A stretch of DNA of 64,000 nucleotides from an uncultured Chitinophaga sp. (lineage in GTDB: Bacteria; Bacteroidota; Bacteroidia; Chitinophagales; Chitinophagaceae). Shown here in pieces: positions 1 to 64,000 of this stretch. The stretch spans positions 189,430 to 253,429 of the forward strand of contig NZ_CAMLHC010000009.1 in the NCBI RefSeq assembly GCF_946479755.1, written 5' to 3'. How positions within the stretch are numbered: position 1 is the first letter of the stretch; every line of letters starts with the position of its first letter. The position numbers and the translations under genes were made by a program. The notes beneath the pieces are model-generated. The model did no database searches, had not been told where the DNA came from, and saw only the letters and a list, made by a program, of their open reading frames with translations.

Positions 1-2
1 AT

Positions 3-776
3 ACCAATAGCAATATGATTGCAAATAACACCACGATGGCTATCAACGTGAATCTGAGCTATATTACCGATTCTTTTCTGATATTTTCGGATAACAACAG
101 GCCTGACGGATCTGTCATCTTGCAGCTGTTCAAAACCAGGTTCTCCCGCTTTACGATTATCAATGATATGCCTGCGCAGCCAGCCACCGGTTACTATGTC
201 GGTGATAACGGGAATAATACCTTGCAGGATTACTGCGACGGAGACTCAGCGATTATCTCTACAACAGGCAGCAACAACATATTCTGGCAATCTGTTTCCG
301 GAAAGAAAACATCTCTGTATAAAAGCGGGAACCTGTCACTGAGTGAAAAATCTGTGACCCTGAGCGCAAATTATACCTGTACCGATATGGGCCATGAAAA
401 AGTGTTCATAGATGCAAGCGGGGCGCCCAAAACGGTTACGCTGCCGGCCGCAAAGGTGTTCAACACCGGTTATTGCAAGACTATCAAGAAGATTGATAGC
501 ACCGGCAACCCTGTTACAATTAATTGTTTCAGCGGAGATATTATCCCGGAACTGGCGACGTCCACAGTGTCATTACTGGGCTCAGGAGATTTAATTACGT
601 TGCAGGTAGTCTCAAACGGAGCCTGGAGGATTGTAGGTAGCATGATTAAAGCCGGGACGTCACCCGATTCAGCACCATCAGCCGGGACTAGTTATTCCCA
701 AACGCAGGTACAAAGTATCCTGAACGAACTGAGAGATCTGAAACTTAAACTGCGTACAGCCAGGGTATTGTCCTGA
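3..776 (+). CDS. Hypothetical phage-structural-like protein, 5' end missing
   Basis: The frame is open to the left edge, so the first Met in the window (position 15) is probably internal and only the C-terminal part is visible. I do not recognise a named domain. The sequence is rich in Ser, Thr, Asn and Gly with short beta-strand-like stretches, for example a repeated style of Thr-Leu-Pro-Ala and Val-Thr-Ile-Asn segments. It ends in a Gln/Leu/Lys-rich tail (QTQVQSILNELRDLKLKL) that could form a short helix or coiled coil. Such composition is common in phage tail fibres and other secreted repetitive proteins. Its position just downstream of tRNA-Arg(CCG), next to GGGGTACA repeats, supports a mobile-element origin, but that is inference. 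Confidence 0.6.
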   Translation, partial: TNSNMIANNTTMAINVNLSYITDSFLIFSDNNRPDGSVILQLFKTRFSRFTIINDMPAQPATGYYVGDNGNNTLQDYCDGDSAIISTTGSNNIFWQSVSGKKTSLYKSGNLSLSEKSVTLSANYTCTDMGHEKVFIDASGAPKTVTLPAAKVFNTGYCKTIKKIDSTGNPVTINCFSGDIIPELATSTVSLLGSGDLITLQVVSNGAWRIVGSMIKAGTSPDSAPSAGTSYSQTQVQSILNELRDLKLKLRTARVLS

Positions 777-800
777 GAATCTACCGGGTGCGGTATTTTT

Positions 801-843
801 GGGGTAAGGTTTTGGGGTACACTCTGGGGTACACTGGGGTACA
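801..843. repeat. GGGGTACA direct repeats next to tRNA-Arg(CCG)
   Basis: A GGGGTAAGGTT stretch is followed by three exact GGGGTACA copies at 814, 826 and 836. The first 17 bases are matched with one difference at 42737-42753, beside the other tRNA-Arg locus. Short direct repeats beside a tRNA 3' end are typical of tyrosine-recombinase arm sites, so this may be part of an attachment site. Confidence 0.5.
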
Positions 844-879
844 TTTTTACTTAATTCCCCTTTACTCCCCTTCACCGCT

Positions 880-947
880 CTTTCCTCCGAAACCCACGCC
901 CCTAAATGAAAAACGCCCAAACCTAGTAAAGCTAAGTTTGGGCGAAT
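880..947. repeat. 68-bp tRNA-Arg downstream repeat, copy 1
   Basis: These 68 bases align without gaps to 44033-44100, differing at about six positions. Both copies lie immediately downstream (to the left) of a minus-strand tRNA-Arg gene and contain its terminator hairpin. The similarity extends well past the hairpin. Confidence 0.75.
914..944 (-). terminator. Terminator of tRNA-Arg(CCG)
   Basis: A 13-base stem (one mismatch) around a 5-base loop, read on the minus strand, is followed by a run of T. It lies about 15 bases beyond the tRNA 3' end. Confidence 0.75.
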
Positions 948-958
948 TAATGTTTTGG

Positions 959-1030
959 TAGCCTCGTCAAGAATCGAACTTGAATCTGGAGCTTCGGAAA
1001 CTCTTATACTATCCATTGTACTACGAGGCC
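959..1030 (-). tRNA. tRNA-Arg (anticodon CCG)
   Basis: The minus strand folds as a cloverleaf. The acceptor stem GGCCTCG pairs with CGAGGCT. The D arm has the loop AATGGATA, the anticodon loop is TTCCGAA (anticodon CCG, codon CGG), and the T arm TCAAG/CTTGA carries the loop TTCGATT. The outermost anticodon-stem pair is A-C. A CCA end appears to be encoded (956-958). It differs in anticodon and stems from the tRNA-Arg(CCT) at 44112. Confidence 0.93.
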
Positions 1031-1078
1031 AAAAGGGAACGCGAAGTTACATTTTCTCCGGAATAATCCCAAATTACG

Positions 1079-1645
1079 TTAAAGATTGATATTACTTTTA
1101 AAAATTTTTACCGCGATGGCCAGCAGGATTACCCCGAAAAACTTACGCAACACCATCAGCCCGGCCTTTCCCAGCAAGCGTTCTATGTAATTAAGGCTCT
1201 TTAAAACCAGGAAAACGATCAGCAGGTTCAGCACGATGCCGGCCAGGATATTATACTCCCCGAAGTTGGCTTTGAGCGACATAATGGTGGTTAGCGTGCC
1301 GGAACCGGCGATCATCGGGAATGCGATAGGGACGATACTGCCGGACTTAACGTCCTGGCCGCTCTTGAAAAGTTCAAGTCCCAGGATCATTTCCAGGCCG
1401 ATGACGAAGATGACTATAGAGCCGGCTACCGCAAACGAATGTACGTCTACGCTGAACAGCCGGAGGAACTGCTCGCCTACCAGCAGGAACAGTACCATCA
1501 GGAAACCGGAAGCAAGGGTGGCCTTACCGGCGTCGATATGCCCCAGCTTCTCCTTCAGAGACACCAGCACAGGAATAGAACCAACAATATCTATAACGGC
1601 AAACAGCGTGAACGCAATGGCTAGAATTTGGTCGATACTGAACAT
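1079..1645 (-). CDS. MarC family integral membrane protein
   Basis: The 188-residue protein has six hydrophobic segments and the family's typical N-terminal pattern, a first membrane helix followed by DIVGSIPVLVSL. The MarC/SNARE-like membrane family has no established function; the old link with multiple antibiotic resistance in Escherichia coli has not been upheld. The length is normal for the family and the start ATG at 1645 begins directly with the first helix. The gene stands alone, with tRNA-Arg downstream on the same strand and the divergent XRE-cupin gene about 65 bases from its start. Confidence 0.85.
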   Translation of the reverse strand: MFSIDQILAIAFTLFAVIDIVGSIPVLVSLKEKLGHIDAGKATLASGFLMVLFLLVGEQFLRLFSVDVHSFAVAGSIVIFVIGLEMILGLELFKSGQDVKSGSIVPIAFPMIAGSGTLTTIMSLKANFGEYNILAGIVLNLLIVFLVLKSLNYIERLLGKAGLMVLRKFFGVILLAIAVKIFKSNINL

Positions 1646-1684
1646 GCGGCAAATATATAACGTAATGCATTAGCTTTCTCTCCC

Positions 1685-1692
1685 TATATTTG
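1685..1692 (+). promoter_or_regulatory. -7 element of the XRE-cupin gene
   Basis: TATATTTG matches the Bacteroidota sigma consensus TAnnTTTG and ends 17 bases before the ATG at 1710. No clear -33 TTG is visible. Confidence 0.5.
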
Positions 1693-1709
1693 TCCCAAGA
1701 CCGACCTAT

Positions 1710-2294
1710 ATGACCGAGGATATTATCATTCAGATCAGTAACAGGATCAAAGAAAAACGGAAAGCCAAAGGCATTACCATACAGGAACTGGCTGATAAAG
1801 CAGAAGTCAGCAAAGGCCTGATCTCTCAGATCGAGAACAACCGCACCGTGCCCTCCCTGCTGGTGCTCATCAATATCATCCGCGCGCTGAACCTCGACCT
1901 GAACGAATTCTTCAATGAAATAGACCAGCAGTCCCAACAGGCTAAAGTCATCATCAAACAAAAATCCTCCTACCAGGAGTTCGAAAAGGAGCCTGCCAAA
2001 GGGTTTCAGTATAAAAGGATCCTCACCAAAAACGTCAAACACTTCCCGGTGGATATCGTCATGCTGGAACTGAAAAAAGGCGCCCGCCGTTCCCAGATCG
2101 TTAAAACCGACGCCTATGAATATAAATACATCATCAAAGGCAAAGTGGAATACCTGATCGATAACGAAAAATATATCCTCGAAGAAGGCGACTCCCTCTT
2201 CTTCGACGGCCGCCTGGGCCACAAACCCGCCAATATCGGCGATGACACCGCACAGATCCTCGTCGTTTATTTCTTCCTCGAATCAGAGAAATAG
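1710..2294 (+). CDS. XRE family regulator with C-terminal cupin domain
   Basis: The protein has 194 residues. Residues about 8-65 form a Cro/C1-type helix-turn-helix (IQELADKAEVSKGLISQIENNRTVPSLLVLINII). Residues about 110-190 form a small cupin barrel (YKYIIKGKVEYLIDNEKYILEEGDSLFFDGRLGHKPAN) that would bind a small effector. This architecture is common in regulators of amine, amino-acid or phosphonate catabolism, where the cupin senses the substrate. It sits directly upstream of susC in the same orientation, with a TAnnTTTG promoter of its own. I infer that it controls the two matched promoters at 2321 and 7332. It acts in the cytoplasm on DNA. Confidence 0.9.
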   Translation: MTEDIIIQISNRIKEKRKAKGITIQELADKAEVSKGLISQIENNRTVPSLLVLINIIRALNLDLNEFFNEIDQQSQQAKVIIKQKSSYQEFEKEPAKGFQYKRILTKNVKHFPVDIVMLELKKGARRSQIVKTDAYEYKYIIKGKVEYLIDNEKYILEEGDSLFFDGRLGHKPANIGDDTAQILVVYFFLESEK

Positions 2295-2320
2295 TAAACT
2301 TTTTTGACCTATTATATACA

Positions 2321-2381
2321 AATACTTAACGTTAAATTTAGTATACCTTAACATTTCCATCATATTCGAACCTAACCTTTG
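2321..2381 (+). promoter_or_regulatory. Operator and promoter of susC (motif copy 1)
   Basis: The motif AATACTTAAC, nine bases, AGTAT, three bases, TTAAC occupies 2321-2352. It is followed 26 bases later by TTTG of a -7-like element (2378-2381). The same motif with the same spacings occurs at 7332-7392, so this is probably a regulator site just upstream of the core promoter, suiting an activator. Confidence 0.7.
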
Positions 2382-2419
2382 CATGGTAATCAACATTACC
2401 CCCCTTAATCTAAATTGCC

Positions 2420-5400
2420 ATGCAAGCAAACCTACGACAGGCACTTACGCAGCTATGTGCCCTGCTACTGCTGTTGCTGAACGTATCTACAGCAACAGCA
2501 CAACAAGCCGTCACCGGAAAAGTCCTTTCGGCCGGTGATCACCAGCCAGTCATCGGCGCTACAGTGAAGGTAACCGGTGCCAACAGAGGCACCGCCACCG
2601 ATGCCAACGGTAACTTCAGTATCTCCGCCAGCGGTACAGATATCCTCGAAGTAAGCTCTATCGGCTTCCTGACCGGCAAATTCCCGGTCAACAACCACAA
2701 CTTCCTGTCCATCGTGCTGCAGACAGACAAAAAAGCACTGGAAGAAGTAGTGGTAACGGCACTGGGCATACGTAAAGAAGTGAAACGGGTAGGCTACGCC
2801 GTACAGGAAGTAAAAGGCGCCGATCTCGTGAAAGCCAGGGAACCCAATCCTATCAACGGCCTGGTAGGTAAAGTGGCCGGCCTCACCGTAGGCGCCTCTG
2901 CTGAACTGCTCGCCGCTCCCCTGGTACAGCTCCGCGGGAATAACATCAACCTCTACGTGGTAGACGGAGTACCCATTAACTCCGATACCTGGAACATCTC
3001 TCCGGATGATATCGAAAGTTATACCGTCCTGAAAGGCGCCACTGCATCCGCCCTCTACGGCTCCCGCGGCCTCAACGGCGCTATCATGATCACCACCAAA
3101 AAAGGCTCCAGGGACAAAAGAGGCTACGCCATCGAGTTCAACTCCAGCACCATGTTTGAAAGAGGCTTCAACGCTATTCCCAAAGTGCAGGACCTCTACG
3201 GCCCCGGCGATCACGGTAAATACGCCTTCGTAGACGGTAAAGGCGCCGGCGTAAACGATGCCGACTACGACGTATGGGGACCGAAATTCGAAGGCCAGCT
3301 CATTCCACAATACGACAGTCCTATTGATCCCGCTACCGGCAAACGTACCGGCACCCCCTGGACAGCCCGCGGCAAAAACAACCTGCAACGGTTCCTCCGC
3401 ACCGGCATGCTCAGCACCAACAACCTCGCCGTGTCGGCCCATACAGAGAAAGCCGACCTGCGCTTCTCCCTGTCTAATTCCTACCAGAAAGGCATCGTTC
3501 CCAATACCTCACTGGATATCGTCAATTTCAATATCTCCGCAGGCTATAGCTTCTCTCCCAAACTCCGGCTGGAAGGTTATCTGAACTACAACCGCCAGGC
3601 CAGCGACAATTTCCCCGATGTGACGTACGGCCCCAACAGCCTTATCTATAACACCGTTATCTGGGCAGGCGCCGACTGGAGCATGGACGATATGCGCAAC
3701 TACTGGCAGCCGGGAAAAGAAGGCATCCAGTCCATCTACGCGGAATACCAGCGTTATCACAACCCCTGGTTCATGGCCTACGAATGGCTGCGCGGGCATC
3801 ATAAAACGGACCTGAACGGCTACGCTAAACTGACGTACAAACTGTCTGATAAACTGGAGCTGATGGCCCGTACCCAAGTCACCAGCTATGACCTCATCCG
3901 CACGGAGAAAATGCCCTATTCCGCCCACCCCTACGGCCGTGAGGAAGGTAAAGGCGACTACCGCGAAGACAAACGCTCCCTGTACGAAAACAATACCGAC
4001 GTGCTGCTGTCCTATGCCAACGTGTTTCCCCACAAAATCGGTATCCGGGCTTCCGTAGGCGGTAACGCCCGTTCGTATAAATATAATTCCAGCTTCGTTT
4101 CCACCAACTACCTCAACGCACCGGGATGGTATGGCTTCGGAAACTCCCGCGATCCATTGTTTGCTACCAGTTACAGCGCACCCATGCTGGTGCTCAGCGC
4201 CTACGGTTATATAGACATCGACCTGGGCAAATACGCTACCGTGTCCCTGACAGACAGGCTGGATAAAGCCTCCAACCTGCCCGTGACGCACAACACCTAT
4301 TCCTATCCTTCCGTATCACTCAGCACCGTAGTATCTGACTATGTGCACCTGCCGGAAGTGATCTCCTTCCTCAAATTCCGCGGCTCCTATGCCAACGTGA
4401 AAGGCGGTTTTACAGTGCCTACCATCGGCGCCACCCCGGAAGCCAACTACCCGCTGGGTTATGGTACCGAATACCAGTCTTCGTACGACGGTCCCCGTTA
4501 CAACATGCCGGTGTATAGCGTATCGCCGGTGTATGGTAACCAGGCCGCGGCATATTATGCCCGCGTGATCGCCAACCCCAACCTGCAGCCGTTCACCAGT
4601 AAGGTAACGGAAGTGGGCATGGACATCCGTTTCCTAAAAAACCGTATAGGCGTTGACGCTACTTATTTCTCCAACCTCAACGGGCCGCGCATCTATACCC
4701 TGCTGCTGGCACCCAGCACCGGCGACTCCGCCTACCTGGTAAACGGCGTGAACACCCGTAAAACCGGTTATGAAGTATCCGTAAACGCTACGCCTGTTAA
4801 GGACCCCCGCGGCCTTACCTGGACGGTGACTGCCAACTGGGCCACCTTCCAGGAGAAATACGTGAATATCTACGGAGACCAGACAAAACTGAACGCCTAT
4901 ATCGGCATCGGCGACCGGGTGGATAAATTCTTCGGAACCAAATTCGTAAGAACGCCGGACGGACAGATCATCAACGGTCCCGATGGCCGCCCCATCGTGA
5001 ACCCGACGCAACAATACCTCGGTAACGCCAGCGCCGACTGGGTATGGGGTATCAATAACAGCTTCCAGTACAAAGGCTTCAACCTGAGCTTCCAGTTCGA
5101 TGGCCGCGTAGGAGGCCAGATGATCGATTATATCCAGCAGCAGACTTTCCGCGGCGGCCGTAATATCCTTACTACGGAAGGCGCCATGGGAGATGCCCGT
5201 TACCAGGATTATAAAGGCGTGAAATCATGGCAGGGAGAAGGAGTGGTGATCACCAACAATGTGCCCATCCAGTATGATAATAACGGTAATGTAACCAACG
5301 CAGATAAACTGCAGTTTGCACCTAACACTACCAAAACTTTCCTGCAGGACTATATCAGCGTATACTATAAAACCAACGAAGCAAACCTGATCAGTAAAAC

Positions 5401-5629
5401 ATTTGCCAAACTGCGGGAGGTAACACTGGGCTATACCCTGCCGGAAAGCCTGTTGAAAGGCACTTTCATCCGTTCTGCCAATGTCTCTTTTGTGGGCAGG
5501 AATCTCCTGTATTTTGCCAAAAACAAAGATGTGGACCTGGACCAGTACCCCGGCGCCGATCAGGGTTCTTCCACGCTGCAAACACCGACTACACGCCGGT
5601 TTGGCTTTAATGTTAATCTCACTTTCTGA
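2420..5629 (+). CDS. SusC/RagA family TonB-linked outer membrane protein
   Basis: The 1069-residue protein has a signal peptide (about residues 1-28, ending TATA-QQ) and an N-terminal carboxypeptidase-regulatory-like domain (about 30-115). The TonB-box-like segment EEVVVTALG comes next, then a plug domain with the LRGNNINLYVVDGVPI and LKGATASALYGSRGLNGAIMITTKKG hallmarks. The rest is a large 22-strand barrel ending in aromatic FGFNVNLTF. SusC proteins form the outer-membrane channel over which the SusD lipoprotein closes, taking up oligosaccharides, peptides or other nutrients with TonB energy. It is followed 20 bases later by susD. No polysaccharide-degrading enzymes lie nearby, so the substrate is not evident and may be a small molecule. 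Confidence 0.96.
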   Translation: MQANLRQALTQLCALLLLLLNVSTATAQQAVTGKVLSAGDHQPVIGATVKVTGANRGTATDANGNFSISASGTDILEVSSIGFLTGKFPVNNHNFLSIVLQTDKKALEEVVVTALGIRKEVKRVGYAVQEVKGADLVKAREPNPINGLVGKVAGLTVGASAELLAAPLVQLRGNNINLYVVDGVPINSDTWNISPDDIESYTVLKGATASALYGSRGLNGAIMITTKKGSRDKRGYAIEFNSSTMFERGFNAIPKVQDLYGPGDHGKYAFVDGKGAGVNDADYDVWGPKFEGQLIPQYDSPIDPATGKRTGTPWTARGKNNLQRFLRTGMLSTNNLAVSAHTEKADLRFSLSNSYQKGIVPNTSLDIVNFNISAGYSFSPKLRLEGYLNYNRQASDNFPDVTYGPNSLIYNTVIWAGADWSMDDMRNYWQPGKEGIQSIYAEYQRYHNPWFMAYEWLRGHHKTDLNGYAKLTYKLSDKLELMARTQVTSYDLIRTEKMPYSAHPYGREEGKGDYREDKRSLYENNTDVLLSYANVFPHKIGIRASVGGNARSYKYNSSFVSTNYLNAPGWYGFGNSRDPLFATSYSAPMLVLSAYGYIDIDLGKYATVSLTDRLDKASNLPVTHNTYSYPSVSLSTVVSDYVHLPEVISFLKFRGSYANVKGGFTVPTIGATPEANYPLGYGTEYQSSYDGPRYNMPVYSVSPVYGNQAAAYYARVIANPNLQPFTSKVTEVGMDIRFLKNRIGVDATYFSNLNGPRIYTLLLAPSTGDSAYLVNGVNTRKTGYEVSVNATPVKDPRGLTWTVTANWATFQEKYVNIYGDQTKLNAYIGIGDRVDKFFGTKFVRTPDGQIINGPDGRPIVNPTQQYLGNASADWVWGINNSFQYKGFNLSFQFDGRVGGQMIDYIQQQTFRGGRNILTTEGAMGDARYQDYKGVKSWQGEGVVITNNVPIQYDNNGNVTNADKLQFAPNTTKTFLQDYISVYYKTNEANLISKTFAKLREVTLGYTLPESLLKGTFIRSANVSFVGRNLLYFAKNKDVDLDQYPGADQGSSTLQTPTTRRFGFNVNLTF

Positions 5630-5649
5630 TCCGCTTAAAAACGCATTGT

Positions 5650-7236
5650 ATGAAATCACTGAAAATAGTTGCCTTTGCTGCGTTGGCCGGTATCGCCCTC
5701 AGCAGCTGCAACAAAAAGTTTGAAGATTATTCCATCAATACCAATAAACCCGCTAAGGTGCCGCCAAGCCTGGTGTTAGGAGGTATCCTGGGAGATATGA
5801 ATGCAGATAAGCCCTGGAGCGTAGTGATGCGCTGGAACCAGTTTGACTGCTGCAACTATAACTATTATGGCGACCAGCGTTATGACTGGAACGGCGCCGA
5901 TTTCGCCAGCTATTTCTCCCTGACCAACGTACAACAGATGGAGGCGGAAGCCATCCGTCTCGGGGGAAAAGACGTGAACCCCTATAGCGCACTGGGTAAA
6001 TTTGCCCGTGCTTTCTTTTACTACCGGCTGTCCAGCCTCGTGGGCGATGTGCCGCTGAAGACGGCGCTAATGGGAAAAGACAATATCGCGCCAACCTACG
6101 ACGCACAGAAAGTGGTGTTTGTACAAGTACTGCAATGGCTGGAAGAGGCAAATACACAGCTGGGCGCACAGATCGCCAATCCGGATAAATCCAATACCGC
6201 AGAAGGGCAGGTGCTGAAAGGCGATTTTTACTATGGCAACGATCTCACGAAGTGGCAGCGCGCGGTAAATACCTTCCGGCTGCGGGTGCTGATAGCGCTG
6301 AGTAAAAAAACAGGAGAGTCAGATCTTAATATCACGCAACAGTTTAAGGATATTGTTAGCAATCCTTCCAAATATCCGTTAATGGAGTCAATGGACCACA
6401 ACCTGCAGTTCATCTACAACAATATCAACAAGTACCCGTCCAACCCGGACAACCTCGGTTTCGATGCTACCCGCTATAATATGTCAGCCACCTACCTCAA
6501 TGCGCTGGTAGCACTCAAGGACCCGCGGGCTTACATTACTGCGGAGCCGGCCACCAAACAGATCAACGAGCTGCACAAGCTGCCTTCGGATATCACCGCT
6601 TATGTGGGCGCTTCTTCCGGCGAGAGCCAGGAAGATATGTCTTCCAAAATGTCTAACGTAGATACCGCCGCTTATTCGCTGCGCAGCAGAAGCAGGTACT
6701 ATAACAGCTATGCGGCCGAGCCGGGTGTGATCGTCGGTTTCCCCGAGCTGTGCTTTAATATGGCGGAAGCCATTAACCGCGGCTGGATCACCGGGGATGC
6801 GGAAGCTTGGTATAAAAAAGGCATCAAAGCGTCGCTGGGCTTCTATGGCATCCCTACAGAAGTGGCAGGTACCGTAAGTAAAACGTATAAAGGTACACGT
6901 TATGATATACCGTTCAGTTTTGAAAATGGTTATTACCAGCAGGCCGCGGTGAAGTACCAGGGCAACAATGCGCAGGGTTTAACACAGATCCTGACACAGA
7001 AATACCTCGCGTTCTTCGAAAACTCCGGCTGGGAGGCTTATTTCAACTGGCGTCGTACAGGAGTGCCCACCTTCCTGACAGGTGCCGGCACGGGCAACAG
7101 CGGCGTGATCCCCAAACGCTTCAAATATCCCGATACCGAAAGGGCGGCTAATACCGTTAACTGGACCGCTTCGCTGAAAAGCCAGTTCGGCGGCACTACA
7201 GATGATATTAATGCATCCATGTGGCTTATTAAATAA
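5650..7236 (+). CDS. SusD/RagB family nutrient-binding outer membrane lipoprotein
   Basis: The 528-residue protein starts with a lipoprotein signal (ALSSC, lipid Cys20), followed by NKKFEDY. This is a common start for SusD-like lipoproteins exposed on the cell surface. It belongs to the SusD-like type with TPR-like helices; the segments ALGKFARAFFYYRLSSLVGDVPL and WEAYFNWRRTGVPTF near the C terminus are typical. It partners the SusC channel encoded just upstream and probably shares its transcript. Inverted-repeat DNA that can act as a terminator follows at 7261. Confidence 0.95.
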   Translation: MKSLKIVAFAALAGIALSSCNKKFEDYSINTNKPAKVPPSLVLGGILGDMNADKPWSVVMRWNQFDCCNYNYYGDQRYDWNGADFASYFSLTNVQQMEAEAIRLGGKDVNPYSALGKFARAFFYYRLSSLVGDVPLKTALMGKDNIAPTYDAQKVVFVQVLQWLEEANTQLGAQIANPDKSNTAEGQVLKGDFYYGNDLTKWQRAVNTFRLRVLIALSKKTGESDLNITQQFKDIVSNPSKYPLMESMDHNLQFIYNNINKYPSNPDNLGFDATRYNMSATYLNALVALKDPRAYITAEPATKQINELHKLPSDITAYVGASSGESQEDMSSKMSNVDTAAYSLRSRSRYYNSYAAEPGVIVGFPELCFNMAEAINRGWITGDAEAWYKKGIKASLGFYGIPTEVAGTVSKTYKGTRYDIPFSFENGYYQQAAVKYQGNNAQGLTQILTQKYLAFFENSGWEAYFNWRRTGVPTFLTGAGTGNSGVIPKRFKYPDTERAANTVNWTASLKSQFGGTTDDINASMWLIK

Positions 7237-7260
7237 AGACATAACCACCTGGGTATATAA

Positions 7261-7290
7261 GAAGGGCTGACCAGAACAGGTCGGCCCTTC
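7261..7290 (+). terminator. Hairpin after susD
   Basis: A 12-base-pair stem with one G-T pair around a 6-base loop follows the stop codon by 25 bases. There is only a weak T run, so termination may be partial. Confidence 0.5.
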
Positions 7291-7331
7291 CTGTTGGCGG
7301 CTTCTTTGACATACACTAACCTTGTTTTAGT

Positions 7332-7392
7332 AATACTTAACAATTAGTTCAGTATTGCTTAACAATTAGTTTACATTGGATAGGCACCTTTG
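7332..7392 (+). promoter_or_regulatory. Operator and promoter of the DUF5690 gene (motif copy 2)
   Basis: AATACTTAAC, nine bases, AGTAT, three bases, TTAAC lies at 7332-7363. The TTTG of a -7-like element starts 26 bases after the motif, at 7389, exactly as in the susC promoter. A second TTAACAATTAG overlaps its 3' end. It ends 14 bases before the ATG. Confidence 0.7.
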
Positions 7393-7406
7393 GCCCAAAT
7401 ACTTGA

Positions 7407-8714
7407 ATGGAAATGCTGACGATTCCCTGGATACAAAAGCGGCTGGAGCGTGCGCCGAATATTGTTTTGTCTTTGTATGCCGCATTGGTGGCCTTTGGGA
7501 CCTATTCCTGCATGTATGCCTTCCGTAAACCGTTCACGGCAGGGATATTTGAGGAGCTTTCCTTTCTGGGGATAGACTATAAGATATGGCTGGTGATCAG
7601 CCAGACGATAGGTTACGCCTGCAGTAAGTTTTACGGTATCCGGTTTATTGCGGAAATGAAAGGCAGTAACCGGGCGCAGTATATCATGATGCTGATCCTG
7701 GTTTCCTGGGCAGCATTGCTGGGTTTTGCGGTGGTACCCGCGCCTTATAACATTCTCTTCCTGTTTATCAACGGTTTCCCGTTGGGCATGATCTGGGGAC
7801 TGGTGTTTAGTTACCTGGAAGGCAGGCGGAGCACGGAGTTCATGGGAGCGGTATTATCCATCAGTTTTATTTTCTCTTCCGGTTTTGTGAAATCAGCGGG
7901 GAAGATGACCATCCTGTCCTGGCATGTATCGGAATTCTGGATGCCGTTTGTAACGGGACTGCTGTTCTTAGGGCCTATCCTGGTATTTATCCTGTTGCTG
8001 GAGCAGATACCGCCGCCGGGTGAAGAAGATGTAAAGATGCGCACGAAAAGGGTGCCGATGAACAAGCAGGAACGGAAACGTTTTCTGCAGACATTTCTGC
8101 CGGGGTTGGTGCTGTTGATAGGCAGTTATGTATTGCTGACCGTATTACGTGATATGCGGGACAATTTTGCCGCAGATATATGGAAAGACCTGGGTTACGG
8201 TACAGACACGGGTATCTTCACCCGTACGGAAATACCGGTATCTATCGCCATTATTGCTATTATGGGCATGCTGGTTTTTGTAAAGAACAACTACCAGGCG
8301 TTTATGCTGAACCATGTGATCGTGATTTCCGGGTTTCTCATCGCGCTGGTGAGCACGCTGCTGTTCCGGCAACACCGGCTGGACCCTGTATGGTGGATGA
8401 CGCTGACAGGCTTAGGCCTGTATATGGGTTATATTCCCTTCAATTGTATTTTCTTCGAGCGACTGATAGCCGTTTTTAAATACGCCAGTAATGTAGGCTT
8501 TATCATGTATGTGGCTGATTCGTTCGGGTATCTGGGTAGTGTGGGAGTGATGTTGTTTAAGAACGCCAGTCATATGCCATTGTCCTGGAGCCAGTTTTTT
8601 GGAGATGCCGTACTGGGTGTTTCTGTCACGGGGATAGTGATGATGGCAGTATCTTCCTGGTATTTCAAAAAAAAGTATAATGGCGACAGCCTCAAATTAG
8701 GAATAGTGAACTAA
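7407..8714 (+). CDS. DUF5690 family, MFS-like inner membrane transporter
   Basis: The 435-residue protein has about twelve hydrophobic helices with a basic loop in the middle (KMRTKRVPMNKQERKRF), like a two-times-six-helix MFS carrier. The N-terminal SLYAALVAFGTYSCMYAFRKPFTAG recalls organophosphate:phosphate antiporters of the UhpC/GlpT type. I recognise it as DUF5690, for which no transport substrate is established. It has its own promoter, which carries the same operator as susC, so it is the likely inner-membrane step for whatever SusC/SusD imports. My recollection that relatives occur near phosphonate-degradation genes is uncertain, and no such genes are in this window. Confidence 0.8.
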   Translation: MEMLTIPWIQKRLERAPNIVLSLYAALVAFGTYSCMYAFRKPFTAGIFEELSFLGIDYKIWLVISQTIGYACSKFYGIRFIAEMKGSNRAQYIMMLILVSWAALLGFAVVPAPYNILFLFINGFPLGMIWGLVFSYLEGRRSTEFMGAVLSISFIFSSGFVKSAGKMTILSWHVSEFWMPFVTGLLFLGPILVFILLLEQIPPPGEEDVKMRTKRVPMNKQERKRFLQTFLPGLVLLIGSYVLLTVLRDMRDNFAADIWKDLGYGTDTGIFTRTEIPVSIAIIAIMGMLVFVKNNYQAFMLNHVIVISGFLIALVSTLLFRQHRLDPVWWMTLTGLGLYMGYIPFNCIFFERLIAVFKYASNVGFIMYVADSFGYLGSVGVMLFKNASHMPLSWSQFFGDAVLGVSVTGIVMMAVSSWYFKKKYNGDSLKLGIVN

Positions 8715-8724
8715 ACAAAAAAAA

Positions 8725-8747
8725 GCGAAACTGAATTTCAGTTTCGC
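8725..8747. terminator. Bidirectional terminator between DUF5690 gene and tatA
   Basis: A perfect 10-base-pair stem with a 3-base loop is flanked by an A run on the left and a T run on the right. It serves the convergent genes on both sides. Confidence 0.9.
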
Positions 8748-8775
8748 TTTTTTAATAACTTCTTATTCACGTTAT

Positions 8776-8991
8776 TTATGCCTTAGGAGCTTCAGAAGCG
8801 CCTTTGGATTCTTTTTTGGGTTCATCTTTGGCATCTTTGAACTCGCGTATGCCACTACCCAAACCACGCATTAACTCAGGTATCTTTTTACCACCAAACA
8901 AGAGGAGAACTACCAGCGCAATCAGCAGTAATTCTTTGATACCGATTTCCTGCAGGAACAAAAACGGAATATTCAAAAGTGATGTTGCCAT
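8776..8991 (-). CDS. tatA: Sec-independent translocase protein TatA/TatE
   Basis: The 71-residue protein has a short N-terminal membrane helix (about residues 18-34). The conserved [23 protein letters not shown] then gives the hinge and amphipathic helix, followed by a charged Lys/Glu tail. TatA oligomers form the path for folded proteins with twin-arginine signals across the inner membrane. Length and motif order are standard for the family. No tatC is adjacent in this window. The ATG at 8991 gives the usual short periplasmic N terminus. Confidence 0.93.
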
Positions 8992-9123
8992 TATAAACTG
9001 TTTTTTATTGTGTGCTTTTAATATACGGCGATTCCGGACATAAAGTTAGCACGAAATAAGAGTTTTTTCGACTTTTGCCGAGATATTTGAGAATTTTAAT
9101 ATAATTACCACCAAAACAATAGG

Positions 9124-9681
9124 TTACGAATTATAAAAAATAACTTTTATATCTCCGTTTTCCACTTGCAGTTGTGAAATTCTTCCATATTGCACTTTCA
9201 GGTCGAAGGAATCTACCAGCGGGGTATTGGTAGCATGGGCCAGGATAGACCGGATGACGCCGCCATGGGTAACGAGCACCGCATTATTGCCTTTTTCGAT
9301 GATCTCCTCTATAAAAGCCATACTACGGGTATAGAGTTCTTCATAGCTTTCGCCCTGGGGTACCTTCGCCTGCACAAAATCGTCTGCCCAGACCTGCAGT
9401 TCTTCTTTGCCGATGGCCTCCCAGGCCAGCATTTCCCAGGCGCCGAAATTCATTTCCTTCAGTCGTTCATCTGTGTGAATGTTGTCACCAAAGAGGGTAA
9501 CAGCGAGCTGGTGACAGCGTTGTAAAGGGCTGCTGTATACGTCGAACGTGCCGGCGGGCAGTTTGGCCTTTATGGCGGCAACTTCCGTTTCGAAGGTATC
9601 GGCTACACCGATATCTGAGAACCCGTAACAGATGCCGCTTTCAATAGCCGGCGTTGTATGTCTTATGAGGTAAATTTCCAT
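9124..9681 (-). CDS. cobC: Histidine phosphatase, alpha-ribazole phosphatase-like (CobC)
   Basis: The catalytic phosphohistidine motif LIRHTTP lies at the very N terminus, with a second-half motif VTHGGVIRSIL typical of the phosphoglycerate mutase-like fold, and SSPLQRCHQLA between them. I chose the ATG at 9681 because the longer frame upstream places about 29 unrelated residues in front of the RH motif. The gene overlaps the end of cobS by 19 bases and closes the cobUTSC operon. The expected reaction is removal of phosphate from alpha-ribazole 5'-phosphate or cobalamin 5'-phosphate in lower-ligand assembly. Confidence 0.88.
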   Translation of the reverse strand: MEIYLIRHTTPAIESGICYGFSDIGVADTFETEVAAIKAKLPAGTFDVYSSPLQRCHQLAVTLFGDNIHTDERLKEMNFGAWEMLAWEAIGKEELQVWADDFVQAKVPQGESYEELYTRSMAFIEEIIEKGNNAVLVTHGGVIRSILAHATNTPLVDSFDLKVQYGRISQLQVENGDIKVIFYNS

Positions 9682-10439
9682 GCGAGAATGCAAAAGCACA
9701 AATATATGACTGTTTCCGCAACCTGCTGTACCGCCCCGAGGCAGTCGCCGGTATAGCCGCCGATCCATTTGTTCATCAAACGGGCCATGTACCAGCGTAC
9801 CAGCACCAGCGATGGCAGGATCAGCAGCAGCGCGTAATTACGGGTAAAAGCGATCACCGTCAGCAGGGGCAACAGCCCGAAAGCGCCGGCGAGCAGCAGG
9901 TCCGGCAGCAGGATCCCTTTGGATACCGGCTTAGCCTTGCTGTCTTCGTTTTCCCTGACATACTGGTGCGTATAGATAATACTGACGGCCACAAAGCGGC
10001 TCAGCGGCTGCGCAATGATCACAGCCAGCATCACTTTGTTGAGCGTCAGCGGTATGAGACAGATGTATTTGGTGGTCATCAGCAGCAACAGACCCAGCAT
10101 ACCATACGTGCCGATGCGGCTGTCTTTCATGATTTCCAGTATCTTTTCTTTGGTCCAGCCGCCGCCAAAGCCGTCGCACATATCGGCAAAACCGTCTTCA
10201 TGAAAAGCGCCGGTGACCCAGATGCTGATGATAAGGGATAATAACACCGTCACCAGGCGGGGCGCGATATCGCCGAAAGCATACAACACCGCCAGCATAA
10301 ATCCCCCGGTGATCCAGCCTATCAGCGGCAGATAGCGGGTGGCTTTGTTGAGCATATCAGGACTGTACGCATTAACGGTAACGGGTATACGGGTATAGAA
10401 CATGATAGCGGTTAGCAAAAGCTGCCACTGTTTTTTCAT
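9663..10439 (-). CDS. cobS: Adenosylcobinamide-GDP ribazoletransferase (cobalamin synthase)
   Basis: The 258-residue polytopic membrane protein has the conserved acidic motif FHEDGFADMCDGFGGGW (about residues 78-94), then DSRIGTYG and a C-terminal GGYTGDCLGA. These bind the metal and the GDP-activated cobinamide. It joins adenosylcobinamide-GDP to alpha-ribazole (or its phosphate) at the inner membrane. Its ATG overlaps the cobT stop codon (ATGA), implying translational coupling. Length and motifs are normal. Confidence 0.96.
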   Translation of the reverse strand: MKKQWQLLLTAIMFYTRIPVTVNAYSPDMLNKATRYLPLIGWITGGFMLAVLYAFGDIAPRLVTVLLSLIISIWVTGAFHEDGFADMCDGFGGGWTKEKILEIMKDSRIGTYGMLGLLLLMTTKYICLIPLTLNKVMLAVIIAQPLSRFVAVSIIYTHQYVRENEDSKAKPVSKGILLPDLLLAGAFGLLPLLTVIAFTRNYALLLILPSLVLVRWYMARLMNKWIGGYTGDCLGAVQQVAETVIYLCFCILAWKFTS

Positions 10440-11479
10440 ATGGTACGGTTTGATACCTGGGCGCTGTTAAAGCTGGCCATTTCCTGCAGAAAGAGCACAG
10501 CGCTTTGGATAACAGGAATAGCCATGGCCGCGCCGGTACCTTCGCCGAGGCGCATATCCAGCTGCAGCAACGGCTGTACGCCTAAAAACTGCAACATGGC
10601 CTTGTGGCCTTTTTCTTCTGAGCAATGCGCAAACACACAGTAGTCTTTTACGGCAGGTTGCATAGCTACCGCGGCCAACAGTGCGGAGGAGACAATAAAC
10701 CCGTCAATCACCACCATCATTTTCAGGGCCGCCGCCTGCAGAATGGCGCCGGTGATCATGGCAATTTCAAAACCACCATACGTGGCCAGCGCCAGCTCAG
10801 GAGTGGGCGGTTTCACATGATGGGCCATCACCTGCTGCAGCACGGCCTTTTTCTGCGCCAGCTGCTGCACGTTGCTGCCCGTACCGGAACCGACACAGTC
10901 AGCGATGGAGATACCGGTAAAATAACTCATCAGCAGCGCGGCGGATGACGTGTTACCGATCCCCATCTCCCCGAAACCAATGATGTTGCAACCGTCGGCA
11001 TGCGCCAGCTTCACTTCTTCGGCGCCGGCCGTCATCGCCAGCCGGCACTGGTCCGGCGACATGGCAGGACCATGCAGATAGTTTTTCGTACCACAGGCAA
11101 TCTTACGGTCATGCAGCAACGGATGTGCGGGAAACTCATGATTGACGCCGGCATCCACCACTGTCAGCTGCAACTGGTGCTGCCTGCAGAACACATTAAT
11201 GGCGGCGCCGCCCTGCAGGAAATTATATACCATCTGTGCGGTAACGGCCTGGGGAAAGGGATTCACCAATCCCTCGGCGGCAATACCGTGGTCGCCGGCA
11301 AACACCAGCAGGTGAGGGCGCCGTAATTCCGGCGTAAGGCTGTTTTGTATCAGCCCGGCCTGTAATGCCAGCTGTTCCAGCCTGCCCAGGGAGCCGGGCG
11401 GTTTTGTCTTCTGATCAATCTTGTCCTGCAATGCTGCTTTCAATTCTTCGGACAAAGGGGAGACGGCTATCTGCATCAT
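10436..11479 (-). CDS. cobT: Nicotinate-nucleotide-dimethylbenzimidazole phosphoribosyltransferase
   Basis: The 347-residue protein shows the family landmarks KTKPPGSLGRLE near residue 25, FAGDHGIAAEG, GEMGIGNTSSAA, and the C-terminal LGEGTGAAMA with the catalytic Glu. It transfers ribose phosphate from nicotinate mononucleotide to the lower-ligand base to make alpha-ribazole phosphate. It lies between cobU (11 bases upstream) and cobS (4-base overlap). Two adjacent ATG codons exist at 11479 and 11476; either would do. Confidence 0.96.
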   Translation of the reverse strand: MMQIAVSPLSEELKAALQDKIDQKTKPPGSLGRLEQLALQAGLIQNSLTPELRRPHLLVFAGDHGIAAEGLVNPFPQAVTAQMVYNFLQGGAAINVFCRQHQLQLTVVDAGVNHEFPAHPLLHDRKIACGTKNYLHGPAMSPDQCRLAMTAGAEEVKLAHADGCNIIGFGEMGIGNTSSAALLMSYFTGISIADCVGSGTGSNVQQLAQKKAVLQQVMAHHVKPPTPELALATYGGFEIAMITGAILQAAALKMMVVIDGFIVSSALLAAVAMQPAVKDYCVFAHCSEEKGHKAMLQFLGVQPLLQLDMRLGEGTGAAMAIPVIQSAVLFLQEMASFNSAQVSNRTI

Positions 11480-11490
11480 GTAGTTTTTTA

Positions 11491-12003
11491 TCAGTCTCTT
11501 TTCTTTATTACAACCGGAATGCCGGAAACCATTAGTACGACAGTGTCGGCGATACGCGCAATGTATTGGTTGGCCCAGCCCTGTAGATCGGTAAACTTAC
11601 GGCCAACGGCTGTTTCGGCATGTAAGCCCATGCCTATTTCATTGGTGACAATGAGGAAGTGCCCCGGCTGTTCCCGCAGCGCGTCTATCTCCGCCTGCAC
11701 GGATGCCAGCGCTTTGTCAATATCATAATCGTGAAGCGTAAAAAAATTCGTGAGCCATAAGGTGACACAGTCGATCACCACAGTGCGCCCTGCCAGTGGC
11801 AACCGGCTTACATATAATTCCTCTTCGTAGTTGGTCCACGAGGGGCCGCGCTCTGCCTGATGGCGCCGGATACGGGCGGCAAAATCCTCGTCCCATATTT
11901 TGGCGGTGGCCACATATACCGGCGGCTGGCCGGAAGCCAGCGCCTGGTCCTGTGCATACCGGCTTTTACCGGACCGTGCGCCGCCTGTAACGAGTGTGAT
12001 CAT
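11491..12003 (-). CDS. cobU: Bifunctional adenosylcobinamide kinase/guanylyltransferase
   Basis: The 170-residue protein begins with the P-loop GGARSGKS (residues 7-14) and contains VVIDCVTLWLTNFF, TNEIGMGL and the terminal VSGIPVVIKK of the CobU family. It phosphorylates adenosylcobinamide and attaches GMP from GTP, the activation step before CobS. The ATG lies only 13 bases beyond a strong hairpin with a T run (12017-12053), so its expression may depend on read-through from the uptake genes or on a promoter I cannot see. Confidence 0.95.
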   Translation of the reverse strand: MITLVTGGARSGKSRYAQDQALASGQPPVYVATAKIWDEDFAARIRRHQAERGPSWTNYEEELYVSRLPLAGRTVVIDCVTLWLTNFFTLHDYDIDKALASVQAEIDALREQPGHFLIVTNEIGMGLHAETAVGRKFTDLQGWANQYIARIADTVVLMVSGIPVVIKKRD

Positions 12004-12016
12004 GATAAAAAGAAAA

Positions 12017-12053
12017 CGCGCTGTACATGACGACAGGCGTCACGTACAGCGCG
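12017..12053 (-). terminator. Terminator or attenuator in front of cobU
   Basis: A 16-base stem with one mismatch and a 5-base loop, read on the minus strand, is followed by TTTTCTTTTT. It stands between the stop of the DUF5074 gene and the ATG of cobU, inside an otherwise co-directional seven-gene cluster. Confidence 0.8.
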
Positions 12054-12063
12054 TGCTGTTTAA

Positions 12064-13395
12064 TTAGTTATTGAAAACGGGTATAGCCGGGAAGAAATAG
12101 CCGGTATACGGAATGCTCTTTACAACAGCGCCGGTAGAGGCGTTATAGATAAAGAGGGTGTTCTTTTCAAAGTGAGTACCATAACCGGGTTCTACGCCGG
12201 TGGCCACCAGGGTGTTGTTGGCCGGGTTATACCGGAAACCGGCGCCGTACAGCTCTCTGTCAGCCGGTAAAGTGATGAAAGGCGTCTGCAGGGAAGCAGC
12301 GTTGCCGGGTAAGTATTTGAAAATCTGTTTACCATTGATGCCCCAGTCATTGGTTTTGGCAATGAATACGGCATTCTCAACGGTAGAAGCGGTGATCATC
12401 GTGGCGTTCCATGCGCCCCATGCGCCATACAGCGGGAAAGGCAGCGCGATGGTATTTACGGCCAGCGAGGCTGGGTTGATAGCGTACAGGTTCTGGCCTT
12501 CGCCTGCCCATATGGTACCATCCGGCGTGCGCGCCAGGCCTACGTCTGCTTTTACCAGGGTAGACACAACGCTGAAGTTACTGGCGTTCAGTACTACGAT
12601 CCCGGCGGATTGAGACATCACAAACACGTAGTTGCCGGCTTTCAGCATACCACCCACCTGGCCGTCGATACCGGCGATTTTGGCGCCTATGGCGAAAGAG
12701 CTGAGGTCTACAGGATAAACCCCGTCGGTAGTAGAGAGCAGGCCGGTGCTGTTGTTAACAGGGCAGAAAGCATTGGCCATAGCCGGTGGCTGCGCAGTAC
12801 GGCCCAGCTCTTTCATGGAATGCACATCGGCCACCACCAGCGGCGCATCTTTGGACACCAGGTAGATCCGGTTGTTGAAAACAGTGCCGTAGCCTGCGGT
12901 ATTGCCCAGTGTCTTACCGGGGTTCTCCCGCTGGAAGATGTTGCGGTGCAGGGTGTCTTCACCGTAACGGTAAAAATTCACATCGGCTTTGTCGTGGCCA
13001 AACCAGCCTTCATTCACGAGGAAGAAACCATTATCATACTTATCTGTTACCTTGATACGGTAGAAGTAGGAGTTGAGACTGTTGCCCGCGCTTACCTTAA
13101 AAGAGATGGTATAATCACCTGCAGCGGTGGGCGTAAAGGTATAGATGGAGTCGGTGCCGGCAGTTACTCCGTTAACCAGCCAGAGGAACGTAGGCTCTTT
13201 GGCGTTGACGAGCTGTGGACGCAGTACGCGGGTTTCGCCAACGGCAATAGTGTCTTTACCGTCTTTAAGTCCGGGGTTGCTGATAACAGGAATAACCACT
13301 TCTGCCACATTATCTTTCTGACAGGCGGAAAAAGTCAGCAATGCAGCTGCTGCCAGTAGAAAGAGCTGTTGCAAACGGCATGTAAATCTTCGCAT
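12064..13395 (-). CDS. DUF5074 surface lipoprotein, probable cobamide-binding beta-propeller (BtuG-like)
   Basis: The 443-residue protein has a lipoprotein signal (LLTFSAC, lipid Cys25) followed by QKDN. A PKD/Ig-like segment follows (about residues 40-115, including VGETRVLRPQLV and AAGDYTISFKVSAGN), then a seven-bladed-propeller-like repeat region of YncE/DUF5074 type. It lies within the B12 uptake and assembly cluster. In Bacteroides, a surface propeller lipoprotein (BtuG) binds B12 and sits on the BtuB receptor; I infer the same role here from position and fold type, without direct sequence proof. It is preceded by a 128-base structured spacer and followed by a terminator. Confidence 0.75.
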   Translation of the reverse strand: MRRFTCRLQQLFLLAAAALLTFSACQKDNVAEVVIPVISNPGLKDGKDTIAVGETRVLRPQLVNAKEPTFLWLVNGVTAGTDSIYTFTPTAAGDYTISFKVSAGNSLNSYFYRIKVTDKYDNGFFLVNEGWFGHDKADVNFYRYGEDTLHRNIFQRENPGKTLGNTAGYGTVFNNRIYLVSKDAPLVVADVHSMKELGRTAQPPAMANAFCPVNNSTGLLSTTDGVYPVDLSSFAIGAKIAGIDGQVGGMLKAGNYVFVMSQSAGIVVLNASNFSVVSTLVKADVGLARTPDGTIWAGEGQNLYAINPASLAVNTIALPFPLYGAWGAWNATMITASTVENAVFIAKTNDWGINGKQIFKYLPGNAASLQTPFITLPADRELYGAGFRYNPANNTLVATGVEPGYGTHFEKNTLFIYNASTGAVVKSIPYTGYFFPAIPVFNN

Positions 13396-13421
13396 GGTAC
13401 GATTGTTTGTTGGATCTAAAT

Positions 13422-13504
13422 ATTTAGAGATTTAGCTACTGCCACAGTGCAGGCTATTCTTATCAAATAGCCGGTGCTCTGTAACAATAATTAAATCTCT
13501 AAAT
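13422..13504. repeat. Nested hairpin between DUF6580 and DUF5074 genes
   Basis: A perfect 13-base outer inverted repeat (13422-13434 with 13492-13504) encloses an inner 7-base stem (GGCTATT at 13452 with AATAGCC at 13466), extended by imperfect pairs. No T run follows, so it looks more like a structured RNA or dispersed palindrome than a terminator. Confidence 0.6.
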
Positions 13505-13523
13505 CAAAAAGTGAGGAAATATC

Positions 13524-14120
13524 TTAGTGAGCCAGACGCAGTTTGCGTTGTACGAGGGCATAGCCGCCGAAGAAAATAGCGCTGTATACCAGGGTGCCTA
13601 CCAGGAAGTACTTCATGAAAGGAATAGCCAGTATATAACATTTGGTCAGGCCTGCCATGTCTCTGGTGAAAGGCAAACCGGTGGTAATATCGGTAGAACC
13701 GCTTACCCATACGCCGAAGTTGGAAACCAGGAAGTGTACCAGCGCGCCTGCTACCGCTGCAACAGCGATACGGCCTACGCTCATTTTACGGATCACCAGC
13801 TGGCCAATCAGCACGATAAACACAAAGCTAATATAGTTGGCCGCCCAGCCCTTGTAGAGCAGGCCCTGTGCATATTCACGGTGGAATACCTGCATCAGGA
13901 TCACATCACTGAGGAACAACGTCAGCAGCGGGAAAGCATAGGATTTCCATTTTTCGGAGAAAGAAGCTCCGCCAAACAGCGCCATGGCGCCTACAGGGGT
14001 AAACATGGCGATCGGTTGGAGCGTAGACTGGTTTGCTCCCAACACTACTCGTATTATACCTGCTACGAGCATAAACAGCAGCAGAATGCCAAACCGGGGA
14101 TTAAGATTTTTTAAAGACAT
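13524..14120 (-). CDS. DUF6580 family membrane protein, candidate vitamin transporter component
   Basis: The 198-residue protein has about five or six membrane helices (LLLFMLVAGIIRVVLG, TPVGAMALFGGASF, FVFIVLIGQLVI and others). I recognise it as the DUF6580 type. The shape (about 200 residues, six helices, N-terminal AxxxA-like small-residue helices) resembles S components of ECF-type vitamin transporters, but no characteristic binding motif can be named. It lies 17 bases after the btuB-like receptor gene, in the same transcript. Since the window shows no btuCDF, I infer that it may carry the cobamide across the inner membrane. Confidence 0.65.
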   Translation of the reverse strand: MSLKNLNPRFGILLLFMLVAGIIRVVLGANQSTLQPIAMFTPVGAMALFGGASFSEKWKSYAFPLLTLFLSDVILMQVFHREYAQGLLYKGWAANYISFVFIVLIGQLVIRKMSVGRIAVAAVAGALVHFLVSNFGVWVSGSTDITTGLPFTRDMAGLTKCYILAIPFMKYFLVGTLVYSAIFFGGYALVQRKLRLAH

Positions 14121-14137
14121 TATGTTGGATTTAATGT

Positions 14138-16078
14138 TTACAAATTCAAAACAACGCCCGCATTACAGTTGAACCGGCGGGAATTATAGCCAAGGATATC
14201 AAAATACTGATAATTGGTAATATTTCGGAACCCGGCATAAATTTTCAGCAAGTTACCAAATTTATACTCACCATAGAGGTCTACCGTGTAATAATCTCCC
14301 ATAGGCGTTGTTCCCTGATAGCGCTCGCCGGTATACCGGAAGGCGGCGCTGGCGTACAATGCCGGGGTTACCTGGTAGCCCAGTGTGGCATTCACGGCGT
14401 GTTTGGGTGTCCTGTGCAGGTTATACCAGGAGGTGTCCTTGCCATTCTGGGTGGTGTGCAACCGGCCGTCGGTATAAACATAGTTCACGTTCAGGTCCAG
14501 CTGGCGGGTGATATGCCAGTCGGTCTCCACCTCTGCACCATAAGCCCACTGTTTGTCGGCGTTTACATAATGGCTGGTGAAAAGGATCAGGTCTTTGGTA
14601 TGACGGGCAAAGCCTGTCACCCGGAAATCCAGCGCGCGGTTGGCTACGGAAGCCTGGTAACCGGCCTCATAGCTGACGGTAGACTCCGGCTTCAGGTCTT
14701 TGTTGCCGTATATCGCTGTATACAACTGGTACAGGGAGGGGATTTTATACCCGGAAGAGACGTTCACAAACACCTTATGGTTGTCCCTGATCAGGTAAGA
14801 AGGGTTGAAGGTGAAGGTACCGTTGTTGCCGTAAATGTTATGATGGTTGAACCGTCCGCCGGCTTCCATATTGAATCCGCCGAGGTTATGGAGCAACACG
14901 GATGCATAGGCGCTGATCTGGCGGGCATGGGCGCTGTCGTCTGCCAGCCGGGTGGATTCCAGCTTCGGATTGGGGTCCCATGGTGCGGGCTGGCCCAGGC
15001 GTTGGTTCAGCTGGTCCATATTGGCTGCGCTGAAAGCGCCACCAGCCACCACCCGTATAATACGGGAGGCATTCCAGTTCACATAGCTTTCTACCTGGTG
15101 TATGTTGGAGGTGAAGTCAGACAGGTCGAACACGCTGTAGCCGGTAGGGGCTACATACCCTGAATCGTTGACGATGTGGCGTTTCGTGCGTTGGTAGCTG
15201 TACAGCACATGCCAGCTGCCGTTTTTGAACTGGTATTCGCTGCCGAGGCCATTGAGCAGGTTATTGGATTTACCGGTATAGTCGCGGTCATCGATAAAAG
15301 CGCCTTCATCGAGATCGTGATGGTAGTCGCTGTAGTTGAACAGGTACTGCAGCCGCCAGCGGGAAGTGGCCTGCAGGCCCAGTTTGGCGAATACGCTGTG
15401 CTGCCGGAAGCCGTCCTTGTCGAAACCGGCTTTGCCGGTGGAGTCGTAGGCGTCGGACAGGCCGTTGGAAGTTTCATATTTATAGCCCAGCAGGTAGGAG
15501 AACTTGCCGGCGTTGCCATAGGCGCTCACGTTACCGAGGAAGCTGTTGTAGCTGCCGTAGCTGGTATTGGCGGACACACCGAGTTTTTTGTCGCTTTTTT
15601 TCCGGGTGATGATATTGATCACACCAGCCACGGCATTGGAGCCATAGAGGGTGGACTGGCTGCCGCGGAGGATCTCAATTCTCTCCACCTGTTCGGGAGT
15701 AATGAAGTTGAGATCGAAGGAGTTGGAGATCTGGGAAGCGTCGCCTACCGGCAGGCCGTCTACCAGTATCAGGGCGTTGCCGTTGGAGGCGCCCCGCATA
15801 TATACTTCCGGTACGGTGCCCCGGTTGTTCTGGGCGCCGTTGATTGTAATGCCTGCTTGTTCACCAAGAAGGGCGGCGATAGTTTTGCCGCTGTTTTTCT
15901 CCAGGTATTCATGGGAAAGGATGGTGACTACTTTCCCGGTTTCACTGGCTTTCTGGGGGCCTTTAGTGGCGGTGACAGATACCTCGTTCAACTGGCTTAT
16001 CCGCGGCACGGAATCCTGTGCTGTAGCGGAAAAGGGTAAAGAGAAGAGGAGGGGGAGTGTGTAAAGTTTTAAGTTCAT
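14138..16078 (-). CDS. TonB-dependent receptor, BtuB-like
   Basis: The 646-residue protein has a signal peptide (residues 1-20, ending ATA-QDS) and a TonB-box-like NEVSVTATKGPQ. The plug follows, with YMRGASNGNALILVDGLPVGD and ERIEILRGSQSTLYGSNAVAGVINIITRK, and the 22-strand barrel ends in RRFNCNAGVVLNL. Size and plug sequence match BtuB and related vitamin B12 receptors rather than SusC. It is the first gene of the minus-strand cobamide cluster. Only about 100 bases separate it from the upstream gene, and about 35 of those are that gene's terminator, leaving no room for a complete B12 riboswitch. Confidence 0.88.
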   Translation of the reverse strand: MNLKLYTLPLLFSLPFSATAQDSVPRISQLNEVSVTATKGPQKASETGKVVTILSHEYLEKNSGKTIAALLGEQAGITINGAQNNRGTVPEVYMRGASNGNALILVDGLPVGDASQISNSFDLNFITPEQVERIEILRGSQSTLYGSNAVAGVINIITRKKSDKKLGVSANTSYGSYNSFLGNVSAYGNAGKFSYLLGYKYETSNGLSDAYDSTGKAGFDKDGFRQHSVFAKLGLQATSRWRLQYLFNYSDYHHDLDEGAFIDDRDYTGKSNNLLNGLGSEYQFKNGSWHVLYSYQRTKRHIVNDSGYVAPTGYSVFDLSDFTSNIHQVESYVNWNASRIIRVVAGGAFSAANMDQLNQRLGQPAPWDPNPKLESTRLADDSAHARQISAYASVLLHNLGGFNMEAGGRFNHHNIYGNNGTFTFNPSYLIRDNHKVFVNVSSGYKIPSLYQLYTAIYGNKDLKPESTVSYEAGYQASVANRALDFRVTGFARHTKDLILFTSHYVNADKQWAYGAEVETDWHITRQLDLNVNYVYTDGRLHTTQNGKDTSWYNLHRTPKHAVNATLGYQVTPALYASAAFRYTGERYQGTTPMGDYYTVDLYGEYKFGNLLKIYAGFRNITNYQYFDILGYNSRRFNCNAGVVLNL

Positions 16079-16122
16079 AGGGGGCGAAATTACGAATTCG
16101 GCAGTATGTACTGCATTAAAAA

Positions 16123-16156
16123 AGCAGGGCCGGATGATCTTTCATCCGGCCCTGCT
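16123..16156 (-). terminator. Terminator of the TPR membrane gene
   Basis: A perfect 15-base-pair GC-rich stem with a 4-base loop is followed on the minus strand by six T. It separates the TPR gene from the btuB-like gene. Confidence 0.92.
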
Positions 16157-16180
16157 TTACATTTAAATATATTGATCAGA

Positions 16181-16831
16181 TCAACCAGGCATTCTGGAAA
16201 TGTATTTGTCCATTTCCTTGATCTGGCTAACGATCTGGGCGGTAGTAGGCTTCTGTGCTTTGGCTCTGCGGAAGTATTCTTTGGCAGATTTGAAGTCACG
16301 GCGGCTCATGGCAATAGATGCCAGCGTGAGCAGGGCGGCGGCAGTGTTTTCCTTGTCAGGTAAACCCATGCGCACAGCTTTCTTCAGGTTCTGGTCAGCC
16401 GTTTTCAGGTCGTTCTTCTGGTAGGCGATGGTGCCCAGCTGGAAGTACTGCATGCCTTCGTATTCTTTCATCGGGCTGCCGGACTGGATGCTCTGGCGGA
16501 TGGTGGCTTCGGCTTTGTCCAGGTCGTTGCTGTACATGGCCATGTTACTTTGCATGAAGTAGTATACAGAACGAATAGGTTTATACAGCAGTTTAGGGAA
16601 CTTCACTTTGTTCATGAGAGCAGTGGCGCGCTCTATATCACCGGCTTCCACGGCTTCCTGTACCAGCCGCATAGGGCCAAACAGGAGGTGCGTTACAATA
16701 CAGATAACGGCGAGCAACAGCACAATGGTCGCTTCCCACCAGCCTATCGTGAACCCGAGGGCAATACCGGCTACCAATAACACGATCCCGACCGGGAAAC
16801 GATATAGAATAAAAAAGTTAAATGCTTTCAT
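16181..16831 (-). CDS. TPR protein with N-terminal membrane hairpin
   Basis: The 216-residue protein begins with two membrane helices (about residues 7-25 and 32-50). Three or four tetratricopeptide-like repeats follow, with the pattern of YFQLGTIAYQKNDLKTADQNLKKAV and LLTLASIAMSRRDFKSAKEYFRRAKAQ. It is probably an inner-membrane-anchored scaffold facing the cytoplasm. No specific function can be assigned. It is monocistronic, with a strong terminator directly downstream. Confidence 0.8.
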   Translation of the reverse strand: MKAFNFFILYRFPVGIVLLVAGIALGFTIGWWEATIVLLLAVICIVTHLLFGPMRLVQEAVEAGDIERATALMNKVKFPKLLYKPIRSVYYFMQSNMAMYSNDLDKAEATIRQSIQSGSPMKEYEGMQYFQLGTIAYQKNDLKTADQNLKKAVRMGLPDKENTAAALLTLASIAMSRRDFKSAKEYFRRAKAQKPTTAQIVSQIKEMDKYISRMPG

Positions 16832-16895
16832 GAAAAAACTGTTCGTAAGTCACTTGTTTCTAATAGCGGGGGCAAAGATAAATAAAAAAAACACC

Positions 16896-17801
16896 TCATG
16901 GGTTTAATAGTTCGCTTTTAGCCGGCGCCGCTTTCGGTTTTTTCAGGTTGGCCGCCACAATGGCCGCCAGGATGACGAAGATACCGGTTATCTGTACGGG
17001 GGTGATGACTTCGTGCAGCAACAGGGTGGCGGCTATCGTTGCTACCGGCAGTTCTGCGGCGCTGAGGATGGCGCCCAGCGCCACGCCTGTCTGCGGCATG
17101 CCCTTGGCGAACAGGAAAGGCGGTAATACCGTCCCGAAAAGCGCTAAAGGAAGGCCCCACATCCACAGGGGCGGGGTGGTGAACCGGCCGTTCCACAGGT
17201 AGGCCGGCGGGAACAGCAGGGTGATAATGATAAACGCGCCGGTAACGATCCAGGCGCTTTTCAGCACGGGTGTGAGGGAATGCCCTACCCGGCCGCTGAC
17301 AACGATGAAAGTGGTGTAAAAGAGCGCCGCCAGCATACCAAAGCCAATACCCCGCCAGTCGAGGTGAAAACCGTTGCTGTTGAAAAGCCCGCCGGCCAGC
17401 AGCGTACCTCCCAGGATAAAAACAACGGCCACCCACTGGATAGCGGTGGGCCGCTTTTTATAGATCAGCCATTCCGCCAGCATGCTCATCCAGGTAAACT
17501 GCATCAGCAGTATAATGGCTATGCTGGCAGGGATATATTGTACACTTTGATAATAGGTGATGCTCACAAGGCCGGTGGAACTGCCCAGTATAAAGCAGGT
17601 GCGCGCCTCTTTGTTCTTCAGTCCAAGGGTGGTACGGCCGGACAACAGGTGAAGGCCCCATAACGCCAGCATGCCGAAACCGGCCTGCACGCTGCATAGC
17701 TCTCCCAAAGTAAAACCTTCCTGGTAACCCAGTTTAACGATCGTCGATAAAATTCCAAAGCTGCAGGCGCCCAGGAGCACCAGCAGAATACCTTTCCACA
17801 T
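16896..17801 (-). CDS. EamA/DMT superfamily transporter
   Basis: The 301-residue protein has ten hydrophobic helices arranged as two EamA repeats (about residues 5-135 and 150-285), starting MWKGILLVLLGACSFGILSTIVKLGY. DMT carriers of this kind export amino acids or small metabolites across the inner membrane; the substrate cannot be deduced. It follows the MFS gene on the same strand, separated by a long inverted repeat. Confidence 0.9.
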   Translation of the reverse strand: MWKGILLVLLGACSFGILSTIVKLGYQEGFTLGELCSVQAGFGMLALWGLHLLSGRTTLGLKNKEARTCFILGSSTGLVSITYYQSVQYIPASIAIILLMQFTWMSMLAEWLIYKKRPTAIQWVAVVFILGGTLLAGGLFNSNGFHLDWRGIGFGMLAALFYTTFIVVSGRVGHSLTPVLKSAWIVTGAFIIITLLFPPAYLWNGRFTTPPLWMWGLPLALFGTVLPPFLFAKGMPQTGVALGAILSAAELPVATIAATLLLHEVITPVQITGIFVILAAIVAANLKKPKAAPAKSELLNP

Positions 17802-17813
17802 GTTAAATAAGTT

Positions 17814-17894
17814 TTTGATTTTTTGATTTTCGATTTTGAGATTTTATAATTCTCAAAACCGAAAATCAGAAAATCAAAAAATCGAAAATCAAAG
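17814..17894. repeat. AT-rich inverted repeat between MFS and DMT genes
   Basis: The two arms consist of repeated TTGATTTTC-like units on one side and their complement on the other, around a short centre near 17847. They can form a long imperfect hairpin. It is non-coding and lies directly after the MFS stop codon. Confidence 0.75.
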
Positions 17895-19121
17895 TTATCG
17901 CTTTTCTTTTTTCTCCAGGTTGGGCAGGAATCCTGTAAGGAGACCGATCAATGGGAGGAAAGAGCAAACCTGGTATACGTACCCGATACTGGTGGCATCG
18001 GCCAGTTTACCCAGCAACGCTGAGGCTACGCCGGCCATACCGAACGCCAGGCCGAAAAACAGACCGGCAATCATACCCACTTTACCAGGCACCAGTTCCT
18101 GTGCATACACCAGGATCGCTGAGAAGGCGGAGGAGAGGATAACGCCGATGAATACACTCAATACGGCGGTCCAGAACAGATTTGCGTAGGGCAGCAACAA
18201 AGCAAAAGGCGCTGCGCCCAGGATGGATATCCAGATCACATACTTGCGGCCGATACGGTCGCCCACAGGGCCTCCGAAGAAAGTGCCGGCTGCCACGGAA
18301 AACAGGAAGATGAACAGATATACCTGAGAACTCTGAATGGATACGCCGAAACGGTCGATCAGGTAAAAGGTATAGTAGTTGGTCATACTGGCCATGTAAA
18401 AATATTTCGAGAATATCAGCATCAGCAGGATGCCCAGTGATATGATCACACGGGTACGGGGCAGGGTGGGCTGCTGCAAATGCTGCACTGCCTTCTTCGG
18501 TTTTATCCGGTGCGTGTTGCCTTTGTACCAGTTGCCGATATAGACCATCACGAAGATGGCCAGCAGCGCCAGCAGGGAGAACCAGATCACGTGGAACTGT
18601 CCGAACGGCACAATGATCAGGGCCGCCAGCAAGGGACCCAGTGAACTGCCGGCATTTCCGCCTACCTGGAACAATGACTGCGCCATACCGTGTTTACCGC
18701 CGGAGGCCATATGTGCCAGCCGGGAAGCTTCCGGATGAAATACGGAGGAGCCAATGCCTACCAGCGCCACAGATACCAGCACCATGGGCAAGGAATGCGC
18801 CAGGGACAGGCTGATCAGCCCCAGCAGGGTGAAGGCCATGCCCACCGCCAGTGAAAAGGGCTGCGGCTTTTTATCTGTGTACAAACCTACCAGCGGTTGC
18901 AGGATGGAGGCCGACATCTGGAAAGTCAGCGTAATCAGGCCAATCTGGGTAAAGTTCAGCTTCAGGGTGTTGCGTACCAACGGATAGATGGCCGGAATCA
19001 GCGATTGTAGCGTGTCATTCAGCAGATGCGTGAAGCTAAGCGCAATCAGTATCGGAAATACCGTCTGCTGGGCGACCTGTTCAGAGGCTGTTTTGGGTGC
19101 CTCCTGTGTAAAAGTTGTCAT
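17895..19121 (-). CDS. MFS transporter, fosmidomycin-resistance (Fsr)-like
   Basis: The 408-residue protein has twelve membrane helices. It begins with a soluble stretch and LIALSFTHLLNDTLQSLIPAIYPLV, and carries GIGSSVFHPEASRLAHMASGGKHGMAQSLFQVGGNAGSSLGPLLAA, the signature of the Fsr subfamily of drug or sugar-efflux carriers. Its upstream region contains the palindrome CATCTGATG, also found in the promoter of the adjacent FadR-type regulator. This suggests that the regulator controls it. Confidence 0.9.
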   Translation of the reverse strand: MTTFTQEAPKTASEQVAQQTVFPILIALSFTHLLNDTLQSLIPAIYPLVRNTLKLNFTQIGLITLTFQMSASILQPLVGLYTDKKPQPFSLAVGMAFTLLGLISLSLAHSLPMVLVSVALVGIGSSVFHPEASRLAHMASGGKHGMAQSLFQVGGNAGSSLGPLLAALIIVPFGQFHVIWFSLLALLAIFVMVYIGNWYKGNTHRIKPKKAVQHLQQPTLPRTRVIISLGILLMLIFSKYFYMASMTNYYTFYLIDRFGVSIQSSQVYLFIFLFSVAAGTFFGGPVGDRIGRKYVIWISILGAAPFALLLPYANLFWTAVLSVFIGVILSSAFSAILVYAQELVPGKVGMIAGLFFGLAFGMAGVASALLGKLADATSIGYVYQVCSFLPLIGLLTGFLPNLEKKEKR

Positions 19122-19144
19122 GGTTTCTTGTTTGAAGGTCAGAT

Positions 19145-19153
19145 CATCTGATG
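19145..19153. promoter_or_regulatory. Candidate operator CATCTGATG upstream of the MFS gene
   Basis: A palindrome of four-base arms around one base lies 24 bases before the MFS start codon. An identical site, in reverse orientation, is at 19882-19890 in the regulator's own leader. Confidence 0.5.
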
Positions 19154-19204
19154 TTTTAAAATAAAAAAATTACGAGGTGCCGGCGAAGCACGGTAGCCTC
19201 CGGG

Positions 19205-19879
19205 CTACTTGCTTTGTGTACTGATTTTTGTAGCCCAGAGTAATGCTTTCTTGGAATCCTTGTCTACAATACTTTGCAGCAAGGCGTCGTGCAGCGATTG
19301 TGATTCCACGAACGAATCCGTATTGTGATAACGCGATACGAAGGACGTTTTCAGGTGGGTGGCCACCGTCCTGTAAAGGTCCAGCATGATTTCGTTTTTG
19401 GAGGCTTCCGCAATCGCTGTATGGAAGTTGATATCCGCCTGGATACAAGGCTCCAGCTCATTGGACGTAGCATAGGTGAAACGTTTCTTGAGGAAACCCT
19501 TCATCTTTTCTATGTCCTTGTTGTTACGGTGGATGGCGGCTCTCTCCGCAATCTTCACCTCCAGCAGCAGCCTCACTTCGTTCAGCTCTTCAAAATCGGC
19601 CCGTTGCAGCCGCTGGCTCAGCGGTTCCCCGCTGCCGATCTGTGATATCACAAAAGTGCCAAGCCCCTGCTGCACCTTCACCAGCCCCTTGTTGGCCAGT
19701 ATCTTCACCGCCTCCCGTATACTCGAACGGCCTACGCCGAACTGTTGCATTAACTCGGGTTCCGTCGGCAGCCGCTGACCGGTCGTATACTTACCGCCAA
19801 ATATCAGCTCCTGCAGCCTGTCGGCCACTTCTTCCGCGAGATTTTGACGCTTTAATGGTGCAGATCCTGTATTCATCAT
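19205..19879 (-). CDS. FadR/GntR family transcriptional regulator with FCD domain
   Basis: The N-terminal winged helix (about residues 10-75) reads QRLPTEPELMQQFGVGRSSIREAVKILANKGLVKVQQGLGTFV, typical of GntR. An all-helical FCD effector domain with the expected Asp/His pattern (DINFHTAIAEASKNEIM) follows. FCD regulators usually sense organic acids. I start it at the ATG at 19879 because the longer frame begins with TTG inside the promoter element. It lies downstream of its own CATCTGATG site and upstream of the MFS gene, which it may repress. Confidence 0.9.
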   Translation of the reverse strand: MMNTGSAPLKRQNLAEEVADRLQELIFGGKYTTGQRLPTEPELMQQFGVGRSSIREAVKILANKGLVKVQQGLGTFVISQIGSGEPLSQRLQRADFEELNEVRLLLEVKIAERAAIHRNNKDIEKMKGFLKKRFTYATSNELEPCIQADINFHTAIAEASKNEIMLDLYRTVATHLKTSFVSRYHNTDSFVESQSLHDALLQSIVDKDSKKALLWATKISTQSK

Positions 19880-19881
19880 AT

Positions 19882-19902
19882 CATCAGATGTTTGCAAAGG
19901 TA
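19882..19902 (-). promoter_or_regulatory. Promoter (-7) and operator of the FadR-type regulator
   Basis: TACCTTTG on the minus strand (19895-19902) fits TAnnTTTG. Immediately downstream lies the CATCTGATG palindrome (19882-19890), a position suited to autorepression. Confidence 0.6.
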
Positions 19903-19923
19903 ATGAAAGATTTTGTTATTTGG

Positions 19924-19931
19924 TAATTTTG
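19924..19931 (+). promoter_or_regulatory. -7 element of the sterol desaturase-like gene
   Basis: TAATTTTG matches TAnnTTTG and ends 12 bases before the ATG at 19944. Confidence 0.55.
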
Positions 19932-19943
19932 TGATCACATGAT

Positions 19944-20648
19944 ATGATAAAATACCTGAATGATATACCTGACTGGCAACTGTGGCTCTTTTTTCTGATA
20001 GAAAACGCGCTGATAGTGCTGGGCGTGCTCGCCTGGGGCAACCACCTGCTGCAGCGCCCACGGCAGGTGATGTTCCGCTATACCCGTCACCAATGGAAAA
20101 TCTGTATCGTGACCACCCTGCTCAACACACTGGTAACGGTAGCCGGTTACCACCTGTGGAGACAGGGATACATACGTATTCATGAAACCCTCTCATGGCG
20201 CGTGCTTACAGACGCCCTCGTGCTGTTCCTCGTCATGGACCTGCTCATGTATATCTTTCATTACCTGATCCATCAAACGTTCCTGTACCGGCTGCTGCAC
20301 CGCCTGCATCACGAGGCCACAGACCCGGTACCCATCGATCTGTTTGTGCTGCACCCGCTGGAAACACTCAGCTTCGGCGCACTCTGGCTGCTGGTACTGC
20401 TGCCATTCAACATGAACCTGTACGGCATACTGATCTATCTTATCATCAATGTTGTCTTTGGAATGACCGGCCACCTCGGAAGGGAACCCCTGCCGGAAAA
20501 CATGCGTCAATGGCCGGTATTGAAATACCTGGGCACCTCCACCTTTCATCATGATCACCACCGGCAGGAGCACTTCAACTACGGCTTCTATACCAGCATA
20601 TGGGACCGTCTCTTCGGTACCTTCAAACAGGAAAACAGCCACCGGTAA
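19944..20648 (+). CDS. Fatty acid hydroxylase / sterol desaturase family protein
   Basis: The 234-residue membrane protein has the three histidine clusters of the di-iron membrane hydroxylases: HYLIH (about residue 109), HRLHH (about 122) and HHDHH (about 207). Hydrophobic helices lie between them. These enzymes insert oxygen into lipid chains or ring systems; in Bacteroidota possible substrates include fatty acids, carotenoids or sulfonolipid precursors, but none is indicated here. It is transcribed divergently from the FadR-type regulator and has its own TAnnTTTG promoter. Confidence 0.9.
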   Translation: MIKYLNDIPDWQLWLFFLIENALIVLGVLAWGNHLLQRPRQVMFRYTRHQWKICIVTTLLNTLVTVAGYHLWRQGYIRIHETLSWRVLTDALVLFLVMDLLMYIFHYLIHQTFLYRLLHRLHHEATDPVPIDLFVLHPLETLSFGALWLLVLLPFNMNLYGILIYLIINVVFGMTGHLGREPLPENMRQWPVLKYLGTSTFHHDHHRQEHFNYGFYTSIWDRLFGTFKQENSHR

Positions 20649-20744
20649 AGCTGACAGCTGCTTACCGCTCAAATAACACACTTCCGGGAACCGGAATAAT
20701 ATATTATTTTGGCCGGATTCATTTTTTCAGAATCAAACTGCTGT

Positions 20745-23138
20745 ATGAGAAAATTAGTACTGACACTATCGGTGTTCATCACGTTCCGTGCCTATGCACA
20801 GGATGCGCTGAAATACCAGACACCTGCACAAAGCATTATGGAACTGGCCATGGCAGCGCCTTCGCCTGCTGTTAACTTCAGCAGGGGAGACCTGATGCTG
20901 ATCATGGAACGCACAGGATTCCCTACCATCGAAGAACTGTCACAGCCGGAATACCGCCTGGCCGGCTTCCGTATCAACCCGTCCAATTTCGGTCCCAGCC
21001 GCGCCAGCTATGTCACCGGTATCCGTATCAAAGAAATGACCGGTAAACGGGAATATGCTGTGACCGGCCTGCCGGCCAACGCCCGCATCGGCAACGTGAC
21101 CTGGTCGCCGCTGAAAAAGAGCCTCGCCTTCACCGTTACCATGAACAACGGCATCACCCTCTGGAAAGCGGATGTGACGACCGGCGAAGCGAAACAAGTC
21201 AGCTCCCGCCGCCTGAACGACACGTTCAACGGCGCTTTCCGCTGGATAGATGAAGACCGTATCCTGGTACTTTCCGTGCCTGCCGGCATCGGCGCCGCAC
21301 CGGAAAAGCCACTCGCACCGGAAGGACCCACCGTGCAACAAACAGCCGGTAAAGCCGCTCCTGCCGCCACCTACCAGGACATGCTCAAAAATCCCTACGA
21401 TGAAAAACTGTTCGACTACTATTTCCAGTCAGAACCCGTTATCATCAGCGCCAGCGGAGAAAAAGTCATCGGCAAACCCGCCGTATATACCGGTATCACA
21501 CCTTCTCCCGATAAACAATATTTACTCGTCCACCAGCTGAGCCGCCCTTATTCTTACCTGGTCGGCGCCTACCGCTTCCCCGAAGAGATCAGCATCTGGG
21601 ACCTGCAGGGCACCGTGGTAAAACCACTCGCCAAAAATCCACTGGATGAAGTGCGGCCTAAAGGTTTCGACGCTACGAGCAACTATCCCCGCGGCTACCA
21701 GTGGCGCAGCGACGCTCCGGCCACCATCTGCTGGATACAGGCTCTCGACGGTGGCGATCCTAAAAAGGAAGTACCCTTCCGCGACGTGGTGAATACCCTC
21801 GAAGCCCCGTTCTCCGCAACGCCGGTGGAACTGGTGAAAACGAAAGACCGCTTCGGAGGCCTCACCTGGGGGAATAACCAGCTGGCCCTGGTAGCAGAAG
21901 GCAACAGCACCAAACAGACCGTGAAAGTAAGCCGCATCGATCCGTCCCATCCGGGGCAGGAGCCGGTGGTAGTCATCGATCGTTCTGAAAACGACCGTTA
22001 CAACGACCCCGGTGAACCGGTGATGGTGAAGAACCAGTACAACAGGCCTGTTTTATACGTGTCTCCGGCCAATGAGCTGCTGATGATCGCACCGGGCGCC
22101 TCTCCTGAAGGCGACCGCCCGTTCCTGTCCAGCTTCAGCCTGAAAAACGGTAAACAACAGATCCTGTGGCGTTCACAAGCCCCTTACTTCGAGCAGGTAG
22201 CGGAAGTGATTGATCCTGCCAAGCTGCAGATCGTAGTGGCCCGCGAATCGGCATCAGCGCCGGTGAACTATTACCTGCAAAACCTGAAAAAGAAATCAGC
22301 CGCCGTGCCGCTGACCAGCTTCCCGCACCCGCAGCCCCTGCTGGAAGGCGTACAGAAACAACTGCTGAAATACAAAAGGAAAGACGGGGTAGACCTTACC
22401 GCCATGCTGTACCTGCCTAAAGGCTATGATCCCGCTAAAGATGGCCGCCTGCCGGTACTGATGTGGGCTTATCCCCGCGAGTACAAATCCGCCAGCGATG
22501 CGGCACAGGTAAGAGGCTCTGCGTATAAATTCACCCGCGTGACCTACGGTTCCCCCATTTTTTGGGTTACCCGTGGCTTCGCCGTGATGGACGCCACCGA
22601 AATGCCCATTGTGGGCGAAGGGGATAAAGAACCGAACGACAACTTCGTGGACCAGCTGGTGATGAACGCTGAAGCAGCGGTAGACAAAATCACCGGCATG
22701 GGTGTGGGCGACAAAGACCGTATTGCAGTGGGAGGCCACTCCTATGGCGCGTTTATGACGGCCAACCTGCTGTCGCATACCAGCCTGTTCAAAGCCGGTA
22801 TCGCCCGCAGCGGCGCCTATAACCGTACACTGACGCCCTTTGGTTTCCAGAACGAACAGCGCTCCTACTGGCAGGCGCCGGACGTGTACTATAAAATGTC
22901 GCCGTTCTCTTATGTGGACAAGCTGAAGACGCCTATCCTCCTGATCCACGGCGAAGCAGACAACAACTCCGGTACATTCCCCATCCAGAGCGAAAGACTG
23001 TACAATGCCCTCAAAGGCAACGGCGGTACCGCCCGGTTGGTATTCCTGCCCCAGGAGAGCCACGGCTACGCCGCGAAGGAAAGTATCCTGCATATGCTGT
23101 GGGAAATGGACAACTGGCTGATGAAATACGTGAAATAA
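20745..23138 (+). CDS. S9 family (prolyl oligopeptidase-type) secreted peptidase
   Basis: The protein has about 797 residues and a signal peptide (MRKLVLTLSVFITFRAYAQ). The N-terminal part is a long beta-propeller-like region. The C-terminal alpha/beta hydrolase domain carries the triad Ser666 (GHSYGAF), Asp739 (HGEADNNS) and His773 (QESHGYA). I chose the ATG at 20745 because the longer frame begins with TTG and puts polar residues before the signal peptide. It resembles bacterial glutamyl/dipeptidyl peptidases of clan SC that act in the periplasm. A strong terminator follows. Confidence 0.93.
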   Translation: MRKLVLTLSVFITFRAYAQDALKYQTPAQSIMELAMAAPSPAVNFSRGDLMLIMERTGFPTIEELSQPEYRLAGFRINPSNFGPSRASYVTGIRIKEMTGKREYAVTGLPANARIGNVTWSPLKKSLAFTVTMNNGITLWKADVTTGEAKQVSSRRLNDTFNGAFRWIDEDRILVLSVPAGIGAAPEKPLAPEGPTVQQTAGKAAPAATYQDMLKNPYDEKLFDYYFQSEPVIISASGEKVIGKPAVYTGITPSPDKQYLLVHQLSRPYSYLVGAYRFPEEISIWDLQGTVVKPLAKNPLDEVRPKGFDATSNYPRGYQWRSDAPATICWIQALDGGDPKKEVPFRDVVNTLEAPFSATPVELVKTKDRFGGLTWGNNQLALVAEGNSTKQTVKVSRIDPSHPGQEPVVVIDRSENDRYNDPGEPVMVKNQYNRPVLYVSPANELLMIAPGASPEGDRPFLSSFSLKNGKQQILWRSQAPYFEQVAEVIDPAKLQIVVARESASAPVNYYLQNLKKKSAAVPLTSFPHPQPLLEGVQKQLLKYKRKDGVDLTAMLYLPKGYDPAKDGRLPVLMWAYPREYKSASDAAQVRGSAYKFTRVTYGSPIFWVTRGFAVMDATEMPIVGEGDKEPNDNFVDQLVMNAEAAVDKITGMGVGDKDRIAVGGHSYGAFMTANLLSHTSLFKAGIARSGAYNRTLTPFGFQNEQRSYWQAPDVYYKMSPFSYVDKLKTPILLIHGEADNNSGTFPIQSERLYNALKGNGGTARLVFLPQESHGYAAKESILHMLWEMDNWLMKYVK

Positions 23139-23169
23139 CCGGGCAGTCCGGATAGCCTGAACAATATAT

Positions 23170-23197
23170 AACCCGGGGCGTGAGCCCCGGGTTTTTT
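23170..23197 (+). terminator. Terminator of the S9 peptidase gene
   Basis: A perfect 9-base GC-rich stem with a GTGA loop is followed by six T, about 30 bases after the stop codon. Confidence 0.93.
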
Positions 23198-23301
23198 AAT
23201 TCCATAACGTTTCCCGACATCTCATATGATGAAAAATCAGCAATAGGTAAAAAGTACCATTGAAGACCCATTTAACACAATCAATTTCCCGTGGCGCCCT
23301 G

Positions 23302-23309
23302 TACCTTTG
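23302..23309 (+). promoter_or_regulatory. -7 element of the AraC gene
   Basis: TACCTTTG fits TAnnTTTG and ends only seven bases before the ATG at 23317, so the transcript would be nearly leaderless. Confidence 0.55.
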
Positions 23310-23316
23310 TATCATC

Positions 23317-24195
23317 ATGTCAAAGGCACATATCCATACATATGATATCTGTTCGCTGGGGATGGGCAAACCTGCATCAGAAGACATTCTGGTAGCGAGA
23401 TTTACCGATTACCTGGCAGCACACCCGGACATCAAATTTCCTCACCGGCATTCCTTTTACCACCTGGCATTTTTCACCGCTGGAAAAGGTGCACATACGA
23501 TCGATTTTGAGCGTTTTCCGGTGACACCGGGCCAATTGTATTTCATGGTCCCCGGGCAGGTGCACAGCTGGTTTTTTGAAGGACGGATAGAAGGATATGT
23601 CGTTAATGTGGCGGCCGGCTTTTTTAACGCTTTTTTGCAGGATGCCGGCTATGTGGAACGTTTCCCTTTTTTCAGTGGCGTGAGTGCCGAAGGCGTAGTG
23701 ACGCTGCCGGAAGAAGCGCAACCCGGCATTGTGACGCTGTTTGAGAAGATGCTGGTGGAAATGGATGGCACAGAAGCCTACAGTCATGACATGTTACGGT
23801 TGCTGATGCTGGAAATGTTTGTGAAAGTAAGCCGGGTAACGCGCAATGGCGACGCCCCGCAGGAGCCGCCGCACAACTACGTGCTGCTGCGCAACTTCCG
23901 CAAACTGGTGGAACAGCACTATATGCAGCTGCGGCTGCCAAAAGAATACGCCGCACTGCTGTACGTCACCCCCAACTATCTCAACGCTTTTTGCCGGCAT
24001 ATGCTGGGCAAATCGGCAGGGGAGATCATCCGCGACAGGGTGCTGCTGGAAGCCAAAAGGCTGCTGATCAATGCAGATATCAGTATCTCTACCATCGCTT
24101 ACCAGCTCAGTTTCGCCGACAATTCCTACTTCACGAAATTCTTCAAAAAATATGAAGGGGTAACACCGGAGGAATTCCGGAAGAATATTTCCTGA
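23317..24195 (+). CDS. AraC family transcriptional regulator
   Basis: About 292 residues. An N-terminal cupin-like sensor (residues about 30-120, HRHSFYHLAFFTAGKGAHTIDF and GQLYFMVPGQVHSWFFEG) is followed by the double helix-turn-helix (about 195-290, ending STIAYQLSFADNSYFTKFFKKYEGVTPEEFRKN). I start it at 23317 because a longer frame runs through the -7 element. It is transcribed between the S9 peptidase and the DUF983 gene. Its target is unknown. Confidence 0.93.
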   Translation: MSKAHIHTYDICSLGMGKPASEDILVARFTDYLAAHPDIKFPHRHSFYHLAFFTAGKGAHTIDFERFPVTPGQLYFMVPGQVHSWFFEGRIEGYVVNVAAGFFNAFLQDAGYVERFPFFSGVSAEGVVTLPEEAQPGIVTLFEKMLVEMDGTEAYSHDMLRLLMLEMFVKVSRVTRNGDAPQEPPHNYVLLRNFRKLVEQHYMQLRLPKEYAALLYVTPNYLNAFCRHMLGKSAGEIIRDRVLLEAKRLLINADISISTIAYQLSFADNSYFTKFFKKYEGVTPEEFRKNIS

Positions 24196-24213
24196 CATTA
24201 AAAGCTTCATTAT

Positions 24214-24675
24214 ATGTGTGCAGATAAAAATCATGAGAAACCGAACATTTTCAAAAGCGTATTCACCAATAAATGTGCACGCTGCAGAAGGGGTTCTATC
24301 TTCCTCAGCAAAAATCCCTATGACCTTAAAAACTGTATGAAGATGCCGGAGAAATGCCCGGTGTGCGGCCAGCAGGTAGAAGTGGAGGTAGGGTTTTACT
24401 ACGGCACCGGCTACGTGAGCTACGCCCTCTCTATTGCCATCTGTGTGGCCAGTCTTATTGCCTGGTGGCTGTTTATAGGCTTCTCCATATATGATAACAG
24501 CATCTACTGGTGGCTGGGATTTAACGGCGTGCTGCTGCTGAGCCTACAGCCGATATTGATGCGCTGGTCCAGGACCATCTGGATGGCCTTCTTTGTACGA
24601 TATGATGAAGACTGGCACCAGGGACCTCCGCAGGGTACCGGCCGGGTGAACACCACCTTCAAAGGCGCTATTTAA
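24214..24675 (+). CDS. DUF983 family small membrane protein
   Basis: The 153-residue protein has an N-terminal zinc-ribbon-like pair of cysteine motifs (CARC near residue 21 and CPVC near 50), followed by two membrane helices (about 69-90 and 98-118). This is the usual DUF983 layout, whose function is unknown. It starts 18 bases after the AraC stop and may be co-transcribed with it. A terminator follows 36 bases after its stop codon. Confidence 0.87.
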   Translation: MCADKNHEKPNIFKSVFTNKCARCRRGSIFLSKNPYDLKNCMKMPEKCPVCGQQVEVEVGFYYGTGYVSYALSIAICVASLIAWWLFIGFSIYDNSIYWWLGFNGVLLLSLQPILMRWSRTIWMAFFVRYDEDWHQGPPQGTGRVNTTFKGAI

Positions 24676-24711
24676 CAAAGGATAGTAGGATTGAGTATAA
24701 CGAATGAAAAA

Positions 24712-24746
24712 ACGATGGCCCGGGTATTTTTTACCTGGGTCATCGT
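24712..24746 (+). terminator. Terminator between DUF983 gene and efflux operon
   Basis: A 15-base stem with one G-T pair and a loop of T residues is followed by a T run. It proves that the open frame continuing upstream of the tolC-like gene is not its true N terminus. Confidence 0.92.
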
Positions 24747-24822
24747 TTTTTTCGTTATATTAGGATTACTATTTAACTCCGTATCTGTCATTAGCTATTT
24801 TTCTAACAGCAATGATTACACG

Positions 24823-26169
24823 ATGAAATTTTCCCGGCGGTTTGTTACTTGGTTATGTCTGTCCCTCTGGACGTATGGCAACAATCCGCTGAAAGCCCAG
24901 GATAGCGCGCAAACGCTGCTGCCGGCTATCTGGAGTTTACAGGATTGTCTGAACTACGCGATGCAAAACAACATCCAGCTGAACAGCCTGCGGCTCAGCC
25001 GGATGAGCAGCGAACAGGACCTGCTGCTGTCCAAAGCAGCCCGGTTGCCTGATCTTTCCGGCTCGGCTTCCCAAACCCTGACCGGCCGTAAAACGCTCAC
25101 CGCCAGCGGCAGTATGCCCTACGAAGGCGCGCTGTCAGGCAACTACTCCGTCAATTCCAATGTCACGCTGTACCAGGGCGGTTATCTCCACTACGACATC
25201 AAACAAAAAGGACTGCTGACACAGGTAGCCGATCTGAACATCGCACAGCAGATTAACGATATGACGATCCAGATCACGCAGGCCTACCTCAATATCCTGC
25301 TGGCCAGGGAAAATATCGTTTATGTGAAAGACCTGGTGACCACTTCAACAGCGCAGGTGCAACAGGCGCAACAGCGTTATGATGTGGGCAGCATCGCACT
25401 GAAAGACCTGGCCTCGCTGCAGTCGCAGCTGGCGGCCGACCGCTACAACCTCGTTACCGCAGAAAACCAGCACCGGCTTAATAAACTCACACTGAAACAA
25501 CTGTTGCAACTGCCCAGTCCGTACGACTTCGACATTTTTTCGCCGGACACGCTGGTCACCAGCCACCTGGTGGTACCCCTGCAGCAAGCACAGGATACCG
25601 CCCTGGCTAACAGACCGGAAATAAAAAGCGCGCAACTGGGTGTCGACGTATCTTCCCTGGACCTGGCCAAAGCCCGCGCAGGGTTCCTGCCTACGCTCAG
25701 CGCCGGCGGTACACTGGGCAGCTCCTCACTCAAAGATCCGGGCAACAACTTCTTCAAACAGCTGGACAATAACTTCTACCAACAAATTGGCCTCACGCTG
25801 TCGGTCCCGATATTTACCCGACGGCTCAATAAAACCAATGTAGAAAAGTCAAAGCTGGAAGTGGACCAGTCTCAGCTAACGTTGAAGAATACACGTACCA
25901 ACCTGTCGCAGACGGTGGAGCAGGCGTACATCAACGTACAGAACGCACAGGGACAGTACGACGCAGCGGTGGAGCAGCTGCGCTATGCTACCGAAAGCTA
26001 CCGGATTGCCACCGAGCAGCTGAAAGTGGGCGTGGCCAATATGGTGGATTTCCTGCAACAGAAAAACCTGTATATACAGGCCTTCCAGTCTTACATACAG
26101 GCTAAATACAATGCAGCACTGACAATCAGGATATATGATTTTTACAGGGGCGTGCCTGTAAAACTATAA
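24823..26169 (+). CDS. TolC family outer membrane efflux protein (MacAB-type operon)
   Basis: About 448 residues, with a signal peptide (residues 1-26, ending LKAQ). Two outer-membrane efflux repeats follow, with long alpha-helical hairpins rich in Gln/Ala (for example VQQAQQRYDVGSIALKDLASLQSQLAADRYNL and YRIATEQLKVGVANMVDFLQQKNLYIQAFQSY). The upstream part of the open frame contains a terminator, so I place the start at 24823. It is the first gene of a four-gene operon with a membrane fusion protein, an ABC ATPase and a MacB-like permease, and would form the exit duct. Confidence 0.92.
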   Translation: MKFSRRFVTWLCLSLWTYGNNPLKAQDSAQTLLPAIWSLQDCLNYAMQNNIQLNSLRLSRMSSEQDLLLSKAARLPDLSGSASQTLTGRKTLTASGSMPYEGALSGNYSVNSNVTLYQGGYLHYDIKQKGLLTQVADLNIAQQINDMTIQITQAYLNILLARENIVYVKDLVTTSTAQVQQAQQRYDVGSIALKDLASLQSQLAADRYNLVTAENQHRLNKLTLKQLLQLPSPYDFDIFSPDTLVTSHLVVPLQQAQDTALANRPEIKSAQLGVDVSSLDLAKARAGFLPTLSAGGTLGSSSLKDPGNNFFKQLDNNFYQQIGLTLSVPIFTRRLNKTNVEKSKLEVDQSQLTLKNTRTNLSQTVEQAYINVQNAQGQYDAAVEQLRYATESYRIATEQLKVGVANMVDFLQQKNLYIQAFQSYIQAKYNAALTIRIYDFYRGVPVKL

Positions 26170-26182
26170 ATGCATTTGACGT

Positions 26183-27415
26183 ATGAGAAAATATAAAAAG
26201 GTTATCATCGTGGCGGTTATCCTGCTGGTGGCGCTGGCCATCTGGTTTCTTTTTTTCAGGAAGAAACGTCAGCCGGTAGCATTCGATACGGTGAAACCAG
26301 CCTACGGTCACATCGCTACTACCGTTACTGCCACGGGGACCATCCAGCCGGTGGACACCGTAGCGGTGGGTGCCCAGGTGTCCGGTACGCTGAAATACCT
26401 GTACGTTGACTTTAACTCGCAGGTAAAGAAAGGAGAGAAGCTGGGCGAGCTGGACAAGGTATTGTTCCAGGCGCAGGTAGACCAGTACCGGGCTAACTTA
26501 CAGGTGGCGCAGAGCAACCTGGATTATCAGAACAACAATTTCCACCGGCAGGAGCTGCTGTATAAAACAGGCGCTATCGCCAAAGCAGATTATGATGTGG
26601 CTTATAACCAGCTGGGACAGGCAAAAGCGCAGGTGGCCAGCGTGAACGCGCAGCTGGCATCGGCCCTGAAAAATCTCTCTTTTACAGATATTATTTCCCC
26701 GATCAACGGGGTGGTGCTTAACAGGAGCGTGAGCGTAGGACAAACTGTGGCCGCCAGTTTTAACACCCCTACGCTGTTCGTCATCGCGAAGGATATTACC
26801 AAGATGCAGGTAGAAGCCAGCGTGGACGAAGCGGACATCGGTAATGTAAAAGATTCGCAGCGTGTCACCTTTACCGTAGATGCTTACCTGGAAGATGTAT
26901 TTGCCGGCAAAGTGCAGGAGATACGGTTGCAGCCTTCCGTATCGTCCAACGTGGTGACGTATAATACCATCATCAACGCCACCAATGAGTCCATGAAGCT
27001 GAAGCCGGGCATGACGGCCAATGTGACGATTTACACCGCAGAAAAAGACAGTGTATTGTTGCTACCGGTGAAGGCGCTCAAGTTCCGGCCGGATTCTGCC
27101 TTGCTGAAAGATTATGTGATTGTCAGTGCCATCGGGCGGCGGCAGCGTTCTGCAATGCCTGCAGATACGAGCGGTAAATTCAAAAGTGTACAACGTGTGG
27201 GGTCTTCCAATTATGTATGGGTGCTGAAAGGCGACAGCCTGTTGCAGAAACATATTCGTACAGGCCTCAACGATAATACCCAGATCGAAGTCATCCACGG
27301 CCTCACACCGCAGGATGTAGTGGTGATGGCCGTCAACGGCAGCACCGGACCCGCGGCGGCTGCCGGTAACAAAAGCCCGTTCCTGCCGAGGATGGGAGGA
27401 GGGCGCAGGCGATGA
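26183..27415 (+). CDS. macA: Periplasmic adaptor of MacA type
   Basis: The 410-residue protein has an N-terminal membrane anchor (about residues 6-24, [19 protein letters not shown]) and a biotinyl-lipoyl-like domain ([39 protein letters not shown]). An alpha-helical hairpin and beta-barrel/membrane-proximal domains follow. The end is a Gly/Arg-rich tail (MGGGRRR). It would bridge the MacB-like permease and the TolC partner. Its stop overlaps the ATPase gene start (ATGA). Confidence 0.92.
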
Positions 27416-28158
27416 ACAACAAGATCCTGGAATTACAGCAAATCAGGCGTGAATTTGTGATGGGCACCGAAGTGGTCCGCGCCCTGAAAGGCGTGTCGTT
27501 CGACGTACATGCCGGCGAGTTCGTCACGATTATGGGTAGCAGCGGCTCGGGTAAAACCACGTTGCTCAATCTCCTCGGTTGTCTCGACAAACCAACGTCC
27601 GGCGAGTACCTGCTGGACGGGGTGAATGTCAGCCACCTGTCGCGCAATGAGCTGGCCAGGCTGCGTAACCGGAAAATAGGGTTTGTATTTCAGGCTTATA
27701 ACCTGCTGCCCCGCACGTCCGCGCTGGAAAATGTGGAGCTGCCGCTGTTTTATAATCCGGCCCTGTCGGCCCCGGAGCGGAAAGAGAAAGCGGTGCAGGC
27801 CCTTGCGGCGGTAAAACTGGCAGACCGGCTGGACCATACGCCCAGTCAGCTATCCGGCGGACAGCAGCAACGAGTGGCCATTGCCCGCGCGCTGGTGAAC
27901 CAGCCGGTGATGATCCTGGCCGATGAAGCGACCGGTAACCTGGACACCCGTACCTCCTACGAAATTATGTCGCTCATGCAGGACCTCAACAAGGATGGCA
28001 AAACCATCGTTTTTGTGACCCATGAGCCGGATATCGCCGCTTTCAGCAGCCGGACGGTGATGCTGCGGGATGGCAAGGTGGTGAAAGATACCGTCAATGA
28101 AAACGTACGCTCGGCCAAAGAGGCGCTGGAAGCGCTGCCGCCGGCAGATGATTACTAA
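27412..28158 (+). CDS. ABC transporter ATP-binding protein, MacB/LolD type
   Basis: The 248-residue ATPase has Walker [10 protein letters not shown] (about residues 42-50), the Q-loop FQAYNLLP, signature [15 protein letters not shown] and Walker [14 protein letters not shown]. All catalytic motifs are intact. In this operon the ATPase and permease are separate genes, whereas E. coli MacB is a single fused chain. It energises the adjacent FtsX-like permease by a mechanotransmission mechanism. Confidence 0.96.
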
Positions 28159-28167
28159 TTCAACAGC

Positions 28168-29388
28168 ATGAGTGCCATCAACCTCATACGGATTGCTTTA
28201 CGGGCCTTGCAGCGCAACAAGCTGCGGGCCTTCCTGACCATGCTTGGTATTATCATCGGCGTGGCAGCGGTGATCGCCATGGTGGCCATAGGAGAGGGCT
28301 CCAAGGAAAGTATCCAGTCGCAACTGAGCGCCATGGGTTCCAATATGATTACAATACTGCCGGCCAGTAATGTATCGGGCGGCGTGCGTATAGAAGGTGC
28401 GAGTTTTCAATCGCTCACCATCGCGGATGTAAAAGCCATACAGAAAGGAGCCGAACATGTGGCTGCGGTGTCGCCGGTTTCGTCCACCAAAGGACAGGCG
28501 ATCTATGGTGCGCTGAACTGGCCTACCAGCCTCCAGGGCGTGGCGCCGTCCTATTTCGACATCCGTAAACTGGATATAGCCGATGGCGTTAGTTTCACCG
28601 ATGCCGATGTGGGCACGGCCGCGAAGGTCTGCGTACTGGGGAAAACCGTGATCGATAACCTGTTTCCCAGCGGGGAAAGCCCGGTGGGCAAAGTCATCCG
28701 GCTCAATTCCATTCCGCTGCAGGTGATCGGTACTTTGGTGCCCAAAGGGCAGAGTTCTTTCGGGCAGGACCAGGACGATATTATCCTGACGCCCTATACT
28801 ACGGTACAGAAGCGTATCCTGGCCACCATCTATTTTCAGAGCATCTATGCTTCCGCTGTCAGCGAAGGCGCTTCTGCGCAGGCGACTGATGAAATTACAG
28901 ACATACTGAGGGAAACCCACCGGCTTCGGCCTACGGACGAAAACAATTTCCAGGTGCGTACCATGGAGGAACTGATTAAAACACTGAGTTCTACCAGCAG
29001 CCTGCTGACCGTACTGCTCACAGCCATTGCGGGTATCTCGCTGGTTATCGGTGGTATCGGCATCATGAACATCATGTACGTGTCGGTGACGGAACGTACG
29101 CGGGAGATAGGGCTGAGAATGTCCATCGGTGCCAGGGGGATAGACATCCTGTTGCAGTTCCTGGTGGAAGCGATCATCATCAGCGTTACCGGCGGGATCA
29201 TCGGGGTGGTCCTGGGGATCACGGCAGCCAAAGTGATCACCCTTACGTTGGGATGGCCTACCATCGTGTCAGAATCGTCTATCATACTTTCTTTCATGGT
29301 GTGCGCGCTGACGGGCGTGTTCTTCGGCTATTACCCCGCGCAGGCCGCCTCCCGGCTGGACCCGATAGAAGCGCTGCGCTATGAATAA
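28168..29388 (+). CDS. MacB-like ABC permease (FtsX domain)
   Basis: The 406-residue protein has the first helix near residues 18-40 (AFLTMLGIIIGVAAVIAMVAIGEG) and a large periplasmic MacB-PCD domain (about 50-260). Three C-terminal helices of the FtsX domain follow (about 278-400, with IGGIGIMNIMYVSVTERTREIGLRMSIGARG). This is the standard MacB/LolE topology. With the adaptor and TolC gene it should export peptides, lipids or macrolide-like compounds from the periplasm; the substrate cannot be read from sequence. Confidence 0.95.
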   Translation: MSAINLIRIALRALQRNKLRAFLTMLGIIIGVAAVIAMVAIGEGSKESIQSQLSAMGSNMITILPASNVSGGVRIEGASFQSLTIADVKAIQKGAEHVAAVSPVSSTKGQAIYGALNWPTSLQGVAPSYFDIRKLDIADGVSFTDADVGTAAKVCVLGKTVIDNLFPSGESPVGKVIRLNSIPLQVIGTLVPKGQSSFGQDQDDIILTPYTTVQKRILATIYFQSIYASAVSEGASAQATDEITDILRETHRLRPTDENNFQVRTMEELIKTLSSTSSLLTVLLTAIAGISLVIGGIGIMNIMYVSVTERTREIGLRMSIGARGIDILLQFLVEAIIISVTGGIIGVVLGITAAKVITLTLGWPTIVSESSIILSFMVCALTGVFFGYYPAQAASRLDPIEALRYE

Positions 29389-29432
29389 TGGCTCGATAAT
29401 TTGGCGTGTGTACTTTGTGTTAAATAAATAAA

Positions 29433-29463
29433 AAACCGCCGGGAAAATCACCCCGACGGTTTT
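29433..29463. terminator. Bidirectional terminator after the efflux operon
   Basis: A 12-base stem with one mismatch and a loop of eight bases has A before it and T after it. It lies between converging genes. Confidence 0.8.
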
Positions 29464-29486
29464 GGAACACAATTTTAACTCACAAA

Positions 29487-29792
29487 CTACTCTTTCTTAT
29501 TATGAATCTGTGACGGTTTCAGGTATACTTTTTTGCCTTTTTCATCCACTATATACTTTTTGTCTTTTCTGTTGATGTATACCGTTTCACCATTGGGTCC
29601 TTCTTTACCCTTATAAATTTTATCAGTAATGGCGGAGGCGCCTTTTACTGCGATAGAGGCTGTTTTATTCCCTACTTTTTTAGCAGTGCTGTCAAGTTTG
29701 TTCTGTGCAAATGCAGCCTGGGAAGGCAGGGTGGCCACAGCGCCAAAAGCGAGGGCGAACAGCACGGCGGAAATTGTTTTTGGAGCTCTCAT
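29487..29792 (-). CDS. Hypothetical small secreted protein
   Basis: The 101-residue protein has a signal peptide (residues about 1-29, ending AAFAQ) and a Lys-rich mature part. A segment in the middle, GPNGETVYINRKDKKYIVDEKGKKVYL, contains two short repeated strand-turn units (YINRKDKKY and KKVYLKPSQ). I do not recognise a family beyond a PBCV-like basic adaptor seen in Bacteroidota. It is probably periplasmic. It stands alone between converging and diverging neighbours. Confidence 0.65.
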   Translation of the reverse strand: MRAPKTISAVLFALAFGAVATLPSQAAFAQNKLDSTAKKVGNKTASIAVKGASAITDKIYKGKEGPNGETVYINRKDKKYIVDEKGKKVYLKPSQIHNKKE

Positions 29793-29995
29793 GATATTAT
29801 CTTTTTGTTAGTTAATGATCGGATTGTAAAGGGGATTAATTCAATTTTGATGCCATTCCAAAACGTCGATGGCTGCTGATTGAAAGACAGACGGTTATAG
29901 ATAATATTTTTTCTAACCGGCAGATAATGACCGGGGATTTTCCCCGCGGTAGTATCAGGACTTTTTCGTATATTGATTAACGATAACCTGTGTCT

Positions 29996-30559
29996 ATGAG
30001 ATATTCGAATGGTCTGTACCTGTCTGTTCCTACACCTTGCGGGGAGAATTGGGATCAAATGACCAATACTGCTGCGGGTAAACACTGCGATAGTTGTGCT
30101 AAAACCGTAATAGACTTCTCCTTCATGACGGATGCTGAAATTTTTGCTGTTATCAGTAACAGCAGGGGGAAGATTTGTGGCCGCTTTCAGGATAACCAGC
30201 TGAACAGACTGATCAACCCTCCGGTATCTCCCCGCAAAATTTTTTTACCCGCGCTGCTGTTGACAGCGGGTCTCATCACAGGGATCGCCAATCACAGCTA
30301 TGCGGAAGCGCGCGACCTTGAGCAGATGGAAATGCTGTTGGCGCCAGTGCCGGAAGACACAGTGACAAAACCTATGAAGACTTATGATTTACCTGCTATA
30401 GAAGTGGTGGCCATACCGGCTACCGTTTGCCGGATGTGGACAGGAACGACGGTCGTCGTTGAAGCGAAAGAATTGCGCCACCGCAGCCGCTATTTTACGG
30501 ACCAGGTATACCCTACTGACGAAGAACGCCGTCAGGTTAAAAAGAAACGTTGGTTTTAA
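29996..30559 (+). CDS. Hypothetical membrane protein with N-terminal four-Cys domain
   Basis: About 187 residues. The cytoplasmic N terminus carries CGENWDQMT, then CDSCAKTVIDFSFMTD and GKICGRF, giving Cys residues in a C-x(n)-CxxC-x(n)-C pattern that could bind zinc or iron-sulphur. A membrane helix follows (about residues 81-99, IFLPALLLTAGLITGIAN), then a periplasmic tail. The Cys-domain is recurrent in Bacteroidota, often N-terminal to a membrane helix and a carboxypeptidase-like or TonB-related domain, but has no assigned function. GTG at 29990 is an alternative start. Confidence 0.7.
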   Translation: MRYSNGLYLSVPTPCGENWDQMTNTAAGKHCDSCAKTVIDFSFMTDAEIFAVISNSRGKICGRFQDNQLNRLINPPVSPRKIFLPALLLTAGLITGIANHSYAEARDLEQMEMLLAPVPEDTVTKPMKTYDLPAIEVVAIPATVCRMWTGTTVVVEAKELRHRSRYFTDQVYPTDEERRQVKKKRWF

Positions 30560-30606
30560 CAGTTGGTATTTGCTTGTCTTAATTATTCCTGTAGTTCCAA
30601 TACGAT

Positions 30607-30654
30607 AACAGCACAACCCTTCAGAAGGCCCGCTTTCCGAAGGGTTGTGCTGTT
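30607..30654. terminator. Long hairpin between converging genes
   Basis: A perfect 16-base-pair stem encloses a 16-base loop. There is no strong T run on either side, but the placement between two convergent genes fits a terminator. Confidence 0.7.
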
Positions 30655-30668
30655 GTTGGAGGATGCTG

Positions 30669-31064
30669 TTAGTTTCCCCAGAACAGATCTTCATGGGCAG
30701 TATCTGCTGCATATACTTTGGCCGCTACGATCTGGCCGTCCTTCACCGTATATACGTCTACGTTGTCAGTATCGAGCGTGGCGCCGTCCCTGTTGGCCTG
30801 CCAGCGTAGCACCACCGCTGCCTGATCACCGTTTACAGTGATGGATTTTACATCGGAGAGCTTCATGGTGTTGGCAGACACTTCAAACATACCGCCTACC
30901 ATCTGGAATACTTCGCCGCTGGAATTTTTGACGCCGGAGAAACGGTTGTTGCCCGGCTGGTCCCAGGTAATGGCGGGATGAAGCAAAGCGCCCAGTTTTT
31001 CCAGATCTACCTGTTGTACTGCTGTAACAAATGCTTTAACGACGGATAAGGTTTGATTTTCCAT
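30669..31064 (-). CDS. SnoaL/NTF2-like fold protein
   Basis: The 131-residue protein fits the NTF2/SnoaL cone fold: an N-terminal helix pair (QTLSVVKAFVTAVQQVDLEKLGALLHPAITWDQPG) and then beta strands ending with DLFWGN. The ATG at 31064 is preferred; a longer frame adds 33 residues that fit no such domain. Members are small ketosteroid-isomerase-like enzymes or stress proteins. It is divergent from an AraC regulator, with 147 bases between, suggesting that this regulator controls it. Confidence 0.87.
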   Translation of the reverse strand: MENQTLSVVKAFVTAVQQVDLEKLGALLHPAITWDQPGNNRFSGVKNSSGEVFQMVGGMFEVSANTMKLSDVKSITVNGDQAAVVLRWQANRDGATLDTDNVDVYTVKDGQIVAAKVYAADTAHEDLFWGN

Positions 31065-31211
31065 AATTATCTTTTTTTGAGTGATTTGTTGATTGTTTGA
31101 TGATACAAAGCTACTACCCTGCGTACCCGCTTTGTTTATCATTTCACGACAAACGATTGTCATTTCACGCCAACCTGTTTTTTATCCGGAAAGGATGGAT
31201 AACTTTATACC

Positions 31212-32213
31212 ATGAAACAAATGGTATTATCCATCATCGCGTATGCGGTGCAGCGAGATATAGACGCGGTTAAGTTGTGTCAGCTGGCGGGGATTAACCT
31301 GGCGGCATTAAAGAAAACCGATGCGCCGCCGGTCACACAGCAGCAACTGGACGCGCTGTGGCTGCATGGTGCACGGCTCTCCGGGGATCCGTTGTTTGGA
31401 CTGCATTTTGCCGCCTCCGTGCAGCCGGCAGCGTTAGGTGTTGTCGGGCAGATTATTCAAACCAGCGCCACAGTGGGTGAGGCGATCACTCATGCCGCAG
31501 CACTGACGCACCATGTAACAGACCAGTGCCGGCTGGAGATTGCCCGCACCAGTAAAAACTTTACAGTGAGGTTCATCCCTGCCGGCGGTAACGTGAACGA
31601 GCCCACGATGGCCTTCCGTGCGTTGGTGGAATTGCTGATGGTGATCACTATCCATGAGGTGTCGGGGCTGATGCTGGAGAAGATAGTGCCGTTGACGGTA
31701 CGATTACCTTATAACGTACCGGACGCAGCGGCTTATGAACAGATATTCCGTTGCCGGCCAACAAAGCGTGCCGGGGAATATGCGCTGGTGTTCGATATCC
31801 GTTATTGGGAAGAGCCGATATTGTCGGCCAACTATGAACTGCAGGACCTGCTGCTGAAGAAGGTAGCGGCTATGACGCCGCAGCAGCCGGCGAAAACGGC
31901 GGGCACGCTGCAGGCAAGGGTATATAACTACCTGCTGGCCAATTCTTACCTGGGTATTATATCACTGGAGGAAATGGCGGCCAATTTTAACCTGAGTCCG
32001 CGCAGCCTTCAGCGTAAGCTGAAGGAAGAGGGGGTAAAATACCAGGACATTGCGGATGCGGTGAGGAAATCCCTGGCGTTGTATTATATCTCTTCCGGCA
32101 GTTACCCGCTGAAGGATATTTCTTATATGCTGGGGTATAATGAACTGAGTGCTTTTACCCGTGCTTTCAGGCGGTGGACAGGCAGCAGTCCGTTACAATA
32201 TCAGTCGTTGTAA
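31212..32213 (+). CDS. AraC family regulator with arabinose-binding-like N-terminal domain
   Basis: The 333-residue protein has an N-terminal domain of about 200 residues similar to the ArabinoseBD/OruR type (residues about 15-190), then a C-terminal helix-turn-helix pair (about 250-330). That pair contains LEEMAANFNLSPRSLQRKLKEEGVKYQDIADAVRKSLALYYISS and the closing ISYMLGYNELSAFTRAFRRWTGSSPLQYQ. The opposite gene encodes a SnoaL-like protein. Its last 13 bases overlap the end of the convergent SMI1/KNR4 gene. Confidence 0.93.
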   Translation: MKQMVLSIIAYAVQRDIDAVKLCQLAGINLAALKKTDAPPVTQQQLDALWLHGARLSGDPLFGLHFAASVQPAALGVVGQIIQTSATVGEAITHAAALTHHVTDQCRLEIARTSKNFTVRFIPAGGNVNEPTMAFRALVELLMVITIHEVSGLMLEKIVPLTVRLPYNVPDAAAYEQIFRCRPTKRAGEYALVFDIRYWEEPILSANYELQDLLLKKVAAMTPQQPAKTAGTLQARVYNYLLANSYLGIISLEEMAANFNLSPRSLQRKLKEEGVKYQDIADAVRKSLALYYISSGSYPLKDISYMLGYNELSAFTRAFRRWTGSSPLQYQSL

Positions 32214-32788
32214 TTGAAGGTGGTGTCTTTGTGTACGATGCCCCACTTTTTAACGAAAATATAATCTCCTTTTTCGAGGGCGTCGAGGTAGTTGTTAATC
32301 CATTCCCGGAAGGAGCGCGCTACAATTTCGCGGTGGCCGTCGTCATGCCAGAGGGTGATGATCTGGCCATGGTGGCCGCCCGGGGCGGGGTCCAGGTCCA
32401 GGCAGAGGAAATTACCGAAGCCGTCGGCGGTAATGGGTATCCAGCGGGAATTCCACCAGTCGGACCGGATGCCGGTGTCCGGTTCGGAGGCGATGGGCTC
32501 ATCATTATAGGTAAATGTACCGGAAGCGATCAGATCGTGCCAGTAGTGCCATTTGTTGATGATTTCTTCCAGCGGCAGCAGTTGGTCGCCGTCTACCAGT
32601 CCGGGCCTTGGCTTTTGTTGTCCGTCATGAATAGCGTAGAAAGCCCTGAAATCGGCCGGCAGGGCCGATTCGGCGAGTTTTTCCAAAGACTCCAGCGATG
32701 TATTGGAGACGCCGGGGTTAAGTACATGCAGTAGTTTGGGGGCATGCTGTCTCATCCAATTTTCCCATCGTGTCCAGTATTCTTGCAT
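32201..32788 (-). CDS. SMI1/KNR4 family protein
   Basis: The 195-residue protein shows the SMI1/KNR4 pattern. LESLEKLAESALPADFRAFYAIHDGQ is followed by LVDGDQLLPLEEI, then WIPITADGFGNFLCLDLDPAPGGHHGQIITLWHDDG, and a C-terminal helix FREWINNYLDAL. Family members are often immunity proteins against polymorphic toxins or cell-wall regulators. No toxin gene lies beside it, so an orphan or housekeeping role is equally possible. It converges on the AraC gene with a 13-base overlap. Confidence 0.88.
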   Translation of the reverse strand: MQEYWTRWENWMRQHAPKLLHVLNPGVSNTSLESLEKLAESALPADFRAFYAIHDGQQKPRPGLVDGDQLLPLEEIINKWHYWHDLIASGTFTYNDEPIASEPDTGIRSDWWNSRWIPITADGFGNFLCLDLDPAPGGHHGQIITLWHDDGHREIVARSFREWINNYLDALEKGDYIFVKKWGIVHKDTTFNYND

Positions 32789-32876
32789 ATGGTATGGGTT
32801 TAAACCGACTATAAAGATGTAAAAATTCCGCCATAAATAAAAGAGGGGAATGATACGGGCGCGTGAAAGAAATGCC

Positions 32877-32884
32877 TACTTTTG
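32877..32884 (+). promoter_or_regulatory. -7 element of the small acidic protein gene
   Basis: TACTTTTG fits TAnnTTTG and is followed by a 33-base leader to the ATG at 32918. Confidence 0.55.
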
Positions 32885-32917
32885 TAACCAGCATCATTTA
32901 AACGAAAATATACCACT

Positions 32918-33199
32918 ATGGCACAGTTACCTAAATTTCTGATCGCGGACGATCCTGTAACAGATCCGGAAAATGAATATATTTTTCACACTGAAAAACC
33001 CCGCTTCTTTGCCAAACGTGTAGAAGAAGACGAAGAAACTGCCTACATCGATATCATCGAGGAAATCGACGATGTAGAGGCATTCTACAAAAATGCTCCG
33101 GAAAAGAAACAGGAGTTGCTTGAACAACTGGAAGACTGGTACTACTCTTACATGGAATGGCTGGAAGACGACGGCGAAGAAGAAGATGAAGAAGAATAG
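32918..33199 (+). CDS. Conserved small acidic protein of unknown function
   Basis: The 93-residue protein is rich in Glu and Asp (tail DDGEEEDEEE) with aromatic residues in a helical segment (LEQLEDWYYSYMEWL). The pattern IADDPVTDPENEYIFHTEKPRFFAKR suggests a small folded N-terminal part. I do not recognise a named domain; similar short acidic proteins are widespread in Bacteroidota. It has its own promoter and a strong terminator, so it is a free-standing gene, probably cytoplasmic. Confidence 0.85.
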   Translation: MAQLPKFLIADDPVTDPENEYIFHTEKPRFFAKRVEEDEETAYIDIIEEIDDVEAFYKNAPEKKQELLEQLEDWYYSYMEWLEDDGEEEDEEE

Positions 33200-33218
33200 T
33201 AACTGTAAGAAATTGAAA

Positions 33219-33240
33219 AGCGTCCGCTATCGCGGGCGCT
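33219..33240 (+). terminator. Terminator of the small acidic protein gene
   Basis: A 9-base GC-rich stem (one G-T pair) with a short loop is followed by seven T. Confidence 0.92.
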
Positions 33241-33255
33241 TTTTTTGTTGCCTCA

Positions 33256-34107
33256 TCAGTCAGGTTGCAATTGCAACTGCAGCTCCTTTCTGAATGCGGA
33301 TGGATTGACCCCTTTGTATTTTTTGAACATCCTGTTAAGATGGCTTTCGTCGGTAAAACCCAGCTCATAGGCTATTTCCCCCACACGCATGCTGCTGTAT
33401 TGCAGCCTCGTTTCCACCAGCTTCAGTTTGTACTGCGTGATATATTGTTGCAGGCTGTCGCCATTGTTCCGTTTGAAATACTCGCTCAGGTAAGTGGGTG
33501 ATATATTAAAGTGGGAAGCGATCTGCTCAGCCCTCAGCTTCTCAGGGGAATAGATATTTTCATGAATATAATGAAGGATGTTCAGCGGCGCTTCACTTTT
33601 ACCCGGTTGCCGGGATGGTTCGGGCAACTGGCTGGAGATATTACGGGCCACGATCATCAGGATGGTATTGACCATCTGCTGTGACAGGGCTTTATGATAA
33701 GGCTGCTGGTTCACCTGTTCGCGGATAAGCGCATCTATCAGGGATTTTACCAGCGGTTTGTCGCTTTTGTTTTTAACGATACAGCCCGGCAGGTGATTGT
33801 TGTTCTGGAAGATGAATTCCAGCTGCTGGATCCACTCTTTAGGCTGATTTTTCAGGTAGACATCATTAAAGCGGATAAAGAAAAACTTAGTGCTCTCCTT
33901 TACCTCGAAGGAATGGCAGTCCTGCGGCATCACGAGAAACAGCTTATCGGCACTGTAGGGCAACTGGTTCTTGTTGACACACTGGACCCCGCTGCCTTCC
34001 ATAATATATACCAATTCAAAGAAGTTGTGCTTATGCGCGTCTATGGGGCATTCGGTGCACTCGCGGTACTCAATTTCGAAGGGCTGATATAAGTTTTCCT
34101 GTAACAT
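33256..34107 (-). CDS. AraC family transcriptional regulator
   Basis: The 283-residue protein has an N-terminal cupin sensor (residues about 15-95, with CPIDAHKHNFFELVYIMEGSGVQCVN) and a C-terminal double helix-turn-helix (about 180-278, with LRAEQIASHFNISPTYLSEYFKRNNG and GEIAYELGFTDESHLNRMFKKYKGVNPSAFRKE). It is divergent from a DoxX-family gene, with 83 bases between. The paired arrangement suggests that it regulates that gene. Confidence 0.93.
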   Translation of the reverse strand: MLQENLYQPFEIEYRECTECPIDAHKHNFFELVYIMEGSGVQCVNKNQLPYSADKLFLVMPQDCHSFEVKESTKFFFIRFNDVYLKNQPKEWIQQLEFIFQNNNHLPGCIVKNKSDKPLVKSLIDALIREQVNQQPYHKALSQQMVNTILMIVARNISSQLPEPSRQPGKSEAPLNILHYIHENIYSPEKLRAEQIASHFNISPTYLSEYFKRNNGDSLQQYITQYKLKLVETRLQYSSMRVGEIAYELGFTDESHLNRMFKKYKGVNPSAFRKELQLQLQPD

Positions 34108-34190
34108 CTTATAAAGTTACTGAATGATCCCTGATTTGTACAAAGAAATTTACAGGCAGAATCAGACCTTTGATATACAAAATTACTGTA

Positions 34191-34589
34191 ATGGAAAACA
34201 ACACAATTGCCTTCGTACTGTTAAGACTGGCCGTAGCAGCCAGCATGTTCGGCCACGGTCTTGTAAGACTTCCCAAACTTAGCGGCTTCAGCCACTGGAT
34301 GGTTTCTTCCTTTGAAAAATCCATGATACCCAGCGCCATGGTAGTGCCTTTTAGCTATATACTGCCCATCGCGGAATTTGTAGTGGGCTTGTTCCTGATA
34401 CTGGGCCTGTTTACCCGCCTGTCCCTGATTGGCGGCGGACTGATCATGGTCGCCCTGATATTTGGCAGTGCCATGGTAGAAGACTGGCATTCCATACCTA
34501 TACAATTGATTCACGCAGCTTTCTTTGGCGTGTTGCTGGTATTCATCCGGTATAATGGTTTCGCCCTGGATAAGCTGATCAGCAAGTGA
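34191..34589 (+). CDS. DoxX family membrane protein
   Basis: About 132 residues with four membrane helices (for example IAFVLLRLAVAASMFGHGLVRL, ILPIAEFVVGLFLILGLFTRLSLIGGGLIMVALIFG). The DoxX/SURF4-like fold is typical and its function varies: quinone-linked oxidoreductase subunits or unknown. I prefer the ATG at 34191; the longer frame begins with TTG inside a CCTTTG promoter-like element. A divergent AraC gene is its likely regulator. A strong hairpin follows. Confidence 0.88.
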   Translation: MENNTIAFVLLRLAVAASMFGHGLVRLPKLSGFSHWMVSSFEKSMIPSAMVVPFSYILPIAEFVVGLFLILGLFTRLSLIGGGLIMVALIFGSAMVEDWHSIPIQLIHAAFFGVLLVFIRYNGFALDKLISK

Positions 34590-34610
34590 TCCGGGCGGCC
34601 AGCCCGCTGA

Positions 34611-34655
34611 CCACACCCTGAAAAGACTATCATGATGCGCCTTTTCAGGGTGTGG
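34611..34655. terminator. Hairpin between converging DoxX and antiporter genes
   Basis: A perfect 15-base-pair stem encloses a 15-base loop. Its position between convergent genes fits a shared terminator, although no long T run follows. Confidence 0.7.
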
Positions 34656-34672
34656 GAGACCGGCGGCAACGT

Positions 34673-36268
34673 TTATTCGTGACCGGGACGTTTGATTTTC
34701 ATTTCATCGAGGTCCAGCTGCATTTCCTGGCTACGGATCACTTCATCGCTGAAGGTGTTATGTTGCCGCAGCCGGAACAGCTCCTGCCGTTGTTGCGCAT
34801 AGATGTCCATCAGCACGGAATGATACAGGTCTACCTCCGCTTTTTCAGTGTCGTCGCATTCCAGCGACTCCAGTCGTGCAGAGGTGCTGCCGACATTATG
34901 TTCCAGGTCTTTTTTCAGAAAGCCTACCAGCTCATTGTCAGTGGCTTCTACGCTGTACTTCTCTTCCAGCCGCTGAAGGGCCACTTTCATCATGGCCAGC
35001 CGCATACCGGCTTCCTGCTCCGCCAGCGGCGTAATCTCATCTATCTCACCTACTTTGATCAGTTTTATCAGCCAGGGAAGCGTAAGTCCCTGGAACACGA
35101 GCGTGACGAGGATAACGATAAACGTGATGAAAATGACCAGGTTACGATGCGGAAACAGCAACGGCACGGATAATGCAGAAGCCAGCGACACCACTCCCCG
35201 CATACCGGCCCATCCTACCACCAGCGGCCCTTTCCAACCCGGGCTGGATTCCTGTGTACGGATTTTCCTGCTCAGCATCCGCGGAATGAAAGCGCCCGGA
35301 TATACCCATAACAACCGCACCGCGATGGTAAGCACCGCGATGATTAGCCCGTAGCGGATAGCATCGCCGATGGAATAATCGCCCAGCGCATGTACGATAA
35401 CGGGAAGTTCCAGTCCTATGAGCATGAAAATGATACCGTTGAGCACAAAGATCAGTGTGCTCCAGACGCCCAGCATCTGCATCCGCGTGGCGCCATCGGG
35501 GAAGACCAGGTGAGAGCGGTACGAGAGGAACAGGCCTCCGCTGACAACCGCCAGCACCCCGGAAAAATGGAACTGTTCCGCCGCCAGGTACATGAAGTAC
35601 GGCGTCATCACCGTCAGCGCGGAATCTATACTGGGCGTAGTAGGCAGCCAGCGGTGAATCAGGTACATAACATACGCTACTGCCAGCCCTATTGCCACAC
35701 CCATACCCGCAGATAAAAAGAACTGGCCCACCGCCTCCTGCATCACAAAGTGCCCGGAAACCACCGCTGCGGCAGCAAAACGGAACACGATCAGGCTGGA
35801 AGCGTCATTGATAAGGCTTTCCCCTTCGAGGATGGTCATCGCCCGCTTGGGGACTTTCAGGTGTTTCAGCACGCTCGTCGCCGCTACGGCATCCGGCGGA
35901 GAGATAATGCCGCCCAGCAGAAAACCCAGCGCCAGCGTGAATCCGGGTATCATCGAATGCGATACATAAGCAATAATACAGGAGGTAAAAATAACCGCCC
36001 CGAAAGCCAGCATCATAATAGGCCGCTTCCATTTCCAGAAATCGTTCCACGACGTATACCAGGCAGCTTCGTACAACAAAGGCGGCAGGAAGATGGTGAA
36101 CACCATATCAGGGTCAATCTCAATCGCCGGCAAACCGGGGATGAAACCAATTCCCAGTCCGGCCAGCACCAGGAAAATAGGATAAGAGATTTTTAGTCGC
36201 TGGCCCAGCATGACCAGCATAAACACAACGAACAATAAAGTAAGAACAAGAAGCAACGAGTGATGCAT
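34673..36268 (-). CDS. Na+/H+ antiporter of the CPA1 family
   Basis: The 531-residue protein has about twelve membrane helices (residues about 1-410). The ion-binding region PPDAVAATSVLKHLKVPKRAMTILEGESLINDASSLIVFRFA carries the ND motif of electroneutral CPA1 exchangers. A charged cytoplasmic tail of about 110 residues follows (residues about 420-531). It exchanges sodium or potassium for protons in pH and salt homeostasis. It is monocistronic and divergent from a lipoprotein gene. Confidence 0.95.
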   Translation of the reverse strand: MHHSLLLVLTLLFVVFMLVMLGQRLKISYPIFLVLAGLGIGFIPGLPAIEIDPDMVFTIFLPPLLYEAAWYTSWNDFWKWKRPIMMLAFGAVIFTSCIIAYVSHSMIPGFTLALGFLLGGIISPPDAVAATSVLKHLKVPKRAMTILEGESLINDASSLIVFRFAAAAVVSGHFVMQEAVGQFFLSAGMGVAIGLAVAYVMYLIHRWLPTTPSIDSALTVMTPYFMYLAAEQFHFSGVLAVVSGGLFLSYRSHLVFPDGATRMQMLGVWSTLIFVLNGIIFMLIGLELPVIVHALGDYSIGDAIRYGLIIAVLTIAVRLLWVYPGAFIPRMLSRKIRTQESSPGWKGPLVVGWAGMRGVVSLASALSVPLLFPHRNLVIFITFIVILVTLVFQGLTLPWLIKLIKVGEIDEITPLAEQEAGMRLAMMKVALQRLEEKYSVEATDNELVGFLKKDLEHNVGSTSARLESLECDDTEKAEVDLYHSVLMDIYAQQRQELFRLRQHNTFSDEVIRSQEMQLDLDEMKIKRPGHE

Positions 36269-36370
36269 ATAAGGGGGGTATTTGCCGTTAAAATAAACAA
36301 TTGGACGACAAATTTCCTGGTGAACTATATGGATTTTTGTCTTTCCGGAATCTGAAGATAAAGCCTCTTT

Positions 36371-37090
36371 ATGCCTTTGCGCCTGATATTCATATTATTC
36401 ATCGTGAGCGGATGCCGTTTTCAGCCGGTCAATACGGTAAAAAGCAGCCTGGTGTTAATAGACTCCTCCCTGCCAGCGGACAAAGCAAAGTTTTACCACG
36501 CCGACGAATACACGAGCGGCTACCCGATTTATTACATGGGACCCGTGGCAGACACCATCGTGCTGCCGCTACAACCGTTATCTCCTCACTGGAAATCCAC
36601 GGATGGAGCATTTGGGGAAAACGCACCCTGGACGCCAGCAGACAGCGCACATCTGCGTATAGTGGCAGATACGGCCTTCCGGTTGTCCTGCGGTATCCGT
36701 TTTGCTCATTTCGATTGGTCAGAGAAAGCCCTGGCCACAGAAGTGCTGGACTCTGTTGTGTATTACAAAGCCATTCCTGTTTTCCTCTATAACAAAGGGA
36801 CAGGTGTATTTAATATTGGCATATTCGGGGCGCTGGATCATATCACTATGCAGGCGAAGAACGAAAACGGCGACTGGCAGGATGTAGTGCAGCCGCCAAG
36901 GCACCGCTGCAGTACCGGGGCCAGCGACCAGGTGCTGAAAGCCGGGGAAATGGCGGTAGCGAAGCTGTTGCTGACAGATGGAGATTATCGTACTACCTGC
37001 CGGCTGAAGTTTAAGTCCAGGAAGGACAGTGTCTATTCCAATGTGTTTCCCTTTGCGATTGACAGGCGGCAGTTGGAGAAGGCGTTGTAG
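36371..37090 (+). CDS. Hypothetical lipoprotein
   Basis: The 239-residue protein has a lipoprotein signal (FIVSGC, lipid Cys15). The mature part is rich in aromatic residues and beta strands (SGYPIYYMGPVADTIVLPL, SHLRIVADTAFRLSCGIRFAHF). Two further Cys occur near residues 108 and 184, which might form a disulphide. I recognise no family. It ends one base before the end of the convergent carboxypeptidase-like gene and is divergent from the antiporter gene. Confidence 0.75.
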   Translation: MPLRLIFILFIVSGCRFQPVNTVKSSLVLIDSSLPADKAKFYHADEYTSGYPIYYMGPVADTIVLPLQPLSPHWKSTDGAFGENAPWTPADSAHLRIVADTAFRLSCGIRFAHFDWSEKALATEVLDSVVYYKAIPVFLYNKGTGVFNIGIFGALDHITMQAKNENGDWQDVVQPPRHRCSTGASDQVLKAGEMAVAKLLLTDGDYRTTCRLKFKSRKDSVYSNVFPFAIDRRQLEKAL

Positions 37091-37091
37091 T

Positions 37092-37811
37092 TTATTTGCC
37101 TGTTTGTTCCCTGTATTTTTCATACTGTTGCCTGATATAAACATACAGATCGTAATCACTGATGTCTCTCACAAATTCATAAGACGGCTGGTACTGCTGC
37201 ATAAACTGTGTAAGGCTGTCCCCGTCCATGCCTGTAAGACGTTGCACCAGCGAAGGGTTGAACTTCTGTTCCACCAGGTTTTCTTTCTCTTTGTTCAGCA
37301 GTATTTTCCTGAACCTGTCTTTCTTTTTGTTCTTGCCAAAGGACACTGCTTTATACAGCTGATGGATGTTCACCGCAATGAGTGGCCCTGCGCTCACGAT
37401 CACCTCATTCCAACGTGGACGGCGGAAATCGAATTCCTTCCTGAATTCCTGCCGCAGGCGCAGTGAATCCCGCAGGTAGTTGTACTGTATGATGTTAATG
37501 GCTTTCAGCTCCAGTGGTTGGGGTTGCAGCTGGTGAGTGATATCTGTTCTGTCTTTACTGACAATATAAAGCAGCGGTACAAAGCCCAGCGCCTTCAGTA
37601 ATAGTGTATCGCCTTTATGAGCGCTGAGCTGATAGTGTCCCTGCTCATTGCTGGTGGTGGCGGCCTGTGTACGTTTATTCAATACCGTTACCCCGGCTAC
37701 GGGAATCGTGTCTTCCCGGAAAATAGTTCCCTGTATGGTACTCTGGGCATGGGTTTGCAACAATGCCAGCAGCAATGGTAACAATAAGATAATATGCCGG
37801 AGTGGCCGCAT
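37092..37811 (-). CDS. Carboxypeptidase-regulatory-like domain protein
   Basis: The 239-residue protein has a signal peptide (residues 1-22, ending THAQ). A CarboxypepD_reg-like domain follows (about residues 25-110, IQGTIFREDTIPVAGVTVLNKRTQAATTSNEQGHYQLSAHKGDTLLLKALGF). The rest is a basic helical part of about 110 residues. This domain usually sits at the N terminus of TonB receptors; here it stands alone, as in several Bacteroidota families of unknown role. It is expected in the periplasm or outer membrane. Confidence 0.83.
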   Translation of the reverse strand: MRPLRHIILLLPLLLALLQTHAQSTIQGTIFREDTIPVAGVTVLNKRTQAATTSNEQGHYQLSAHKGDTLLLKALGFVPLLYIVSKDRTDITHQLQPQPLELKAINIIQYNYLRDSLRLRQEFRKEFDFRRPRWNEVIVSAGPLIAVNIHQLYKAVSFGKNKKKDRFRKILLNKEKENLVEQKFNPSLVQRLTGMDGDSLTQFMQQYQPSYEFVRDISDYDLYVYIRQQYEKYREQTGK

Positions 37812-37879
37812 AACGGCAAGATATAAACGCTTTCTTAAAGGAAAAGTTAATATTGAGGGTTTTAGTTTAAATTAGTATC

Positions 37880-38845
37880 ATGAAAGGATTCTGGTCATAT
37901 TTCTGGGTAATATACATGCTCTTTTTTGCCATCCCTTTTCCGATGTTGATCTACTATAACACGCGGGAGGGGTTGTCAGATACCAATCCATATCTGGCAC
38001 TCACCTGGCTGGCATTATCAGTGATACTATGGATCATACTGCTACAGCGTTGGTTTAGGAACTGGATATTGCTGCCGTTTAAGATGAAACGGAATATCGA
38101 TTACCTGTTGCGCGAAGGGGAGCGGCGGGAAGCCCGTGTGGTGGAAAGTAAGGACGGTAAACAGCTTAAACATGACATGATTACCAAAGGAATGACGGTC
38201 AGCCTGCGTAACTTCGTGGGAACGCCAATCACCGAAAAGCTGGAGCTGGTGGATACCAAACCGGGTGAGATGCGTTACGAAAAAGGAAGGGTCATTTACC
38301 TCATGATCGACAAGACCCTGAAGTTACGGCCTTACCTGATGGTAGATACAGCGCAGGCGGATGTGAAAGCTGGCAGGATGCTGTTGACGGTCCTGCTGTG
38401 GCTGGGGATTGTAGCCGCTATAGCAGGATATTATTATTTCTCCTACCACCTGGAAAATGACGGTTATGGCTGGCGCTTCATGAAGTTTTATCATCCGTTG
38501 GTATTATGCCCGGTGATTTTGCTCGTTACCCGTTTCGGGTTGGGGGCGTTACTGAAACTATTCGGCGGCGGAAACCCGGATACATTGCTGCGGATCAAAT
38601 ATTATGGGATACAAACGATGGCGGAGGTGGTGAGTGCATCACAAACCGGGACTTACATCAACGAACAGCCACAAGTGAAATTTGAGCTGCGGTATAAGGA
38701 TGAGTATGGCAAAACCTACAACACAGAACTGAAAAAAATTGTATCGCTGATCGATCTGGGAATGACCCGGCAGGAAACTGTTTCTGTTTTTTATCTGAAA
38801 GACAAACCTTCGGAGGTGGCGTTTGCAGACGATCTGGATGACTAA
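37880..38845 (+). CDS. Hypothetical membrane protein, DUF3592-like
   Basis: The 321-residue protein has four membrane helices in two pairs (residues about 8-24 and 40-58; 172-190 and 208-225). Soluble parts lie between and after them. The last part, DTLLRIKYYGIQTMAEVVSASQTGTYINEQPQVKFELRYKDEYGKTYNTELKKIVS, is typical of the DUF3592-like module. Function unknown. Its stop is nine bases before the next lipoprotein gene, suggesting an operon. Confidence 0.75.
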   Translation: MKGFWSYFWVIYMLFFAIPFPMLIYYNTREGLSDTNPYLALTWLALSVILWIILLQRWFRNWILLPFKMKRNIDYLLREGERREARVVESKDGKQLKHDMITKGMTVSLRNFVGTPITEKLELVDTKPGEMRYEKGRVIYLMIDKTLKLRPYLMVDTAQADVKAGRMLLTVLLWLGIVAAIAGYYYFSYHLENDGYGWRFMKFYHPLVLCPVILLVTRFGLGALLKLFGGGNPDTLLRIKYYGIQTMAEVVSASQTGTYINEQPQVKFELRYKDEYGKTYNTELKKIVSLIDLGMTRQETVSVFYLKDKPSEVAFADDLDD

Positions 38846-38854
38846 ACTATTTTT

Positions 38855-39655
38855 ATGCTGAAGAACCTGTCTATATTTTCAGGATTATTATTGCTGCTGG
38901 GTTGCTTTTCCTGCAACCAGCTGACGGATACATTCAAAGATACTTTCAATGAAAAGACGGACGATAAAAAGGAAGAAGCGCCATCCAATAGCAGCAGCAG
39001 TACGGTGACTTCTTCCGTTGTCATTGAGTCGCATGTTTCATCGGATACCATCCGCAGTACCAGTACTTACCGTTATCCGGGAAATGCCCGTTCTTCCGAA
39101 GCTCCCCGTTCCTCCGGTGCTGGTACTACCGGGGCTTCTGCTACTGCCGGCGCTTCCGCGCCCTCCCGCACTACAGCCCGCAAGGTGGCTTTTCTGATGG
39201 ACGAAGCAGGGCTGAAGGCAGCTCAGGCCAGTCTTCGGGCTTTGCCTGCCTATGCCGGCAAAAAGATGTACCTCTACGATGATATTCACGCATACGATGA
39301 CGGCCGTATCAACCTGCAGCTCCGCCATCCGGATAACCCCGGATATGTGGATGCCTACCACTTCCGGAATGGCAGATGGACGGGGCCGGAGCCGGTACAG
39401 CTTTCTGTCCGCGACAAGGTGGAACAAAAAATGGTACCACTGGATGATATTGATTTTTCCAGCATGGCGAGGGTGTGTAAAAATATTGCAGAGAAATCGG
39501 CCACGATAGAAGGCGCGAAGACACCCACTCATGTCTATGGTATCGTACAGGAGAAACGGATGTTATGGTATCCGGCATCGATCAGCGGAAGCAGGGAAAG
39601 ATACGCTATCAGCTTTAACCCGGACGGCAGCGTCAAAAGGTTCTTCCGGGAATAA
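38855..39655 (+). CDS. Hypothetical lipoprotein with Ser/Thr-rich linker
   Basis: The 266-residue protein has a lipoprotein-type signal (LLLLGCFSC; Cys17 or Cys20). A Ser/Thr/Ala-rich linker follows (residues about 45-110), then a C-terminal domain of about 150 residues (MDEAGLKAAQASLRALPAYAGKKMYLYDDIHAYDDGRINLQLRHPDNPGYVDAYHF onward). No family is recognised. It overlaps the convergent 2'-5' RNA ligase-like gene by 23 bases. It was probably transcribed together with the DUF3592-like gene upstream. Confidence 0.75.
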   Translation: MLKNLSIFSGLLLLLGCFSCNQLTDTFKDTFNEKTDDKKEEAPSNSSSSTVTSSVVIESHVSSDTIRSTSTYRYPGNARSSEAPRSSGAGTTGASATAGASAPSRTTARKVAFLMDEAGLKAAQASLRALPAYAGKKMYLYDDIHAYDDGRINLQLRHPDNPGYVDAYHFRNGRWTGPEPVQLSVRDKVEQKMVPLDDIDFSSMARVCKNIAEKSATIEGAKTPTHVYGIVQEKRMLWYPASISGSRERYAISFNPDGSVKRFFRE

Positions 39656-40211
39656 ACGGAACTTCCCGCAACACTTCATAATGGGGCGCTTCGATCGCCT
39701 TTTTCAGTATGGTCACCTTATTGCAGCAGAAGCTATCATGGCAGTCAAAGTCATGCAGGTTAACCTTCAAAAGCTCTGCGCTGTCTACATTCCGGGCAAT
39801 GGTAATATGTGGCCGGATGCTCCGGCGGCGCCTGAACTCGGCCATAATAGATCCATGTAGGCCGTGTATGCGATCGCTGTTGGCGGGTTGTAACATCAAC
39901 GTACCGGTAGTGCCGTTTTGAAAAATACCTGCGCCGCCGAGTTGTACATCGAATTCCGGAAAGCCTTCCACCGCATGTGTTACCCGCCGGATAACAGACT
40001 GATCATCTTCTGTCATCTGAAACTTCATCAGGGAGATATGAGCAACCGATCCCAGGTTGTAGGACGGTATCCTGATCATGCCTGCCAGCAAGCTTTTCAT
40101 GGCGGCTACCTTACGTACGATACTTTGCCCCGGAGAGAGTAACAGGAAGTATTCATAGTAACTAAATAGTGAGAGCTGTGCATAGTTCACCCGTCGCATA
40201 ACAACGAACAT
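39633..40211 (-). CDS. 2'-5' RNA ligase / cyclic phosphodiesterase-like protein
   Basis: The 192-residue protein carries the two conserved histidine motifs of the 2H phosphoesterase superfamily: HISLMKF (about residue 58) and HITIAR (about 135). Each is of the H-x-[ST]-x type. Such enzymes act on 2'-5' RNA linkages or cyclic phosphates. Start codons exist at 40211 and 40199; the family does not decide between them. It converges on and overlaps the lipoprotein gene. Confidence 0.82.
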   Translation of the reverse strand: MFVVMRRVNYAQLSLFSYYEYFLLLSPGQSIVRKVAAMKSLLAGMIRIPSYNLGSVAHISLMKFQMTEDDQSVIRRVTHAVEGFPEFDVQLGGAGIFQNGTTGTLMLQPANSDRIHGLHGSIMAEFRRRRSIRPHITIARNVDSAELLKVNLHDFDCHDSFCCNKVTILKKAIEAPHYEVLREVPFIPGRTF

Positions 40212-40364
40212 TTAACATGACAATAAATGGGTGAAATAATGAGGTAGCAGGTAGTCATTAAAGTTAATAAAAGTATGGATCGCTAACAAAAAATATTACC
40301 TGCTGCCCGTGTCTTCCGGATGGCCGGAAAAAGCGACTCAAATAATAAATTTCCATGCTATGAG

Positions 40365-40372
40365 TAAATTTG
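40365..40372 (+). promoter_or_regulatory. -7 element of the glycosyltransferase gene
   Basis: TAAATTTG fits TAnnTTTG. A longer open frame starting with TTG at 40370 overlaps it, which supports the later start at 40403. Confidence 0.6.
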
Positions 40373-40402
40373 CCAAATTGCAGGCTGGAAAACAAGCAGG
40401 GT

Positions 40403-41149
40403 ATGAAGGAAACAGGTAAACTGGTTAGTATTATTATCGCCACTTATAACTCAGAAAAATACATCGGGGAGTGTTTGTCATCCATTCAGTCGCTGGGACA
40501 GGCGGCCATCGAGGTCGTGATTGTGGATGGTGGCAGCACCGACAATACCGGCCATATTGTAAAAAGCTTTGACAGCAGCCTGGTGTCCTGGGAAAGCGGT
40601 CCGGACAAAGGTATTTACGACGCATTAAACAAAGGCGTGGAACGGGCCCGGGGCCGGTGGCTCTATTTTATGGGGGCCGATGACCGCCTGCTGCCCGGTT
40701 TTGGCGAGATGATGCAACAGCTGAAGGACAGCGATACCGTCTACTATGGCAATACCACCGAGTATTTCGAAAAGGAAGGCCCGCGCTACCTCTTGCTGAA
40801 AGGAGCTTTCAGCAACTACCGGCTGGCAAAATTCTGTATGAATCACCAGGCGATCCTGTATCCCGCCGGTGTTTTCCGGAAATACCGCTACGACCTGCGT
40901 TACCGGGTTTTTGCCGATTATGCCCTCAATATCCAGGTATGGGGTGACAAAAATTTTAAGAAGATACATCTTCCCATTACCATTGCACAGTACAATATGG
41001 ACGGGTTCTCCTCCGTCACCAAAGACAAGGATTTTGTTTTCCGCCAGGAGAAGTTCGGGCTGGTGAGAAAGAGCATGGGGTGGTGGATCTATCTGCGCTT
41101 ACTGTCCCGGAAGTACAAATACCAGCTGCGGGGGAAGAGCTGGGAATAG
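40403..41149 (+). CDS. Glycosyltransferase family 2 protein
   Basis: About 248 residues with the GT-A nucleotide-sugar fold. VSIIIATYNSEKYIGECLSSI is followed by EVVIVDGGSTDNT, and YFMGADDRL provides the DxD-like metal site. The C terminus is basic (RLLSRKYKYQLRGKSWE) without clear membrane helices. It could add a sugar to a surface polysaccharide or lipid. No other polysaccharide genes lie nearby, so the acceptor is unknown. Confidence 0.9.
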   Translation: MKETGKLVSIIIATYNSEKYIGECLSSIQSLGQAAIEVVIVDGGSTDNTGHIVKSFDSSLVSWESGPDKGIYDALNKGVERARGRWLYFMGADDRLLPGFGEMMQQLKDSDTVYYGNTTEYFEKEGPRYLLLKGAFSNYRLAKFCMNHQAILYPAGVFRKYRYDLRYRVFADYALNIQVWGDKNFKKIHLPITIAQYNMDGFSSVTKDKDFVFRQEKFGLVRKSMGWWIYLRLLSRKYKYQLRGKSWE

Positions 41150-41158
41150 CCTCTTTTA

Positions 41159-41740
41159 TTAATTATCCTGGGTTACGGGCAATAGCCTGCCGTAGGCTGC
41201 CAGTACATGGTCTACTTTTCGCCGGTGCTCCGCACGTACCGCCTGCACGCTTTGCTGCCTTACATAGGCGCATAACCTGATAATTTCATCATCCAGTATA
41301 AACAAAACAATTTCAATCCGCAGCATCCTGTCCCATTGGGTAATGCCCGGGATATCGTCCGTGTCAGGACGCGAGCGGAGATCTTCCAGCATCAGCTGTT
41401 CAAACAATGCCGGATACAGCTTGTAAAGCACCGGCGCTGTGGGAGAGCTGCTCCGTTCTGTTTTCCGGATAGCTGCAGCCATGCGGGGCGATCGGATAAA
41501 ACTGCGGATACGCCTCCGGAGGCGGGACAGGAATTTAACCGCTGTCGTCTTTTTAAATTCAATACTGGCTTCCGTCAGGAACCGGATGATCACCTTGATA
41601 TGTAATTCCGATTTGAGGAGATGGTCGTCCATCGTAACGCCCTTGACCATTAAAATCTCGTCGGGCTTGGTGTGGTCCAGCAGGTAAGTTTTAAATAGTT
41701 CGGGGTTAGCCTGGTGTAGAGGTATTTCGGGACTGTTCAT
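41159..41740 (-). CDS. Hypothetical protein
   Basis: About 193 residues, mainly helical and rich in Arg, Leu and Ile, with a basic block (RLRRRIRSFIRSPRMAAAIRKTER). I recognise no domain, signal peptide or membrane helix, so it is probably cytoplasmic. I use the ATG at 41740 because the longer frame starts with TTG. It converges on the glycosyltransferase gene, with only nine bases between the stops. Confidence 0.65.
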   Translation of the reverse strand: MNSPEIPLHQANPELFKTYLLDHTKPDEILMVKGVTMDDHLLKSELHIKVIIRFLTEASIEFKKTTAVKFLSRLRRRIRSFIRSPRMAAAIRKTERSSSPTAPVLYKLYPALFEQLMLEDLRSRPDTDDIPGITQWDRMLRIEIVLFILDDEIIRLCAYVRQQSVQAVRAEHRRKVDHVLAAYGRLLPVTQDN

Positions 41741-41897
41741 AACAAATGTGTTTGGGGTCAATGAGCTGTTACTTATAGATACACGTTGGATACAGGATTT
41801 GTTCAGGGGTGTCGTTTTTTTGCCTACTTTAGGTAAACATTATATTCTTATTGTTGTCATTCCTTAACCGCTGCCATCAGGCGATAAACCAGTACCC

Positions 41898-42623
41898 ATG
41901 AATATTTTTCAGCTCATCGCAAGAAGCATTATCCGCAAGTCATTTCATCTGTCGGTATGGACCATTGAACAGTTTTATGATATCGCGGTATATGAAGAAA
42001 AAGCCCGGCAGCTGGACGAGTTGCCGGAAGGTACGTTAGGGAAAGACATTGCAGCGTGTCTGAAACGGAATGGTCTGCGGCTGGTGCCGGGATACGAGAG
42101 CCATGACTTAAAACATGTGCTCCTCGGTTTTAAAATGACGCCGGTAGATGAGATTCGGCTACAGGCATTTATGTTGGGTAATGGTAATCACACGTTGCCC
42201 AGCCTCGCGATATTTATTTTCGGGGCACTATTCCTGCCCGATCTGTGGCGCACGTTTTATAAGGACTACCAGGACGGCCGGCAGGCGAGGCCCGTCAGTT
42301 CCTGGACTATAGAAGACTACGCTCATTGTAACACCGCCGCATTGCGGGCGGCGGTCTTCCACTATGCCCCCGCAAAAAAGCAGCGTATTACCGCTGCGCG
42401 CATTGCACTGGCAGGAGCCTATACCGCCATTACACTGGGTACTTTGGGAATGCTTTATTGCCTGCCGTTTTTATTCTCTTCTTCCATGGAAGATTTGGTG
42501 GGCGCCGGATTTCCCTTTGTAGGCGGGGCGATGATGGCAGGTGCAGGCCTCGTGGCACTGTCTAATCTGGCCAATGGGAGCAGGAAGATACAGGTGTCTG
42601 CAGAAGCGCACATGCATCCATAA
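41898..42623 (+). CDS. Coq4-like protein with HDxxHx11E motif
   Basis: The 241-residue protein contains His69-Asp70-x-x-His73-x11-Glu85, the metal-binding motif of the Coq4 family, within YESHDLKHVLLGFKMTPVDEIRLQAFMLGNGN. Two hydrophobic helices lie in the C-terminal part (about residues 175-195 and 205-225). Coq4 is needed for ubiquinone synthesis in mitochondria, whereas Bacteroidota make menaquinone. This is therefore likely a family member with another lipid-related role. No quinone genes are adjacent. Confidence 0.75.
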   Translation: MNIFQLIARSIIRKSFHLSVWTIEQFYDIAVYEEKARQLDELPEGTLGKDIAACLKRNGLRLVPGYESHDLKHVLLGFKMTPVDEIRLQAFMLGNGNHTLPSLAIFIFGALFLPDLWRTFYKDYQDGRQARPVSSWTIEDYAHCNTAALRAAVFHYAPAKKQRITAARIALAGAYTAITLGTLGMLYCLPFLFSSSMEDLVGAGFPFVGGAMMAGAGLVALSNLANGSRKIQVSAEAHMHP

Positions 42624-42628
42624 AAAAA

Positions 42629-42649
42629 CGCCCAAGCTTAACTTGGGCG
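42629..42649 (-). terminator. Displaced tRNA terminator hairpin
   Basis: A perfect 8-base stem with a 5-base loop, followed on the minus strand by seven T, stands next to the tRNA-Arg 3' fragment at 42656-42678. It resembles the terminators at 914 and 44067 and is probably the original terminator of tRNA-Arg(CCT), separated from it by the island. Confidence 0.7.
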
Positions 42650-42655
42650 GGTTAT

Positions 42656-42678
42656 TTTTTTGTAGTCCCGACAGGGAT
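42656..42678. repeat. Displaced attachment-site repeat (tRNA-Arg 3' fragment)
   Basis: These 23 bases are identical to 44105-44127, which cover the last 16 bases of the tRNA-Arg(CCT) gene and the T run beyond it. The rest of the tRNA is missing here, as expected for the far end of an element that inserted into the tRNA 3' end. Confidence 0.82.
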
Positions 42679-42775
42679 AATGAACTGTGTCATAACCAGC
42701 TGGTAATTATATTTTTATACGTTATTGTTTTCGCTTGGGGTAAGGTTCTGGGGAATAGGTTAAGGTGCTGTTTTA

Positions 42776-42944
42776 TTTGAATAAAGCTCAATTGACACTG
42801 AAATAAAGCTCAAATGTGACTTGTTTTGAGCTTTAATTTATGTATTAGTGAGCTGTATTTGAATAGAGCTCAGTTGGAAGTCAAATAAAGCTCAAAAAGC
42901 GCTGTTAATGAGCTATATTTGATTATTCAACGAGCTACAAATGA
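42776..42944. repeat. Operator-like repeat array upstream of the Fic gene
   Basis: About eight copies, in both orientations, of a motif close to TGAGCTTTATTTGA (core GAGCT-x-AT-T) occur. They begin near 42776, 42798, 42825, 42848, 42861, 42880, 42908 and 42930. The -7-like element TATATTTG (42914-42921) lies inside one copy and the last copy reaches the ATG. Such a layout fits an autoregulatory binding site for the winged-helix domain of the Fic protein. Confidence 0.75.
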
Positions 42945-43984
42945 AATCGAACTTAATTGAACAGGAAATATTGGCATTTGTTAAAGCCAATCCCTCACAA
43001 TCATCCAAAGAAATATATGATGGGCTGGAAATAGAAGTGGGATATGCTACTGTTAAGCGGGTTTTAAATCAGCTCATTGAGGAAGAGCTTTTGACCACTG
43101 AGGGCAAAGGAAAGGCCACGAGATATTTGATAAGTCCATCCTATGAATTATTATACCCTATTGATGTAGAGACCTACTTTAAAAAAGAACAGGATGACCG
43201 AAAAATTAAGGGCAATTTTAATCTATCTCTTATCACCGATGTGCTTAGAAATGCAACACTGTTTACGGATAACGAACGGGAGTTACTTCACGCCCTTCAC
43301 GTAAAATTTAAGGAGAATATTGAGAGCCTATCTCCAACTGAATACAATAAGGAATTAGAACGACTTGCGATTGATCTTAGTTGGAAATCATCACAGATAG
43401 AAGGAAATACCTATTCTCTTTTAGAAACGGAGCGCTTACTAAAGGAAAAGGAAACGGCTGAGGGCAAACCTAAAGATGATGCAACAATGTTGCTGAATCA
43501 TAAGGATGCGCTGAATTTTATTATCGATAACCCCGATTATGTCGTGCCATTAACTGTTCGTGGCATAGAAGATATTCACAGCATCCTTATTAAAGACTTG
43601 GGTGTTGATCGCAATATCCGACAAAGAAGGGTCGGAATATCTGGCACAAATTATAAGCCCCTGGACAATGAACATCAAATCATGGATGCCTTGAATGATA
43701 TGTGTACATTAATCAATGCTAAAGAAGATGTATTTGAGAAATCACTGCTGGCGCTTGTTCTGTTATCCTATATACAAGCATTTGCAGACGGCAATAAAAG
43801 GACTGCCCGTATTATAAGCAATGCATTATTAATTGCACATCAGTACTGTCCGTTATCATTTCGGACGGTCGATTCGATTGAATATAAAAAAGCAATGTTG
43901 ATATTCTATGAACAAAATAATATTAGTGCCTTTAAGGAGATATTTATCGGACAATATGAATTTGCAGTAAATACCTACTTCTAA
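42941..43984 (+). CDS. Fic family protein with N-terminal winged helix; catalytic His replaced by Gln
   Basis: 347 residues. Residues about 1-65 look like a winged helix (SKEIYDGLEIEVGYATVKRVLNQLIEEELLTTEGKG). The SSQIEGN inhibitory motif (residues 150-156) is that of class II Fic proteins. The Fic core occupies about 200-330, with the active-site loop YIQAFADGNKRTAR (about 277-290). In the consensus HxFx(D/E)GN(G/K)R the His is here Gln279, while Phe281, Asp283, Gly284, Asn285 and Arg287 are kept. AMPylation normally needs that His, so activity is doubtful or altered. The gene is AT-rich and lies within the tRNA-flanked island, indicating horizontal origin. Confidence 0.9.
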   Translation: MKSNLIEQEILAFVKANPSQSSKEIYDGLEIEVGYATVKRVLNQLIEEELLTTEGKGKATRYLISPSYELLYPIDVETYFKKEQDDRKIKGNFNLSLITDVLRNATLFTDNERELLHALHVKFKENIESLSPTEYNKELERLAIDLSWKSSQIEGNTYSLLETERLLKEKETAEGKPKDDATMLLNHKDALNFIIDNPDYVVPLTVRGIEDIHSILIKDLGVDRNIRQRRVGISGTNYKPLDNEHQIMDALNDMCTLINAKEDVFEKSLLALVLLSYIQAFADGNKRTARIISNALLIAHQYCPLSFRTVDSIEYKKAMLIFYEQNNISAFKEIFIGQYEFAVNTYF

Positions 43985-44032
43985 GTATGAAGTATTATGT
44001 CCTCTGCCGGGTTTACGGTACAATGTTTCTCC

Positions 44033-44100
44033 CTTTCCTCCGAAACCCGTTTCCATAAATGAAAAACGCCCAAACTTAGTAAAGCTAAGTTTGGGCGAAT
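44033..44100. repeat. 68-bp tRNA-Arg downstream repeat, copy 2
   Basis: Gap-free match to 880-947 (about six differences). It lies between the Fic gene and tRNA-Arg(CCT) and includes the tRNA terminator at 44067-44097. Confidence 0.75.
44067..44097 (-). terminator. Terminator of tRNA-Arg(CCT)
   Basis: A perfect 13-base stem around a 5-base loop, read on the minus strand, is followed by a T run, 15 bases after the tRNA 3' end. Confidence 0.82.
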
Positions 44101-44104
44101 CATC

Positions 44105-44127
44105 TTTTTTGTAGTCCCGACAGGGAT
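44105..44127. repeat. tRNA-proximal attachment-site repeat
   Basis: This 23-base sequence covers the 3' end of tRNA-Arg(CCT) and matches 42656-42678 exactly. Here the tRNA is complete. Confidence 0.82.
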
Positions 44128-44183
44128 CGAACCTGTATCTAAAGTTTAGGAAACTTCTATTCTATCCATTGAACTACGGGACC
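44112..44183 (-). tRNA. tRNA-Arg (anticodon CCT)
   Basis: The minus strand forms a cloverleaf. The acceptor stem GGTCCCG pairs with CGGGACT, the anticodon loop is TTCCTAA (anticodon CCT, codon AGG), and the T arm ACAGG/CCTGT has the loop TTCGATC. No CCA is encoded after the discriminator A. It is complete; only its 3' fragment is duplicated at 42656. Confidence 0.95.
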
Positions 44184-44239
44184 ATCCTGATTCCCTTCCG
44201 GGGTATCGGGTTGCAAAAGTAAGGGTTTTAAATTAATAT

Positions 44240-46054
44240 TTAAAGACTTTCTATATCAACTTTTCCACCCGAAGGCGCATAAATATTGTCTATTTCCTTT
44301 TTGTACTTTTCGAGGATCACCTTCCGTTTGGCTTTCAGGGTGGGGGTGAGCTCTCCGGCGTCTACTGTCCATTCATGGGGCATTAGCTGGAACTTTTTGA
44401 CCTGTTCGATGTGATTGAAGAACTGGTTGTACTTATCCACGGTCTGTTTGTAGAGGTCCAGCACTTCCTGGCGCTTCAGCAGCTCCTCGTTGCTGCCGGC
44501 GGAAATACCCCTTTTCTGTGCCCAGCCGCGGAGGTTATCGAAGGAGGGCACGATCAGCGCTGCGGTGAACTTGCGGTCGTCGCCTACCACCATGATCTGT
44601 TCTATATAGGGAGACTCCTTGAATTTGTTTTCTATCGGCTGAGGGGCTACGAATTTGCCGCCGGAGGTTTTGAACAGCTCCTTTTTCCGGTCGGTGATTT
44701 TCAGGAATTTATGATCAATCAGTACGCCAATGTCGCCGGTGTGGAACCAGCCGTCGGTGATGGCGTCTGCGGTAAGGTCGGGGCGTTTGTAGTAGCCGAT
44801 GGTTACGCTGGGGCCTTTGCACAGTATCTCTCCGTCATCTGCAATTTTTACGTCTACATTGCTGATGACAGGACCTACGGTGCCGAACATACGGTCTTCT
44901 TCGTTGTAGCGGTTGACGCTGATAACGGGCGATGTTTCGGTAAGGCCATAACCTTCCAGGATGGGGATGCCGGCGGCGGTGAATATCTTCAGCAGCCTTA
45001 TCTGGCAGGCGGCGGCGCCGTTAACGATACATTGGATGTTGCCGCCGAGGGCTGCGCGCCATTTGCTGAAGATCAGCTTGTTGGCCAGTTTCAGCTGGAA
45101 GTTATACCAGAAGCCGGCGTTATGGTTGATTTCATAACGTTTGCCCAGGTCTACGGCCCAGAAAAACAGGGCGCGTTTAATGCCTTTCAGTTCAAGGCCG
45201 GTAGCCATGATCTTTTCGTACACTTTCTCCAGCAGCCGTGGTACGGTGGTGAAGATGGTCGGTTTGATCTCTCTTAGATTGTCGGCGATGGTATCCATCG
45301 TTTCGGCGTAATAGACGGGCACGCCGGCAGTCAGATAGAGATAGGTGACCATCCGCTCAAAGATGTGGTTGAGCGGCAGGAAACTGAGCGCACGGGCGTT
45401 TTGGTTGACCGGCAGGTAAGGCTGGCAGGCCAGCACGTTGCTCATCACGTTTTGATGGGTGAGCATGACACCCTTAGGCGTGCCGGTGGTACCGGAAGTA
45501 TAGATAATAGTTACCAGTTCTTCGGGAGATATGTTTTGCTGCACTTCTTCTATCAGCGGATAGTTGCTTTCGTCGGCCAGCGCCGGCACTTCAGACCAGT
45601 GGCGGGCGCCGGGCACCTGCTGGAAAGTGAAGATCTCCCGGATGGTGGGAAATTTATCCCGCGCAGCCAGTACTTTATCCAGCAGCTCCTGGTCGCTGAC
45701 AAACAGGATACGGGCTTCGGCGTCGTTGAGCACATATTCCAGCTCCTGCTGACTGATCGTAGGATAGATGGGGGTGAGCACGGCGCCGATCTGCTGGCAG
45801 GCGAGGTCGGTCAGCAGCCACTCCGGCCGGTTGGGCGAGATAATAGCGATCTTGTCTTTCTCCTCATTGGTTTTAACGCCTGCCCGGATACCCAGCTTCA
45901 GCAAGCCTGAGCTGAATTTGCGGGTAATGGCAGCTACTTCCTGTGTGCTGTATTTTCTCCATTGTCCGTTTTCCTTGCCGGTAAGCATATCCTCTCTGGG
46001 ATAGTTTTCCAGCTGATAAGGGATGACGTCGAATAGTCGCTGCGGTCGGTCCAT
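44240..46054 (-). CDS. Long-chain acyl-CoA synthetase (AMP-binding)
   Basis: 604 residues. The AMP-binding fold has the signature IIYTSGTTGTPKGVMLTHQ (about residue 190), then EGYGLTETSPVISVN, the hinge GWFHTGDIGVL and the lysine-bearing DRKKELFKTSGGKFVAPQPIENKF. All catalytic landmarks are present and the length is standard for bacterial FadD-like enzymes. It activates fatty acids to acyl-CoA for degradation or lipid synthesis at the membrane. It is followed (31 bases upstream on the same strand) by a 2TM-domain gene, but a metabolic link is not evident. Confidence 0.94.
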   Translation of the reverse strand: MDRPQRLFDVIPYQLENYPREDMLTGKENGQWRKYSTQEVAAITRKFSSGLLKLGIRAGVKTNEEKDKIAIISPNRPEWLLTDLACQQIGAVLTPIYPTISQQELEYVLNDAEARILFVSDQELLDKVLAARDKFPTIREIFTFQQVPGARHWSEVPALADESNYPLIEEVQQNISPEELVTIIYTSGTTGTPKGVMLTHQNVMSNVLACQPYLPVNQNARALSFLPLNHIFERMVTYLYLTAGVPVYYAETMDTIADNLREIKPTIFTTVPRLLEKVYEKIMATGLELKGIKRALFFWAVDLGKRYEINHNAGFWYNFQLKLANKLIFSKWRAALGGNIQCIVNGAAACQIRLLKIFTAAGIPILEGYGLTETSPVISVNRYNEEDRMFGTVGPVISNVDVKIADDGEILCKGPSVTIGYYKRPDLTADAITDGWFHTGDIGVLIDHKFLKITDRKKELFKTSGGKFVAPQPIENKFKESPYIEQIMVVGDDRKFTAALIVPSFDNLRGWAQKRGISAGSNEELLKRQEVLDLYKQTVDKYNQFFNHIEQVKKFQLMPHEWTVDAGELTPTLKAKRKVILEKYKKEIDNIYAPSGGKVDIESL

Positions 46055-46085
46055 TGATGCTGTTTTTTGGGTGTGCTGTGCGTAC

Positions 46086-46340
46086 TTATATTCTTTTCAG
46101 CGTATTATCGAAAGTGCCTTTATGATAAGTGTTGAAGTATTGAAGAGCGAGTGCAACGCCCCATCCTAAGGAGGGCCCCAGCGGCCAGGGCGCGCTTCCG
46201 GGCATGTCCCGGTCAGAAAGCAGCCATACCATCCACAATCCCATATTGATCACCAGGTAGATGATGAGATGACATTTAAAGCCGGCCCTGGCCTTTGCGA
46301 TGTGCCAGAGACGTTCATCTCTTTGCTGGGTAGTTTCCAT
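46086..46340 (-). CDS. 2TM-domain small membrane protein
   Basis: About 84 residues. After a polar N terminus (ERLWHIAKARAGFKCH), two membrane helices (about 25-41 and 52-68) are followed by TYHKGTFDNTLKRI. This is the standard 2TM domain, of unknown function, often fused to histidine kinases. I prefer the ATG at 46340; the longer frame starts with TTG. It lies just upstream of the acyl-CoA ligase gene. Confidence 0.85.
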   Translation of the reverse strand: METTQQRDERLWHIAKARAGFKCHLIIYLVINMGLWMVWLLSDRDMPGSAPWPLGPSLGWGVALALQYFNTYHKGTFDNTLKRI

Positions 46341-46424
46341 GACAGGTCGTTTTATCTGTGAAGCGGCTTTACTCAATTTAAAATATTTTATCGGCTTTCC
46401 GGCGGAAAAAACAAGAAATATGAG

Positions 46425-47087
46425 CTATCGGGAGGCGCTGATATGAAACCCTATGTTTACCTGTGAATTAATCAGTTTGTCCTGTAATGATTTGTCAGCG
46501 CGATAGTTGATACCCCACAGGGTACGGTCAATATTGAAATTGGCGACTGCGGTAAGATGATGCTCATCTACGCTGATACGTACGGGAAAGGAGATATTTT
46601 TAGTGACAGTTTTAAGGGTCAGGTTGCCGGACATGACATGGGTGGCGTCTTTTAGCTCCACCTCTTCTCCCACAGCAGGGTAGTAGGTGTTGATGCCTGT
46701 CATTTCAAAAACGGCGGTAGGGTATTTCTCTACGTCGAAAAAAGAACTGCCTTTCAGTTCCCGTTCCAGTTTGTTCTTCATGGCGCTGTCTGCAGCGAGG
46801 TCTATATTCTGCAAACTGTGCATGTTGATCACCAGCCGGCCGCTGGTGACAAGGGAGTCTTTTACATAAATCGCTCCGCCGGCGAGCCGCAGGGTGCCGT
46901 GATGTTTGCCGGTAGGCTTGGTGCCTATCCACTCTATCAGGCTGGCAGCGGTGTCCGCCAGGTAAGCGTTGCCGGTGGCTGCCTTTACTTCCTGGGGGTT
47001 GCTGGCAGCGGCTTTGTCGGCCTTGGGCGCCTGCTCACAGGCTACCAGGATACCGGACAGTAAAAGAAGGTATACAATACTTTTCAT
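46425..47087 (-). CDS. YceI family lipoprotein
   Basis: About 220 residues, with lipoprotein signal (SGILVAC, lipid Cys17). The YceI barrel follows (about residues 40-215, with SLIEWIGTKPTGKHHGTLRLAGGAIYV and ATHVMSGNLTLKTVTKNISFPVRISV). YceI proteins bind isoprenoid-type lipids such as polyprenols in a long pocket. I use the ATG at 47087; the longer frame adds an unlikely N terminus. It is 64 bases downstream of the paaN-like gene on the same strand. Confidence 0.9.
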   Translation of the reverse strand: MKSIVYLLLLSGILVACEQAPKADKAAASNPQEVKAATGNAYLADTAASLIEWIGTKPTGKHHGTLRLAGGAIYVKDSLVTSGRLVINMHSLQNIDLAADSAMKNKLERELKGSSFFDVEKYPTAVFEMTGINTYYPAVGEEVELKDATHVMSGNLTLKTVTKNISFPVRISVDEHHLTAVANFNIDRTLWGINYRADKSLQDKLINSQVNIGFHISASR

Positions 47088-47151
47088 AAATATCTCCCTG
47101 CATTTATAATGCCCGGCATTCCGGAAGAACCGGAACGCCGGGATGATCAAT

Positions 47152-48807
47152 CTATTCTATCAGTTCCCGGTTGCCCACCCATACAAATCGTTTGATGATA
47201 AACTCCTGGTTGGTGAAACTGGCGTTGCCGGCCGGATTGCCTCCGCTGACGTGGAAGTCGGAAAAGGCGGCATGCTGGTTCACCCAGATGAAACCGGTCA
47301 GATTAAAGGACACAGGTGTAAACACACTGTTCATTTCATCTGCGATCTTCTCCTTGGTGGCGGGATCTGTGGTGTAGGCCGCACAGGTAATGGCGCCATG
47401 CTTCTGCGCCATCTGTTTGGCCAGCTGAATGGTATGTGCTGTGTCTTTGGTTTTAACAATCAGCACAATAGGACCAAACAGCTCCTTTTCATAAATATTG
47501 GTATCAGCGCTGCTGACTTCGATGATGGTAGGGGCCATCACCCTCGCTTTGCTGAATTCTTCGTTGTTGACGGGCGTGCCTGCCAGTACCACCTTGCCGC
47601 CCAGCTGCTGCGCTTCCTGTGCACGCTGCAGGGTGCTTTCGTTCTGAAGTGCACCCAGTGTGCCGGCGCCCATTTTAGGGTTGTTGGCCAGCGCTACGAT
47701 GGCGTCCCTGAACTTTTGTACCACGTCGTTGAAACTTACCTGTCCGGCTGCGGTAGCAATACCGGTTTCAGGAATAAAGAAGTTCTGCGGCGCTGTACAC
47801 ATCTGGCCGGAATACAGGCTCACGGAAAAGGCGAGGTTCTGTATCACGGCGTCCAGGTCTTTTACGCTGTCCAGCAGTACGGAGTTGACGCCTGCTTTTT
47901 CAGTGAAAACGGTTTTCCCGGGAAGGGACTCTACATAGTTGCCGAAAGCACTGCCGCCGGTATAGTCAATCAGTTTTACGTCCGGATGTTCTGACAGCTT
48001 TTTGGCGATCAGGTTTTCGGAGCTGTCCGGCGCCAGCTGGCAAAGCAGCGGGTCGTGCCCGTTTTCCTGCAACACCTGCTGTATGGCGGCTACCGCAATG
48101 GCGATGGGCAGGATAGCCCGCGGGTGCGGTTTTACGATCACCGGGTTGCCGGTGATCAGGTTGGCGTACATACCGGGCAGGGTGTTCCATACCGGGAAAG
48201 TAGAGCAACCGATCACCACGCCGATACCTTTCGGGATGGCACGAAATGTTTTACGGAGCCGGATGGCGGCTTTGCCCATGGGTTTTTCCCATTCCAGCTC
48301 GGCAGGGTACCGTTGCAACTCATGATAACCGGTGGCAATGGCTTCGAGGGCACGGTCGTTGGCGTGCGGACCGGAAGCCTGGAAGCTCATCATAAAGCTC
48401 TGGCCGGTAGTATGCATGGTGGCATTGGCGATATCAAAAAAGTAATCCTTAATACGTTCAAGCGTTTCCGTTAGTACGCCGGCCCTTTCGGCTACCGGGG
48501 TGCGGCCCCAGACAGCAGCGGCATCCCCGGCTCTTCTGACCAGGTCGTCCACGGCGAAAAACGGATAGGTAACGCCCAGCACTTCCTGGGTATAGGGCGA
48601 CACTTCTTCCCCTGCCCAACCGGTTTCCCCGGTTTGCAGCAATTGTTTGAAGGGTTTGTTCAGCAGCAGCTGATAACTCTGTACTCCTTTTACATGGGCT
48701 TCTTCCCCGTAAGCTTTGGGGAGCTCCGGATAGTGCGAATAGAAAGTTCTTTCGTGATTCGCTTTAACAGCGGCATCAATCGTGTTTTGGTGTTTCGTGG
48801 CGAGCAT
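47152..48807 (-). CDS. paaN: Aldehyde dehydrogenase family protein, PaaN type
   Basis: 551 residues, the characteristic length of PaaN (phenylacetic acid degradation) rather than of the bifunctional PaaZ. The ALDH core has VFTEKAGVNSVLLDS with the catalytic Glu, and GQMCTAPQNFF with the nucleophile Cys. The C terminus lacks a hydratase domain. It would oxidise the open-chain semialdehyde in phenylacetate catabolism, but no other paa gene is in this window, so the pathway role is inferred from family resemblance. Confidence 0.88.
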   Translation of the reverse strand: MLATKHQNTIDAAVKANHERTFYSHYPELPKAYGEEAHVKGVQSYQLLLNKPFKQLLQTGETGWAGEEVSPYTQEVLGVTYPFFAVDDLVRRAGDAAAVWGRTPVAERAGVLTETLERIKDYFFDIANATMHTTGQSFMMSFQASGPHANDRALEAIATGYHELQRYPAELEWEKPMGKAAIRLRKTFRAIPKGIGVVIGCSTFPVWNTLPGMYANLITGNPVIVKPHPRAILPIAIAVAAIQQVLQENGHDPLLCQLAPDSSENLIAKKLSEHPDVKLIDYTGGSAFGNYVESLPGKTVFTEKAGVNSVLLDSVKDLDAVIQNLAFSVSLYSGQMCTAPQNFFIPETGIATAAGQVSFNDVVQKFRDAIVALANNPKMGAGTLGALQNESTLQRAQEAQQLGGKVVLAGTPVNNEEFSKARVMAPTIIEVSSADTNIYEKELFGPIVLIVKTKDTAHTIQLAKQMAQKHGAITCAAYTTDPATKEKIADEMNSVFTPVSFNLTGFIWVNQHAAFSDFHVSGGNPAGNASFTNQEFIIKRFVWVGNRELIE

Positions 48808-48938
48808 TATTCAGATTTTGAGATTATTCAGACAGCCGGGCTGGTTATCATCCCGGCTGGAAAAAGCTTAAAAAAACGGCTCTCTTGCTAATCCAATGCT
48901 GCATTTTTTCACATCGTGGCCAGGCATCCGCCCGGTAC

Positions 48939-50018
48939 TCAATACCCCCCGTTGATCAGCGTGAATTTTCCGTCATTGTAATATTCGTCGGGCCTGGGTT
49001 TCAACGGATGATTACGCTGGTATTTCAGAAAGTCGTCATAGTCCTGTTTATGCAGCGTTACCCATGCTTTGTAAGAGGCCTGGTTGGCGGCAGGACCGAA
49101 AAGCCAGTGGTTGTATGATTCAAACATGCCCTGCTGCAGCATCTTCTGCTGAAAATCAAAGAGCGCATAGGGGTAGCTGTTGCTATAGGAGTTATACCAG
49201 TCCAGTAGGAAACGGGTGCGGGCCATGATCAGTGCGTCGGGGTCCACACCGCCGGTGATCACACTCAGCTGTTTGCCCATGCACTGTTTGAATGCCTGGG
49301 AAAAACCGCCGTCTCCCTTGCTTTTTTTACCCTTTTTACCCTCTTCTTCAGGCACCATGCTGTCGAACAGGCTCGGATCGTTGAACAACTTTTTGTACGA
49401 TTCCAGTACAATGTTCCTGATTTCAGCGGTCCGGGTCGTGAAGCTTTCCATGTTCATGAAGGTTTCACCGTATAAAATGCACCACAAAGGGCTGTTGCTG
49501 TAATAGTAAGTTTTGGTGGCATTGTAATAATTGCCCGGAAAAGTGGGGTCCTGTTCAATGCCTTTAAGCCAGGAGCGCAGCGCGCCGTCATACATCTTGA
49601 AGTTCATCGCCAGCGTACCGTTGTCGTTGTACAACTCTCCGCTGTTGGGGAATTTACGGATGGCTTTTTCATACATTCGTTGCGCTGTTTTCCATTCTTC
49701 CCGTCCCTGGTAGATGTTGCCCGCAATCTGGAATACCTGTATGTCCGCTTCTTTCCTGCTGAGCAGCGGCTCTATCACACTTTTCGCTTTGTTAAGGTCC
49801 CCTTTCAGGTAAAAGGTGAAACCCAGCTGTTTCCTGTATTCGAAATTGTCCGGTTCCAACTGTAACGCCTGGTTTAATACCAGCACAGCATTGGAGTAAT
49901 CCCCGTTACGCATGAAGTTGGTAGCGGTTCTGTATAATTCATTTGCATCCTGCGCTACCGCCACTTGTGAAAATAATACCCCCGCAACAAATACTGCTTT
50001 CAATAAAGAAGACCTCAT
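48939..50018 (-). CDS. Secreted TPR protein
   Basis: About 359 residues, with signal peptide (residues 1-23, ending AVAQ). At least three TPR motifs follow in the N-terminal half (AVLVLNQALQLEPDNFEYRKQLGFTFYLKGDLNKAKSVI and the following repeats), then an uncharacterised C-terminal part. Start codons at 50024 and 50018 are both possible; the difference is two residues. Probably periplasmic or outer-membrane associated. Function unknown; it resembles the DUF4919-like proteins seen in Bacteroidota. Confidence 0.85.
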   Translation of the reverse strand: MRSSLLKAVFVAGVLFSQVAVAQDANELYRTATNFMRNGDYSNAVLVLNQALQLEPDNFEYRKQLGFTFYLKGDLNKAKSVIEPLLSRKEADIQVFQIAGNIYQGREEWKTAQRMYEKAIRKFPNSGELYNDNGTLAMNFKMYDGALRSWLKGIEQDPTFPGNYYNATKTYYYSNSPLWCILYGETFMNMESFTTRTAEIRNIVLESYKKLFNDPSLFDSMVPEEEGKKGKKSKGDGGFSQAFKQCMGKQLSVITGGVDPDALIMARTRFLLDWYNSYSNSYPYALFDFQQKMLQQGMFESYNHWLFGPAANQASYKAWVTLHKQDYDDFLKYQRNHPLKPRPDEYYNDGKFTLINGGY

Positions 50019-50209
50019 ATGCATTCCTGTCTGTCGTTTGTTGTAAAAGTAAGGAAAATGGGGTAATGTGCCGCTGATCAATCTCCCAGCAGGAATAAAT
50101 AAGAACAGTAAATTTTATATTATGTAAATAATTTATTTGTTTGAAATAACATCTTTTAAAGTGAGGAGCAGGGACAGGCCGGCACAGCCGGCATCATCCG
50201 CAAAAAAAA

Positions 50210-50235
50210 TCCCCTGATGACGGAACACCAGGGGA
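50210..50235 (-). terminator. Terminator of the DUF1015 gene
   Basis: A 10-base stem with one mismatch and a 6-base loop, read on the minus strand, is followed by eight T. Confidence 0.88.
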
Positions 50236-50260
50236 AGGATATTATTTAAAAATATGTTGA

Positions 50261-51505
50261 TTAAATCACATGCGTGATCAGGCCGTCCCGCAGCTTGGGC
50301 TCAAACCAGGTGCTTTTCGGAGGCATCACATTACCGCTGTCTGCAATATCAAACAACTGCTGAATGGTAACAGGGTACAGGGCGAAAGCAACTTTCATCT
50401 CTCCGCTGTCTACCCGTTTCACCAGTTCCTGTAAGCCACGGATACCGCCCACGAAGTCGATCCGCTTATCGGTACGCTGGTCTTTGATGCCCAGGTGTTT
50501 GTCCAGTATGTTGTTGGACAGGATGGTCACGTCCAGGATGCCAATAGGATCGGTGGTGTAGGTACCTTCTTTGGCTACCAGGCGATACCAGGCTCCCTCC
50601 AGGTACATGCTGAATTCATGCAGCATGGAAGGCTGCTGGGGCTGGTGGCCGATTTCTTCTACGGTGAAATCGTAGTCGAGGCGGGACAGCAGTTCTGCTT
50701 TGCTCAGGCCATTGAGGTCTTTCACTAGGCGGTTGTAGTCCAGGATGGCGAGCTGGCTGGCAGGGAAGATGGTGGTCAGGAAATAGTTCACCGGGTTTTC
50801 CACGGAAGTGATGGTGCCTTTTTCCTGGAACTCTTTCTGCACCAGGCTGGCAGACGCAGCACGGTGGTGGCCGTCGGCGATGTAAGTGCAGGGCACTTTT
50901 TCGGCGAACAGGGTAGTGATCTCCTGTACGGCGGCCGGGGTGTTGATCACCCAGATGGTATGCTGAATGCCGTCATCTGCGGTGAAGTCGTACGCCGGTT
51001 TGTTATTGTTTTGCCAGTGGTCTATCAGGGCGTTGACTTCCGGCACATCGTTGTATGCCAGGAAAACGTTGCCTGTCTGCGCCAGCGTGGTTTTAATATG
51101 GTTGATGCGGTCCAGTTCCTTGTCCGGGCGTGTAAACTCATGTTTTTTGATAATGCCTTTATTGTAGTCATCTACGGAAGATGCGCACACCAGGCCTGTC
51201 TGGGCGCGGCCGTTCATCACGAGTTTGTAGATGTAGTAGGCGGGTTGCGCCTCCTGGAACAGCACGCCGTCCTTTACCAGGCGTTGCAGGTTTTCCGCTG
51301 CTTTATCGTATACCTGCTGACTGTGGGTGTCTATCCCTTCCGGCAGATCTATTTCAGATTTGGAAACATGATAATACGAATACGGATTACCGGCAGCGGC
51401 AGCTTTAGCTTCGTCCGAACTGAGTACGTCATAAGGCCTTGCAGCTACTTGTGCCGCCAGTTCTTCTTTGGGCCTTAATCCTTTAAAAGGTCTGATAATA
51501 GCCAT
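50261..51505 (-). CDS. DUF1015 family protein
   Basis: The 414-residue protein has the DUF1015 N-terminal signature MAIIRPFKGLRPKEE and the conserved motifs NPYSYYHVSKSEIDLPEG, IKKHEFTRPDKELDR and TYIADGHHRAASA. The family is widespread and has no assigned enzymatic role, but is often linked to serine biosynthesis genes. It lies downstream of serC on the same strand, separated by a long inverted repeat, and ends with a terminator. Confidence 0.93.
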   Translation of the reverse strand: MAIIRPFKGLRPKEELAAQVAARPYDVLSSDEAKAAAAGNPYSYYHVSKSEIDLPEGIDTHSQQVYDKAAENLQRLVKDGVLFQEAQPAYYIYKLVMNGRAQTGLVCASSVDDYNKGIIKKHEFTRPDKELDRINHIKTTLAQTGNVFLAYNDVPEVNALIDHWQNNNKPAYDFTADDGIQHTIWVINTPAAVQEITTLFAEKVPCTYIADGHHRAASASLVQKEFQEKGTITSVENPVNYFLTTIFPASQLAILDYNRLVKDLNGLSKAELLSRLDYDFTVEEIGHQPQQPSMLHEFSMYLEGAWYRLVAKEGTYTTDPIGILDVTILSNNILDKHLGIKDQRTDKRIDFVGGIRGLQELVKRVDSGEMKVAFALYPVTIQQLFDIADSGNVMPPKSTWFEPKLRDGLITHVI

Positions 51506-51540
51506 GATAAAAATGTAGATGAGGGTAAAAGTAATAAAAA

Positions 51541-51675
51541 CAATTACGAATTACGAATTACGAATTACGAAAAAGAGCAAATACAATTACGGATTGCGAA
51601 TTAACGCTTTCCGACTGAGCCTGGGATTCAGTCAGAAACCTTAATTCGTAATCCGTAATTCGTAATTCGTAATTG
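51541..51675. repeat. ATTACGA-type inverted repeat between serC and DUF1015 gene
   Basis: The left arm has four tandem ATTACGA units (51541-51570) plus a related block (51584-51604). The right arm (51641-51675) is its complement. An inner hairpin (51608-51618 with 51628-51638) sits in the centre. It is non-coding. Confidence 0.82.
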
Positions 51676-51676
51676 C

Positions 51677-52747
51677 TTAAGCTTTCTTCAGGGAGAAGTA
51701 TTTCATGGCTTCCACCATTACTTCTACGCTTTCGTAGGGCAAAGCATTGTACATGGATACCCGGAAACCACCGGAGAGGCGGTGTCCCTTAATGCCAACA
51801 ATATCTTCTTTCTTACAGAATTTCAGGAATTCCTCTTCCATCTCAGGCTTGTCCATGATGAAGCAGGCGTTCATCAGGCTGCGGTCTTCCTTGGCCACCG
51901 TACCGCGGAACAGCGGGTTGTGGTCAATTTCATCATACAGCAGGGCTGCCTTTTTCTCGTTGATTTTTTCGATGGCCGGTATACCGCCCTGCTCTTTCAA
52001 CCAGCGAAGGGTGAGCATGGAGATATATACCGCAAATACGGGAGGGGTATTCAGCATAGACCCGTTGTCTATATGGTTCTTATAATCCAGTATAGCCGGG
52101 ATCTTACGGGATACTTTACCGAGCATGCTCTTACGGATGGCTACCATGGTAGCGCCGGCTGCGCCCATGTTCTTCTGAACACCGGCATAGATCAGCGAGT
52201 ATTTGTTGAAATCCATGGAGCGGCTCATAATGTCACTGCTCATATCCGCAATCAGGGGAACGTCTGTTACCGGGGTCATATGCCACTGGGTACCGTAGAT
52301 GGTATTGTTCGTGGTTATATGCAGGTAGCTGGCCTGTGGGGGAATGTTGAACTGCTTGGGGATGTGGTTGTAGTTACTGTCTTTGGAGCTGGCTACTACA
52401 TCTACGAAGCCAAACAATTTCGCTTCCTTGATAGCCTTGTTGGACCATACGCCGGTATCTACATACGCCGCTGTCTCACTGCTTTCCAGCAGATTCATGG
52501 GCACCTGCATAAACTGCGTGGTGGCACCGCCATGCAAATACAGCACCTCGAAGTCATCATCAAGCTGCATCAGTTCCCTAACCAGGTTACGCGCCTCTTC
52601 CATCACCGCTACAAACGGCTCCGTTCTGTGGCCTATTTCCAGTATAGACATCCCTGATCCCTCAAAATCGATCAGCGCTTTACTGGCTTTGTATAATACC
52701 TCGTTGGGCAATACAGAAGGACCTGCGTTAAAATTATGCACCTTCAT
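51677..52747 (-). CDS. serC: Phosphoserine aminotransferase
   Basis: About 356 residues, with MKVHNFNAGPSVLPNEV at the N terminus. The PLP-binding lysine lies in YAGVQKNMGAAG, and GFRVSMYNALPYESV near the C terminus binds substrate. I start it at the ATG at 52747; the longer frame adds 13 residues before the conserved start. It catalyses 3-phosphohydroxypyruvate plus glutamate to phosphoserine in serine synthesis (and the analogous pyridoxine step). The DUF1015 gene follows. Confidence 0.96.
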   Translation of the reverse strand: MKVHNFNAGPSVLPNEVLYKASKALIDFEGSGMSILEIGHRTEPFVAVMEEARNLVRELMQLDDDFEVLYLHGGATTQFMQVPMNLLESSETAAYVDTGVWSNKAIKEAKLFGFVDVVASSKDSNYNHIPKQFNIPPQASYLHITTNNTIYGTQWHMTPVTDVPLIADMSSDIMSRSMDFNKYSLIYAGVQKNMGAAGATMVAIRKSMLGKVSRKIPAILDYKNHIDNGSMLNTPPVFAVYISMLTLRWLKEQGGIPAIEKINEKKAALLYDEIDHNPLFRGTVAKEDRSLMNACFIMDKPEMEEEFLKFCKKEDIVGIKGHRLSGGFRVSMYNALPYESVEVMVEAMKYFSLKKA

Positions 52748-52939
52748 GTTACGATCTAGATTAAATTCATTTTTTGATCTTTCCACTTTGTTTTGGTTTT
52801 TCTAAGGAAACGGAAAAAAAACGGCACGGGTGTTTTAAAACCTGTAAGGCGCGTGGTGTAGGATAGGTTAAAAGACGGTAGGAACAAAGATAAAATTTCT
52901 TTTCCAATTATTCTGTATCAGCCGAAATATTTTGCCCGT

Positions 52940-53926
52940 TTATTCTGTTCTGCCCAGCATGTGTCCCTCTGTCCACCGTTGTTGCAGCTGTTCAAACTCC
53001 TGTAACTCGCCCGCCGTAAGGCTTGTGTGATGTAGCTCCCTCAGAGAGGGCTGTCCTGCATTTACCCAGGCAGTATACCAGCAGGCCGCCACGGCGGCTA
53101 TAGCCTGTTTCATCCGCCGCGCTGTCATGCCTCCCAGTAACTGGTGATATGCTTTCGTATAACCTTCAGCGTAAGTCCTCGTTAACACACCGTTCCTGAT
53201 CTCATATGCATAACGCTGGGCCGGCGGCGTCTGTTCACATAACCGCTTTTCTTTTTGTAAAACGGTATCTGCTGCAAGGCCGCTACTGGTGACAATCTGC
53301 CAGACAAATGCCCGCCAGTCGCTGATATAACACGCTTTGCCGGCCCAGTAGTCAAACTCCGCGTCTGCCAGCAACTCGGGGATGCGCGATTCCCACAGTC
53401 CGTGAATGCCTGTTTGCCCGGTGAACTGCCCATTGTGATTGGAACAGGCATGCAGCGGCACATGCGCATCTGCCACGTAATGCCCGGCTTCCGCCGATAA
53501 TTGCAATATCCGCTGCTGGTCCCGCTCCCGGAAAGCTTTTGTCAGCATATACATCATCTTTTCGAGATGCCACGGCAGTATACCGTTGCGCTGCAACGAA
53601 TCCGCCCCGTACCGCGCTACCGCCTCCTGCCAGCTGCGTGGTATCTGCCGGTAAGGCGGCCGGTCCAGTACGTCTATGTCCAGGTAATGCCGCGGCGCCT
53701 CGGCAGCCACCATATACCGCCGCTTGTCCGGATCAGTAGCATGCACACGGATATATTCCAGCTGCGGCTTATACAACACCAGCATCTCCGGCGGCAGACA
53801 AAAAACAGCCAGCCGGTTGATCCGCTCGTGGGCAAAGAAACCCCAGCCACCGGCCCTGCCGGCATACAGTAATAATATAAAAGTGAAAATGGCAGCAGAA
53901 CGCTGCTTCAGGATACGGGTTAACAT
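52940..53926 (-). CDS. Zinc-dependent phospholipase C / S1-P1 nuclease-like protein
   Basis: About 328 residues with a signal peptide (residues about 1-25). The mature protein begins with the metal-binding WGFFAHERIN and contains AGHYVADAHVPLHACSNHNGQFTGQTGIHGLWESRIPELL. The His, Asp and Glu residues of this pattern would hold the zinc cluster typical of phospholipase C and S1/P1 nucleases. It is probably secreted or periplasmic. I start at the ATG at 53926; the longer frame begins with TTG in the flanking inverted repeat. Confidence 0.87.
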   Translation of the reverse strand: MLTRILKQRSAAIFTFILLLYAGRAGGWGFFAHERINRLAVFCLPPEMLVLYKPQLEYIRVHATDPDKRRYMVAAEAPRHYLDIDVLDRPPYRQIPRSWQEAVARYGADSLQRNGILPWHLEKMMYMLTKAFRERDQQRILQLSAEAGHYVADAHVPLHACSNHNGQFTGQTGIHGLWESRIPELLADAEFDYWAGKACYISDWRAFVWQIVTSSGLAADTVLQKEKRLCEQTPPAQRYAYEIRNGVLTRTYAEGYTKAYHQLLGGMTARRMKQAIAAVAACWYTAWVNAGQPSLRELHHTSLTAGELQEFEQLQQRWTEGHMLGRTE

Positions 53927-53932
53927 AACAAA

Positions 53933-54041
53933 CAATTTAGAGATTTCTTGATTTGGGAATTTAGTTATTTATTTCAAGTGAACCAACGCCCTGCCTTACA
54001 TAAATAACTAAATTCCAAAATCAGGAAATCCCTAAATATTG
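53933..54041. repeat. Long inverted repeat between DUF502 and phospholipase genes
   Basis: Arms of about 40 bases (53933-53971 and 54001-54041) are about 90 percent complementary around a 29-base loop. The right arm runs into the last codons of the DUF502 gene. The outer part resembles the palindrome at 13422 (TTTAGAGATTT). Confidence 0.82.
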
Positions 54042-54640
54042 GTAACACCGCCGCTCACGGCAAATTTCATCGCCTCTCCGGCTGAAACGTTCTCTAGGGG
54101 TTTTACCCGCTCCTTCGGCACAATAAACACCTTGCCGGTAATAGCGTAGGCATGCGGCACATACACGGCCATATAACCCTCCATGCCCAGGCTGGTCACG
54201 TCCGTCTGCGTGATAAAGCCCATCTCCCATACATCCACGCCGTATATCTGCACCAGCACAGGATGGTCGAACTTTTTCTTCTCACCCACAAACGCGTCAA
54301 ATACGTCCTTGATAGAAGTGTAAATGTATTTGATGAAAGGCGTGCGCTCCAGCAAATGGTCAAACAGATCAAAGATCCGCCCGATAATAAAAGAAGAACT
54401 CAGATACCCTACCACTACCACTAATACCAATACCAGCGCAAATCCTACGCCCTTGTATTTTAAAAAGTTGAATGAGGTGTCGTCCGGAATGATCTCCTTC
54501 GGAATAAGATTGTCAATAGTAACAAACGCCCAATATAATGTCAGTGCAGTGATCCCGATAGGGGCCAATATCAGCAGGCCCTGGAAGAAATACCGCAATA
54601 AACGGGACGCAAACACTTTTAATCTGAGTTTTGGCGACAT
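54032..54640 (-). CDS. DUF502 family membrane protein
   Basis: The 202-residue protein has two membrane helices (about 16-38 and 68-90) and the DUF502 signatures GLLILAPIGITALTLYWAF, LLERTPFIKYIYTSIKDVFDAF and a C-terminal MAVYVPHAYAITGKVFIVPKERVKPL. Function unknown; it is conserved in many bacteria and plants (LIKE-COV). It is probably in the inner membrane. Its last codons overlap the right arm of the inverted repeat. Confidence 0.92.
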   Translation of the reverse strand: MSPKLRLKVFASRLLRYFFQGLLILAPIGITALTLYWAFVTIDNLIPKEIIPDDTSFNFLKYKGVGFALVLVLVVVVGYLSSSFIIGRIFDLFDHLLERTPFIKYIYTSIKDVFDAFVGEKKKFDHPVLVQIYGVDVWEMGFITQTDVTSLGMEGYMAVYVPHAYAITGKVFIVPKERVKPLENVSAGEAMKFAVSGGVTNI

Positions 54641-54932
54641 GGCAAAAGGAATGAAGGCACAAAATTAGACAAATAAGCGGAAGATTACCTTTCTTCCGTA
54701 TTGCCTGTCTGTAAAGATTGCCGGAGGCCCGCTATTCCATTGCTGTAAGTTTTTTTACCTCCCGCTGTCCGGCACTTTTCCCTGCTGCTCACCATCCCGG
54801 TGCCGTATCTCTGGCTTCGGCGCCACTCCTCTGCATCTCCGCTAATCCGGTCCGTACCTCCGCTAATCAGGCGAATCAGTAATTATCATGGGCATCACAG
54901 TTTGATGTTGCCACATATAAAAAATAAATACT
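54641..54932. other. Non-coding spacer, no feature recognised
   Basis: Between the divergent DUF502 and TetR genes, this stretch contains pyrimidine-rich, low-complexity DNA with repeated CTCCGCTAATC-like words (54836 and 54859). No convincing gene, hairpin or promoter is visible. The TetR promoter lies just to its right. Confidence 0.5.
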
Positions 54933-54969
54933 GGAAACTTTGGAAGTTTAAAAAGTTTCCATAGTTTTG
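54933..54969 (+). promoter_or_regulatory. TetR operator and promoter of the RND efflux operon
   Basis: A perfect inverted repeat GGAAACTT (54933) with AAGTTTCC (54953) is nested with a tighter AAACTT-tgg-AAGTTT (54935-54949). It fills the space between a -33-like TTG (54940-54942) and the -7 element TAGTTTTG (54962-54969), the expected position for repression by the TetR protein encoded downstream. Confidence 0.75.
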
Positions 54970-55002
54970 TCTTCGCATCACAAAGCCTGTTAAAGCACTC
55001 TT

Positions 55003-55614
55003 ATGGAACCGCAGGAACGTATCATGGACACGGCTTTTGGCCTGTTTCGACAATATGGCACCAGGTCAATCACCATGGATGACATCGCTGAGAAAATGGG
55101 CATTTCCAAAAAGACACTCTATGCCCATTTTATGGATAAAGACGACCTGGTCACCCAGGCGCTTACCCGTTTTATCGGCCTTGTCGAAGCGGAATGCCTC
55201 ACAGACCGCGACAAATCAGCAGACGCCATCGAGGAACTGTTCCTCGTCATGGACATGCTGGATCGCCGCATGCGCAACATGAACCCCGTGATCCTGCTCG
55301 ACCTGCAAAAGTTCCACGCGAAAGCGTACCAGGTTTTTTTGAACTATCAGAACAACTCACTGACCAACACGATCCGCGAAAACCTGGAACGTGGCATCAG
55401 TGAAGGACTCTACCGACCGGACCTCGACATCAGAATTCTGACTCAATACCGCGTTTACGGATGTATGCTCAGCTTCCAGCCCGAAGCGTTTCCAGGTAAT
55501 GCCGACATGAACAGGGTACAAAAAGTACTGCTGGAAAATTTTCTGTACGGAGTAGCCTCCGCCAAAGGGTACAAGCTTATCGAAAAGTACAAACAACTAT
55601 CGCAAAACATATAA
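55003..55614 (+). CDS. TetR/AcrR family transcriptional regulator
   Basis: The 203-residue protein has an N-terminal TetR helix-turn-helix (residues about 8-54, RIMDTAFGLFRQYGTRSITMDDIAEKMGISKKTLYAHFMDKDDLV), followed by an all-helical ligand-binding domain. The next gene starts three bases after its stop, and the RND operon follows. The upstream palindrome at 54933 is its likely autoregulatory site. The ligand is unknown; efflux substrates are usual. Confidence 0.93.
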   Translation: MEPQERIMDTAFGLFRQYGTRSITMDDIAEKMGISKKTLYAHFMDKDDLVTQALTRFIGLVEAECLTDRDKSADAIEELFLVMDMLDRRMRNMNPVILLDLQKFHAKAYQVFLNYQNNSLTNTIRENLERGISEGLYRPDLDIRILTQYRVYGCMLSFQPEAFPGNADMNRVQKVLLENFLYGVASAKGYKLIEKYKQLSQNI

Positions 55615-55617
55615 ACT

Positions 55618-56979
55618 ATGCAACGTATCAGAAGGCTCACCGGCATGGCTTCCATGGTAGGGCTGCTCGCGCTGGCCGTCAACGTCGGCGCCCAGACCGT
55701 CTCCCAGGAGCCTGTCCGCCTGTCGGCCCGGGAAGCAGTGGACTATGCCCTGGCTAACCAGTCGGCGGTAAAAACAGCCAGACTCGATGAACTGATCCAG
55801 CTGGCCAAAAATAAAGAAGTCAGCGGCCTGGCACTCCCCACTATCACCGGTACCGGTCAGTATCAGTACAACCCGATCGTCCAGAAACAAATGTTCAGTG
55901 TGGGCAATTTCATGCCAGGGGCGCCCAAAGACTCCTTTGCCGTCATCAGCTTCCAGCTCCCCCAAAACCTCATGGGCGAAGTAAGGCTCACACAGACCCT
56001 CTTCGATCCCAGCGTACTGGTAGCCCTCCAGGCCCGTAAAACCCTGGAAGACCTGGTCTCAAAAAATGTGGCCAAATCACAGATAGACGTTAAAGCCAAC
56101 GTCTACAAAGCCTATTATAATGTACTGTCAGCCCGTAAAGCACTGGCTATCCTGACCAACAACATCAATACACTCGAAAAACTGCTCAACGATACCAAAG
56201 AAATTAATAAAAACGGCCTCGTCGAAAAACTGGACGTAGACCGCCTCGTAGTACAGTACACCAACCTCCAGACAGAACAGACAAAACTCCGTAACCTCGT
56301 GGAAATAGGCGTGGCTGCACTCAAATACCAGATGGGCATGCCGCTGAAACAACCGGTAGAGCTCACCGATACCCTGTCCACCGAAAGGATCGCCGAAAGC
56401 ATCCCCGATATGGACAAATTCGACTACTCCCAACGCGTCGAATACCAGTTGCTCGAAACACAAAAGAAAGCCAACGAATACGACCTGAAAAGATATAAAC
56501 TGAAAGGCCTGCCTTCCCTGCAGCTGTTCGCCGCTACAGGCGCACTCCGCGGAAGTGACAAGTTCGACTACCTCAAAAGCCAGATGTGGTACGGCTACCT
56601 CAACACCGGCCTTAACCTCTCTGTGCCCATCTTCAGCGGTATGCAACGCAGAAGACAGGTAGACCAGGCCCTGCTGGCGGTAAAGAAAAGCGAAGTGGCC
56701 ATCGAAAATGCCAAGCTGGGCATCGACCTCGAAAGAGAACAATCCGCTTCCACCTTCCGCAACAACGTACTGAGCCTGCAGGCGCAGGAAAAAAATATGC
56801 AGCTCGCAGAAGACGTACACAACACCACCCAGATCAAATACCGCGAAGGCGTGGGCTCCAGCCTGGAAATGACGACAGCCGAAAATGACCTGCTCACCGC
56901 CCAGAACAATTATTTCACCGCACTGTACAACGCCATCGTTGCCAGGATAGACCTGCTCAAAGCTTATGGCAAACTATAG
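55618..56979 (+). CDS. TolC family outer membrane protein (RND operon)
   Basis: The 453-residue protein has a signal peptide (about 1-25, ending VGAQ) and two outer-membrane efflux repeats (for example VDYALANQSAVKTARLDELIQLAKNKEVSGLALPTITGTGQYQ and REGVGSSLEMTTAENDLLTAQNNYFTALYNAIVARIDLLKAYGKL). It forms the outer-membrane duct of the tripartite pump. It lies directly after the TetR gene and 37 bases before the adaptor gene. Confidence 0.93.
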   Translation: MQRIRRLTGMASMVGLLALAVNVGAQTVSQEPVRLSAREAVDYALANQSAVKTARLDELIQLAKNKEVSGLALPTITGTGQYQYNPIVQKQMFSVGNFMPGAPKDSFAVISFQLPQNLMGEVRLTQTLFDPSVLVALQARKTLEDLVSKNVAKSQIDVKANVYKAYYNVLSARKALAILTNNINTLEKLLNDTKEINKNGLVEKLDVDRLVVQYTNLQTEQTKLRNLVEIGVAALKYQMGMPLKQPVELTDTLSTERIAESIPDMDKFDYSQRVEYQLLETQKKANEYDLKRYKLKGLPSLQLFAATGALRGSDKFDYLKSQMWYGYLNTGLNLSVPIFSGMQRRRQVDQALLAVKKSEVAIENAKLGIDLEREQSASTFRNNVLSLQAQEKNMQLAEDVHNTTQIKYREGVGSSLEMTTAENDLLTAQNNYFTALYNAIVARIDLLKAYGKL

Positions 56980-57016
56980 TGCAAAACCTTTTCAATCACC
57001 TATCACTACTAGCTAT

Positions 57017-58126
57017 ATGAATAAAAGATATCTTTTCATGGTCCCGGTGCTCGCTGTCGTAATAGCTGCCTGCGGCGGCGGTGGCAACAAAGCAGAACAA
57101 CTGGAAAAACTGAAAAAGGAGAGAGCGGCCCTCGATACCAAAATCGCCGACCTCGAGAAAGAAGTTGGCAAGAAAGATACAGTAGCCAGGATGAAAGATG
57201 TAACCGTGTCTGAAGTAAGAGACACCGTGTTCGAACATTATATCGACGTACAGGGAAGCGTGGACGCCCGCGAAAACGTAAACGTGTCCGCCCGCACTAT
57301 GGGCGTTATCACCGCCATCTACGTGAAAGAAGGCCAGCAGGTAAGCAAAGGCCAGACACTGGCACAGGTAGACGACCAGGTGCTGAAAGCCAATGTGGCC
57401 GAACTGCGCACCCAGATGGACCTGGCCAACACCCTCTTCGAAAAACAGAAAAACCTCTGGTCACAGAAAATAGGATCCGAAGTACAGTACCTCAACGCTA
57501 AAAACCAGAAGGAATCACTGGAAAGGAAAATGGCCACCCTGCAGGACCAGCTGGCCCAGACCCGCATCATCGCCCCCATCAGCGGCACCGTGGACGCGGT
57601 GATCGCTAAAGTAGGCGATAACGCAACTCCCGGCAATCCTACGTTCCGCGTGGTGAACGCCAACAACCTGAAAGTGACCGCCAACGTAGCGGAAGCATAT
57701 GCCGGCCTCCTGAAAACAGGGGACCGCGTTATCCTCTCTTTCCCGGATATCAACCGCGAGATAAAAACAAATATCTCCTTCGCTTCCCGGACCATCGATC
57801 CGCTCAGCCGCACCATCAAAATTGAAGTGCCGCTGAAACCCGATGCCGCACTGCGTCCTAACATGATTGCGCATATTAAAATTGTGGACTACTCCACCAA
57901 TAACGCTGTCGTAATTCCGGTAAACCTCATCCAGTACTCTTCCGGTAAACCCTTCGTGATGGTGGCTGCATCCAAAAACGGACAGCTGGCCTCCCTGCGC
58001 AGGACCGTCGAAGTGGGACGCACCTATAACGATAAGGCTGAAATCAAAGACGGCCTGAAAGCCGGTGATAAAATCATCACCACCGGTTATCAGGGCCTCA
58101 ATGATAATGACCTGATCAAACTGTAA
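57017..58126 (+). CDS. RND efflux periplasmic adaptor lipoprotein
   Basis: About 369 residues, with lipoprotein signal (VVIAAC, lipid Cys19) and then a coiled-coil-like stretch (AEQLEKLKKERAALDTKIADLEKEVGKK). The biotinyl-lipoyl-like and barrel domains follow (VDARENVNVSARTMGVITAIYVKEGQQVSKGQTLAQV). I chose the ATG at 57017 since the longer frame overlaps the tolC-like gene and has no lipobox at the proper distance. It couples the inner-membrane pump to TolC. Confidence 0.93.
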   Translation: MNKRYLFMVPVLAVVIAACGGGGNKAEQLEKLKKERAALDTKIADLEKEVGKKDTVARMKDVTVSEVRDTVFEHYIDVQGSVDARENVNVSARTMGVITAIYVKEGQQVSKGQTLAQVDDQVLKANVAELRTQMDLANTLFEKQKNLWSQKIGSEVQYLNAKNQKESLERKMATLQDQLAQTRIIAPISGTVDAVIAKVGDNATPGNPTFRVVNANNLKVTANVAEAYAGLLKTGDRVILSFPDINREIKTNISFASRTIDPLSRTIKIEVPLKPDAALRPNMIAHIKIVDYSTNNAVVIPVNLIQYSSGKPFVMVAASKNGQLASLRRTVEVGRTYNDKAEIKDGLKAGDKIITTGYQGLNDNDLIKL

Positions 58127-58156
58127 TGCTGACCACTAACAGCCAAAACCAAGTTT

Positions 58157-61100
58157 ATGCAAGACAATCTCCATAAAGAATTTAAACCCACCAGCTGGTC
58201 GATTGATAATAAGGTGAGCATCTATGTGGCCACCATTATCATTGCGCTGGCGGGTATATTTTCCTATATCAACCTGCCCAAGGAACAGTTCCCGGAAGTA
58301 GTGTTCCCGCAGTTCTATATCAACACCATCTATGCCGGCACTTCCCCGGAAGATATGGAAACACTGGTGACAAAGCCCATTGAGAAACAGCTCAACGGTA
58401 TCTCCGGCGTAAAGAAGATCAAAAGCACCTCTATGCAGGACTTCTCCGCCATCACCATCGAGTTCAACGCCAACGAAGACATCGAAGCGGCCCGCCAGCA
58501 GGTTAGAGAGAAAGTGGACGACGCGAAAAAAGACCTGCCGAAAGACCTGACACAGGAACCGCAGATCGTAAAAATCGACGTGTCCCAGATCCCCATCATG
58601 AACGTAAACCTCTCCGGTGATTTCGACCTGCAGACACTGAAACGTTATGCAGACGATATGAAAGACCGTATCGAGGCGCTCAATGAAATCACCCGTGTAG
58701 ACCTGGTAGGGGAGCTGGAAAGAGAGATACAGATCAATGTCGATAAATATAAAATGGATGCCGCCAGGATCGGTTTCGAAGATATCGTCGGCGCCATTCA
58801 GGGAGAGAACATCACCATCTCCGGCGGCCTGGTAACGATGGACGGCCAGAAACGTACCCTCAGCGTAAAAGGGGAATACAAAGACCCCTCGAAAATCGGT
58901 AACATCATCGTCCGCGGCCAGTCCGGCGCCACCGTTTACCTGAAAGACGTAGCAGACGTGGTAGATGGTTTCCTCGAACAGGAAAGCTATGCCCGCCTCG
59001 CCGGTAAAAACGTAATCACCCTCAACGTCATCAAACAGAGCGGTAAAAACCTGATCGACGCCTCTGACAAGATACAGGCTATCAAGGCAGACATGGAAGC
59101 CAACTACTTCCCGAAAGGGCTGCAGGTGACCATCACCGCCGATCAGTCCAAATCCACCCGCGTTACCCTGCATGACCTGATCAATACCATCATCATCGGC
59201 TTCATCCTGGTAACCGTTATCCTCATGTTCTTCATGGGTGCGGTGAACGCCATCTTCGTGGCGCTGTCGGTGCCTATCTCCATGTTCATCGCCTTCCTGC
59301 TCATGCCGGTATATGGGTTCACCCTCAATATGATGGTGCTGTTCTCCTTCCTGCTGGCATTGGGTATCGTGGTGGATGACGCCATCGTGGTGATTGAAAA
59401 CGTACACCGTATTTTTAATGAACGAAAAGACCTGGGTATAGTAAGAGCCGCCAAGATAGCGGCGGGAGAGGTGTTTTTGCCGGTATTGTCAGGAACCCTG
59501 ACGGTGTTGGCACCTTTCGTACCGCTGTTATTCTGGCCCGGCGTTATCGGTAAGTTCATGTTCTACCTGCCGGTAACCCTCATCACCACGCTGGGAGCAT
59601 CGCTGGTAGTGGCTTATATCATCAACCCGGTGTTTGCGGTGGACTTTATGGACCGCCATGAAGGGGAAGATCATCCCAAACCGAAATTTGACCGTAAGTT
59701 TAAAATACTCACCGCCGTATTCGCGGTGATCGCATTGCTGGGATATGTTAACGGCAGCGTGGGCGTAGGCAACTTTGTGATCTTCGCTTACCTGATGATC
59801 GCACTGGAACGCTTCTGGCTGGGCGGCGTGGCCCGCCACTTCCAGCACACTTTCTGGCCTAAAGTACAGGAACGCTACAAGCATATTCTGAAATGGTGCC
59901 TCGTGGGCTGGCGCCCGGTATGGATCCTGGTGGCGACTTTTGCGCTACTGATCTTCAGTATCATCCTCACCGGCATCCGCAATCCGAAAGTGGTGTTTTT
60001 CCCGCAGGCAGATCCGAACTTTATCTACACCTACATAGAGTTGCCCAATGGTACCGACCAGAAATACACCGACTCCATCACCCATATTGTGGAAGACCGC
60101 ATTGCGAAAGTAGTGGGCGCCAACAATCCTATCGTGGAGTCTATCATTTCCAACGTGGCCAAAGGCGCCGGCGATCCATCGCAGATGGACATGAGCACCC
60201 AGCCGCAGAAAGGCAAGGTGACCGTGGCTTTCGTGGAATTCGGCGCCCGTAACGGACAGTCTACCGTGCAGTATCTCGACAGGATCCGTACCGCCGTAAA
60301 AGGCATCCCGGGCACTAATATTACCGTAGAGCAGGAGCAGGGCGGTCCTCCTACCGGTAAGCCCATCAACATTGAAATCTCCGGTGACAATTTTGACGAA
60401 CTGACCAGTTCTTCGTTCAGGCTTAAACGTTACCTCGATTCCCTGCGGGTAGACGGCGTGGAGGAGCTGAAAAGCGATTTCGAGGCCAACAAGCCGGAGA
60501 TCGTAGTGAACATTGACCGGGAAAGGGCTAACAACGAGGGCATTTCCACCCGCCAGATCGGTGGCGCCCTGCGTACCGCCTTGTTTGGTTTTGAGGCGTC
60601 CAAAATCAGGGATGCCAAAGACGAATACAAGATCATGGTAAGATTGCAGGAGAATCAGCGTAACAACATCAATAACCTGATGAACCTCAACCTGGTATAC
60701 CGGGATATGAATATGGGCGGCGCGGTGCGCCAGGTGCCGTTGTCGGCAGTGGCGGACATCCACTATTCCAATACGTACGCCGGTATCAAGCGTATTGACC
60801 AGAAACGGGTTATCACCTTGTATTCCAACGTGTTGACTGGCTTTAACGCCAACGAAGTAGTACAGCATATCCAGACGGCGCTGAATGATTTCAGTCACCC
60901 TAACTCCGTGACAATCAAGATGACCGGTGAGCAGGAAGACCAGCAGGAGACGATGAACTTCCTCCTGATGGCCATGCTGGGCGCATTCGGGCTGATCCTG
61001 ATGATCATGGTGACCCAGTTCAACTCTATCGGACGGCCGCTGGTGATCTTTATGGAGATCCTGTTCAGTATCATCGGGGTGTTCCTGGGCTTCTCCATCT

Positions 61101-61714
61101 TCAAAATGGATATTTCCATTGTGATGACCGGGGTAGGTATCATGGCGCTGGCGGGCATTGTGGTGCGGAATGGTATCGTGCTGGTAGAGTTTACAGACCT
61201 GCTGGTGATGCAGAACATGCCGGTGTACGAAGCAGTAGTGGAAGCGGGTAAAACCCGTATGACGCCGGTATTGCTGACTGCCATTGCCGCCATCCTGGGG
61301 CTGATTCCGCTGGCAGTGGGCTTTAACATTGACTTTGCCACCCTGTTCAGCGAGTTCAAGCCGCATATCTTCTTCGGCGGGGACAACGTGGCCTTCTGGG
61401 GGCCGCTGGCCTGGACAATGGTGTTTGGGTTGATTTTTGCGACCTTCCTGACCCTGATCCTGGTGCCGGTGATGTATGCCATGAACAAGCGCTCCATCGA
61501 TGTGCTGGACCGCTATAAAATGTCCAGGACACTGAAATATGTGCCTTTCCTGGTGCTGATATTAAAATTATTTATGAAGAAAGACGAGGTGAGGAAACTG
61601 CATGATCCGAAGTATCTGTCACCGAAGCCTTATAATTTCTTCCCGGCCCCTGAGAAGGAGCAGCAGGAGGAAATTCACCGGAAAAACGCCAAGGCAGGAG
61701 TTTCCGTGAATTAA
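58157..61714 (+). CDS. RND family efflux pump inner membrane subunit
   Basis: 1185 residues, larger than the usual 1030-1050 of AcrB. Twelve core membrane helices are expected; LGIVVDDAIVVIENVHR in the fourth helix holds the proton-relay Asp pair. An additional region (about residues 495-570, KPKFDRKFKILTAVFAVIALLGYVNGSVGVGNFVIFAYLMIALERFW) adds hydrophobic segments between the two halves. The porter domains include QMDMSTQPQKGKVTVAFVEF. The operon with TetR, TolC and adaptor forms a complete pump. The tail is charged and cytoplasmic. Confidence 0.93.
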   Translation: MQDNLHKEFKPTSWSIDNKVSIYVATIIIALAGIFSYINLPKEQFPEVVFPQFYINTIYAGTSPEDMETLVTKPIEKQLNGISGVKKIKSTSMQDFSAITIEFNANEDIEAARQQVREKVDDAKKDLPKDLTQEPQIVKIDVSQIPIMNVNLSGDFDLQTLKRYADDMKDRIEALNEITRVDLVGELEREIQINVDKYKMDAARIGFEDIVGAIQGENITISGGLVTMDGQKRTLSVKGEYKDPSKIGNIIVRGQSGATVYLKDVADVVDGFLEQESYARLAGKNVITLNVIKQSGKNLIDASDKIQAIKADMEANYFPKGLQVTITADQSKSTRVTLHDLINTIIIGFILVTVILMFFMGAVNAIFVALSVPISMFIAFLLMPVYGFTLNMMVLFSFLLALGIVVDDAIVVIENVHRIFNERKDLGIVRAAKIAAGEVFLPVLSGTLTVLAPFVPLLFWPGVIGKFMFYLPVTLITTLGASLVVAYIINPVFAVDFMDRHEGEDHPKPKFDRKFKILTAVFAVIALLGYVNGSVGVGNFVIFAYLMIALERFWLGGVARHFQHTFWPKVQERYKHILKWCLVGWRPVWILVATFALLIFSIILTGIRNPKVVFFPQADPNFIYTYIELPNGTDQKYTDSITHIVEDRIAKVVGANNPIVESIISNVAKGAGDPSQMDMSTQPQKGKVTVAFVEFGARNGQSTVQYLDRIRTAVKGIPGTNITVEQEQGGPPTGKPINIEISGDNFDELTSSSFRLKRYLDSLRVDGVEELKSDFEANKPEIVVNIDRERANNEGISTRQIGGALRTALFGFEASKIRDAKDEYKIMVRLQENQRNNINNLMNLNLVYRDMNMGGAVRQVPLSAVADIHYSNTYAGIKRIDQKRVITLYSNVLTGFNANEVVQHIQTALNDFSHPNSVTIKMTGEQEDQQETMNFLLMAMLGAFGLILMIMVTQFNSIGRPLVIFMEILFSIIGVFLGFSIFKMDISIVMTGVGIMALAGIVVRNGIVLVEFTDLLVMQNMPVYEAVVEAGKTRMTPVLLTAIAAILGLIPLAVGFNIDFATLFSEFKPHIFFGGDNVAFWGPLAWTMVFGLIFATFLTLILVPVMYAMNKRSIDVLDRYKMSRTLKYVPFLVLILKLFMKKDEVRKLHDPKYLSPKPYNFFPAPEKEQQEEIHRKNAKAGVSVN

Positions 61715-61772
61715 AAGACATGATAATTACATCTTTTTAGTAATACAGTGTAACAGTTGTAGGTTAACAGTC

Positions 61773-61796
61773 TCCGTCCTGATTCTTCAGGACGGA
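61773..61796 (+). terminator. Terminator of the RND operon
   Basis: A perfect 10-base-pair stem with a TTCT loop is followed by a T run of about nine. Confidence 0.95.
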
Positions 61797-62133
61797 TTTT
61801 TTTTTGTATATTGTGGATGAAACCATATTTTTATTGTTGTTAACAAATTTTAACAAACAGGATGGTGGGCAATTCGATAGCTATTGTTACATTTGACCCT
61901 CAGAGCGTTCACGTTACTAGCTATATACAGCCTTAGCCTTATATGCCATATGATTATCGGACGTTAAATTTTTGACAGAAAACGGTCTGTTTTAAACAGT
62001 TACACAGGTTTGCCTGTTTTATTGGATGTAGAATTATACAGAATTTAGATTTTAGCGAAGAAAAGATACTGGTATCAGCGGGCGATACCCTCAGCCATTA
62101 AAAATAGAAGGACTGGCTAAAGATTGGAAGACC
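61797..62133 (+). promoter_or_regulatory. Promoter and long leader of kynU
   Basis: TACATTTG at 61888-61895 fits TAnnTTTG and would give a leader of about 230 bases before the ATG at 62134. This stretch is AT-rich, holds several short complementary words (for example AAACGG/CTGTTT near 61980), and has no reading frame of note. No known riboswitch motif is recognised. Confidence 0.45.
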
Positions 62134-63402
62134 ATGGAGTACGTAGCAACCTTAGCATTTGCTAAAGAGCAGGACCGGCAGGATCCATTAAATAAATTCA
62201 GGGAGCAGTTTTATTTTCCCCAAAGAAAAGGAAAGGACGCAATTTATTTATGTGGCAATTCACTCGGATTACAGCCTAAAAACGTAAAATCAGCGATAGA
62301 ACAGGAATTGGCAGATTGGCAGCAGTGTGCAGTAGAAGGATACTGGGCGGCCAAGAATCCATGGCTTTATTACCAGCAGTATTGCAGTCAGCCGCTGACC
62401 GGCATGATGGGAGCGAGCCGGCAGGAGCTAACGGTGATGAATACACTCACTGTTAATCTCCATCTGATGATGCTGAGTTTTTACCGGCCAACCAAACAGC
62501 GGTTTAAGGTGTTAATGGAGGCAGGAGCTTTTCCGAGCGACCAGTATGCGGTGGAAACGCAGGTCAGATTTCATGGTTTTGAGCCCGAAACGGCCATTAT
62601 CGAGGTTTCCCCGAGGGCCGGAGAACAATTAATAAGATTAGAAGATATTTTAGATATTATTAACAAGGAAAGTGATAGCTTAGCATTAGTTTTATTCGGA
62701 GGGATTAATTATTACACCGGACAATATTTTGATATACCCGCTATTACGGCTGCTGCTCATCAGGCAGGTGCTTATGCCGGTTTCGATCTGGCGCACGTAG
62801 CAGGAAATATTCCGGTGTCTTTGCACAATTGGGACGTAGATTTTGCCGTTTGGTGTTCGTATAAATACCTTAACGGAGGTCCCGGCGCAGTAGGAGGCGC
62901 CTTTGTGCATGAGAAATATGCCAGCGACCGCGGATTTCTCCGCCTGGGTGGCTGGTGGGGCAACGAAGAGAGTGCACGTTTTAAAATGGAAAAAGGGTTT
63001 GTGCCTAAAAAAGAAGCCGAAGGATGGCAACAAAGTACCGCTCAGGTCTTTAACATGGTAAGCCTGAAAGCATCCCTCGAACTATTTGAAGCAGCCGGTA
63101 TCGGCGCTTTGAGAGAAAAAAGCCAGGGACTGACCAATTACCTGGAGTTTTTGCTGCAGCAGTTGAAAGGCATTAATTTTGAAATTATTACACCTAAAAA
63201 TTGTAATGAACGTGGCGCACAACTATCTTTGCTGTTCCTGGAAAAAGGAAAAGAGATACATCAGCAAATGACAGATGCCGGTATAATCGTTGACTGGAGG
63301 GAACCCGGAGTCATCAGGGTTTCACCGGCGCCGATGTATAACTCTTATCAAGATGTGTTTCATTTTTATGAAATCATAGCTAATATTGCTTCAAACGCTT
63401 AA
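62134..63402 (+). CDS. kynU: Kynureninase
   Basis: The 422-residue PLP enzyme has the conserved start IYLCGNSLGLQPK (residues about 37-49) and GFDLAHVAGN (Asp218). The Schiff-base lysine is Lys244 in CSYKYLNGGPGAVGG, and IRVSPAPMYNSYQDV lies near the C terminus. It cleaves kynurenine or 3-hydroxykynurenine to (3-hydroxy)anthranilate plus alanine in tryptophan degradation or de novo NAD synthesis. No other kyn gene is visible in this window, but the gene lies near its right edge. Confidence 0.96.
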   Translation: MEYVATLAFAKEQDRQDPLNKFREQFYFPQRKGKDAIYLCGNSLGLQPKNVKSAIEQELADWQQCAVEGYWAAKNPWLYYQQYCSQPLTGMMGASRQELTVMNTLTVNLHLMMLSFYRPTKQRFKVLMEAGAFPSDQYAVETQVRFHGFEPETAIIEVSPRAGEQLIRLEDILDIINKESDSLALVLFGGINYYTGQYFDIPAITAAAHQAGAYAGFDLAHVAGNIPVSLHNWDVDFAVWCSYKYLNGGPGAVGGAFVHEKYASDRGFLRLGGWWGNEESARFKMEKGFVPKKEAEGWQQSTAQVFNMVSLKASLELFEAAGIGALREKSQGLTNYLEFLLQQLKGINFEIITPKNCNERGAQLSLLFLEKGKEIHQQMTDAGIIVDWREPGVIRVSPAPMYNSYQDVFHFYEIIANIASNA

Positions 63403-63411
63403 TTAAGTAAG

Positions 63412-64000
63412 ATGAATTTTGAGAGAAACGAACGCCCCCGCAGGCCCTACTCTTCTGATACCAACAAAGAGAATGATCCCAACAAGGAGAGAGGTGACTT
63501 CAGACCCAACTTAAACAATGAGCGGGAGGGTGGAAAACCCGACTACAACGGTGGAGACGGAGAACGTCGTCCACGTACTGATTACAATCGCGAGGGTGGG
63601 TATCGCCCCCGTACTGAGTACAACCGCGATGGCGGTTACAATCGTGAAGGTGGCTACGATCGTGGCGGCGGCGGATATGACCGCGGCGGCGGTGGTGGTT
63701 ATGATCGCGGTGGTGGCGGCTATGATCGTGGTGGTGGATACAACCGCGACGGCGGTGGCGGAGGCTATAACCGCGAAGGCGGCGGTGGCGGCTACGATCG
63801 TGGCGGTGGTGGTTACGACCGCGGTGGCGGTGGTGGTGGCTATAACCGCGAAGGCGGTGGTGGTTACGACCGTGGCGGCGGTGGTGGTGGCTATAACCGC
63901 GGTGGCGGTGGTGGTTACGACCGTGGCGGCGGTGGCGGAGGCTACAACCGCGGTGGCGGTGGTGGTTACGACCGTGGCGGCGGTGGCGGAGGCTACAACC
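63412..64000 (+). CDS. Protein with RGG/YDRGGGG low-complexity N-terminal domain, 3' end missing
   Basis: The frame opens with ATG nine bases after the kynU stop and stays open to the right edge. After a polar start (MNFERNERPRRPYSSDTNKEND) come at least a dozen near-perfect units of the type YDRGGGG and YNREGGGGG. The last two 51-base DNA units (63895-63945 and 63946-63996) are identical. Arg-Gly-Gly tracts are typical of disordered RNA-binding regions. In some Bacteroidota such N termini precede pseudouridine synthases or DEAD-box helicases, so the missing C terminus may be an RNA enzyme; this is inference. Confidence 0.8.
   Translation, partial: MNFERNERPRRPYSSDTNKENDPNKERGDFRPNLNNEREGGKPDYNGGDGERRPRTDYNREGGYRPRTEYNRDGGYNREGGYDRGGGGYDRGGGGGYDRGGGGYDRGGGYNRDGGGGGYNREGGGGGYDRGGGGYDRGGGGGGYNREGGGGYDRGGGGGGYNRGGGGGYDRGGGGGGYNRGGGGGYDRGGGGGGYN

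Follow-up and report, generated by a model that had tools for sequence, protein, structure and literature searches.

A 1.45-kb unit in the genome of an uncultured Chitinophaga sp., within the 64,000-nucleotide stretch of DNA analysed here (the window), is in our judgement, and with slightly better than even confidence, a single-gene, integrase-less cassette that arrived by recombination in the tail of the tRNA-Arg(CCT) gene and works like the cassettes that form arrays behind tRNA genes of its relatives. By the mechanism we propose, the cassette would have been placed behind tRNA-Arg(CCT) by site-specific recombination within the tRNA tail, and each such cassette would end in a copy of the tRNA tail and a terminator, an arrangement that leaves the tRNA whole and insulates transcription. 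The recombinase would act in trans, and would most likely be the tyrosine integrase of a parent element.

The tRNA-Arg(CCT) locus in the window and in related species

The intact tRNA-Arg(CCT) gene, the anchor of the unit, lies on the minus strand at 44111-44183 according to ARAGORN and at 44112-44183 according to Rfam (RF00005, 65.7 bits). Its tail and the T-run behind it form a 23-bp direct repeat, TTTTTTGTAGTCCCGACAGGGAT, whose two minus-strand copies at 44105-44127 and 42656-42678 are offset by 1449 bp and have no mismatch. The tRNA-proximal copy comprises 17 tRNA bases (ARAGORN) and six flanking ones; the distal copy, a tRNA tail without the remainder of the tRNA, has six flanking T residues and 16 or 17 tRNA bases, depending on whether the Rfam or the ARAGORN end is used (the initial annotation had given 16). 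These two are the only matches in the window at up to three mismatches, with 0.00 expected from 100 shuffles, and a longer form of the repeat extends over 46 bp at 85% identity, the perfect 23 bp included. Each copy is followed by a minus-strand terminator hairpin, at 44067-44097 behind the intact tRNA (-22.3 kcal/mol, z -6.8) and at 42629-42649 behind the distal copy (-15.1 kcal/mol, z -4.8; this one had been pointed out from the letters alone as a displaced terminator; the hairpin is real and may be that of the host). Both are of the GCCCAA..TTGGGC type, which is also found behind tRNA-Arg(CCT) in several other species. Between the repeat copies there is one substantial gene, which is intact (42941-43984) and has a G+C content of 35-39%; most flanking stretches have 50-55%, and 41500-42249 has 43-46%. 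Thus a repeat made of the 3' end of tRNA-Arg(CCT) does surround a single AT-rich gene, as the initial annotation had it. The unit is flanked by two host genes, a plus-strand gene with a Coq4-like match under the curated cut-off (41898-42623), which the window has in common with Chitinophaga eiseniae, and a minus-strand gene for an AMP-binding enzyme (44240-46054). An 18-base tRNA-tail pattern, with one mismatch allowed, occurs once in each of four of ten Chitinophaga genomes and in none of the other six (control 0). At a tRNA-Arg(CCG) gene elsewhere in the window (835-1031), the terminator and about 75 bp downstream are common to it and to tRNA-Arg(CCT) of two other loci, L041 and L001 (79-80% over 197 bp). 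Its best matches place the window in Chitinophaga, and the host is a soil bacterium.

The AMP-binding gene served as the synteny anchor for the collection of 80 loci, in 44 of which, nearly all titled Chitinophaga, it adjoins tRNA-Arg(CCT); at least 5 kb are in view behind the tRNA in 43 of these, and only 216 bp in L009. The content behind the tRNA differs between species, and the window's Fic gene is present in none of the 44 syntenic loci (all but L009 with 5 kb or more to examine). The nearest of the 80 loci is that of C. eiseniae DSM 22224 (L041), whose anchor protein is 96% identical and whose DNA is 93.7% identical over 9.1 kb. By blastn the homology between the window and L041 runs up to 44030 on the tRNA side and begins again from 42675 on the far side, so that the segment 42676-44029 is absent from L041. 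An exact 12-base search found a second, downstream copy of the tRNA tail in these two loci only, and in L041 the tail copies enclose 5.7 kb of different, partly broken genes, which is the other cargo between the same repeats that the initial annotation had proposed to look for in relatives. Because homology stops at 44030 and resumes at 42675 around other content, the content must have been inserted or exchanged since the common ancestor of the two. The initial annotation would have given up its reading if all relatives carried the same gene and repeat; none of the 44 has the gene, and the one with the repeat has other content. Its scar of site-specific integration stands as a scar of insertion or exchange at the 3' end of a tRNA gene, and site-specific recombination is what we infer from it. 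Judged from the sequence comparisons, DNA was inserted or exchanged at the window locus, and the tRNA site there is an active one.

Old vertical inheritance of a gene that lies beside the tRNA, with a repeat that arose by chance or is decayed, could draw on the wide distribution of this Fic family, which is present at E<=1e-100 in 35 of 395 genomes of the class. However, the absence of the gene from all 44 syntenic loci, a single match at E<=1e-20 in the C. eiseniae genome that is only 40% identical, and the chance expectation of 0.00 for the repeat make such a history extremely improbable. Two other observations were made at these loci: a short two-gene pair between the C. eiseniae tail copies (L041:11407-12008) looks toxin-antitoxin-like by eye, and in a Chitinophaga MAG the gene immediately after tRNA-Arg(CCT) encodes a different Fic protein, 30% identical (L038:9387-10442).

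An integrase that might recognise this site had been suggested as something to look for elsewhere, and in Chitinophaga dinghuensis (L015), alone among the 44 loci, the same tRNA is immediately followed by the gene of an intact tyrosine integrase (L015:9177-10448; 424 aa), whose domains are arm-binding, SAM-like and catalytic. The stretch (L015:9177-15142) also contains a DUF6371 gene; in L041 a broken relative of it, at 67% identity, comes first behind the tRNA. The L015 element is therefore likely, on this homology, to be a parent type of the broken content of L041, and the integrase together with the broken relative shows that integrase-bearing elements enter and decay at tRNA-Arg(CCT). No tail copy was found within the 6.9 kb in view in L015 (the best match has 13 of 20 bases). 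The window unit could likewise be what is left of a larger element that had an integrase of its own, like the one in C. dinghuensis, entered at tRNA-Arg(CCT) and kept only its ends and a useful gene. The intact integrase and DUF6371 gene behind the same tRNA in L015, the broken copy among other broken genes between the L041 tail copies, and the intact cargo and perfect repeat of the window all agree with this, and the L015 element makes such an origin somewhat more probable, and a cassette somewhat less so, than they would otherwise be. On the other hand, no further substantial gene or fragment is seen in the window unit, the part of L015 in view has no Fic gene of the window's family, and a small integrase-less format recurs in many arrays (below); we consider such an origin rather unlikely.

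The history could also have begun with an older duplication of tail and terminator, ancestral to the window and C. eiseniae, whose content was later replaced by homologous recombination with repeat-bearing donor DNA. The two loci have the far tail copy, its terminator and the gene before which it stands in common but not the content between, the bases just past the tRNA agree between the two copies within each genome (AAAAAA in the window, AAAAACG in L041), and the far copy of the window has none of the arm sequence described below. But a repeat of 46 bp at 85% identity, with 23 bp perfect, offers little sequence for a homologous exchange that brings in a foreign gene, and the first duplication is left unexplained. 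We regard this exchange as distinctly less probable than entry by recombination in the tRNA tail as a cassette, the reading followed here.

The HTH-Fic gene and its operator boxes

The plus-strand gene at 42941-43984 encodes a 347-aa protein with an N-terminal winged HTH, which is a match to the Pfam penicillinase repressor family (PF03965, 9.4e-7), and a Fic domain (PF02661, 6.9e-14). In alignment to FICD the protein reads QAFADGNKR at the position of HPFIDGNGR and retains SSQIEGN, a motif of the inhibitory type. All 120 homologues among the matches listed (8000 scored; the window protein is included) have Gln at the position of FICD's motif His, and 119 of the 120 have SSxIEGN. AMP transfer by the HTH-Fic protein seems doubtful. 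PADLOC matches the protein to SoFic (3.6e-20), of which a catalytic Fic histidine is a feature; this label should not be taken as a guide to the function of the protein.

The promoter region at 42721-42940 contains seven AGCTCA/TGAGCT boxes, a putative autoregulatory operator, and at 42914-42921 the sequence TATATTTG, a Bacteroidota -7 box. Boxes of the form GAGCY/RGCTC, three to ten in number, lie upstream of 18 of 21 members of the Fic family (window included), where 0-0.7 would be expected from gene interiors. The remaining three members have different repeated boxes together with changed recognition helices: AGCCCA with YTSLKR in L087, CGCTCA with IATLKR in L258, and ATGATC with YVTTKR (a helix found by eye) in L089. 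RGCTCA boxes with a YATxKR helix are the usual pairing in the comparison (window, L087, L088, L089 and L239-L258). L249, which has a YSTTKR helix yet ordinary boxes, is a counterexample to a strict code between helix and box. Helix and operator boxes tend to co-vary, possibly as a specificity code. Because of the upstream boxes and this co-variation, the HTH-Fic protein putatively binds its own promoter. In our reading the cargo is a self-regulated HTH-Fic protein and perhaps a stress or phage-defence regulator, any defence role being conjectural. As its recognition helix and its operator vary in step, it is well suited to direct biochemical testing.

Fic homologues at E<=1e-60 are present in 4 of 79 Chitinophaga genomes, and the Fic loci of 20 of the 35 Fic-bearing genomes of the class were examined. 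Among these 20 loci only L253 has both a tRNA and arm sites (see below): behind its tRNA-Arg(CCT) comes first a Fic gene whose product is 64% identical, then an arm site, then a RhuM/Fic gene and finally another arm site. The lineages of the window and of L253 thus have like cargo at the same tRNA, and nothing else ties the window more strongly to the arrays. L253 was in the training set of our second arm model (R2, below), whose scores there are not independent, but an earlier PWM had already found both sites. L256 abuts tRNA-Phe and has no arm; in 17 of the 20 loci there is no tRNA in the stretch examined, and the idea that the family is generally bound to tRNA genes was dropped. The Fic gene of L253 differs from that of the window in its orientation relative to the tRNA, so a fixed orientation relative to the tail was also abandoned. 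At L253:7914-8050 there is a longer 3' half of a tRNA-Arg, which starts at the anticodon loop; its upstream and terminator flanks resemble those of the next site, which suggests that the arm may derive from tRNA sequence. A viral contig (L259:5986-7023; IMGVR_UViG_3300036781_000817) encodes a 77% identical HTH-Fic homologue among genes that look phage-structural by eye.

Cassette arrays behind tRNA genes

In two Chitinophaga genomes, G069 and G046, Fic homologues of 74-75% identity lie within rows of short gene units that are parted by a degenerate repeat. The pattern of this repeat (at most two mismatches) gives one same-direction cluster in each of these genomes and is absent from eight others (control 0). 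At E<=1e-5 a 60-column sequence model built on 13 array sites (R1) detects sites in 19 of 79 Chitinophaga genomes, among them the two that had supplied the model. Thirty loci have such sites; 21 of them hold a tRNA, and all of these except L088, 20 in number, have one or more sites downstream of a tRNA on its own strand. For the array of G046, anchoring on a nearby tRNA-Arg(CCT) was considered and dropped, as that tRNA faces the other way. The other nine loci have no tRNA in view, and three of them are neighbours of other loci. The 20 anchors are tRNA-Glu in 17 cases, tRNA-Pro in two (L159, L165) and tRNA-Arg(CCT) in one (L164). The sites have a common layout, in which a fixed arm (AAATC..GTTCGA..TTGTCC) is followed by the tail of the local tRNA and, as a rule (by eye), by a terminator-like hairpin. 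GTTCGA is T-loop-like, and the distance from it to the end of the tail is usually 27 nt in the sites and 22 in the tRNA. Counting ties, the tRNA of the locus is the best fit for the 8-base tail in 42 of 44 sites, and 0 of 10,000 label shuffles reached the observed total; the 44 are the listed sites with an assigned tRNA, without four weak sites in the same loci and those of L088. Outside the 79 genomes the R1 arm is present in four more; L207 and L208 lie behind tRNA-Ser and have tails that follow it, and L205 and L206, which are training-site loci, have no tRNA in reach.

The sites are spaced at a median of 2.3 kb (28 intervals on 10 hand-listed contigs), with 23 of the 28 intervals at most 4 kb and the longest 17.9 kb. 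Different genomes have array proteins in common (24 pairs at >=50% identity over >=70% of their length). Among 100 array ORFs scanned (4 of 104, intron copies and overlaps, were left out), 11 are AAA_14/DUF4143 proteins (PADLOC candidate PDC-S01), three are Fic proteins and three are ADP-ribosylglycohydrolases, and the rest are mixed, including aldo/keto reductases, AraC regulators and hydrolases; these Pfam and PADLOC tallies cover the 25 commonest of 78 and 142 families. Different species thus have array cargo in common, and part of it is defence-like. In two loci of G046 (L088, L104) a group II intron-like reverse transcriptase is present in three near-identical copies, and each copy follows closely on the terminator of a site.

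For a further model, R2 (34 sites, 39 columns), only the arm was used; the tail was left out, and neither the window nor L041 contributed to it. R2 has matches at E<=0.003 in 88 of 394 genomes of the family, training genomes included. We took 40 new sites, mainly by rank outside the training loci, with about 9 kb on either side where the contig allowed; several genomes gave more than one, and two came from G400, which is also the source of a training site. A tRNA or tmRNA is in reach of 12 of the 40. It lies upstream on the same strand in 11 (from 10 genomes) and upstream on the other strand in one, an outcome with a chance of about 2 in a million if the four side and strand classes are equal and the sites independent. 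The tRNAs are Ser, Pro, Ala and Lys, and the tails match their own tRNA at 6.4 of 8 bases versus 5.0 after shuffling (0 of 5000 shuffles reached this). No tRNA lies in the stretch examined for the other 28 sites.

The initial annotation's statement that the island has no recombinase is borne out: queries from 30 tyrosine-integrase loci and the enzyme of L293 (E<=1e-3), 31 queries of which 30 matched another integrase (that of L191 did not), had no match anywhere in the window, nor in 34 array loci and six other loci. They did match in two of the 40 blind loci, L293 and L298, where the integrase starts at most about 400 bp from the arm site; that of L293 (9266-10273) has 335 aa and three integrase domains, and that of L298 is in two frames. 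Integrases of the array genomes G069 and G068 (L188, 366 aa; L194, 368 aa) have 33% identity to the one in L293, and these three are candidates, no more, for the enzyme that would act in trans. In seven array genomes PF00589 has 65 matches, none of them within the arrays by coordinates; judging by lengths and scores, two size classes of tyrosine recombinase (about 301-327 and 321-344 aa), which we take to be Xer-like, seem common to all seven. A serine recombinase as the mover was rejected, since PF00239 is present in six of the seven and so none is common to all. Viral contigs were also tried as a source of mobility; their two arm-pattern matches lie in near-identical DNA of two contigs, apparently coding by eye, and were put down to chance. 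L293:9003-12414 contains an arm site, the integrase, two Fic/DOC genes (the first with HPFIDGNGR) and an HTH-like gene, and is a possible parent element.

The window unit among known elements

The window unit shares with the arm-bearing cassettes a tRNA, a tail copy, terminators, a single-gene format and cargo, and like them it has few genes and no recombinase. Its distal copy has no match to the R1 or R2 arm (unfiltered, R2 finds only a 9-base fragment at -0.1 bits), and the left arm AAATC..GTTCGA, with the tail end 27 nt from GTTCGA, reaches only p 0.023 by PWM at the expected register. Because this copy is without the arm, we do not file the unit as an arm-bearing cassette, and say instead that it works like one. 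The far copy in L041 resembles the arm at p 2e-4 per position (PWM) and is the top R2 match of 6.1 kb there, a weak one (5.3 bits, E 0.26). The perfect repeat, the two terminators, the different allele in L041, the absence of the gene from the 44 syntenic loci, the integrase of L015, the Fic homologues in L253 and in the arrays of G069 and G046, the array tails that track their tRNAs, the blind test, the cargo common to different species and the array loci without integrase homology count for the cassette. The armless copy, the weak L041 arm score and decay at the same site (the L041 remnant) count against it, as do the 17 of 20 Fic loci and 28 of 40 blind sites that have no tRNA in view and the orientation of the L253 Fic gene. 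The initial annotation had offered movement in trans and a decayed element side by side; the former is favoured by the recurrence of integrase-less cassettes in arrays, and the latter by the broken remnant in L041.

More broadly, we entertain, at somewhat less than an even chance, an integron-like system in Chitinophagaceae and more distant Bacteroidia that would use the 3' ends of several tRNA isotypes as its acquisition site. Small cassettes, often with defence-like cargo, would carry a universal recombinase-binding arm and the tail of the local tRNA, restore tRNA and terminator, and be moved by a tyrosine integrase in trans (candidates L293, L188 and L194, and L015 for tRNA-Arg(CCT)); the HTH-Fic unit would be a one-cassette case with an eroded or divergent arm.

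Like a genomic island at a tRNA site, the window unit has an intact tRNA and a displaced 3' fragment that bound foreign DNA, but there is no integrase gene inside the island, the gene there being Fic. Integron cassette arrays are rows of small cassettes in the same orientation whose cargo is common to different arrays. The arrays described here are like them in their rows and shared cargo; integrons are marked by an IntI integrase and attI, whereas no tyrosine integrase was found in the window or the 34 array loci, and the sites here are tRNA-tail hybrids on a tRNA gene. The SoFic defence protein, as far as its description goes (PMC12249575), has the Fic domain in common with the window protein, which differs by Gln at the position of FICD's motif His and by its N-terminal winged HTH. 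Tycheposons are described as tRNA-linked cargo elements of 4-200 kbp with a tyrosine recombinase, xerD (PMC10872708); the window unit is tRNA-linked as well but has no tyrosine recombinase. The variable island fGI-2 of 'Ca. Methylopumilus' (Methylophilaceae), 330 bp to 42 kb in size, is recognised by repeated copies of the final 20 nucleotides of a tRNA-Lys gene (PMC10872708). Such additive islands resemble the arrays in their recurring tRNA tails; they belong to another phylum, and the passages that describe them do not mention a conserved arm.

The closest plan is that of the Dehalococcoides ssrA islands, which are described as lying in tandem behind a tRNA-like gene, with 20-bp copies of the ssrA 3' end as their bounds and a conserved 15-bp motif directly upstream of these copies (PMC3146451). 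In sixteen of the islands there is an integration module, to which a putative serine integrase belongs, and 15 have none and are called possible cis-mobilizable elements (CIMEs); all have the single target ssrA (PMC3146451). The arrays share with them the tandem units, the motif upstream of the repeats and the islands without a module, and differ, so far as that account describes the islands, in using several tRNA isotypes with one arm, and in their tRNA-tracking tails, mostly small cassettes and terminators; here a tyrosine integrase stands beside only 2 of 40 blind sites, whereas the Dehalococcoides modules hold a putative serine one. The window unit itself has the att-like flanking repeats of CIMEs and, like them as they are described (PMC3146451), no recombination or transfer genes; an integrase-bearing element at its tRNA is known only in another species (L015). 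Going by titles, in a search that left most subscription literature outside, we found no published description of arrays of this kind in Bacteroidota. Rows of small cassettes that follow tRNA genes, for the most part without moving machinery next to them, resemble a gene-collecting system hardly described before. If this is true, its searchable site would reveal small defence candidates and predict the locations of new ones, how one recombination arm serves many tRNA targets would become testable, and Bacteroidota would gain a cassette-gathering system comparable to integrons and anchored on tRNA genes.
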